Of a stretch of 33,184 bases of DNA, positions 1 to 33,184 are shown one piece after another; the first letter of the stretch is position 1, and every line of letters begins with the position of its first letter. The stretch lies in the NCBI GenBank assembly GCA_011390615.1, contig JAABSB010000021.1, positions 1 to 33,184 of the forward strand. The letters are read 5' to 3'. The position numbers and the translations under genes were made by a program. The DNA comes from Desulfotignum sp. Its GTDB lineage: Bacteria; Desulfobacterota; Desulfobacteria; Desulfobacterales; Desulfobacteraceae. Under the pieces are notes generated by a model. It ran no database searches and was not told the DNA's origin. It was given only the letters and a program-made list of their open reading frames with translations.

Positions 1-813
1 CAGGGCATCATGTTCCCCCAAAAAAAGGGCGTTGTAATTCACCAGGTCTTTGCCGTACAGGTGTGCCAGGGCCCGTATCTGTCTCTGGATATCCTCCGGA
101 GAGCGGGGGGTGAACGGTTTTTTGTTTTTCACCTTGCAGAACCGGCATTTGTACAGGCATCCGTCGGCAATGGTCAACGGGATCACATTGTAGTCCGAAT
201 GCCTGGCATCCGGCGGCAGCACCGTGGTTCTGGCGCCGCAGATTTCAAACAGGGTTTGGGCTTTATTCTCCAGATCTGCTTTTGTGATGCGCTTCACCCG
301 CCCGAGCCATTCAGCGACCCGTGCGGGCATGTCATGCCGGCCGTCCGGCACGGCCGCCAGCAGTTCGGGCCAGTTTTGACAGATTTTTGCGACTTCCGGT
401 TCTTCAAAGGGCCGGCCTCCCAGCAGCGAATTGGTGGGGTAGGTGAAATTGGGCAGGTAATACTCACCAATGGCTTCAAACACCCCGGCATATCCGCCGC
501 TGGAATAGTAGATCCAGTCATTGCCCAAGGTCCGCTTGAGCCATTCCGAGGGATGAAGCCAGTGCCGGGTTTTGGATCTGGCGTTCCGGATTTCATGGTT
601 CAGGTTGAATTCCAGTATCATCTCCCGGGTTTCCAGGCGGGAAAAAATGCCGTATTTCACCGGATAGCTGACCTTGACATACTCTTTGTTTTCCCGGACA
701 TTCAGGAAGATGGAAAGGTCTTCTGATTCAAAGGCTGTTTCCGGATGTGTTATCATAAAAGGATCGTTTAACTGAAGCAAAAGCAACGCTGCCCTGTTTT
801 GTGATTTATCCAT
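1..813 (-). CDS. Radical SAM protein, partial (3' end cut by window edge)
   Basis: An open minus-strand frame runs from ATG at 813 to the left edge without a stop, giving 271 residues. Residues 219-226 (DGCLYKCRFC) contain a CX3CX2C motif (Cys219, Cys223, Cys226), the [4Fe-4S]/S-adenosylmethionine signature of radical SAM enzymes. It is followed by a basic stretch and by NYNALFLGEHDAL near the edge. The cluster is preceded by about 210 residues I do not recognise, so this is not a minimal radical SAM enzyme. The start is supported by a purine-rich GAAGGCGG a few bases upstream. It is divergent from the QTMAN-like gene at 1002, with a 188-bp shared upstream region. The substrate cannot be told because most of the catalytic barrel lies outside the window. 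Seen: cysteine motif and open frame. Inferred: family membership. Confidence 0.85.
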   Translation of the reverse strand, partial: MDKSQNRAALLLLQLNDPFMITHPETAFESEDLSIFLNVRENKEYVKVSYPVKYGIFSRLETREMILEFNLNHEIRNARSKTRHWLHPSEWLKRTLGNDWIYYSSGGYAGVFEAIGEYYLPNFTYPTNSLLGGRPFEEPEVAKICQNWPELLAAVPDGRHDMPARVAEWLGRVKRITKADLENKAQTLFEICGARTTVLPPDARHSDYNVIPLTIADGCLYKCRFCKVKNKKPFTPRSPEDIQRQIRALAHLYGKDLVNYNALFLGEHDAL

Positions 814-1001
814 GGGTGCCGCCTTCAAGACCGGGCATCCCGCAAAAACCAAATATTCATACTATAATTTTCTTTTGTTCCATGGCAATGGTTTTTTCGA
901 TTGATTGCCCCCATGATCCAAATGCAGGTGTTGACCCGTCTCCATGAAACAGGTAATACAGGGCCTGAATAAAAAAAAAGCAGACACAAAGGCGGATAAC
1001 A

Positions 1002-2126
1002 ATGAAAGTGCTGTTTCTGGAACCCTTTTTCGGCGGATCCCATCAGGATTTTGCCACAGGTTTTGCCGCACATTCCCGGCATGATGTGACACTGGCGACC
1101 CTGCCGCCCAGTTTCTGGAAATGGCGCATGCGGGGAGCGGCCCTGGCGTTTTTGCAGAAGATAAAAGATATTGCCTCTTATGATCTTGTGTTTGCCACTG
1201 ACATGATGAATGTTGCAGATTTTCTGGCACTGGCAGGCCCGGACCGCCCCCCCCTGGTATTGTATTTCCATGAAAACCAGCTGTCCTATCCCGTGTCACC
1301 CAGGGATAGAAAGACAGCACCGGATGTGGATCTGGGTTTTATCAATATCACCTCTGCCCTGGCTGCTGACCAGGTGTTGTTCAACTCTGCTTTTCATTTG
1401 CACGCATTTGTAAAAGAGGCCCGGAAACTGATAAAGCAGATGCCGGCACCCCGTCCGTCACAAATGGTCAACCGTATTTTAGAAAAAACCCGGGTAATTT
1501 ATCCGGGATGTCGGTTTCCGGCAGAAGCGGTTTCTGTGATGCGGGATCCGTCAGATCCGCCATTGATTATATGGAACCACCGGTGGGAGTATGACAAGCA
1601 GCCAGAGGTTTTTTTCCGGGTGCTTGGCAGACTCAGGGACAAAGGGGTGCCGTTTTCTCTGGCTGTGATGGGAGAGCAGTATGACATGTATCCTGCGGTT
1701 TTTGACAGGGCGAAACAAACCTTTGGAGACCAGATAAAAGTATTCGGGTATGTGCCGTCCCGGACTGTGTATCACACCTGGCTGGCCCGGGGCAGTGTGG
1801 TGGTTTCCACAGCCATCCAGGAAAATTTCGGCATCTCCGTGGTGGAGGCGGTGCGGTTCGGCTGCTTTCCTTTGCTGCCCCAAAGGCTGTCCTATCCCGA
1901 GATCATGCCGGAAAAATTTCACCCTGACATTCTGTACCGGTCTGAAACCCAGCTTTTTGAAAAACTGGCATACCATCTTTTACACCCTGAAGCCAATCAG
2001 TCTCTGCAAAAAAGGTTGTGTGATCATGTGCAGCAGTTTTCCTGGGAAATCCTGGGGCCGCAATACGACAATCTGCTGGAAAATTGTCAAAAAAAAGGGA
2101 TCAATCCTGCAGGCAGCTGCATGTAA
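1002..2126 (+). CDS. tRNA-queuosine alpha-mannosyltransferase-like glycosyltransferase (GTDC1/QTMAN, DUF3524 family)
   Basis: 374 residues, matching the GTDC1/QTMAN family, whose animal member mannosylates queuosine at position 34 of tRNA-Asp. The N-terminal half (about 1-170) carries the family hallmarks: LEPFFGGSHQDF at 6-17 and YFHENQLSYP at 88-97. The C-terminal half is a GT-B nucleotide-sugar-binding domain with IIWNHRWEYDK around 189-199 and the retaining EX7E-type motif QENFGISVVEA at 273-283. An AAGGCGG Shine-Dalgarno lies just ahead of the ATG. No signal peptide or membrane segment is seen, so it should be cytoplasmic. Family membership is firm; whether a bacterial member uses queuosine-tRNA and mannose is inference, and another glycosyl transfer to tRNA is possible. 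It stands alone on this strand, divergent from the radical SAM gene. Confidence 0.83.
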   Translation: MKVLFLEPFFGGSHQDFATGFAAHSRHDVTLATLPPSFWKWRMRGAALAFLQKIKDIASYDLVFATDMMNVADFLALAGPDRPPLVLYFHENQLSYPVSPRDRKTAPDVDLGFINITSALAADQVLFNSAFHLHAFVKEARKLIKQMPAPRPSQMVNRILEKTRVIYPGCRFPAEAVSVMRDPSDPPLIIWNHRWEYDKQPEVFFRVLGRLRDKGVPFSLAVMGEQYDMYPAVFDRAKQTFGDQIKVFGYVPSRTVYHTWLARGSVVVSTAIQENFGISVVEAVRFGCFPLLPQRLSYPEIMPEKFHPDILYRSETQLFEKLAYHLLHPEANQSLQKRLCDHVQQFSWEILGPQYDNLLENCQKKGINPAGSCM

Positions 2127-2515
2127 ATGGTGCCATCCATATGCCAGGGTGACCCGCTCTTTGTAAAGCCCTGCATCCGGCCCGGGATATCCGGGGGGGG
2201 ACAATTGCGGTGCAGAATCCCGGAGAGAGGGTGTGCAACATGCCGGATCTGGCGGCAACTGCCGTGGAAACGATCATTGCTTCACTTGATAAACCCGCGT
2301 GTTTACTGTATAGAGAAATCATGATGCTTGATCCTGATTTTTTTTATATGAAAGGGCGATTTTTTTGCCGGTTCTTTCATGATTTGTTGTGTCCGCCCGG
2401 GCTTGGCCGTTATTGACTAAACAGCCACCGGCTTCAAACCGGTGGCTTTAGACCATGGGCCTGAAAAACGGCTAAAGCCTGCACAGTAACAAAAAAAAGC
2501 AAGAACAAAGGTGCC
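2127..2515. other. Intergenic region with a palindrome and no convincing gene
   Basis: 389 bp between two plus-strand genes. A 58-codon open frame starting near 2240 behind a GAGAGAGGG motif was considered, but it is rich in T-run-encoded Phe and matches nothing I know. T-runs at 2339-2345 and 2361-2367 lie in the middle. The clearest element is the palindrome at 2423-2447, listed separately. Confidence 0.5.
2423..2447. repeat. 9-bp palindrome with 7-nt loop
   Basis: AGCCACCGG and CCGGTGGCT form a perfect 9-bp stem around the loop CTTCAAA. The 3' flank (TTAGACC) is not a T-tract, so it is a poor intrinsic terminator. GGCTAAAGCC 25 bases downstream partly repeats the right flank GGCTTTAG in inverse. 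This resembles REP-like or IS200/IS605-end hairpins, but no transposase lies nearby. Confidence 0.55.
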
Positions 2516-3760
2516 ATGAACCGATCGTTACTTTTTCTGACCTGTATCTTCACTGTTTTTACTATCTGGTTTGCTGCGGCCGGTGCAGCAGCCCTCACCC
2601 CTGAAGAGGTGCTGGTTGTGGCAAACAGGAATGCCGCAAAAAGCAACGGCCTGGCAGTGTATTACATGACAAAGCGCAAGATCCCGGAAGAAAACCTGGT
2701 ATTGTTGTTTGTCACCGACAAAGAGCAGTGTTCCAGGGAAACCTATGAAAAAAAAGTTGTCCCGCCTGTTTTGCGGGCACTGGATGCCAATCCCGATATC
2801 AGGGCAATTGTCACCATGTACGGGGTACCATTGAAAATTACCTCTCCCGGGCATACAAGTGAAGAAAAATCAGATTTGGACCGCCTGGCATCTGAAAAAG
2901 CACACCTGGAAGAACTGTTGTCTGAAGATGGCGCTGATGCCGGAGACGAAGAAATTATCAGGCAAAGAAAACAAAAACTGACCAGACTGAAAAAGACCAT
3001 CTCCTCCCGTGTCCGCCGGCTGGATAAAACAGCGTCATTTGATTCAGAATTGATGCTGGTGAAAGCTAAAGAATACCCGCTCAATTTCTGGGTGCCCAAT
3101 CCATATTATCTGGGATTTGCAAACCGTAAGCCAGGCGTGAAAAAATCTGAGGTTATCATGGTCAGCCGTCTGGACGGGGCGGATGACACAATTGTCAGGC
3201 GCATCATTGACGACAGCATACAAGCTGAGACAGAAGGCCTGAGAGGGTCTGCATACTTTGATGCACGGTGGCAGTATCCCGGAGACAAAGAGATGGGCGG
3301 CTATGGTCTGTATGACCGTTCCATTCACAGGGCATCACAAAAGGTGGCAGATAAAACACCGATGGGTGTGGTTCTCAATGATACCAGTGCATTGTTCCAG
3401 AAAGGAGAAAGCCCTGATACTGCTCTTTACTGCGGGTGGTACAGCCTGGCAAAATATGTTGATGCCTTTGTGTGGCAGAGAGGGTCTGTGGGGTATCACA
3501 TAGCCAGTTCGGAATGCGCCACCCTGAAAAATCAGAACAGCCAGGTCTGGTGCAAGAAAATGCTGGACAACGGTGCTGCTGCGACCATTGGACCGGTGGG
3601 AGAGCCGTATGTCCAGGCCTTTCCCTTACCGGAAATTTTTTTTGATTTCCTGGTGGAAGGGTATTTAACCCTGGCAGAATCCTATCTGGTGAGCCTGCCC
3701 TATCTTTCCTGGAAAATGGTTCTGGTGGGAGACCCCCTCTACCGCGTGAATATAAAATAG
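2516..3760 (+). CDS. Exported TIGR03790-family protein with C25/caspase-like C-terminus
   Basis: 414 residues beginning with a Sec signal peptide (hydrophobic LLFLTCIFTVFTIWFAAAG, probable cleavage near AAA-LT at residue 26). The mature start LTPEEVLVVANRNAAKSNGLAVYYMTKRKIPEENLV and the body (RAIVTMYGVPLKI, then GYHIASSEC at 326-334 and LVGDPLYR near the C-terminus) match the TIGR03790 family. The GDPLY ending and the His/Cys pair (His328, Cys334) recall gingipain-type caspase-fold peptidases; catalysis is inference. Residues about 118-165 form a charged, probably helical insertion (EEKSDLDRLASEKAHLEELL onwards). The likely location is the periplasm or cell surface. The patatin gene follows 16 bp later, so the two are probably co-transcribed. 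The substrate is unknown. Confidence 0.75.
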   Translation: MNRSLLFLTCIFTVFTIWFAAAGAAALTPEEVLVVANRNAAKSNGLAVYYMTKRKIPEENLVLLFVTDKEQCSRETYEKKVVPPVLRALDANPDIRAIVTMYGVPLKITSPGHTSEEKSDLDRLASEKAHLEELLSEDGADAGDEEIIRQRKQKLTRLKKTISSRVRRLDKTASFDSELMLVKAKEYPLNFWVPNPYYLGFANRKPGVKKSEVIMVSRLDGADDTIVRRIIDDSIQAETEGLRGSAYFDARWQYPGDKEMGGYGLYDRSIHRASQKVADKTPMGVVLNDTSALFQKGESPDTALYCGWYSLAKYVDAFVWQRGSVGYHIASSECATLKNQNSQVWCKKMLDNGAAATIGPVGEPYVQAFPLPEIFFDFLVEGYLTLAESYLVSLPYLSWKMVLVGDPLYRVNIK

Positions 3761-3776
3761 GATGAATATAAAATAG
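3747..3776 (+). repeat. 14-bp tandem duplication at a gene junction
   Basis: TGAATATAAAATAG occurs at 3747-3760, where it includes the stop codon of the TIGR03790 gene, and again at 3763-3776, directly before the ATG at 3777. The period is 16 bp. Without the second copy, stop and start would touch as TAGATG, so the duplication appears to have separated two formerly abutting genes. Confidence 0.8.
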
Positions 3777-5741
3777 ATGGATACTTCTGGCCTGCATACG
3801 GATCTGGCACATTTTTTGATTAAAACGCCCCTGTTTTCTTCCATCCCGGATGAACAGATCCGAAAGATTGCCCGGTGTTTTCTGGTAGTTGATTATCAGA
3901 AAGACACGGTTGTTTTTCTGCAGGAAGATCCAAGTGACAGCATGTATGTGATTTATTCAGGTGCTGTGTTGATTTATGCCACACAGCCGGAAAAAAATGA
4001 AACCCCGTCTCTGGAGATTGAACTTGGCCGGGGTGATTTTTTCGGTGAAATGGCGCTGCTGTCTGACCTTCCACGGACCGCCAGTGCACGGGTCACCCTG
4101 GATGCCAGGCTGTTTCGTCTAAAGAAACAGGACTTTTATGACCTCTTGCACCACAACCGGCATATCGGGCTGTTTTTAAGCCGCCTGTATGCCCGGCGCC
4201 TTTCCTTTGGAACGGCTGGCTCGTCCATGAAACCCGCCCCGGTTTTTTACACTGTCAGCGCAACTGATCCGGCGCTTGGTTTGTCCCATTTTTTGTATTC
4301 CATGTCCTATCATATTGCAACGGAATCAGACAAAAAAGTGCTGGTGATCGAACCTTATCTGGAACTTGAAAACAGCATGAAAAAATTCGGGCTGCATCCC
4401 ATTTCCTGCCCGGATGCAGACCTGTATTCCCTTTTGCCTGCATATCTTTTCACCCCGAATGATATCAACTGGTTCTGTCATCCATCCGGGTTTTACGTGC
4501 TGCAGGTCAACAAAGGGTTCAATCCCTGCCTGGTGGATGTTCTGGCCAGGCTAATGGAAAATTTCAAAAGCCGCTATGACCTGGTTATTTTCGGTCTCGG
4601 GCACCATTTCGGCCCCTTTGCCCGGCAGGCAGTGCGGCTTTGCGACAAAAATCTGCTGATTATCAACAACACACAGGCCGCCCTGCCCGGGGTAAAAGAA
4701 AAATTGGCAACGCTGGAAAATATTGCCGGGACCGGTCTGGATCGGGTCAGAGTAGGGGTAAGCCACCTGTGCGGAACCATTGGTATCCCCAGAGAGACAT
4801 TGAAAAAAATACTGCACCTTTCCGAGACGCCCCAGATATGGGTGGAAAAATCCGATAAAGCTGTAAACGATGAGATTGATACGGAAAAACGGTTTCCTGT
4901 GAAAGGGGCCAGGGCCATTGCACGGGAACTTGCCGGTGTCAGAATCGGACTGGCACTCGGTGCAGGCGCTGCCAGGGGGTGGGCCCATATCGGTGTGATC
5001 AAGGTGCTTGCCCGGGAAAATATCCACATCGACATGATTGCCGGCACCAGCATGGGGGCACTGGTCGGGGCTATCTTTGCTGCCAAAGGGTCTGCGGATC
5101 ACCTGATAAAAACCACCATTGACCGGTTTGAAAGGCGGTCCCAGGTGCGCAGAAAAATTTTTGATTATACCCTTCCCCTGCATGGTTTTTTAAAGGGGAA
5201 AAAAGCCATGAACTTAGTGGCAGATGCCATTGGCCATGCGGATTTCATGGATCTTGCGATACCTGCCTATGTGGTCGGGGTTGACATTTTAAAGGGCGAA
5301 GAGGTGCTGTTTGAAACCGGGGATGTTGCAAAGGCGGTCAGGGCCAGTCTTTCTGTGCCGGCTCTGTTTGTTCCCATCCGGTACAATGGCCGGTGGATGG
5401 TTGATGGCGGCCTGCTCAATCCGGTCCCCGTGAACATACTGGAGCAAAAGGGGGCGGACAAGATAATTGCCGTGTGTGTGGAAAGCCCGCATCCAGAAGC
5501 AAAACTGACAGACCGGTCTCCGGGTATCAAGCAGGTGATTGCCAGAACCATCAGTATTGTGCACGGCAGGGCCACCAGCGGATTTGTTCAGCACGCAGAT
5601 GTTGTGGTCTATCCGGATGTCCAGGGCTTTGCCTGGGACGATTTTCACCGGGGCAGGGTTTTGATGCAAAGGGGCGAGGATGCCTGTACAGACAAGATAG
5701 AAGAGATCAGGGCATTGGTCAGGCAGCCTGCCAGAAGATGA
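3777..5741 (+). CDS. Patatin-like phospholipase with cyclic-nucleotide-binding and P-loop-like domains
   Basis: 654 residues. About 16-125 is a cyclic-nucleotide-binding domain with a phosphate-binding cassette at 88-106 (FFGEMALLSDLPRTASARV). About 155-350 looks like a MinD/CpsD-type (SIMIBI) fold: hydrophobic strand, KKVLVIEPYLELENS, YDLVIFGLG at 267-274, LLIINNTQAALPGV. The Walker A lysine is lost (SATDPALGLS), so ATPase activity is doubtful. About 388-600 is the patatin lipase domain: oxyanion motif GAGAARG (395-401), nucleophile elbow GTSMG (Ser425), and catalytic Asp543 in DGG. This places it in the NTE/RssA-like lipase group, expected to hydrolyse phospholipids or lysophospholipids at the inner membrane under ligand control. 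The ATG at 3777 has no good Shine-Dalgarno, suggesting translational coupling to the upstream gene. No TM segment is obvious. Confidence 0.88.
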   Translation: MDTSGLHTDLAHFLIKTPLFSSIPDEQIRKIARCFLVVDYQKDTVVFLQEDPSDSMYVIYSGAVLIYATQPEKNETPSLEIELGRGDFFGEMALLSDLPRTASARVTLDARLFRLKKQDFYDLLHHNRHIGLFLSRLYARRLSFGTAGSSMKPAPVFYTVSATDPALGLSHFLYSMSYHIATESDKKVLVIEPYLELENSMKKFGLHPISCPDADLYSLLPAYLFTPNDINWFCHPSGFYVLQVNKGFNPCLVDVLARLMENFKSRYDLVIFGLGHHFGPFARQAVRLCDKNLLIINNTQAALPGVKEKLATLENIAGTGLDRVRVGVSHLCGTIGIPRETLKKILHLSETPQIWVEKSDKAVNDEIDTEKRFPVKGARAIARELAGVRIGLALGAGAARGWAHIGVIKVLARENIHIDMIAGTSMGALVGAIFAAKGSADHLIKTTIDRFERRSQVRRKIFDYTLPLHGFLKGKKAMNLVADAIGHADFMDLAIPAYVVGVDILKGEEVLFETGDVAKAVRASLSVPALFVPIRYNGRWMVDGGLLNPVPVNILEQKGADKIIAVCVESPHPEAKLTDRSPGIKQVIARTISIVHGRATSGFVQHADVVVYPDVQGFAWDDFHRGRVLMQRGEDACTDKIEEIRALVRQPARR

Positions 5742-5754
5742 AACCGGATCTGGA

Positions 5755-6912
5755 TCACAGATTGTTCAAAAAAGACAGGTCCTTTGCCTGGGTGTGTTTG
5801 GTGCCTATGGAAAGCACCTCCACGCGGGTGTCAGGCATCAGGCGGTAATAGAGCCGTCCTTTGTAGGAAAAGATAACCTCGAATACGGTTTCGCGGTTTT
5901 TTTTTCCGAACACCTTGCGCTTGACCGGCACCAGGCCAGGATCCTGGTTGAGCTGGTGGATGACCTCCTCGGCTTTCAACTGCAGTTCAGCAGTCAGTCC
6001 GGCGAATCCGGCCACAGCTTTCGGGTGAATTGCCGTCTGTTTATACAGGGTGGAGAAACGCTTTTGAAAAATATCTTCTTCCTTGATTTTTTCTTTGCGG
6101 ATTTTGCGTTTGCCGGTTTCAAACTGCTGGATTTTGTCGCTTAATTCAGCAATGACCTGCCTTTGGTGCTGCTGGTGGGCCAGGTTCGCCTCAAGTTTTT
6201 CTTCCAGATTGATGATCTCCTGGATCATCTCCTCTTCATTTACGGTTGCCCGTTTTTTTTCTCCTTCAAAATGCTGTTTCACCTGGCCAAGTTCTGTGGA
6301 CAATGTCTTTTGTTCCTGATTAAGGGACACAAGTTCTTTTTGGTACGCTTTTTCAAGGTCCTGCAGGTGTGCTATCTCCTGCTCCTGTTTCAAGGTATCG
6401 GTTTGGGATTTTTTTGCACCGATGCGGTAAAACCACAAAAAAGTACCAAGGGCGGCGAGGATATACAGGCCCAGAATCAGACCGCTGAGAAGACGGGCAT
6501 GTGCAATTGACAGGTCAAATTCCAGAACCAGTCCCTGATTCAGCAGGTCGTAGTTCCTTGCAGCTGTTTCAATGGGAGAAATTTGTTGCAGTGGTGCATC
6601 TTTGTCATCCAGATCAAACGCTCTTGGGTACAGCATGGTTCCCTGCCGGGTTGTGACAGAGATCTTTGTCCGTATCCCCCAGGTCTGCAGGTTTTTTTTT
6701 TGCAGGAATGTATTGATATTCCGGGTGACAGCCTGTTCAATTTCCAGGGTGCCATCCAGCAAAGGGGCGCTGTCACCGATGTAGATTTCTTCCAGCGCAT
6801 TTTCAAAGGATGTCTCCAGATGCTTTTCCAGCACCTGGATGGTGAGGATATACAAAACAGGGGGGAGCAGAATGCAGAGTATCAAAATTTTAAATGGAAA
6901 ATATTTTATCAT
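5755..6912 (-). CDS. Two-TM coiled-coil membrane protein with RelE-fold-like C-terminus
   Basis: 385 residues of no family I can name. TM1 is at about 7-27 and TM2 at about 141-162, enclosing an extracytoplasmic domain of about 110 residues, an arrangement like membrane sensors. From about 168 to 290 the sequence is a long charged coiled coil (Glu, Gln, Lys, Leu rich). The last 95 residues (LKAEEVIHQLNQDPGLVPVK, then FEVIFSYKGRLYYRLMPDTR and VEVLSIGTKH) follow the helix-then-beta pattern of RelE/ParE proteins. This is a by-eye fold guess; toxin activity is not claimed. The gene starts 3 nt after the stop of the DUF1302 gene, so it is the last gene of that operon. It converges on the patatin gene, with 13 bp between the stops and no obvious terminator. 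Confidence 0.7.
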   Translation of the reverse strand: MIKYFPFKILILCILLPPVLYILTIQVLEKHLETSFENALEEIYIGDSAPLLDGTLEIEQAVTRNINTFLQKKNLQTWGIRTKISVTTRQGTMLYPRAFDLDDKDAPLQQISPIETAARNYDLLNQGLVLEFDLSIAHARLLSGLILGLYILAALGTFLWFYRIGAKKSQTDTLKQEQEIAHLQDLEKAYQKELVSLNQEQKTLSTELGQVKQHFEGEKKRATVNEEEMIQEIINLEEKLEANLAHQQHQRQVIAELSDKIQQFETGKRKIRKEKIKEEDIFQKRFSTLYKQTAIHPKAVAGFAGLTAELQLKAEEVIHQLNQDPGLVPVKRKVFGKKNRETVFEVIFSYKGRLYYRLMPDTRVEVLSIGTKHTQAKDLSFLNNL

Positions 6913-6915
6913 TGG

Positions 6916-8808
6916 TCAGAACCGGTATGATATATCAATAAACAGCTGGTCATTGTCACTGAATCTGCCAAGCCAGGTATTTCCATCCCCGGAAAAGATG
7001 TCAGCCCCGATGACCAGGTCAAGGTTTGTGACATAGGTATGGGTGATGCGCGGGGACAGATACCAGGCGTTGTCACTCAGTGTAATGGAATATAGCACTG
7101 ATGCCTCCAGCCAGTCCATGAAAATATCCCGGCTGATTTCCCCTGACAGAGAATAGTTGTTTCTTTTGAAATAGAGAATGTCAGGGGTATATCCGGATAT
7201 GTACTGGTGGGTGAACTGCAGGTTCAGATAGATATCTGATTTTGTAGTGTAATCTGCACCAAGGGTATAGGTAAATGTGGCATTTTTTGAAGAGGTGAGT
7301 GACGTGGTGAGCAGCGACTGGTTTTCATACCATGCTGCCTCTCCCCGGATCCCGAACCCAGACAGGGTGGTTTCAAATTCACATCCAATAATATTGGTTC
7401 TCTGGAATTCCACCATAATTTTTTCATCTGTGAACTCAGCTGTTTCTAAGGCTGTGTTCAGGTTTTCCCGGTTTAGACTGCCGTCCACATGGATGTTTTT
7501 GACAGGAAAACTTGTAAAATATGGCATATCTTCTGTTGTATGGTGCCAGGATACGCCCAGATCCCAGTTTTGTAATGTTGTGGTCAAGCGGAGTCCGAAC
7601 TCTTCCTCTGTGTTTGGGTCCTGTTCATCCACAGCCAGGCGGTTGAAATAGTGCTTTCTATCCTCGGGAACAGGTGATGCAGCGATCTCTTTTTTTAGAT
7701 GGGAGAAAACCGCCCAGTCTGTTCCAAAATAGTCCAGTTCTGCTTTTTCAAAAACCGGAATAAAAACTGCCTCAAGGGTGAATCTGTCAAAAAGCAGCTT
7801 AAGATCCGCCATCCACACCGGCTGTTTGGTTTCCTCATAATCAGCCAGGATGAATTCCCTTGCATCCGTGGGGTTGATGGTGTCCACAGGGCTGATAAGA
7901 TCTGCTTTGCCCCATCGGACAATCTGCTTGCCCAAGGAAAAATCAATGAAGTGGTTGTTATGGAAAAAAACCGCTTCATGGAGATCCAGGTTGTATTCAT
8001 CGGTCTCATTGTCATTGCCGAAATACAGGTAATCAGACAAAACAGAGACCCTGGCGGTTTTTTTGTATCTGGATTCTAAGAGAATACGGTTTTTAAGATG
8101 GGTCTTATTTTCAATATGGTCGTTATTTTTTGTATCCATGGAGGCTCTGATCTGAACAATACCGGACAGGGTCAGCCCGCCCTTTTTTTCCCTGGAACCG
8201 GTTTTCTCAAAAATATCGGCCCCGGACGTATCTTCAAAAAGAAACACTGATTCATCCGGATCATAAGATTTTTCCCCGGATGATGCCGGGGCTGTGTTTT
8301 TGTGGTTCAGATCATCTGGCGGATCTTTTGTCAGGGTTTTTCCCTGGGTCTTGCCTGCATTGGTTTTTGCGGTTTCTTTTTGCGGAAAAAGAAAAACAGC
8401 AATTTTGAAACCGGGATTTTTCTGGTCGGCTGTCTGGGTGATGCTGTAGTGATACAGGATATTTTGTGCAATGTGCAGAACAACCCGGACAGTATCCTTC
8501 CGGTTCTGGGCAACAGTGACAGATGTCACAATGTCTGCATCTGTTTTTTTATCGATGCGCACCCCGGGAACAAACGCATCGGCAATATCTATGACAATTC
8601 TTTCAGGGGAGTGGAGAACAAATGGCTGCGGGTCAAAAGATTTTGTCAGAAAAACGGTAACGGCTTCTGCTGCAGGATTTTTATCAAAAGCAATGGATGT
8701 AACCTTGTTGCCGGGCAGGCAGAAGCTTTTTTCCGGAAGCATGAAACATGCTGAAATGGCTAATATGAGGATGACCAGGCAGGACCTTGCCCTGTTTCTT
8801 CCTGACAT
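6916..8808 (-). CDS. AMIN-domain outer-membrane beta-barrel protein (DUF1302-like)
   Basis: 630 residues with an N-terminal signal sequence (about 8-30). Residues about 37-140 resemble an AMIN domain (VTSIAFDKNP; SPERIVIDIADAFVPG; VTSVTVAQNRKDTVRVVLHI), a periplasmic module also found in secretins and amidases. A low-complexity polar linker runs from about 145 to 210. The rest is a beta-barrel of alternating strands with the DUF1302 signature at 293-319 (GKQIVRWGKADLISPVDTIN and on) and a terminal aromatic FIDISYRF suited to BAM recognition. AAGGAGACAGCA precedes the ATG. DUF1302 proteins are commonly found with RND/MMPL transporters and LolA-like proteins; here the LolA-like gene is immediately upstream but no RND pump is in the window. 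The ligand is unknown, with lipid or hydrophobic compounds likely. Confidence 0.8.
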   Translation of the reverse strand: MSGRNRARSCLVILILAISACFMLPEKSFCLPGNKVTSIAFDKNPAAEAVTVFLTKSFDPQPFVLHSPERIVIDIADAFVPGVRIDKKTDADIVTSVTVAQNRKDTVRVVLHIAQNILYHYSITQTADQKNPGFKIAVFLFPQKETAKTNAGKTQGKTLTKDPPDDLNHKNTAPASSGEKSYDPDESVFLFEDTSGADIFEKTGSREKKGGLTLSGIVQIRASMDTKNNDHIENKTHLKNRILLESRYKKTARVSVLSDYLYFGNDNETDEYNLDLHEAVFFHNNHFIDFSLGKQIVRWGKADLISPVDTINPTDAREFILADYEETKQPVWMADLKLLFDRFTLEAVFIPVFEKAELDYFGTDWAVFSHLKKEIAASPVPEDRKHYFNRLAVDEQDPNTEEEFGLRLTTTLQNWDLGVSWHHTTEDMPYFTSFPVKNIHVDGSLNRENLNTALETAEFTDEKIMVEFQRTNIIGCEFETTLSGFGIRGEAAWYENQSLLTTSLTSSKNATFTYTLGADYTTKSDIYLNLQFTHQYISGYTPDILYFKRNNYSLSGEISRDIFMDWLEASVLYSITLSDNAWYLSPRITHTYVTNLDLVIGADIFSGDGNTWLGRFSDNDQLFIDISYRF

Positions 8809-8817
8809 TGCTGTCTC

Positions 8818-8840
8818 CTTTGAAATGATTTATTTCAAAG
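8818..8840. repeat. 9-bp inverted repeat in the operon spacer
   Basis: CTTTGAAAT and ATTTCAAAG with a 5-nt spacer form a perfect palindrome between the LolA-like gene stop and the Shine-Dalgarno of the DUF1302 gene. Its place could let it tune translation of the barrel protein; this is inference. Confidence 0.5.
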
Positions 8841-8860
8841 AATGCAAAAAATATACCGCG

Positions 8861-9646
8861 TTAATAGTTTTCAAGGCGGTTTCTGGATACGTCTGCCTGA
8901 TCGATATCGGTATTGTAGGTGATACTTTCAATTTTCAAAAAGGTGCTGTGCTCTCTTTCATGGTCCTCCATGCTGATGATCAGCTCTGTCCAGATATCCT
9001 GGATTTTTTCAAGCTTCAGTACTTTATAGGTTTTGATGTGACTGCCTTTTTTGTCAAAATATTTTACCAGGACCGGCACCAGGGAATCTTTGGTGATCAG
9101 ACTTTGCGTCAGGCTGTACTGGGACTGGACACCCTTTTTGGGCCGGGTTTCCATGGCATGGCAGGCAATTCCCCCAATGGTTTGTGATCCGGTAATTCTG
9201 TACGTGTAATCGTCAACCGGGTGACGTTCCATGTCTTCATAGGTAAAATCACTGTTTACAAACCGGTGGGATTTCTGGGAAGTTACAATCCGCCGGGTTC
9301 TTCTCAAAGCAGGCAGATAGATGAACTGCTCGGTTTCCCAACCGGGTTTTTCAATGGTGAGGAAACCGGTTCCTTCAATATCAGCCGGAAACGTGAACCT
9401 GATAATCTGGCGCTCAAGTGTATCGTCCAGTATCCGTTTGCTGGTAAACTGCCGGACCCGTTTGTTGTCATTTTTGTCCACAAGCACCATCTGGGAGCTT
9501 GAAACAGAATTTTTTCCCCGGTCCCGGTGAAAAACATCCCGGGCCAGCTGTTTGCCTGTGACGGCATCTGTTCCGGCAGATACCGTCACAGGCAAGGGTA
9601 ACAGGCAGAACATGCAGGCCCAAAAAACAAGCAGAAAATATTTCAT
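8861..9646 (-). CDS. Periplasmic outer-membrane lipoprotein-sorting-like protein (LolA_like family)
   Basis: 261 residues with a clear signal peptide cleaved near VSA-GT (residue 24). The mature part starts with GKQLARDVFHRDRGKNSVSSSQMVLVDKNDNKRVRQF and contains EQFIYLPALRRTRRIVTSQKSHRFVNSDFTYEDM, the typical pattern of the LolA_like family annotated as outer-membrane lipoprotein-sorting proteins. These have a LolA-type half-barrel with a hydrophobic groove and usually accompany DUF1302 barrels and RND/MMPL exporters. It is distinct from true LolA. It is the first gene of the minus-strand envelope operon; the DUF1302 barrel follows after 52 bp. A probable promoter lies about 90 bp upstream. 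It likely carries a lipid or hydrophobic cargo across the periplasm (inference). Confidence 0.8.
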   Translation of the reverse strand: MKYFLLVFWACMFCLLPLPVTVSAGTDAVTGKQLARDVFHRDRGKNSVSSSQMVLVDKNDNKRVRQFTSKRILDDTLERQIIRFTFPADIEGTGFLTIEKPGWETEQFIYLPALRRTRRIVTSQKSHRFVNSDFTYEDMERHPVDDYTYRITGSQTIGGIACHAMETRPKKGVQSQYSLTQSLITKDSLVPVLVKYFDKKGSHIKTYKVLKLEKIQDIWTELIISMEDHEREHSTFLKIESITYNTDIDQADVSRNRLENY

Positions 9647-9739
9647 GATCTTTCCCTTTTGTCATGTTGAAAATGGTTGCAACCTGTCTTTGGCTTCGTC
9701 AAATGCTTGACGCAGTCCATAAGTAAGGTGATGTATATA

Positions 9740-9768
9740 TTCATATGCAAGATACGGGTTTTTGTCAA
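9740..9768 (-). promoter_or_regulatory. Candidate sigma-70 promoter for the envelope operon
   Basis: Read on the minus strand, TTGACA (9768-9763) and TATGAA (9745-9740) are separated by 17 bp. The -35 is consensus and the -10 matches 4 of 6. It lies about 95 bp upstream of the LolA-like start at 9646. Confidence 0.5.
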
Positions 9769-9891
9769 TTTGAAATTCTGATTCTGCCAGGAACAGTATG
9801 CCGGTCAGATCGGTTTTTATGAAAGCCGTCAGGTTTCCTGCTTTGTTGTGCCCATCAGGGAAGGGCCGGTGGTAAAAAATCTGTACGTATT

Positions 9892-9964
9892 TTTTTGGTC
9901 ATTTGATCATTATCTTCTTGACAAATACCATCAGGGTGGTAAATTATGATCAAATGACCAAAAA
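9892..9964 (+). promoter_or_regulatory. Promoter framed by a perfect 19-bp inverted repeat (putative operator pair)
   Basis: ATGATCAAATGACCAAAAA at 9946-9964 is the exact reverse complement of 9892-9910. Each arm contains TGATCA-AA-TGACCA, itself a near-palindromic half-site pair. The 35-bp spacer holds TTGACA (9918-9923) and TAAATT (9940-9945) at 16-bp spacing, so one arm sits upstream of -35 and the other overlaps the expected transcription start and touches the Shine-Dalgarno. A repressor bound to both arms would block the promoter. Autoregulation by the DUF134 protein encoded next is the simplest guess. Confidence 0.7.
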
Positions 9965-9974
9965 GGAGATGCCC

Positions 9975-10343
9975 ATGCCGCGACCCAAAAGACCCAGATG
10001 TATTGGCGCCCCACCGGTTGTGACAGAATTTAGTCCCCGGGAAGGCCAGGAAAAAGGAGAGGTGGTGTTGTCCTTTGAAGAATTTGAGGCGGTTCGCCTC
10101 ATTGATTACGACGGTCTGGACCAGGGGCAGGCAGCCGGGATAATGAACGTTTCCCGGCAGACAGTGGGCAGGATTCTGAGGACCGGACGGTTCAAGCTGA
10201 CAAAAGCAATTGTGGAGTCATGCCGTCTGAAACTGTCCGGCGGATGCTATAAAATAGATGAAACCATTACTGGCCGGGGACGGCACCGCCGCCGCAGAGG
10301 CGGTGGCTGCCGCGGACCTGGCCACGGCGGGTACAACCCATAA
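9975..10343 (+). CDS. DUF134 family DNA-binding protein
   Basis: 122 residues from the ATG at 9975, chosen because AAAAGGAG lies 6 nt upstream and the family begins MPRPKRPRCIG; an earlier in-frame ATG at 9903 would start inside the upstream operator arm. Residues about 34-85 (LSFEEFEAVRLIDYDGLDQG, then AAGIMNVSRQTVGRILRTGR) are a sigma-70-region-4-like helix-turn-helix, typical of DUF134. After a Cys-containing stretch (ESCRLKLSGGCYKI) the tail is very basic and Gly-rich (GRGRHRRRRGGG). Family members are small regulators of unknown target, common in anaerobes and often linked to iron-sulfur or metal-related small proteins. The partner DUF5320 gene follows after 23 bp. Autoregulation through the flanking 19-bp repeat is inferred. 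Confidence 0.85.
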   Translation: MPRPKRPRCIGAPPVVTEFSPREGQEKGEVVLSFEEFEAVRLIDYDGLDQGQAAGIMNVSRQTVGRILRTGRFKLTKAIVESCRLKLSGGCYKIDETITGRGRHRRRRGGGCRGPGHGGYNP

Positions 10344-10366
10344 CATAAGACAAAAGGAGACTTATA

Positions 10367-10654
10367 ATGCCTGGATTTAACAGAAGAGGACCGGAAAATC
10401 AGGGACCCATGACAGGCCGTGGACGCGGTCTCTGCACAGGCGCTGCAGATACTGCCCAGGGATTTGGCACCGGGAATGCCCCGGGATTTGGCAGAGGACG
10501 GGGCAGAAGATGGTGTCAGGGGGGTTTTGGCCCCAGGGGGCCTGTGAGACAGTGGCAGACATCACCGGATGCCGGCAATGACCTGCAGGCCCGTGCAAAA
10601 TGGCTGGAAGCGGAATTAGCAGCTGTAAAGCAGCAGTTGAATGACCCTGCCTGA
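10367..10654 (+). CDS. DUF5320 family small protein
   Basis: 95 residues, with AAAAGGAGACTTATA before the ATG. The first half is rich in Gly, Arg and Pro with the family pattern MPGFNRRGPENQGPMTGRGRGLC, followed by FGRGRGRRWCQGG. The C-terminus (about 73-92, LQARAKWLEAELAAVKQQL) is a short amphipathic helix likely to form a coiled coil. DUF5320 proteins are typically found next to DUF134 regulators and dinitrogenase iron-molybdenum-cofactor-like proteins in anaerobes; their function is unknown. Two Cys (about 23 and 50) might bind metal. It is co-transcribed with the DUF134 gene. Confidence 0.82.
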   Translation: MPGFNRRGPENQGPMTGRGRGLCTGAADTAQGFGTGNAPGFGRGRGRRWCQGGFGPRGPVRQWQTSPDAGNDLQARAKWLEAELAAVKQQLNDPA

Positions 10655-10717
10655 TGCAGTATTTCCTGAAATGGCACCACCAAAACCAGCAGGCCTGGTG
10701 AAATGAGAGCCCTGCTG

Positions 10718-10784
10718 CAGACATCACCGGGAAGTCTTTGCTGGAAATTACAAGGCAGCAAAGCTTCCCGGTGATTACTGTCTG
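10718..10784 (+). repeat. Long hairpin (about 25 bp stem) downstream of the DUF5320 gene
   Basis: ATCACCGGGAAG (10723-10734) pairs with CTTCCCGGTGAT (10764-10775). CTTTGCTG (10736-10743) pairs with CAGCAAAG (10756-10763) across a one-base bulge (T10735). An outer CAGAC/GTCTG pair closes the base beyond a 4-nt internal loop. The apical loop is 12 nt. No T-tract follows, so it is not a standard intrinsic terminator; an mRNA 3'-end stabiliser, a small RNA or a mobile-repeat remnant are options. Confidence 0.65.
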
Positions 10785-10796
10785 GAGAATGGCCGT

Positions 10797-10828
10797 GACA
10801 TTTGCAAAAAAAAATTTTTGCAAATGTC
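10797..10828. repeat. Perfect 14-bp palindrome with A/T core
   Basis: GACATTTGCAAAAA and TTTTTGCAAATGTC flank a 4-nt A loop. The A-tract faces the T-tract across the dyad centre, the reverse of an intrinsic terminator's layout, which favours a DNA operator or architectural site. It lies about 115 bp before epd. Confidence 0.65.
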
Positions 10829-10863
10829 GTGTGAACCAGCATTTTGCTTAACTTGTCTGTCCT

Positions 10864-10894
10864 GCTGTGGTATAGGGTCAGGCTGTGGTATAAA
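10864..10894 (+). promoter_or_regulatory. Duplicated extended -10 elements upstream of epd
   Basis: GCTGTGGTATA occurs at 10864-10874 and 10882-10892, an 18-bp period. Each copy presents a TGN-TATA extended -10 (TGG-TATAGG and TGG-TATAAA). No good -35 is seen. The second copy would start transcription about 40 bp before the epd ATG. Confidence 0.35.
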
Positions 10895-10942
10895 ATCATA
10901 TTGGTGATATACAAAACCCATTGCCAGGCAGAATAAACAGAC

Positions 10943-11956
10943 ATGACCTACAATATTGCAATCAACGGTTACGGCCGCATCGGCAGGTGCGTGCTTCGGG
11001 CCTTATATGAATCAGAGCGGTTTTATAAAAGGCTGCATCTTTCAGCCATCAACGAGCTTGCCTGTTCCGACACCATTTTCCACCTCACACGGCATGATTC
11101 CACCCATGGCCGGTTTCCCGGATCTGTGGAAAAAAAAGGGCAGAGAATGGCCATCGGCAAGGATCTCATTCTCCTGTTCCAGGAAAAAAATATTGTTAAT
11201 CTGCCCTGGAAGGATCTGGCAGTGGATGTGGTCCTGGACTGCACAGGGGTGTATAATGACCGGGAATCAGCTGAACTGCACCTGCTGTCCGGTGCAAAAA
11301 AGGTGATTTTTTCCCATCCCGGCAAAGATGAAATGGATGCCACTATTGTGTACGGGGTTAATCACCACACCCTTGAAAAAGAGCACACAATTATTTCCAA
11401 TGCATCCTGCACCACCAACTGTCTCATTCCGATTCTGGATGTACTGGATTCCCATTTAGGAATTGAAAGCGGGGTGACCACCACCATTCATTCAGCCATG
11501 CATGATCAGCCGGTAATTGACGCGTATAACAAGGATCTGCGCAAGACCCGGTCTGCTTTGCAATCCATTATCCCGGTTTCCACCTCTCTTGCAAAAGGGA
11601 TAGCCCGGATTCTGCCCCATATGGCAGGAAGATTTGAGACCCTGGCCATACGGGTGCCCACCGTTAATGTGTCCATCATGGATATAACGGTGTCAGTGAA
11701 CAAAAAAACAGATGCTGATGAGGTGAACGCCCTGCTGAACCATGCTGCTGCAAACAGTCTGTCCGGCATTCTCGGGGTGAGTGATGAGCAGCTGGTTTCC
11801 TGTGATTTCAATCACGACCCCAGATCCGCCATCATTGACCTGCTCCAGACCCGGGTTTCAGGCCGTCACCTGGTAAAGATCCAGGCATGGTTTGACAATG
11901 AATGGGCATATGCCAACAGGATGCTGGATACCACCATTGCGGCGCTGGATGCTTGA
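10943..11956 (+). CDS. epd: Erythrose-4-phosphate dehydrogenase-type GAPDH-family enzyme
   Basis: 337 residues. The Rossmann motif INGYGRIGR is at 7-15 and the catalytic block SNASCTTNC at 152-160 (Cys156, partner His183). The sequence follows E. coli Epd rather than GapA in family-specific places: HDSTHGRF, LPWKDLAVDVVLDCTGVY, TTIHSAMHDQPVIDAYNKDLRKTRSA, and SCDFNHDPRSAIIDLLQTRVSG. Epd oxidises erythrose-4-phosphate to 4-phosphoerythronate with NAD in the DXP-dependent pyridoxal phosphate pathway. In this lineage the enzyme might instead act as a glycolytic or gluconeogenic GAPDH; sequence alone does not decide. No convincing Shine-Dalgarno precedes the ATG. It converges on cooC with 45 bp between stops. 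Confidence 0.78.
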   Translation: MTYNIAINGYGRIGRCVLRALYESERFYKRLHLSAINELACSDTIFHLTRHDSTHGRFPGSVEKKGQRMAIGKDLILLFQEKNIVNLPWKDLAVDVVLDCTGVYNDRESAELHLLSGAKKVIFSHPGKDEMDATIVYGVNHHTLEKEHTIISNASCTTNCLIPILDVLDSHLGIESGVTTTIHSAMHDQPVIDAYNKDLRKTRSALQSIIPVSTSLAKGIARILPHMAGRFETLAIRVPTVNVSIMDITVSVNKKTDADEVNALLNHAAANSLSGILGVSDEQLVSCDFNHDPRSAIIDLLQTRVSGRHLVKIQAWFDNEWAYANRMLDTTIAALDA

Positions 11957-12001
11957 ATCCGCAAAATATCCCGACCATGCATCCAGGGGCTTTCGGATTC
12001 C

Positions 12002-12784
12002 TTATTTTTCCAGGGCCATCAGTTTTCCCGTGATGGTTCTGACCGCATCAGGTATGTTCCGGGCATCGTTAAAAGGGCGTGTGCCATCCCGGTCCGCCTG
12101 AACAATTTCATCCATTTCCGGTAAAAATCCCAGGATCTCATAGTCAGGCATACTGTCTGTAATCAATGTCTTGTCCTGTTCCGATCGTATCCGGTTTCCC
12201 AGGATCAGGATTTTTTTTATGCCGATATCCTGTCCCAGTTTCCGTATCCTGTCCGCTGCCACCCGGCTGCGTTTCCCAGGATTTACCACGACCACCAGGG
12301 CATCCACAGACCCGGAAGTGGCCCGTCCCAGATGCTCCACGCCTGCTTCCATGTCCATGACCACCACTTCGTTTCGGGCCAGGACCAGGTGGTTCATGAG
12401 GGCCTTTAAAATGGTGCTTTCCGGGCATATGCACCCGGAGCCGCCCTGCTGCACCGTGCCCATTACCAGCAGCTTTACCCCGTCTTTTTCCAGGGAAAAC
12501 CGGTCCGGAATATCATCCACCTTGGGATTGAGGGTGAAAAACCCCCCCATGGTGCCTGGTTTGGCCCCGGTCCTTTCCGCTATGAGATCAGACAGCTCAG
12601 CCACCGGGGTGATGGGCCGTGTTTCATCAATGCCCAGGGCTGCAGCCAGATTGGCGACAGGGTCTGCATCAATGGCAATGACGGATGTATCCTTGTTGAG
12701 GGCGGCTATGCTTCTGGCTATGAGGGCCGTTATGGTTGTTTTGCCCACCCCGCCTTTGCCGCCGAATGCCAGTTTTAAACTCAT
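12002..12784 (-). CDS. cooC: CODH nickel-insertion ATPase CooC/AcsF
   Basis: 260 residues of the MinD/CooC family. The deviant Walker A GGKGGVGKTT is at 8-17, IDADP at 38-42, and the CXC metal motif GCIC at 117-120 (Cys118, Cys120), which in CooC binds metal at the dimer interface. VVMDMEAGVEHLGRATSGSVD and ILGNRI are also CooC features. CooC uses ATP to insert or mature nickel in the C-cluster of carbon monoxide dehydrogenase; the AcsF paralogue serves acetyl-CoA synthase. It is the last gene of the acs operon, 23 bp after the small unknown gene, fitting a maturation role for CooS/AcsB encoded upstream. Confidence 0.93.
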   Translation of the reverse strand: MSLKLAFGGKGGVGKTTITALIARSIAALNKDTSVIAIDADPVANLAAALGIDETRPITPVAELSDLIAERTGAKPGTMGGFFTLNPKVDDIPDRFSLEKDGVKLLVMGTVQQGGSGCICPESTILKALMNHLVLARNEVVVMDMEAGVEHLGRATSGSVDALVVVVNPGKRSRVAADRIRKLGQDIGIKKILILGNRIRSEQDKTLITDSMPDYEILGFLPEMDEIVQADRDGTRPFNDARNIPDAVRTITGKLMALEK

Positions 12785-12807
12785 ATGAATTTACTCCCGC
12801 ATAGGTT

Positions 12808-13104
12808 TCAGCCCAGAGGCTTCAGAATATGTCCTTTTTCATCCAGGACAAAGACCTGGTGGCCTGCTTTTTGGGCGGTATGGATAATATCTTCTTCAAT
12901 CACCGCATGGATGTCGTATGTTTTCTTGAATAAATCCTTGGGCAGCAGTTCAAAACACGACTTTGCATCCTGTTTGGTCTTGAATGCCGGAAGAAATTTC
13001 TCATTTGTGGTTTCATTGCTGAACCCCAGCACCTCTTCTGATGGTGTTCCCGGATTCTGGATAATCACATAGTACCAGTTGTCTGTAATAGTAATATCTT
13101 GCAT
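12808..13104 (-). CDS. Conserved-looking 98-aa protein of unknown function in the acs operon
   Basis: 98 residues, no signal peptide or TM segment. It begins MQDITITDNWYYVIIQNPGT, continues with a short helix region (FKTKQDAKSCFELLPKDLFKK), then IHAVIEEDIIHTAQKAGHQV and a beta-like end FVLDEKGHILKPLG. I do not recognise a named family. One Cys only, so metal-cluster binding is unlikely. It lies between acsE and cooC on the same strand, 23 bp before cooC, and behind a probable terminator (13186-13221) that may lower its expression relative to acsE. Its position suggests a role in CODH/ACS assembly, corrinoid activation or regulation; this is only context. Codon use looks like its neighbours. 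Confidence 0.72.
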   Translation of the reverse strand: MQDITITDNWYYVIIQNPGTPSEEVLGFSNETTNEKFLPAFKTKQDAKSCFELLPKDLFKKTYDIHAVIEEDIIHTAQKAGHQVFVLDEKGHILKPLG

Positions 13105-13185
13105 TTGCTATTTTTCCATTTTGTTTTTATATGCAACAAGATAAGTGCAAATCACATAAAATAAAGGGAGTAAAAACAAATAAAT

Positions 13186-13221
13186 AAAGCCCCTGTGCGA
13201 ATGATACCGGACAGGGGCTTT
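13186..13221 (-). terminator. Probable intrinsic terminator after acsE
   Basis: An 11-bp perfect stem (AAAGCCCCTGT / ACAGGGGCTTT) has a 14-nt loop. On the minus strand it is followed by ATTTATTTGTTTTT, a T-rich tail. It lies 22 bp past the acsE stop and would partly separate acsD-acsE from the last two genes. Confidence 0.72.
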
Positions 13222-13243
13222 TAAAAACCTAAGGCTGTGCAGA

Positions 13244-14158
13244 TCAGATTTCAAGCCATGAATCTGAGTACAGGGTTTCCCCCATGATGACTTTATAGGT
13301 TTTGGCGTAATCTGCCATTTCCTTGTCAAGGCCTTTAATATCCGGCACGTTGCCGTCCATCATGCCCCAGATAAGGTCAACGATATCCTGGCGCTGGCCT
13401 TTGGCAATGGCAGTGAGCTGTTTGTCAAGGGGATCAGCAATAACCGATTTCATACCGTATTTCCAAAGCATGACCATATAGGTCTGGTTTAAAATCGGCC
13501 GCAGGTGTTCCGGGGGCCCGTTGGAAATATTGGACAGACCGCAGGTGGATTTGGCACCCGGTGCGATCTCATCGATCATCATCTGGAAATTAAGCAGGCT
13601 CATGAGCTGCTGCTGCTGGATATTCACCGGTGTTACAATGCCGTCCACCCAGATTTTTTCATTGGGGATACCGGCTTCGTTGGCAAAATATATCAGTTCC
13701 ACCGCCAGGGCGGCCCGCTCGTTTTCATCCCTGGGCAGACCATCGGGCCCCCACATCAGGGCCACAAAGTCCGCTTCATACTGGGCAGCCAGGGGTACCA
13801 TCTTTTCATACCGTTCCGGTCGGGCCATGATGGAGTTGATGATGTGGGGGGCATCAGCCGGTTTGCACACCTTGAGGCCGGCTTCGATGGCATCGATATT
13901 GGAGGAGTCCAGCAGCAGGGGCATGCCGGGTACTGCTTCCTGCACCACATTGACCACCCAGGGCATCAGTTCGGTGCCGAATTTTTTCGCAGGCCCCAGG
14001 TTGATGTCGATGTAGTCCATGCCAAGTTCCTTCTGGCGTACAACTTCCTCTTGAATGGGCACTGGGTTGCGTTTGGCAGGATCAGGCTCCTTGAACTCCT
14101 TTCCGATAACCCGGGAAATGACGTTCAGGCTTTCACCAAATAGAATCATGTTTTCCAT
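13244..14158 (-). CDS. acsE: Methyltetrahydrofolate:corrinoid/iron-sulfur protein methyltransferase
   Basis: 304 residues from the ATG at 14158, preferred over an upstream in-frame ATG at 14191 because AAAGGAT lies about 8 nt ahead and the family starts here (MILFGESLNVISR). It has the pterin-binding dihydropteroate-synthase-like TIM barrel: YIDINLGPA, PLLLDSSNIDAIEAGL, IINSI, VALMWGPDGLP, STCGLSNISNGPP. AcsE moves the methyl group from methyl-THF to the Co(I) corrinoid of the AcsC/AcsD protein, linking the methyl branch to acetyl-CoA synthase. It is slightly longer than the Moorella enzyme (about 262 aa), mostly through a C-terminal addition (DIKGLDKEMADYAKTYKVIM onwards). It sits directly downstream of acsC in the operon. 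Confidence 0.92.
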   Translation of the reverse strand: MENMILFGESLNVISRVIGKEFKEPDPAKRNPVPIQEEVVRQKELGMDYIDINLGPAKKFGTELMPWVVNVVQEAVPGMPLLLDSSNIDAIEAGLKVCKPADAPHIINSIMARPERYEKMVPLAAQYEADFVALMWGPDGLPRDENERAALAVELIYFANEAGIPNEKIWVDGIVTPVNIQQQQLMSLLNFQMMIDEIAPGAKSTCGLSNISNGPPEHLRPILNQTYMVMLWKYGMKSVIADPLDKQLTAIAKGQRQDIVDLIWGMMDGNVPDIKGLDKEMADYAKTYKVIMGETLYSDSWLEI

Positions 14159-14198
14159 GTTCTTATCCTTTTGTAAATTTAAGATTGACACTGAAGAG

Positions 14199-14223
14199 CC
14201 GGGACAAAAAAAATGTCCCGGCG
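14199..14223 (-). repeat. 9-bp hairpin between acsC and acsE
   Basis: GCCGGGACA and TGTCCCGGC form a perfect stem with an A7 loop on the plus strand, just past the acsC stop. No T-tract follows on the minus strand. It may act as an intercistronic mRNA-stability or partial-attenuation element. Confidence 0.6.
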
Positions 14224-14229
14224 CGTATG

Positions 14230-15573
14230 TTACTTTTTTGTTTTGAGGAATGCCGGCAGGTGGGCAGCTTCCCTGGGACCGACAGTAATGGTCCAGCCGG
14301 GCAGCTCTTCTTCCACATCCCCGGCAATGGCAGCGGCATAACCCGGGATGATCAGTTCAGTATGTTTAACTTTGTCCATGATACCGCATTTTTTCACAAA
14401 AATTCCCACGTCATCCCCGCCAAATTTACCTGCAGCCCAGGCAGTAAGCACGGACAGCCCTTCGGAATCTTTGACAAGCAGCCATGCCGGCACCTTGCTG
14501 GCTTCAATTTCGCCGGACACTATAAAGTAGGTCAACGCAAAGTTGGTGGTGACCAGCACCGGTGAGTTTTCATCCGGGTTGTTGATCTCAAAGATGCCTT
14601 CTGTAACCGTCATGGGCCGCTGGGGATCGGTAAAGATGTTGAGCCGTTCCAGCAGCAGCGGGAACAAGGATTCTGTCGTAAAGTCTGACATGACAACAAT
14701 GCCGCCGTATTTGGCCACAAACATGCCTGCAATAAGGGTTTCCATGTCCTGGTTGGATGCCATTTCACAGGGAAATACAATGGTGGGAAATCCCAGGGCT
14801 TTGTTGCCGGCTTTTAATGCAGCCCGGCGGATGGCCACCTGGTCTTCCAGTGCCTGTTTGATTTCCCGGGAACCAGAATCGATCACCAGGTCTTTCAGGC
14901 CCATGCCTGTAAGTTTTTCGGTTAAAGGGATCAACGCTTCCACAGAATCGGCTTTGACTGCCAGGGGCAGGTCTGCGTCTTTGGCCAGGGCACCGAATTC
15001 ATCTGCATTGGCTTCAGTGGCTGCATAGAGCAGCGGGCGTTTGAATCCGGCCGCATCAATACCAGCCTTCATCACGGCAGCATCCTCTGTCATGAGCACC
15101 AGGTTGAATTCTGATTCTGTGGCGATTTTTTTGGCCACGGCCGCAAACGCTTCAGCACCTTTGCCAGCATCCTTGACCACCAGCAGTTCCGGCCGCAGGT
15201 TCAGGCCCACCCTTTCATACTGAAATGCATTGTAGGTTTTCAATGTGGTGTCAAGGGCTGCCGGATCTGTATCAGATCCCACGGTGGCTGCCAGAACAGA
15301 GGGGTTGAAAAAAGTTTTTTCATGCCTGTAGAGAACGGTTTCCCCGCCGGTTGCGGTTTTTCTGACACCTTTTCCCAATGCCACAGGGCGGATGGGGGGG
15401 GCGGATGCTTCAGCCAGCTGTTCTTTTGCTTCATCAGACACATAGGGACAGCTGTCCAGTTCCGCCTTGCCAGATGCCAGGTTCATTGCAAATGCAAGAC
15501 AGGTGGGGACGCCGCACTCCTTGCAGTTGGTCTTGGGCAGGAGTTTGAATATCTGTATACCGGTTAATGCCAT
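14230..15573 (-). CDS. acsC: Corrinoid/iron-sulfur protein large subunit
   Basis: 447 residues. The N-terminus has the [4Fe-4S] motif CX2CX4CX16C (Cys17, Cys20, Cys25, Cys42; TNCKECGVPTC), which reduces inactive Co(II) corrinoid. A TIM-barrel middle follows (VGLNLRPELLVVKDAGKGAE, LVLMTEDAAVMKAGIDAAG, LVIDSGSREIKQALEDQVAIRR), then a B12-binding C-terminal part ending IIPGYAAAIAGDVEEELPGW. The length matches the Moorella protein (446 aa). Together with AcsD it carries the methyl group from AcsE to the A-cluster of AcsB. AAGGAGACTAAC precedes the ATG. It is located between acsB and acsE. Confidence 0.96.
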   Translation of the reverse strand: MALTGIQIFKLLPKTNCKECGVPTCLAFAMNLASGKAELDSCPYVSDEAKEQLAEASAPPIRPVALGKGVRKTATGGETVLYRHEKTFFNPSVLAATVGSDTDPAALDTTLKTYNAFQYERVGLNLRPELLVVKDAGKGAEAFAAVAKKIATESEFNLVLMTEDAAVMKAGIDAAGFKRPLLYAATEANADEFGALAKDADLPLAVKADSVEALIPLTEKLTGMGLKDLVIDSGSREIKQALEDQVAIRRAALKAGNKALGFPTIVFPCEMASNQDMETLIAGMFVAKYGGIVVMSDFTTESLFPLLLERLNIFTDPQRPMTVTEGIFEINNPDENSPVLVTTNFALTYFIVSGEIEASKVPAWLLVKDSEGLSVLTAWAAGKFGGDDVGIFVKKCGIMDKVKHTELIIPGYAAAIAGDVEEELPGWTITVGPREAAHLPAFLKTKK

Positions 15574-15608
15574 GTTAGTCTCCTTAAAATTTATACAACC
15601 ATATGGTA

Positions 15609-15651
15609 AAGGCGGGGCAGATTGATATCTGGTGGAATACTGTCCCGCCTT
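15609..15651 (-). repeat. 12-bp hairpin between acsB and acsC
   Basis: AAGGCGGGGCAG pairs with CTGTCCCGCCTT (one G-U) around a 19-nt loop. It ends about 12 bp before the acsB stop codon region and has no T-tract on the minus strand, so it is more likely a stability element than a terminator. Confidence 0.55.
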
Positions 15652-15663
15652 GGTGTTAAATGC

Positions 15664-17877
15664 CTATCCCACTATGGGGTCCATGTTCAGGGCCGGATGG
15701 CCTTTTTCCTGGAGAAAGGGGAGAATTTCCTCTTCGGTAATGCCCACGGTTTCATCGGCAATCATGTCAAACAGGCCGGGAACACCCATCTCTTCACCCC
15801 TGGCAACGATTCTGTCCTTGAGCTCTTCTTTGAGCATTTTGGGCATCCAGACCATCCGCAACAGCCCGCCGTCACCAACGATAAATTTACCCTGGGTGAT
15901 GTTGTGTTTTGAATGGCCCACAAAGCCGGGAGAAGATGCGCCGCCGCCCATGACACCGGCCAGGGTGGTGAACTTCATGCCGCAGGGTGTTTCGCCTGTG
16001 TAGTCACGGCCAACGGTCATGACCCCGTTGCATGACGGCAGCAGGGCGGCAATACATTCGCAGCACCCGCAGGTGGTCATGGGATCATGGACCAGGGAAT
16101 AAAAGTTGTAATGGGTGACAGCCCCTCTGGAGGCCTTGTATACGAAATCATTCACCCCTTTCCATTGTCCCAGTTTGGGATCCAGGCATTCGCCTTTTTC
16201 TATGGGCTGGTTGGGACCGGTGGGGTTGATCTCATAGGAAGCTTTGCAGTCCATCCAGTTATAGGCACCGCACAGCCCGGTTCTTTCCGGGGATACAGAG
16301 CACACATGGCTGGGGGCAAAGGACTGGCAGAGGGTGCATGAGTAGTATGTTTCAACATCCTCATCCCGCATGTTGTCAACCCGGGCATCCCGTGCCAGGT
16401 AGTTTTCTCTGGCCGTTGCGGTCATCTTGTCCACATCTTCGGGTTTGGTGTAGAGTGTGACCTGAACCTTGTCCACAATCTTGTTGAAATCCTGGTGGAA
16501 CTTGGCATGAAGCACCACACCGATATCCTTGAGGGTGAAGCCTTTTTCAATGGCAGCCTTTGAGATCCGCACCCAGGAGATATCCCTTTGTCCAATGTGC
16601 ATGATGCCCTGGATGTAGTTAATCAGATGGTGGATCTGACGTTCCATGATAGGTTCAAAATCATCCTGGAACTCTCTGCCTGCAATCTGGACAAATATCC
16701 CCAGGGGAAAAGTTCCCCCTTCCTTGATATCTGCAATGTCCGGACCGATAATTTCTACTTTGCCGTCTTCAATGGCATTCATGTCCGCCATTTTCACAAG
16801 CTCGGTGCACTGGGTTTTTCCACCGCCGCACTGGGCATACAGATCTGCGCCCCTGACACGTTCTCCTTCATAGGCCGGTCCGAATGCGCAGGGAATATCG
16901 ATTTCAGAAACCTGGACCTTGAGTCCTCGGACCTCAACCGATTTCTGGACCATATCTTCGTGGGCCACCGGTGCCACCACATGCTCGTAGGTACAGATAC
17001 CAGTGGGCAGGATTTCGGGAATTTCCGTGTCAGCAATGGTGGGGAAACCCCAGTTAACACAACCGGCAGCAGCAACTCCCCATTCGGTTCCCACATCCCC
17101 CAGGGCGTTTACAAAGGCAAATACCCGGTCTTTGTTATATTTAAGGATGGTTTTGAAATCACCGGGTTTTACACCGCCGAATGCCATGGCAGCTCTGTTG
17201 GCAAACCCCAGGGCAAATACTGCAGAGGAAATATCCGGGCCGAACGGCACGATACGGGTGTTCCAACCGATCTGCATGCCGGCATCCAGGCACTGCTGTA
17301 TAAGGGTTTTGCCATTGTGGTTGGCGGCACAGAAAATATATAGGGAGCGCTTCTGGTAGTCTTCCACAATCATTTTGGCAATTTCTTTGTTGGGTGCAGC
17401 ACCCACCATGGCGGCAAATCCAGGGGCGGAACCATCCACGAATTCAACACCGCGCTTACGCAGGATAGTGTCATCTGCAGCGCCCACCCAGAGCTTGCCG
17501 TTTTCAATGTCCGGGTCTTCCTGGGCAATGTAAAAATCTGGTTCATTCAGATACCGCAGCGCTTCTTTGACTTCATAGGAGATGATACCGGCCATGCCTG
17601 CGTCCAGAAGCGGCCCAAGGTACGGTAGCCAGTTTTTTAGCTTGAGATGGGGAGGTAAAAGACCCCTGGCAAATTCCATGGGTTTTTTCAGATCTTCCAA
17701 GGTTTCACATTTCAGTCCGGTCAGAGAATAGATCACCGGCAGATAGTAAGCTGTGTTGGGAAATCCCACTTTTGTGCTGGCATCATAGGTCTGAAGCGCC
17801 TTTTCAAGTTCACCTTCCACCTGTGAAACCACTTTGTAGCCACCCTGAATAGCAGCAAATGCGATTAATTTAGACAT
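15664..17877 (-). CDS. acsB: Acetyl-CoA synthase (CODH/ACS beta subunit)
   Basis: 737 residues, the full length of bacterial AcsB (Moorella 729). The A-cluster ligands are all present: Cys514, Cys517, Cys526 and Cys536 (YYSCTLCQSFAPSHVCSVSP, TGLCG) and the Cys603-Gly-Cys605 pair that holds the distal nickel. These line up with Moorella 506/509/518/528 and 595/597 with a constant +8 offset. The N-terminal CODH-contact domain is present (MSKLIAFAAIQGGYKVV), so this is the bacterial rather than the archaeal short form. It makes or cleaves acetyl-CoA from CO, the methyl group on the corrinoid protein, and CoA, in complex with CooS. Start supported by AAGGAGG upstream. Cytoplasmic. Confidence 0.97.
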   Translation of the reverse strand: MSKLIAFAAIQGGYKVVSQVEGELEKALQTYDASTKVGFPNTAYYLPVIYSLTGLKCETLEDLKKPMEFARGLLPPHLKLKNWLPYLGPLLDAGMAGIISYEVKEALRYLNEPDFYIAQEDPDIENGKLWVGAADDTILRKRGVEFVDGSAPGFAAMVGAAPNKEIAKMIVEDYQKRSLYIFCAANHNGKTLIQQCLDAGMQIGWNTRIVPFGPDISSAVFALGFANRAAMAFGGVKPGDFKTILKYNKDRVFAFVNALGDVGTEWGVAAAGCVNWGFPTIADTEIPEILPTGICTYEHVVAPVAHEDMVQKSVEVRGLKVQVSEIDIPCAFGPAYEGERVRGADLYAQCGGGKTQCTELVKMADMNAIEDGKVEIIGPDIADIKEGGTFPLGIFVQIAGREFQDDFEPIMERQIHHLINYIQGIMHIGQRDISWVRISKAAIEKGFTLKDIGVVLHAKFHQDFNKIVDKVQVTLYTKPEDVDKMTATARENYLARDARVDNMRDEDVETYYSCTLCQSFAPSHVCSVSPERTGLCGAYNWMDCKASYEINPTGPNQPIEKGECLDPKLGQWKGVNDFVYKASRGAVTHYNFYSLVHDPMTTCGCCECIAALLPSCNGVMTVGRDYTGETPCGMKFTTLAGVMGGGASSPGFVGHSKHNITQGKFIVGDGGLLRMVWMPKMLKEELKDRIVARGEEMGVPGLFDMIADETVGITEEEILPFLQEKGHPALNMDPIVG

Positions 17878-17961
17878 ATTCCTTATTCCTCCTTCGTTGA
17901 GGATTTATTGTAGTTATCTGTTTCCTGTTTTTATATCGTAACATCCTGATTTTTATTGTTA

Positions 17962-19998
17962 TCAGGCTTCCAGTTTCTGCCGGTCGGTCATATCCATCAA
18001 TACCCGTTCTCTGGCCTTATCGATACCCAGTGCTTTTCTTTTCTTGTCGATGTGGGCGATCATGAGGCGGGCATGTTTAATCGGATCTATTTCAAGATCC
18101 CATTTGCCGCCATATATCTTTTCCATTTCTTTGGAAATATAATCATGGAATACCGGGGCCCCGGAAGTCGGCAGTGTAACACCAAATACGGTATATACGC
18201 CTGATGCAACAAAATAGTGACCGATGGAAATGGCTTTTTCACTCATCCATTCAGGTGCACTTCCTGCAGCAGGCAGATCACATATATCGTTGCCCAGTCC
18301 GCCGGCTTTGACCACTTCGGTTGCGGCAAGGAGGATCCGGCTGTTATCTACACAGGATCCAAGGTGGAGTACCGGTGGAATTCCAACGGTTTCGCAGATT
18401 TCAGCCAGTCCTGGTCCACAGTGTACCGCCGCTGATTCAGGCGTCAGCAGTCCTTCCATGGCGCAGGCGATCGCATTACAGCCGGTGGTAAGAACGATGA
18501 CATCGTTTTTGATAAGCTCCTTGACTACCCGGATATGACCGTCATTGTGTTTGGTTCTGGCATTGTTACAGCCAACTACACCGGCAATACCACGAATACG
18601 TCCGTTGATGATATTGTCATTCAGGGTATAGTAAGTACCGCGGAAACTTCCGCCCAGGTGATATTGAATGGATTCGACACCAAAACCGGCAATCTGCTGG
18701 GTTTTATATGGCGGGATCATGATATCAGCCCCCCGGTTGGCAAAATTATCTATCGCCAGTTTGACAATACGTTTGGCATCTTCAAGGGCATGGTGTTCAT
18801 CAAATTCGATATGAATAACATTGTCTTGTTCCATTTTTGCAATGGGATGGGTGGTGATGAGTTTGGTATGGAAGCACTTGGCGACATTGGCGAGATTCTG
18901 CATGATACACTGGATATCCACGACCATGGCATCACAGGCGCCGGTAATGATTGCCAGTTCCTGCTGGAGGAATGTGGCTGCAGTCGGAATTCCGTGTCTC
19001 TGGAGCATTTCATTTGCGGTACAACAGATACCGCCCAGCTGTATACCTGCCGCCCCTTTTTCTTTGGCATAGTTGAGCATTTCTTCGGATTGGGCGACGG
19101 CAACAATGATCTCAGAAAGAATCGGTTCATGTCCGTGAACAATAATATTGACATGGTCTTCTTTCATGATCCCCAGATTTGCTTCAGACTGAAGGGGATA
19201 AGGTGTGCCGAAAAGTACATCCTGCAGATCGGTGGCCAGCATGGAACCGCCCCAGCCATCAGCCAGTGCCGCACGGGTTCCTTGCTTCATGAGGTTTTTA
19301 TAATCCTGGTCAACCCCCATGTGGGTCCGATGCATGATTTCAACAATTTCCCTGTCAATGTTTCTGGGAAGTACCCCTTGTTTTTTCCATTTTTCATACA
19401 GGGTTCCAGGTGCGCGTTTCAAATATAAAAGTTCACCTTCTGGTTTTCCCCATTCTCTGAGGGCAACATCGGCAACCTCAAGCGCAATTTCATCCAGATC
19501 TCTGTCTTTTGTTTCCCCGTCGACCTCAACGGTTGTATCAACGCCCAGATGCGGGGCAATGTCCAGCAGCTTTTGGGTGTCCTTTATCTTGTATGCGTCT
19601 GTTTCTTTCCTGGCAGCCGACATGAACACTTCTGCCACGCAACGACCATGATCAGAATGTGCAGATGCACCACCTGCAATCATCCGGATGAAGTTTCTGG
19701 CAGCAATGGTATTGGGTGTGGCGCCGCAAAGCCCTTTTCTGGTATCTTCTCCTTCAATACCCCCCTTGGGTAATGGAAGTCTGCAAGGCCCCATTGAGCA
19801 GTTTTTACAGCAAATACCCTGGATACCGATCGCACAGGGTTTCATGCTGAAGGCTCTATCAAAAACCGTATCAATCCCTAACCGTTGCGCACGGGCCTGC
19901 AATTCCTGGGTACCCAAGTCTATGGAGACTTCTTGTGGGTCAGCCAGTTTGGGTGCTTTTTCTGATTTAGCAACACGTGCTTTTTTATTTTCTACCAT
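17962..19998 (-). CDS. cooS: Ni-dependent carbon monoxide dehydrogenase catalytic subunit
   Basis: 678 residues of the anaerobic Ni-CODH family (also AcsA). The N-terminal B/D-cluster cysteines are Cys55, Cys63, Cys64, Cys67 and Cys72 (CAIGIQGICCKNCSMGPCRLP region). C-cluster elements follow: VNIIVHGHEPILSE, GIQLGGICCTANEML, GVVGCNNART, VLTTGCNAIACAMEGLL, VLHLGSCVDNSRI. It interconverts CO2 and CO at the NiFe4S4 C-cluster and channels CO to AcsB. AcsB-linked genomic position and length indicate the CODH/ACS type rather than a monofunctional CooS. AGGAGGAGG lies about 10 nt before the ATG. It sits between acsD and acsB. Confidence 0.97.
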   Translation of the reverse strand: MVENKKARVAKSEKAPKLADPQEVSIDLGTQELQARAQRLGIDTVFDRAFSMKPCAIGIQGICCKNCSMGPCRLPLPKGGIEGEDTRKGLCGATPNTIAARNFIRMIAGGASAHSDHGRCVAEVFMSAARKETDAYKIKDTQKLLDIAPHLGVDTTVEVDGETKDRDLDEIALEVADVALREWGKPEGELLYLKRAPGTLYEKWKKQGVLPRNIDREIVEIMHRTHMGVDQDYKNLMKQGTRAALADGWGGSMLATDLQDVLFGTPYPLQSEANLGIMKEDHVNIIVHGHEPILSEIIVAVAQSEEMLNYAKEKGAAGIQLGGICCTANEMLQRHGIPTAATFLQQELAIITGACDAMVVDIQCIMQNLANVAKCFHTKLITTHPIAKMEQDNVIHIEFDEHHALEDAKRIVKLAIDNFANRGADIMIPPYKTQQIAGFGVESIQYHLGGSFRGTYYTLNDNIINGRIRGIAGVVGCNNARTKHNDGHIRVVKELIKNDVIVLTTGCNAIACAMEGLLTPESAAVHCGPGLAEICETVGIPPVLHLGSCVDNSRILLAATEVVKAGGLGNDICDLPAAGSAPEWMSEKAISIGHYFVASGVYTVFGVTLPTSGAPVFHDYISKEMEKIYGGKWDLEIDPIKHARLMIAHIDKKRKALGIDKARERVLMDMTDRQKLEA

Positions 19999-20059
19999 TA
20001 GAGGTTCCTCCTCCTGTTAATTTGGTAATTAGTTTAATGTTACATCAATTTTGATGTCT

Positions 20060-21622
20060 TTATGCTTTGCCTCTTCTATGCGTTCTATCGAGGCTTTCTA
20101 AAATTTTTTCAAGGTCTGTTTTTTGGAATTTTGCTGCTGTCTTGGGAACAGTAGATTCGGGTGCCGCTTCTCTTGCAGCCGCTGCTTTTTCTTTTTCAGC
20201 CGCCCGTTTTTCTCTGATAGCCTGTTCTTCAGCTTCACGCTTGGCTACGGCATCTTTTTGTGCCTTTTTCTCTGCGTCTGCTTTTGCCTTTGCATCGGCG
20301 TCCGCTTTTGCCTTTGCATCGGCTTCCGCTTTTGCCTTTGCATCCGCATCCGCTTTTGCCTTGGCTTCAGCATCCGCTTTTGCTTTTGCCTCTGCATCCG
20401 CTTTTGCTTTTGCTTCCGCTTCTGGATCTTTGGCAGGCGGCGCTTCCTTGGCTACAGGTTCAGGGGCAGCTTCTGCTTTGGGAGCCGGGGCTGGTTTGGC
20501 TGCGGCTTTTGGAGCGGCAGGTTTTGCTTCCTCCTTTTTGGCCGGGGCCGCTTTTTTAGCCGGTGCTTTCTTTTCTTCTTCCTTGATGGTCAGATCAGGT
20601 TCCGGGGCCAGGGCAGCAAAATCAATCTCCACATCATCCAGCTGCTTGGCAATACTTGGCACATCCATGGCAGATCCGCCGTCTGAGATTAAATTGATGA
20701 AAGCTTTAACCAGTTTGATGGATTCGGGATGGCGCATGATCAGGATGCTGGAGCCGGACATAAGATAGGCAACAGCCCCCACTGCCTCCATGAGAATGGC
20801 CCGGCGTTCAGGATCACCCAGTTCCGGTGCTTCTTCCACAGTGAGCTTGGCTTCCTTGCATTTCCATACCTCATTTCCCAGGTTGTTGATCATGGGGTTC
20901 TGGAGTTTGTCATCACCCTGGGTCATGGCTGCCTGGATCAGACGTTCCATGACCGAGTAGGAATATTCCAGACCATATCCCAGACCCCCTGTGGTGGGAT
21001 CCACAATCACCTTGTCCAGGGAGACCCCCAGATTTTCCAGCAGAATGTTCACCTGCTTTGCCAGGTTGACGTCAATGGGGGAAGAAGAAATAATGGTATG
21101 CCCATACCCCATGGCAGCAGCACCGATACTTTTGTGGTTTTTTTCTTCCACCGGTCCCAGCACCAGGTTGTGGCCGTCACAGACCTCACTCACCTTTTTC
21201 AGGGTATCGGCATCTTTGGCCGGTACGGCACAGCCCCAAACAATAAGGGGGACGTTGACAGCTTCGCTGACTTTTTTTACAGTTTGTGCAGCATCGTCCG
21301 GGCTGGCATCTCTGTCATTGGGATCGGTGCTTTTGAGCTGAAGCACAATGGCCTGGGCACCGTATTCATCAACACATTTTTTGGCCCATGCCGCAGGATC
21401 GGAAAGCACGTCCTTGAAAGGTGCTTTGGCAGCTTCAGGCCAGTCTTCTGGTTCCATGTCCCAGATTTCCATGGCAATGACGGGTTTGTTGGGCATCTCT
21501 CCTTCGAACTGGTAAAACGGATAACTTGTCTGGCCGCCGACAGTCAGAGCGGCATCACCTTTTCCAATGGTGATGCCTTTGATGGCGCCGGCATATGTTT
21601 CTTTGTTTATTTCAAATCCCAC
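20060..21622 (-). CDS. acsD: Corrinoid/iron-sulfur protein small subunit with long TolA-like C-terminal extension
   Basis: 520 residues, starting at GTG (21622) behind AGGAGGT. Residues 1 to about 345 match AcsD in full: PVIAMEIWDMEPEDWPEAAK, LVLGPVEEKNHKSIGAAAMG, VIVDPTTGGLGYGLEYSYSVMERLIQAA, YLMSGSSILIMRHPES. AcsD pairs with AcsC to hold the corrinoid. Normal AcsD ends near 310-325. Here about 175 residues follow: a Lys/Ala/Pro linker (about 346-400, KKAPAKKAAPAKKEE type), an octapeptide repeat region (401-458, units like AEAKAKAD or ADAKAKAE), a charged helix, and a distinct end FQKTDLEKILESLDRTHRRGKA. The extension resembles TolA/TonB linkers and should be a long highly charged helix. It is first in the acs operon, divergent from fhs. 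Confidence 0.94.
   Translation of the reverse strand: MGFEINKETYAGAIKGITIGKGDAALTVGGQTSYPFYQFEGEMPNKPVIAMEIWDMEPEDWPEAAKAPFKDVLSDPAAWAKKCVDEYGAQAIVLQLKSTDPNDRDASPDDAAQTVKKVSEAVNVPLIVWGCAVPAKDADTLKKVSEVCDGHNLVLGPVEEKNHKSIGAAAMGYGHTIISSSPIDVNLAKQVNILLENLGVSLDKVIVDPTTGGLGYGLEYSYSVMERLIQAAMTQGDDKLQNPMINNLGNEVWKCKEAKLTVEEAPELGDPERRAILMEAVGAVAYLMSGSSILIMRHPESIKLVKAFINLISDGGSAMDVPSIAKQLDDVEIDFAALAPEPDLTIKEEEKKAPAKKAAPAKKEEAKPAAPKAAAKPAPAPKAEAAPEPVAKEAPPAKDPEAEAKAKADAEAKAKADAEAKAKADADAKAKAEADAKAKADADAKAKADAEKKAQKDAVAKREAEEQAIREKRAAEKEKAAAAREAAPESTVPKTAAKFQKTDLEKILESLDRTHRRGKA
20271..20414 (-). repeat. 24-nt tandem repeat, about six units, inside acsD
   Basis: Units of the form TCNGCNTCCGCTTTTGCNTT (plus-strand view, 24-nt period) recur with few changes and encode the Ala/Lys/Asp octapeptides of the AcsD extension. 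The regular period predicts copy-number change by slippage between strains. Confidence 0.8.
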
Positions 21623-22374
21623 GTTTACCTCCTATTATTTAAAAAGTTTATGAGTTGAAGGGGGGTTAAGGGTAAAACAGTGTGACACTGACATGAAAGG
21701 ATAAATGGAAACGGGGATGACGAATTTACATGCCTGGCTTTTAACTTTACGTCGTCTGCCCATTCACCATACCCTAAATTACAGGTTAATAATATTGATA
21801 ACAGCATATGATTTATAATTTGTACCATTTTTTGTCAATAGATGAATGAATTTATTAACCAGAATGGATACGTCCAAAATATCCTTTAATTTTAGCATGT
21901 TGTGTTATAGATGGAATCTTGTGATTTCAGGTGAATTGGATTTAATTTATAAATGAAAATCGCACAAGCGAAACTTTTTGGTCTGTCTGATAGTTTATAA
22001 AACTACTATTTTTGCAGTTAAACGTCATTTTTTTTAAAATTTTATTATTTTATAAGAAAAATATTGATTTTTACATTAAAATATTAGATTGTTTACTGGC
22101 TTTGCCGGGCTGTCTGCTGAAGGTTTTGATGCCATGGGAGAGGGGCTGCGGTATGCAGAAATCACACGCATAATTCCTCTGGGCTGAAAAATTGTTTTTA
22201 AAAACAGAAATTACGGTGTGAAATCTATTGATTTTTTACGTTTATTTATATAGTTAGGTACACTAACAGCCAAATAATACCATTAGGTCTCTGGTAACAA
22301 AAAGCGTAAGGCTTTGTTTTATATTATTTTTATCACCGGCTCGCTCAGAGTCAAAATCAACAAAGGAGTAAATC
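21623..22374. other. AT-rich divergent intergenic region between acsD and fhs
   Basis: 752 bp with no supportable gene. It holds a candidate minus-strand promoter at 21812-21838 with a leader of about 180 nt before acsD. A very AT-rich block follows (about 21840-22090, long A/T runs), then a GC-richer island at about 22090-22190 with a 35-codon open frame, and an imperfect 15-bp dyad at 22253-22267 (GTTAG-GTACA-CTAAC) ahead of fhs. No recognised riboswitch was found by eye. Confidence 0.6.
21812..21838 (-). promoter_or_regulatory. Candidate sigma-70 promoter for the acs operon
   Basis: On the minus strand a consensus TTGACA (21838-21833) is followed by TATAAA (21817-21812) at a short 15-bp spacing, or TAAATC at 17 bp. 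It would give an acsD leader of about 180 nt. Confidence 0.4.
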
Positions 22375-24150
22375 ATGGCACTAGATCCAACCAAACACCA
22401 GGATTGGGAAATTGCACAGGATGCTGAAAAATCCATGCTCAAAATTTATGAGATCGCTGAAAAACTGGGGTTGACTGAAGAAGAACTGTTGCCCCAGGGT
22501 CACTACATCGGCAAAATTGATTTCAAAAAGGTTATGGAACGTCTGAAAGATAAACCCAATGGAAAGTACATCGATGTCACAGCCATTTCTCCCACCCCCC
22601 TGGGAGAGGGGAAATCCACCTCTTCCATGGGCCTTGTGCAGGGCCTGGGGAAACTGGGCAAAAAAGTGTGTGCCGCCATCCGGCAGCCATCCGGCGGTCC
22701 CACAATGAACATCAAAGGTTCTGCTGCCGGCGGCGGACTGGCCCAGTGCATTCCGCTGACCCCGTTTTCTTTGGGATTCACCGGTGATATCAATGCCATC
22801 ATGAACGCCCACAACCTGGCCATGGTGGCGCTGACCTCGCGGCTGCAGCATGAAAGAAACTACACCGATGAGCAGCTGGAAAGACTGTCCGGCATGAAAC
22901 GCCTGGACATTGATCCCACCAACGTGGAAATGGGCTGGGTCATCGATTTCTGCTGCCAGGCCCTGCGTAACATCATCATCGGTATTGACGGAGTCAACGG
23001 CAAGGCGGATGGTTTCATGATGAAATCAAAATTCGGCATTGCTGTTTCATCCGAGGTCATGGCCATCCTTTCTCTGGCCAATGACCTCAAGGACATGCGC
23101 GAAAGAATGGGCAAGATTGTTGTTGCCTACACCAAAAAAGGCAAGCCGGTAACCACCGAAGACCTTCAGGTGGCCGGTGCCATGACCGCCTGGATGGTGG
23201 ATGCGTTGAATCCGTCCTTGATGCAGACCCTGGAAGGCCAGCCGGTCATTGTGCATGCCGGCCCCTTTGCCAACATCGCCATCGGCCAGAGCTCCATCAT
23301 CGCTGACAAGGTCGGCCTGAAACTTGCTGATTACCATGTGACCGAATCCGGATTCGGTGCTGATATCGGGTTTGAGAAATTCTGGAACCTCAAATGCCGT
23401 TATTCCGGCCTGAAACCTGACTGTGCGGTCGTTGTTGCCACCATCCGTGCCCTGAAATGCCATGGTGGGGCACCGGTGCCTGTGCCTGGTAAACCCATGC
23501 CCGAAGAATATGCCACGGAAAATGTTGAATGGGTTGCCAAGGGCTGTGACAACCTTATCCATCATATCAGAAACGTCAGAAAAGCCGGCATCTCACCGGT
23601 TGTCTGCATCAACGCCTTTTATACTGATACTGATGCGGAAATTGCCAAGGTCAGGGAGCTGTGTGAGGCAGAAGGTGCCAGGGTGGCCCTGTCCCGTCAC
23701 TGGGAAAAGGGCGGTGACGGCGCCATTGAATTTGCAGAAACGGTTGTGGAGGCCTGTGAAGAAAAAACCGAGTTCAAATTTCTCTATGAACTGGATATGC
23801 CCATCAAAAAGAGAATCGAACTCATTGCCAAAGAGGTATACGGCGCTGACGGTGTTGATTATTCTGCTGAAGCGGAAAGGTCTCTTGCCAGAATTCAGGC
23901 AGATCCTGAACTGGCCGGCCTGGGCATGTGCATGGTGAAAACCCATCTGTCTCTGTCTGATAACCCCGCCCTCAAGGGTGTGCCAAAAGGCTGGAGACTG
24001 ACCATCCGTGAGGTTCTGACCTATGGCGGTGCCGGGTTCATCGTTCCTGTGGCAGGGGCCATCAGCCTCATGCCGGGTACCGGCTCCAATCCGGCATTCA
24101 AACGGGTTGATGTGGATGTGGAAACCGGCAAGGTTGAAGGTGTATTCTAG
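22375..24150 (+). CDS. fhs: Formate-tetrahydrofolate ligase
   Basis: 591 residues. The P-loop TPLGEGKST is at 74-82, followed by [19 protein letters not shown] (folate/formate site), [14 protein letters not shown] and [40 protein letters not shown], all strong Fhs features. It ends [26 protein letters not shown]. The enzyme makes 10-formyl-THF from formate and ATP, the first folate step of the methyl branch; it can run backwards in acetate oxidizers. It is somewhat longer than acetogen enzymes (about 557-559 aa). An AAAGGAG Shine-Dalgarno supports the ATG. It is divergent from the acs operon and followed by folD after 124 bp. Confidence 0.97.
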
Positions 24151-24195
24151 CCCCTGTACACAGGGTACGTATACACAGACAGGTTAACCCAAATT

Positions 24196-24242
24196 CCGTA
24201 ACCGGTGTTTGAACCAGAACTTCCGGCCAGGGCCGGTTACGG
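24196..24242 (+). promoter_or_regulatory. Two mutually exclusive hairpins between fhs and folD
   Basis: A perfect 10-bp stem joins CCGTAACCGG (24196-24205) and CCGGTTACGG (24233-24242). Its right arm also pairs with the near palindrome CCGGCC/GGCCGG (24223-24228, 24231-24236), which would exclude the first stem. It lies about 30 bp before the folD Shine-Dalgarno, so it could tune folD expression relative to fhs; no T-tract follows. Confidence 0.45.
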
Positions 24243-24274
24243 GTCAACCCGTATGAATTTTTGGAGAAAAAAAT

Positions 24275-25171
24275 ATGACAGCACAAATTATCAGCGGAAC
24301 TGAGATAAGAAAGGCCATCCTCGGCGAGATCAAAGAGGAAGTCGATCAGATGAAAGAAAAACACGGCAAGGTGCCTGGTCTTGTGACTATCCTTGTCGGG
24401 TCCAGCCCGGCGTCCATCAGCTATGTGACCCTGAAGGTTAAAACTGCCATCAGCCTGGGATTTCATGAAATCCAGGATGATCAGCCAGAGGATATTTCCG
24501 AGGCAGATCTGCTGGCATTGATTGACAAATACAACAATGATCCCGATATCCACGGTATCCTGGTGCAGCTCCCGCTGCCCAAGCACATTGATGACAAGAA
24601 AGTGCTCAATGCCATCAACCCGGACAAGGATGTGGATGCATTCCATCCGGTGAATGTGGGACGGCTGATGATCGGCGGGGATGAGGTCAAATTTCTGCCG
24701 TGCACCCCTGCCGGTATCCAGGAGATGATCGTCCGGTCCGGCACGGAAACATCTGGTGCGGAAGTTGTTGTGGTGGGCCGTTCCAATATCGTGGGCAAGC
24801 CCATTGCCATGATGATGGCCCAGAAAGGGGTTGGTGCAAATGCTACAGTGACCATCGTTCATACCCGGACCAAAGATCTGGCCGCCCATTGCAAACGGGC
24901 GGATATTCTCATTGTGGCAGCTGGTGTACCTGATCTGGTAAAACCTGAATGGATCAAGCCTGGTGCCACGGTGATTGATGTGGGTGTCAACCGGGTGGGC
25001 ATGAATGAACAGACCGGCAAAGCCATACTCAAGGGTGATGTGGATTTTGATGCAGCCAAGGAAATTGCCGGCAAAATCACACCTGTTCCCGGTGGTGTTG
25101 GTCCCATGACCATTGCCATGCTCATGAAAAATACCCTCAGATCTGCCAAATTGAGCCTCGGGATAGGCTGA
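24275..25171 (+). CDS. folD: Bifunctional methylene-THF dehydrogenase / methenyl-THF cyclohydrolase
   Basis: 298 residues. FolD motifs in order: VTILVGSSPASISYVTLKVKTA (catalytic Tyr-X3-Lys region; here YVTLK), GILVQLPLPKHI, DKDVDAFHPVNVGRL, FLPCTPAGIQEMI, VVVGRSNIVGKPIAMMM, and PVPGGVGPMTIAML. It converts 5,10-methylene-THF to 10-formyl-THF via methenyl-THF, the steps after Fhs in the methyl branch, with NAD(P) as cofactor. TTTTGGAG lies 9 nt before the ATG. It lies downstream of fhs on the same strand and is followed by a 12-bp hairpin. The methylene-THF reductase genes (metF/metV) are not in this window. Confidence 0.96.
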   Translation: MTAQIISGTEIRKAILGEIKEEVDQMKEKHGKVPGLVTILVGSSPASISYVTLKVKTAISLGFHEIQDDQPEDISEADLLALIDKYNNDPDIHGILVQLPLPKHIDDKKVLNAINPDKDVDAFHPVNVGRLMIGGDEVKFLPCTPAGIQEMIVRSGTETSGAEVVVVGRSNIVGKPIAMMMAQKGVGANATVTIVHTRTKDLAAHCKRADILIVAAGVPDLVKPEWIKPGATVIDVGVNRVGMNEQTGKAILKGDVDFDAAKEIAGKITPVPGGVGPMTIAMLMKNTLRSAKLSLGIG

Positions 25172-25507
25172 TCATCCGGCTAAGCTGATCAAAAGATTTG
25201 TTTTGACTTGAAACCATATGACAGGATCAGGCCTTCAAAATTTTGGCGGGCCTGATCCTGGATTTCCATTACACCTTCCTGATTCCACGCCAGATGCCTT
25301 TTACATAATTTTTTTTGTCAGACTGTCCGTCTCCATGCCATAATCTGCTTTTGCCAGATCTCTTTACCTTCAGTTTGGGGCACCATTTTCGGTACCACAT
25401 TTTTTTCTTTACTTGTCTGAATTATGCCATATGATAACACGTGATTCGACAGACAAAAAGCGGCTATGTTCAGGCTGTAGTAATATTGATATAAAAAAGG
25501 GGGATCC
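25172..25507 (+). other. Intergenic region between folD and the acetate-CoA ligase gene
   Basis: 336 bp without a credible gene. It contains a strong hairpin (25222-25260) shortly after folD. Further on, a 7-bp inverted repeat (TTGTCTG at 25413-25419, CAGACAA at 25450-25456) flanks CATATG and CACGTG palindromes about 55 bp before the next ATG, a possible regulatory site. No convincing sigma-70 promoter was found. Confidence 0.45.
25222..25260 (+). terminator. Hairpin downstream of folD, possible terminator
   Basis: CAGGATCAGGCC and GGCCTGATCCTG form a perfect 12-bp stem with a 15-nt loop, 50 bp past the folD stop. Only GATTTCCATT follows, so the T-tract is poor; termination is possible but not clear. 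Confidence 0.45.
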
Positions 25508-27640
25508 ATGGATAAACTGGATGCAATTTTTGAACCGGAAACCATAGCCGTAGTCGGCGCTTCAACCCAAAAGGGCAAAGTGGGCCACGATATATTTGCC
25601 AATATATTGTCCGGCGGGTATAAAGGCACCCTGTATCCGGTGAACCCCAAGGCCAGGTCTGTGCTCAGCGTAAAGTGTTATACCAGTATCACAAATATTC
25701 CAGATCCCATTGACCTGGCCATGATTATCCTGCCGCCCAGGGCTGCTCTGGCATCGGTGCAGGAGTGTATCGCCAAGGGGGTAAAAGGCATTGTGATTGT
25801 ATCTGCCGGGTTCAAGGAGGTGGGGGGAGAAGGCGCGGATATTGAAAAACAGATCAAAGTCCTGTGCACAGATGCCGGGGTCCGGCTGGTTGGTCCCAAC
25901 TGCCTGGGGGTGATTAACCCATCACCCAGGGTGTCATTGAATGCCAGTTTTTCGGCACGCATGCCCGAGGCGGGTAATGTGTCCTTTATTTCCCAGAGCG
26001 GGGCCCTGTGTACAGCGGTTCTGGATTATGCCGCTGACAAGGGGTTCGGATTTTCAAAGTTCATTTCCATCGGTAACAAGGCAGATGTGGATGAGCTGGA
26101 CCTGCTGCGCTATTATCATAAGGACCCGGATACGGATGTGGTCATGATCTATATGGAAGAGCTGAGCCGCAGTGCAGAGGAGTTCATCACCGAGGTTCGG
26201 AAAATGACCTCCGGCACCAACCCCACCCATGTGATTGCCATCAAATCAGGCTCCTCAGCGGCAGGCGCACGGGCGGCCGCTTCCCACACAGGGGCATTGG
26301 CAGGATCGGATGTGATTTATGACGGGTTGTTCACCATGTCCGGTATTCTGCGCTGCAGGACTGTGAACCAGCTTTTTGATTATGCCCAGGCCTTTGCTGC
26401 CAATAAGTACCCCACAGGGGATCGGGTTGCCATTGTCACCAATGCCGGCGGCCCCGGTATCATGGCAACGGACATGAGTGAACAGTCCGGCTTGCGGCTG
26501 GCACAATTTTCTGAAGAAACCATAAACGAACTGAAAAAATATCTGCCGGCCACAGCCAATTTTCATAACCCTGTGGATGTCATCGGGGATGCTGCAAAGG
26601 ACCGGTATGAGAATACCCTGGCTACAGTGCTGGCGGACCGGGGTGTGGATGCAGTGTTGATAATTCTCACCCCCCAGTCCATGACCGATGCCATTGGCAC
26701 GGCTGAATCCATCGTCAGGATAGCCAAGAATACGATTAAGCCCATTTTATGTGCATTTATGGGGATTGTGGATGTGTCTGACGGGGTCAAGCTGCTCCAG
26801 GCACATAAAGTGCCGGTATACCAGTTTCCAGAGAGTGCTGCCCGGTCCCTGGGGGCATTGCGGGAAGGGATGAAGTGGCTGTTCAGGAAAATTCTGCCCC
26901 AGTACAACCTGGTATATGACAAAGAAAAAGCCGGAAAAATTATCCAGGAGTACCTGGCCCAGGGCCGCTATGTGCTGGGGGAGCTGGACGGCAATGAAAT
27001 CCTTAAATGCTATGGATTCACCATCCTTCCCATGGCCCTGGCCAGAACAGCATCTGAAGCAAAAGAGATTGCGCAGAACCTGGGGTATCCTGTGGTCATG
27101 AAAATTGTGTCTCCTCAGATTCTGCACAAGTCAGATGCCGGCGGTGTAAGGGTGCGGCTGGAGAATGACCGGGCCGTTGAAACTGCGTTCAAAGAGATTA
27201 TGGAAAATGCCGGAAAATATGATCCAGATGCCCGGCTGGAAGGGGTCCTGGTGCAGAAGATGGCGCCGGCAGGCAAAGAGGTGATTCTGGGCGTGACCTG
27301 GGATCCGGTGTTCGGTCATGCCGTCATGTTCGGACTTGGGGGAATATTTGTGGAGGTATACAAGGATGTGGCCTTCCGGTTGTCGCCCATGGGCCGGAAT
27401 GTTGCCAGGCGTATGGTCAAAAGCATTAAAGGGTACCCAATTCTGAAAGGATTGCGCGGGGAAGCACCGTCTGATATTGAGGAGATCGAAAAAAACATTG
27501 TATCCTTAAAAGCCCTTGTGGACGATCACCCGATGATCAGGGAACTGGATATCAATCCGCTTTTTGTCCATGAAGCAGGCAGTAAAACAACTGTGGCCGA
27601 TATAATCATACGGCTTGATGACAAGGCTAAAACCCATTGA
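25508..27640 (+). CDS. Acetate-CoA ligase (ADP-forming), fused alpha-beta type
   Basis: 710 residues. Domains: CoA-binding Rossmann domain (about 8-130; IAVVGASTQKGKVG), succinyl-CoA-ligase-like flavodoxin domains (about 150-450) with the phospho-His loop ASHTGALAGSD (His260), and a C-terminal ATP-grasp domain (about 485-705) with GYPVVMKIVSPQILHKSDAGGVRV. It interconverts acetyl-CoA + ADP + phosphate and acetate + CoA + ATP; related enzymes also take propionate or aryl acids. A GGGGG Shine-Dalgarno precedes the ATG. Next to the acs-fhs-folD locus it would let the cell make ATP from acetyl-CoA or activate acetate (inference). A DUF1844 gene follows after 13 bp. Confidence 0.9.
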   Translation: MDKLDAIFEPETIAVVGASTQKGKVGHDIFANILSGGYKGTLYPVNPKARSVLSVKCYTSITNIPDPIDLAMIILPPRAALASVQECIAKGVKGIVIVSAGFKEVGGEGADIEKQIKVLCTDAGVRLVGPNCLGVINPSPRVSLNASFSARMPEAGNVSFISQSGALCTAVLDYAADKGFGFSKFISIGNKADVDELDLLRYYHKDPDTDVVMIYMEELSRSAEEFITEVRKMTSGTNPTHVIAIKSGSSAAGARAAASHTGALAGSDVIYDGLFTMSGILRCRTVNQLFDYAQAFAANKYPTGDRVAIVTNAGGPGIMATDMSEQSGLRLAQFSEETINELKKYLPATANFHNPVDVIGDAAKDRYENTLATVLADRGVDAVLIILTPQSMTDAIGTAESIVRIAKNTIKPILCAFMGIVDVSDGVKLLQAHKVPVYQFPESAARSLGALREGMKWLFRKILPQYNLVYDKEKAGKIIQEYLAQGRYVLGELDGNEILKCYGFTILPMALARTASEAKEIAQNLGYPVVMKIVSPQILHKSDAGGVRVRLENDRAVETAFKEIMENAGKYDPDARLEGVLVQKMAPAGKEVILGVTWDPVFGHAVMFGLGGIFVEVYKDVAFRLSPMGRNVARRMVKSIKGYPILKGLRGEAPSDIEEIEKNIVSLKALVDDHPMIRELDINPLFVHEAGSKTTVADIIIRLDDKAKTH

Positions 27641-27653
27641 AGGAGATCCAAAT

Positions 27654-27974
27654 ATGCCCCAAGGAAATGGCTTTATCATGGAAGCAGCAAAAGAAGCAGA
27701 AAAAAAACAGGCCGGCCGGAAAGACACCTTTCCCAAGGTTGATTTTTCAAGCTTTATTCTGTCCATCTATTCTTCCGGGCTGGTGCAGCTGGGAAAGGTT
27801 GAAGATCCTTCCACAGGCCGGATGCAAAAAAATCTGTCCATGGCCAAACACACCATTGATATGATGGCCATGCTCTCGGAAAAAACCCGTGGAAATTTGA
27901 ACAAGGATGAGGAAAATCTTTTGCGGGCGCTTCTCAGCGAAATACGGATGGCCTATGTGGAGGCAAGCGCTTGA
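27654..27974 (+). CDS. DUF1844 domain protein
   Basis: 106 residues from the ATG at 27654, preferred over an earlier in-frame ATG at 27615 because AGGAG lies 8 nt upstream. The conserved DUF1844 pattern is PKVDFSSFILSIYSSGLVQLGKV, followed by NLSMAKHTIDMMAMLSEKTRGNLNKDEENLLRALLSEIRMAY. The N-terminus is polar and charged (EAAKEAEKKQAGRKD). It is a small, mostly helical cytoplasmic protein of unknown function, commonly found in Desulfobacterota and related phyla, often near ispE. Its TGA overlaps the TTG start of ispE by 3 bases, so the two are translationally coupled. Confidence 0.88.
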   Translation: MPQGNGFIMEAAKEAEKKQAGRKDTFPKVDFSSFILSIYSSGLVQLGKVEDPSTGRMQKNLSMAKHTIDMMAMLSEKTRGNLNKDEENLLRALLSEIRMAYVEASA

Positions 27975-28855
27975 TAAAACGGTCATCTTTGGCCAAGATC
28001 AATCTGTTTTTGTATATCACCGGCAGACGTTCCGATGGATTTCATGATCTGTTTTCCCTGATGGCAAAAATCGGTCTGGCCGATGACATGGCGTTTGCCT
28101 TTCATGGCCGGGGTATACAGGTGACATGCGACCATCCGGATGTGCCCGAAGGTGAAACCAATCTGGCCCACCGGGCAGCCGTGCTGTTTTTTGCTTGCTG
28201 TGAAAAGGTATCACGGCCGATACCAAGAGAGGGGGTTTGCATTCACATAAAAAAACAGATTCCTGTGGGGGGCGGCCTGGGGGGCGGCAGCAGCAATGCA
28301 GCCACTGTATTACAGGTGTTGAACGATCGGTACCACCGGCCGTTTTCCCTAAAGCAGTTGATACAGATGGGACGCTGTCTGGGGGCGGATGTGCCGTTTT
28401 TTCTTTTTAACGGCCCGGCCCTGGCCACCGGGGTGGGAGAAAAACTTGTACCCGTTTCAAACCTGGATTATTGCCACGTGCTTTTGTGTGATTCCGGGAT
28501 TCATGTCCCCACCGCCAGGGTGTTCAAAAGCCATGAATTTTGTTTGACATCCAATAAGAAATATACTATAAAATCTGTTTCGGATGCTCTGTTAAAGGGA
28601 CAGGGGGATGATATCGGGCAATATCTGCATAATGATCTGGAAGGATCAGCCTTCAGGTTATACCCGGAAATCAGGTTCACAAAAAAAGAGATGGAACGGT
28701 TGCTGCAAAGACCTGTAACCATGTCAGGAAGCGGCGGCTCTCTTTTTGCCCTGTATCCGGGCCCAAAAGATGCGCAGCAGGACTATGAAATGCTCTGCAG
28801 GCGGTGGTCCGGCAAAAATAGAAATGTTTTTTTAACCGCATTGCAAAACAGATGA
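27971..28855 (+). CDS. ispE: 4-diphosphocytidyl-2-C-methyl-D-erythritol kinase
   Basis: 294 residues starting at TTG (27971), which overlaps the DUF1844 stop; GTGGAGG lies 8 nt upstream. The start LAKINLFLYITGRRSDGFHDL matches IspE (catalytic Lys9). The GHMP ATP loop IPVGGGLGGGSSNAA is at 97-111 and LGADVPFFL holds the catalytic Asp. The C-terminal MSGSGGSLFALY is the third GHMP motif. IspE phosphorylates CDP-methylerythritol in the non-mevalonate isoprenoid pathway. It is followed by tRNA-Gln after 19 bp and prs, a common order in this group. The DXP pathway also supplies the precursor context for the Epd-linked B6 route. Confidence 0.93.
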   Translation: MIKRSSLAKINLFLYITGRRSDGFHDLFSLMAKIGLADDMAFAFHGRGIQVTCDHPDVPEGETNLAHRAAVLFFACCEKVSRPIPREGVCIHIKKQIPVGGGLGGGSSNAATVLQVLNDRYHRPFSLKQLIQMGRCLGADVPFFLFNGPALATGVGEKLVPVSNLDYCHVLLCDSGIHVPTARVFKSHEFCLTSNKKYTIKSVSDALLKGQGDDIGQYLHNDLEGSAFRLYPEIRFTKKEMERLLQRPVTMSGSGGSLFALYPGPKDAQQDYEMLCRRWSGKNRNVFLTALQNR

Positions 28856-28874
28856 AGACCAGTGGTAAATGTAC

Positions 28875-28949
28875 TGGGGCGTCGTCAAGTGGCAAGACAC
28901 AGGGTTTTGATCCCTGCATTCAGAGGTTCGAATCCTCTCGCCCCAGCCA
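28875..28949 (+). tRNA. tRNA-Gln (anticodon UUG)
   Basis: 75 nt with genomic CCA. The acceptor stem TGGGGCG pairs with CGCCCCA. The D-arm is GTC-AAGTGGCAA-GAC. The anticodon arm CAGGG-TTTTGAT-CCCTG puts TTG at 28907-28909. The T-arm is AGAGG-TTCGAAT-CCTCT. It ends GCCA. It lies between ispE and prs on the same strand and may be co-transcribed. Confidence 0.96.
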
Positions 28950-28983
28950 TAGTTTTATGACTTCATAAAAAAAGAGACAGGTT

Positions 28984-29922
28984 ATGAGCGGGTTGTCAAT
29001 TTTTGCTGGAAATTCAAACCCACTTCTGGGAGACAGAATTTCTGAATATCTTGCAAAGCCCTTGGGGAAATTGAAGGTCAATCGTTTCAGCGACGGAGAA
29101 ATCCAGGTTGAAATCCTTGAAAATGTTCGAAAGCAGGAAATTTTTGTGATCCAGTCCACATGCAAGCCTGTGAATGACCATCTGGTGGAGCTGCTGCTGA
29201 TGATCGATGCGTTCAAACGTTCTTCTGCCAGCCGTATTACGGCGGTTATCCCATATTTCGGCTATGCCCGCCAGGATAAAAAAGTGTCTCCCCGGGTTCC
29301 CATTTCTGCTAAAATGGTGGCAGATATTCTGGAAAACACCGGTGTTGACCGGGTGATTACCATGGATCTGCACGCCGGTCAGATCCAGGGTTTTTTCAGT
29401 GTGCCTGTGGACAATCTCTATGCAGCACCCATTATCATAGATGATATCAGGACGAGATACCCTGAAAACCTGGTGGTGGTTTCTCCTGATGCCGGTGGCG
29501 TGGAGCGCGCCAGGGCCTATGCCAAACGCCTTAACTGCAGCCTGGCCATTGTTGACAAGCGCAGAAGCGCCCCTAACCAGGCCAGGGCCATGGCCATTAT
29601 CGGGGATGTGCAGGACAAAATTGCCATTGTCATTGATGATATGGTGGATACGGCCGGTACCCTGACCGAGGCAGCCGGCGTGATCCGTGAAAAAGGTGCC
29701 AGACAGGTGCATGCCTATTGCACACACCCGGTTTTGTCCGGTCCGGCCATCGACAGAATCAACAGTTCGTCTCTGAGTTCCCTGGTTGCCACAGATACCA
29801 TTCCTTTGTCCGAAGAGGCACAAAAATGTGAGAAAATCAAAACCTTATCCATTGCAAAGCTTGTGGGTGAGGCTATCATGCGCAGCTACAGAGGCGATTC
29901 GGTTAATTCCCTGTTTATATAA
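28984..29922 (+). CDS. prs: Ribose-phosphate pyrophosphokinase
   Basis: 312 residues, the usual length. Motifs: LSIFAGNSNPLLGDRISEYL, NRFSDGEIQVEILENVR, VIQSTCKPVNDHLVELLLMIDAFKRSSA, YFGYARQDKK, TMDLHAGQIQGFF, and the PRPP-binding loop VIDDMVDTAGTL. The enzyme makes PRPP from ribose-5-phosphate and ATP for nucleotide, His, Trp and NAD synthesis. GAGACAGGTT precedes the ATG. It stands in the conserved ispE-tRNA-prs-rplY-pth order. Confidence 0.97.
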   Translation: MSGLSIFAGNSNPLLGDRISEYLAKPLGKLKVNRFSDGEIQVEILENVRKQEIFVIQSTCKPVNDHLVELLLMIDAFKRSSASRITAVIPYFGYARQDKKVSPRVPISAKMVADILENTGVDRVITMDLHAGQIQGFFSVPVDNLYAAPIIIDDIRTRYPENLVVVSPDAGGVERARAYAKRLNCSLAIVDKRRSAPNQARAMAIIGDVQDKIAIVIDDMVDTAGTLTEAAGVIREKGARQVHAYCTHPVLSGPAIDRINSSSLSSLVATDTIPLSEEAQKCEKIKTLSIAKLVGEAIMRSYRGDSVNSLFI

Positions 29923-29999
29923 ACAATTTTACTTTAACAGTCCACTTAAACGCACAATTTTTTATCTTTTCGTAAATAGCGGACATGGAGGAAAGCACT

Positions 30000-30662
30000 T
30001 TGGATTTAATTAAATTACATGCAACAAAACGCAGCACAAAAGGAAAGGGTGCTGCCAGAAAAATGCGCAAAAACAAAACTTTCCCTGCAGTCATTTACGG
30101 GCCCAAAATAGATCCCATGATGCTGTGCCTTGAAACCAGTGAATTTGACAAAATAATCAGGGACAGGGGCACATCCGGCCTGTTTCTGAATATGAAGATT
30201 GAGGGAGAAGCAGAAGTCAAAAGCAAGGTTGTGATGCTCAAGGATCTGCAGATGGACACCTATGGTATCGAATACCTGCATGCAGATTTTCATCAGATTG
30301 ATATGGACACCCTGGTGACGGTATCCGTTCCGGTTGTGCCCATTGGGGTCAGCAAAGGGGTCAAGGACGGGGGAGGTATGCTTCAGATTATCCGCCGTGA
30401 ACTGGAAGTGGTATGTAAACCTGCTGATACCCCTGAAAGTATAGAAATTGATATTTCAGATCTTGATATCGGGGATGCTGTCCATGTGGAAGCCATCGAT
30501 CTCGGGGAGTCAGTGGAAATTCCCCATGAGGTGAATTTTACTGTAATAACCATTGTTCCGCCTGATGCCGGTGAAGAAGAAGAGGAGTTGGCAGAAGATG
30601 AAATGATGGAAGAAGAACTGGAAGAGACAGCAGACGCTCCGGCAGAAGAACCCGCTGAATAG
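30000..30662 (+). CDS. rplY: 50S ribosomal protein L25 / general stress protein Ctc
   Basis: 220 residues from TTG at 30000, preferred over the in-frame ATG at 29985 because the strong GGAGG (29987-29991) lies 8 nt before the TTG and the family begins here (LDLIKLHATKRSTKGKGAARKMR). The N-terminal L25 domain (about 1-95; VIYGPK, MLKDLQMDTYGIEYLHADFHQID) binds 5S rRNA; the TL5/Ctc C-terminal domain follows (VPIGVSKGVKDGGGMLQIIRRELEVVC, DIGDAVHVEAIDL). The tail is strongly acidic (Glu-rich from about 185). It lies between prs and pth, its normal neighbour order. Confidence 0.93.
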   Translation: MDLIKLHATKRSTKGKGAARKMRKNKTFPAVIYGPKIDPMMLCLETSEFDKIIRDRGTSGLFLNMKIEGEAEVKSKVVMLKDLQMDTYGIEYLHADFHQIDMDTLVTVSVPVVPIGVSKGVKDGGGMLQIIRRELEVVCKPADTPESIEIDISDLDIGDAVHVEAIDLGESVEIPHEVNFTVITIVPPDAGEEEEELAEDEMMEEELEETADAPAEEPAE

Positions 30663-30677
30663 CGTGTTGCATGTTTT

Positions 30678-31259
30678 ATGACAGTTGCAGGAAGCAAAAT
30701 TATAGCGGGTCTGGGAAATCCGGGCCAGGATTATACCCGGACCCGTCATAATATCGGTTTTCTGGTGGTGGAAGCCATTGCAGAAAAAGCCGGCGCTGAT
30801 TTCAATAAAAACCGTTTTGACGCTGCCTTTGTAAAGACACGAATCCATGGCCGGGAAGTTTTCCTGGTCAAACCCTTGTCTTATATGAATCGCAGTGGGT
30901 TTCCCCTCCAGAAATTATCTGCATATTTCAAAGTTGATTTCACTGACATTATCGTGGTGCATGATGACATGGACCTTTCCTTCGGCACCATCAAAATTGT
31001 GCAGGACAGGGGTCCTGGCGGCCATAACGGGGTCAGATCCATTATGGATGCCTTTGGCCGCAAAGATTGTATCCGGGTAAGGATCGGGGTGGGGCATCCG
31101 GAAGACCAGGGCCAGGTTACCGGGCATGTGCTGGGCGGGTTTACCCCGGATGAACAGGCTGCCCTGGATGAAATTGTGGCTGCCGCCGCTGATGCATGCA
31201 GTCTTATCCTTTCTAAAGGCGTTGTCCAGGCCATGAATCAGGTCAATTCCAGTCGCTGA
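30678..31259 (+). CDS. pth: Peptidyl-tRNA hydrolase
   Basis: 193 residues. IIAGLGNPGQDYTRTRHNIGFLVVEAIA holds the catalytic His (His24). KPLSYMNRSG, VVHDDMDLSFG (catalytic Asp) and DRGPGGHNGVRSI are further Pth motifs, and the C-terminus fits the family. It releases tRNA from peptidyl-tRNA that drops off ribosomes. It starts 15 bp after rplY with a weak Shine-Dalgarno, suggesting coupling to rplY translation. Confidence 0.96.
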   Translation: MTVAGSKIIAGLGNPGQDYTRTRHNIGFLVVEAIAEKAGADFNKNRFDAAFVKTRIHGREVFLVKPLSYMNRSGFPLQKLSAYFKVDFTDIIVVHDDMDLSFGTIKIVQDRGPGGHNGVRSIMDAFGRKDCIRVRIGVGHPEDQGQVTGHVLGGFTPDEQAALDEIVAAAADACSLILSKGVVQAMNQVNSSR

Positions 31260-31396
31260 ACATTGGTTATCCTGTCTTACATTATTTTAAATTTTTTATC
31301 TTTGTACGCTTTTTCATTCCTGGTTAAAACCCTTGCCCCCGCTGTATAAAAATGGCTGAAACCGCCTTTGGAAGCGCCCGTTGTAAATCTTTATGG

Positions 31397-31426
31397 TTGA
31401 CAATCTTGTTAATATGTGATTATGTG
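31397..31426 (+). promoter_or_regulatory. Candidate promoter for carD
   Basis: A consensus TTGACA (31397-31402) is followed by TATGTG at 18 bp. The -10 is weak (3 of 6). It lies 80-110 bp upstream of the carD start in a 250-bp intergenic region that is otherwise AT-rich with no gene. Confidence 0.35.
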
Positions 31427-31509
31427 CTTAAGAATGGGCAAATTGTTTCTAACAAAACAAGGTGGGCTATCCAATGGGTGAAAAATCCAAGAACACAAGG
31501 GCTATAACA

Positions 31510-32007
31510 ATGACATCAACCAAAAAAGAATTTGCAAAAGGGGACCTGGCTGTTTATCCTGCACATGGGGTTGGCTGTATTGAGTCAATCGAAAGCAAGG
31601 AGATTAACGGCGATACCATGAATTTTTACATGATGAAAATTGTGGAAAATGGCATGGTTATAATGATCCCCACCTCCAATGTTGAATCAGTGGGATTGCG
31701 GGAGGTTATTCCTGAAACAGAAATCCCGAAAGTCTACAAGGTGATGCAGGAAAAGGCGCAGAATGGCGACAACCAGACATGGAACCGGCGATACAGAGAA
31801 TACATGGACAAGATAAAGACCGGCTCCATTTATGATGTTGCGGAAGTTTTCCGGGATCTTTTTCAACTCAAGCTGGAAAAAGATCTTTCCTTTGGGGAAC
31901 GTAAGCTGCTGGATACAGCCCAGAACCTTCTGGTGCAGGAGTTGTCAACGGCAAAGGATATTGATGAATTATCCATGATGAAAGAAATCGAGAACCTTTT
32001 TCAATAG
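31510..32007 (+). CDS. carD: CarD/CdnL family transcription regulator
   Basis: 165 residues from the ATG at 31510, which has AAGGG 8 nt ahead and gives the usual short tail before FAKGDLAVYPAHGVGCIESIE; in-frame starts at 31462 (GTG) and 31474 (ATG) would add 16 or 12 residues and cannot be excluded. The N-terminal Tudor-like RNA-polymerase-interacting domain spans about 7-60, including MIPTSNVESVGLREVI. The C-terminal helical DNA-binding domain (WNRRYREYMDKIKTGSIYDVAEVFRDLF, KDLSFGERKLLDTAQNLLVQELS) stabilises open promoter complexes, especially at rRNA promoters. It ends in a strong intrinsic terminator. Confidence 0.92.
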   Translation: MTSTKKEFAKGDLAVYPAHGVGCIESIESKEINGDTMNFYMMKIVENGMVIMIPTSNVESVGLREVIPETEIPKVYKVMQEKAQNGDNQTWNRRYREYMDKIKTGSIYDVAEVFRDLFQLKLEKDLSFGERKLLDTAQNLLVQELSTAKDIDELSMMKEIENLFQ

Positions 32008-32031
32008 CCGTTGCACAGGATTTTGCATGAC

Positions 32032-32065
32032 AAGCCGGCGGACAGACAATGTCCACCGGCTTTTT
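32032..32065 (+). terminator. Intrinsic terminator after carD
   Basis: AAGCCGGCGGACA pairs with TGTCCACCGGCTT (one C/A mismatch) around GACAA and runs into TTTTT. It is 25 bp past the carD stop and only 12 bp before the next ATG. Confidence 0.9.
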
Positions 32066-32076
32066 ATTGATACCCA

Positions 32077-33012
32077 ATGAAAATAGACTGGATTATTGAT
32101 TCTGGATCCACAGGCCTGCGGCTGGATTTTCTGGTTGCACAGACAGTGGAAGGCTGCAGCAGATCCCTGGCCACTGCATTGATCAAGCAGGGAAATATCC
32201 AGGTATCCGGGCAGCAAAAGCAGCCTGGATACCGGGTCAAAAAAGCAGACCGGATCACCGGCATAATCCCACGGCCAGGACTGCCCCCGGCTGTGGATCC
32301 TGAACCCGGACCGGTGCATGTGGTGTATGCAGACGCCCATATCCTGGTCCTGGACAAAACCCCGGGCCTGGTGGTTCATCCCGGGGCAGGCTGCCAGCAC
32401 CATACCCTTGTGAACAGACTGCTTTACCATTACCCGGAAATTAAAGATGTGGGTGAAGACCCTTTGCGCCCCGGGATCGTCCACCGTCTGGACAAAGACA
32501 CAAGCGGGCTTATGCTTGTTGCCAGAACAGAACACAGCCTTGATTTTCTACAAAAAGAGTTTAAATACCACCGGGTGAAAAAGACTTACCTGGCTTTGAT
32601 ATCAGGCACTGCGCTTCCGGATTCAGGAGAGATAATGCTTCCTGTGGGTCGGCACCCAAAACACCGCAAGCGCATGGCTGTGACCCTTGAAACAGGAAAA
32701 TCCGCCCATACATCCTGGCAGGTCTGCCGGCGATTTGCCCGTGCCTGCCTTGTCAGTGTGCAACTCCATACCGGCCGCACCCACCAGATCCGGGTGCATT
32801 TTTATAACATGGACCATCCCCTGCTGGGGGACCGGGTCTATCAGTACCGCAGAAATCGCAGAAAACAGCAGGTTTTTCCACGGCAGATGCTGCATTCCTG
32901 GAAAATTGCTTTCAGGCATCCCTATTCCGGCCAAAAAATGCATTTCACCATTGCCCCCCCCCAGGACTTTACCGCTGCTGTGGAAAAAGAAGCAGAATAC
33001 AGTGGCAGCTGA
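32077..33012 (+). CDS. RluA-family rRNA pseudouridine synthase (RluD-like)
   Basis: 311 residues. The N-terminal S4 RNA-binding domain covers about 12-65 (GLRLDFLVAQTVEGCSRSLATALIKQGNIQVSG). The catalytic domain has VLDKTPGLVVHPGAG, GIVHRLDKDTSGLMLVAR with catalytic Asp139, KTYLALISG, and LHTGRTHQIRVHF followed by HPLLGD. This is the RluA/RluC/RluD fold that converts uridine to pseudouridine in 23S rRNA. S4 plus this layout favours RluD or RluC, but the target site cannot be assigned. No Shine-Dalgarno is visible before the ATG, which lies right behind the carD terminator. The C-terminus is basic (YQYRRNRRKQQ). Confidence 0.9.
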   Translation: MKIDWIIDSGSTGLRLDFLVAQTVEGCSRSLATALIKQGNIQVSGQQKQPGYRVKKADRITGIIPRPGLPPAVDPEPGPVHVVYADAHILVLDKTPGLVVHPGAGCQHHTLVNRLLYHYPEIKDVGEDPLRPGIVHRLDKDTSGLMLVARTEHSLDFLQKEFKYHRVKKTYLALISGTALPDSGEIMLPVGRHPKHRKRMAVTLETGKSAHTSWQVCRRFARACLVSVQLHTGRTHQIRVHFYNMDHPLLGDRVYQYRRNRRKQQVFPRQMLHSWKIAFRHPYSGQKMHFTIAPPQDFTAAVEKEAEYSGS

Positions 33013-33070
33013 TCTGGCGGTGTCCTGTGTTAAATAATTGTTAATTATTTTTGAAAATACAGGGATATGG

Positions 33071-33100
33071 TTGACATTTTGTTTTACAGATGGTTATAGA
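33071..33100 (+). promoter_or_regulatory. Candidate sigma-70 promoter at the right edge
   Basis: TTGACA (33071-33076) and TATAGA (33095-33100) are spaced by 18 bp, with both boxes close to consensus. It points to the gene starting at 33172. A small TCCGG/CCGGA hairpin (33113-33128) lies in the predicted leader. Confidence 0.55.
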
Positions 33101-33171
33101 GTAGAGGATTTGTCCGGACCTGACCGGAGACCTGAACAGAACAAGACAATTGCAGACATGAAGGATACGGC

Positions 33172-33184
33172 ATGATTCAATCTA
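33172..33184 (+). CDS. Start of a gene cut by the right edge
   Basis: ATG at 33172 follows AAGGA by 6 nt and a good promoter about 70 bp upstream. Only the residues Met-Ile-Gln-Ser are in the window, so no product can be named. Confidence 0.5.

Follow-up and report, generated by a model that had tools for sequence, protein, structure and literature searches.

DeoR of Bacillus subtilis, one of the described regulators closest in fold to the protein considered here, carries a sugar-binding domain and uses an operator above its promoter together with a further site inside the promoter, and the operators of ArsR/SmtB regulators are 12-2-12 dyads. Helix-turn-helix (HTH) proteins commonly read bases with the first turns of their second helix. 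For DUF134 (UPF0251, PF02001), the accessible parts of the open literature yielded no description of an operator or a function, in agreement with a preliminary description of this DNA that had held such operators to be undescribed. In those sources DUF134 is mentioned in passing (among candidate quadruplex binders in one source and in a gene table in another), UPF0251 appears as an entry in a mutation table with nothing on function, and searches for COG1342, PF02001 and DUF5320 found nothing on function; the operator motif string was not found in the open literature either. Here we analyse a window, the whole stretch of 33,184 nucleotides from Desulfotignum sp., in which two inverted-repeat arms frame the promoter of a DUF134 gene, and we propose that these arms are very probably two operators of the DUF134 protein itself, through which it would repress its own promoter.

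The preliminary description had reported a perfect 19-bp inverted repeat around this promoter, with TGATCA-AA-TGACCA in each arm and a TTGACA/TAAATT promoter in between, and each of these elements was recovered. Direct reading of the window places the perfect arms at 9892-9910 (minus strand) and 9946-9964 (plus strand), and the pair 9892-9913/9943-9964, 95% complementary over 22 nt, is the longest inverted-repeat pair in the interval 9500-10500. Each arm is itself a dyad, a feature absent from the preliminary description: a 14-bp dyad of the form TGRTCA-WW-TGAYCA lies within each, TGGTCATTTGATCA at 9896-9909 in the upstream arm and TGATCAAATGACCA at 9947-9960 in the downstream arm, and TGATCAAATGACCA matches exactly at both places, on the minus and the plus strand respectively. 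A promoter scan recovered the -35 hexamer TTGACA at 9918-9923 and the -10 hexamer TAAATT at 9940-9945 (both plus strand), with a 16-bp spacer and a TG preceding the second hexamer; an alternative -10, AATTAT with an 18-bp spacer, received an equal score, and on inspection relatives show TATATT or TATAAT at the -10 position. Relative to the predicted start site (~9952) the upstream arm is centred at about -50, above the -35 hexamer, and the downstream arm, centred at about +2, adjoins the -10 hexamer and spans the start site. This is the placement first proposed, except that the downstream arm had also been placed over the Shine-Dalgarno sequence, which did not hold, the end of the arm merely touching AAGGAG at about 9963-9968 (plus strand) on inspection.

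At up to 2 mismatches TGATCAAATGACCA has 3 matches in the window, compared with a mean of 0.47 among shuffles, 2 of 100 of which reach 3. When the search was carried genome-wide, as the preliminary description had proposed, the exact 14-mer proved confined to the two arms of the window, these being its 2 copies in the whole 3.02-Mb source assembly (3,022,311 bases, 83% complete); the remaining 27 matches all carry 2 mismatches, and a reversed-pattern control gave 4 matches. Elsewhere in the window, a 19-nt inverted repeat (95%, 6-nt loop) lies at 9552-9595, near the start of a minus-strand LolA-like gene.

The gene following the promoter (9975-10343, plus strand; 122 aa) is, as had been stated, a helix-turn-helix DUF134 gene, matching PF02001 over residues 3-94 with 75.7 bits against a curated cut-off of 27, and it is the single PF02001 match in the source genome, an assembly that is 83% complete. 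Translation begins at the second ATG (9975, MPRPKRPR), where that of relatives begins too. The protein scored below the NCBIfam equivalog PRK04217 (NF003257; 60.3 bits against a curated cut-off of 115), as did two other DUF134 proteins, so that the shortfall concerns a narrow model and not DUF134 membership. Among sigma factor models, those of the Sigma70_r4 type alone matched, below their cut-offs, and the protein is not assigned to the RNA polymerase sigma factors. An AlphaFold model (mean pLDDT 78, HTH blocks above 90) has helices at residues 50-57 (10122-10145, plus strand), the first HTH helix, and at residues 61-80 (10155-10214, plus strand), the predicted recognition helix; residues 61, 62, 65 and 66, which occupy its first turns in the model, vary together with bases of the operators from one DUF134 clade to another. 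Among solved structures the closest matches to the model were sigma region 4 and DNA-bound DeoR, with E values no better than 0.08 and TM-scores of 0.6-0.7 against the small targets, and a search by sequence found no solved DUF134 structure (best E 0.51). The second gene of the proposed operon, at 10367-10654 (plus strand; 95 aa), encodes a DUF5320 protein (PF17253, 70.9 bits against a cut-off of 27). It is followed by two strong hairpins, ATCACCGGGAAG...CTTCCCGGTGAT at 10723-10775 and GACATTTGC...GCAAATGTC at 10797-10828, which, read by eye, may be the terminator of the operon, and for which Rfam matches were far under threshold. At L073 and L085 the DUF134 frame runs on into a Gly/Gln/Cys-rich tail resembling a separate downstream gene, as if fused.

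Of the 86 genomes from the GTDB family of the window, 66 have PF02001, and the upstream regions of 70 family DUF134 genes were read, the seven weakest PF02001 rows (three of them just over the cut-off) being left out. These genes comprise an A type (n=57) and a B type (n=13, KPEVSYFKPRG-like). The preliminary description had held that arms missing at orthologous promoters would speak against its reading; both arms, each with at most 2 mismatches, with pairs sought 45-60 apart and TTGAC required in between, were present at 45 of the 57 A-type promoters, a set in which some loci are near-identical relatives. One good arm was found at a further 11 (downstream only in 9, upstream only in L085 and L089) and none at L064, giving 56 of 57 A-type genes with at least one conserved putative operator in their own promoter. 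The downstream arm is retained more often, at 54 promoters compared with 47 for the upstream arm. Among the 45 two-arm promoters the arm centres lie 51 (3 promoters), 52 (11), 53 (15) or 54 bp (16) apart, 8 or 9 bp separate the arm from the -35 and 23-25 the -35 from the second arm, and inspection found the DNA between the arms to be variable except for the promoter hexamers. The A-type arms were absent from all 13 B-type genes of the family, one of which (L061) has a different dyad, TTATGGGTATATGCCCATAA.

Related dyads were also identified outside the family, DUF134 being present in many bacterial phyla, on plasmids and, according to a control search, in two archaea. We drew 90 further DUF134 loci from a phylum sample, leaving out lower-scoring rows and a few others, and 80 more from named genome contigs, these being the best 80 of 458, with titles that name Deltaproteobacteria, Spirochaetes, Planctomycetes, Nitrospira, Zixibacteria, Elusimicrobia, Acidobacteria and others. 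The promoters of these genes frequently contain a 20-bp dyad, most often TTATGRGCATATGCYYATAA. Using a score that sums pairing, TTAT/ATAA flanks and a G at position 5 and ignores positions 6-9, a dyad scoring at least 12 was found in 157 of 264 distinct DUF134 upstream regions, the out-of-sample loci included, compared with 4 of 1320 dinucleotide-shuffled versions of those regions, and one scoring at least 11 in 184 of 264 compared with 44 of 1320. When the control was instead random windows from these loci, in which coding sequence makes up a larger share, the corresponding counts were 157/228 versus 25/1169 at 11 or above and 139 versus 3 at 12 or above. At 80 of the 264 distinct genes no operator was called (score under 11), and some of the genes without a site probably sit inside operons. 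Across 297 genomes TTATGRGCATATGCYYATAA occurs exactly at 24 distinct places in 15 genomes, 17 of which lie directly before DUF134 (16 known genes and one contig-end DUF134, L376); the other places are five in G348, one before a FAD-oxidoreductase-like gene (L375) and one at a contig end (L377). Four of the five G348 sites were read (L365 and L379-L381) and are copies of one repeat bearing a perfect TTATGAGCATATGCTCATAA palindrome. At L375, in G270, a DUF134-type operator and TTGACA precede an apparent pyridine-nucleotide-disulfide oxidoreductase gene.

In the combined set of 195 operators scoring at least 10.5 (of 264 proteins), a second site with at most 4/14 mismatches accompanies 88, at exactly 53 bp in 33 cases and at 49-56 bp in 71; with shuffled palindromic cores a second site was found in 72 of 975, and in 9 it had the 49-56 bp distance. 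Of the 35 second sites outside the family, 26 fall at 49-56 bp, with arms of the TGAGC, TGCTCA and TGAACA types. A promoter score of at least 9.5, with spacers held to 16-18 bp by the search rule, was reached at 160 of the 195 operators and in 17 of 889 controls, which here are random windows and not shuffles. Relative to the predicted start, the dyads lie mainly at about -50, at about +2 or at -17 inside the spacer, with smaller groups at -11 and at 0 to +10; in the window, the putative operator at about +2 overlaps the core promoter or start site.

Such an arrangement most likely reflects a mechanism in which a DUF134 dimer would bind each 14-bp dyad through its sigma-region-4-like HTH, and in which occupation of the downstream site, at the edge of the -10 hexamer and over the start site, would block polymerase. 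The upstream site, lying just above -35 about five helical turns away and on nearly the same face, would probably add to repression through cooperative binding or bridging of the promoter. In this way expression of the DUF134-DUF5320 operon would stay close to a set point until a signal opened the promoter. It could also be argued that DUF134 activates, the site at about -50 recruiting polymerase and that at +2 limiting overshoot: some activators sit near -50, and a double site would permit both modes. However, the upstream arm is the one lost more often (9/57 A-type promoters, versus 2 for the downstream arm), and outside the family 58 of 110 scored loci have the dyad centred at -17 inside the spacer, a position that fits a repressor, so that activation appears unlikely. 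We infer repression instead from the position of the sites together with near-consensus promoters.

The autorepressor reading is further informed by where else the sites occur. DUF5320-like frames lie downstream of DUF134 in 40 of 55 A-type loci, and within the stretch examined in 3 of the 16 loci of another genus, g4. In the 13 g4 genomes where DUF5320 stands away from DUF134, a second double-arm promoter precedes DUF5320 in every case, at 39-240 bp, with all 13 genes above the Pfam cut-off; the 3 g4 genomes in which the two genes are adjacent lack this second pair. All the pairs that were read stand before DUF134 or DUF5320, with the sole exception of L113. L113 is the third such promoter of genome G026 and precedes a tiny Gly/Cys/Gln-rich frame that may be a third regulon member. 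Single g4 sites without a second arm were read at L105/L386, L106, L107, L112, L115, L117, L119 and L385; L107, L112 and L119 resemble terminator palindromes, and L105/L386, before a DtxR-like gene, is the only one with an adjacent TTGACA. In G020 (L386) this appears as a single upstream-type arm with TTGACA, the DtxR-like gene being named by eye.

In the wider family the pattern TGRTCAWWTGAYCA is present in 62 of 86 genomes, usually 1-5 times and up to 10 times in G024, its positions being read among the matches listed, and the reversed control is found 0 times in 80 genomes and 1-3 times in six. Within the genus (13 genomes) 24 of 31 exact sites, including every pair, are at DUF134. Five of the other seven (L136, L137, L140, L141 and L142) lie inside open frames of at least 227 codons, L138 is a copy of a DUF134 promoter at a contig end, and at L139 a lone arm precedes a gene that by eye is Hsp20-like; a wider genus regulon built on these extra single sites was accordingly rejected.

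Of the 20 genomes of the family in which PF02001 had no match, 8 also contain the pattern, and two of these (G016 and G018, fragmented assemblies in which no DUF134 was found) keep arms at the DUF5320 promoter, a single arm being visible at a contig end in G018. This would suit the possibility that a different regulator, for example of the ArsR/SmtB or FNR type, binds the dyads and controls DUF134 operons, as would the resemblance of TGAACATATGTTCA-like sites in some clades to ArsR/SmtB operators and the presence of an ArsR gene near one plasmid locus. In the other six genomes, however, the sites lie only inside long open frames (G031, G038, G041, G048 and G074) or in a tandem repeat (G075). 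The confinement of the pairs read, L113 excepted, to DUF134 and DUF5320 promoters, and the lack of arms at B-type genes of the same family, likewise argue against an unrelated regulator. In G055, which has a partial PF02001 match only, the site is within an open frame.

Also bearing on the identity of the regulator is the relationship between the recognition helix of DUF134 and the letters of its putative operator. In a discovery set, helices with SRH went with TGCTCA, those with S, H or C after the aromatic residue with TGAACA or TGAATA, those with N in place of R with TTGGCA, and the default helix with TGRGCA. These rules were fixed before 44 new loci (L315-L358) were read, of which 36 remained after removal of 1 without a frame and 7 repeats of known proteins. 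The SRH rule gave a GCTCA half in 6/6 and the S rule an A at position 7 in 4/4 (L340 with L for F). For the N rule, T at position 5 was seen in 6 of 8 top calls, three of the six under the score threshold, and the eight loci comprise one from Clostridia and seven related gammaproteobacterial plasmid loci; at two N-type loci, L353 and L356, the TNGCATATGCNA core is present and ranked third. The default rule (a GRGCA half for SR[QAP]T.GR) held in 8 of 15, or in 13 of 15 for GRGC, the last letter having been dropped after the fact, and three new loci have helices outside all rules.

In the combined set, a GCTCA half accompanies SRH in 9/9 compared with 0/186 others, A at position 7 accompanies S/H/C in 16/17 compared with 4/178, and T at position 5 accompanies N in 10/12 compared with 9/183, several exceptions to this last relation being known (e.g. 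L190 and L210). A fourth relation, of S[QK] with a non-C base at position 8 (8/9 versus 14/186), derives from the combined set, the new loci having given no cases. When helix columns were left out of the tree, independent pairs for the four relations were few, with 1, 3, 2 and 2 on supported branches and 3, 5, 4 and 2 when all branches were counted; on the former, operators shift in the expected way or stay the same, never the opposite, and no sign test was significant. As a separate candidate, K/R after GRIL was considered as a correlate of the T at position 7 in the window and rejected on the tree, with 0.3 pairs each way. The operator code thus appears well supported for the H, S and N types, as judged from these sequence comparisons, and the TGRTCA type of the window itself lies outside the explained set. 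That operator letters tend to follow DUF134 helix residues, including at loci read after the rules were set, counts further against control by another regulator, which we consider improbable.

Conserved sites, fixed geometry, recurrence at DUF5320 and association with the recognition helix are together the grounds for regarding the arms as putative DUF134 operators. The autorepression design first suggested for this locus gains support from the two-arm A-type promoters of the family, from the DUF5320 promoters that repeat the arrangement in all 13 g4 genomes, and from the helix-linked changes in the dyads. That the inverted repeat instead works as a hairpin in RNA or DNA, whether attenuator, terminator or cruciform, is highly implausible, for although the arms are able to pair and Rfam returns weak matches across 9881-9976, all far under gathering scores, the predicted start lies inside the downstream arm, leaving a transcript without the upstream arm, and promoters with a single arm exist.

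The signal to which a DUF134 repressor would respond may relate to metal clusters; this is a guess, suggested by fusion to, and the neighbourhood of, NifX-type FeMo-cofactor domains. The Nitro_FeMo-Co domain was fused to DUF134 in all four long proteins tested, and outside the family 88 of 202 loci have a NifX-like frame downstream, a total that counts some genes twice, from two collections. A NifB/NifX-family gene follows DUF134 in all seven annotated plasmid stretches that were read, 4 of which have a PaaI thioesterase and 3 a SLAC1 channel. Plasmid carriage is itself of note, a DUF134 gene being found on 189 of 72,556 plasmid records (L352-L358 among them), 69 from Klebsiella and 57 from Citrobacter.

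Taken at its broadest, our analysis leads us to lean, by a narrow balance, towards a view of DUF134 proteins as phylum-spanning, sigma-4-like autorepressors tied to NifX-type partners, with a code at helix positions 61, 62, 65 and 66 and with operators about 53 bp apart that change together with the protein, serving as a local switch for an Fe/Mo-cluster or redox function. With a putative operator, a target operon of the form DUF134-DUF5320 or DUF134-NifX and a proposed code from residue to base, a family without known function would become a testable regulator. Furthermore, with two operators, a kept spacing and letters that change with the protein, the family may offer a natural series of altered-specificity repressors for the study of HTH-operator evolution.

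In comparison with known systems, the NifX/NifB/orange-protein domains (PF02579; MrpORP, NF041136) are related to DUF134 by association, being fused to it or following it; they bind clusters and not DNA, and the operon of the window has DUF5320 in their place. Region 4 of ECF/sigma-70 factors (PDB 5fgm, 2h27) has an HTH similar to that of the DUF134 model (rmsd 0.6-1.1 over 44-47 columns, E 0.1-0.35), a likeness echoed in weak sequence matches of DUF134 to Sigma70_r4 below cut-offs; unlike in sigma factors, however, no other sigma domain matched, and the putative site of DUF134 is a dyad overlapping the promoter rather than a -35 half-site. DeoR of B. subtilis (PDB 7bhy) likewise has an HTH similar to the model (38% identity over 40 columns, E 0.11), and its operator above the promoter with a further site inside the promoter recalls the arrangement of the two arms here, its sugar-binding domain counting as a difference. 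Finally, ArsR/SmtB operators look similar to the TGAACATATGTTCA variant of the DUF134 sites, but ArsR/SmtB is another protein family, and the DUF134 sites go with the DUF134 helix.
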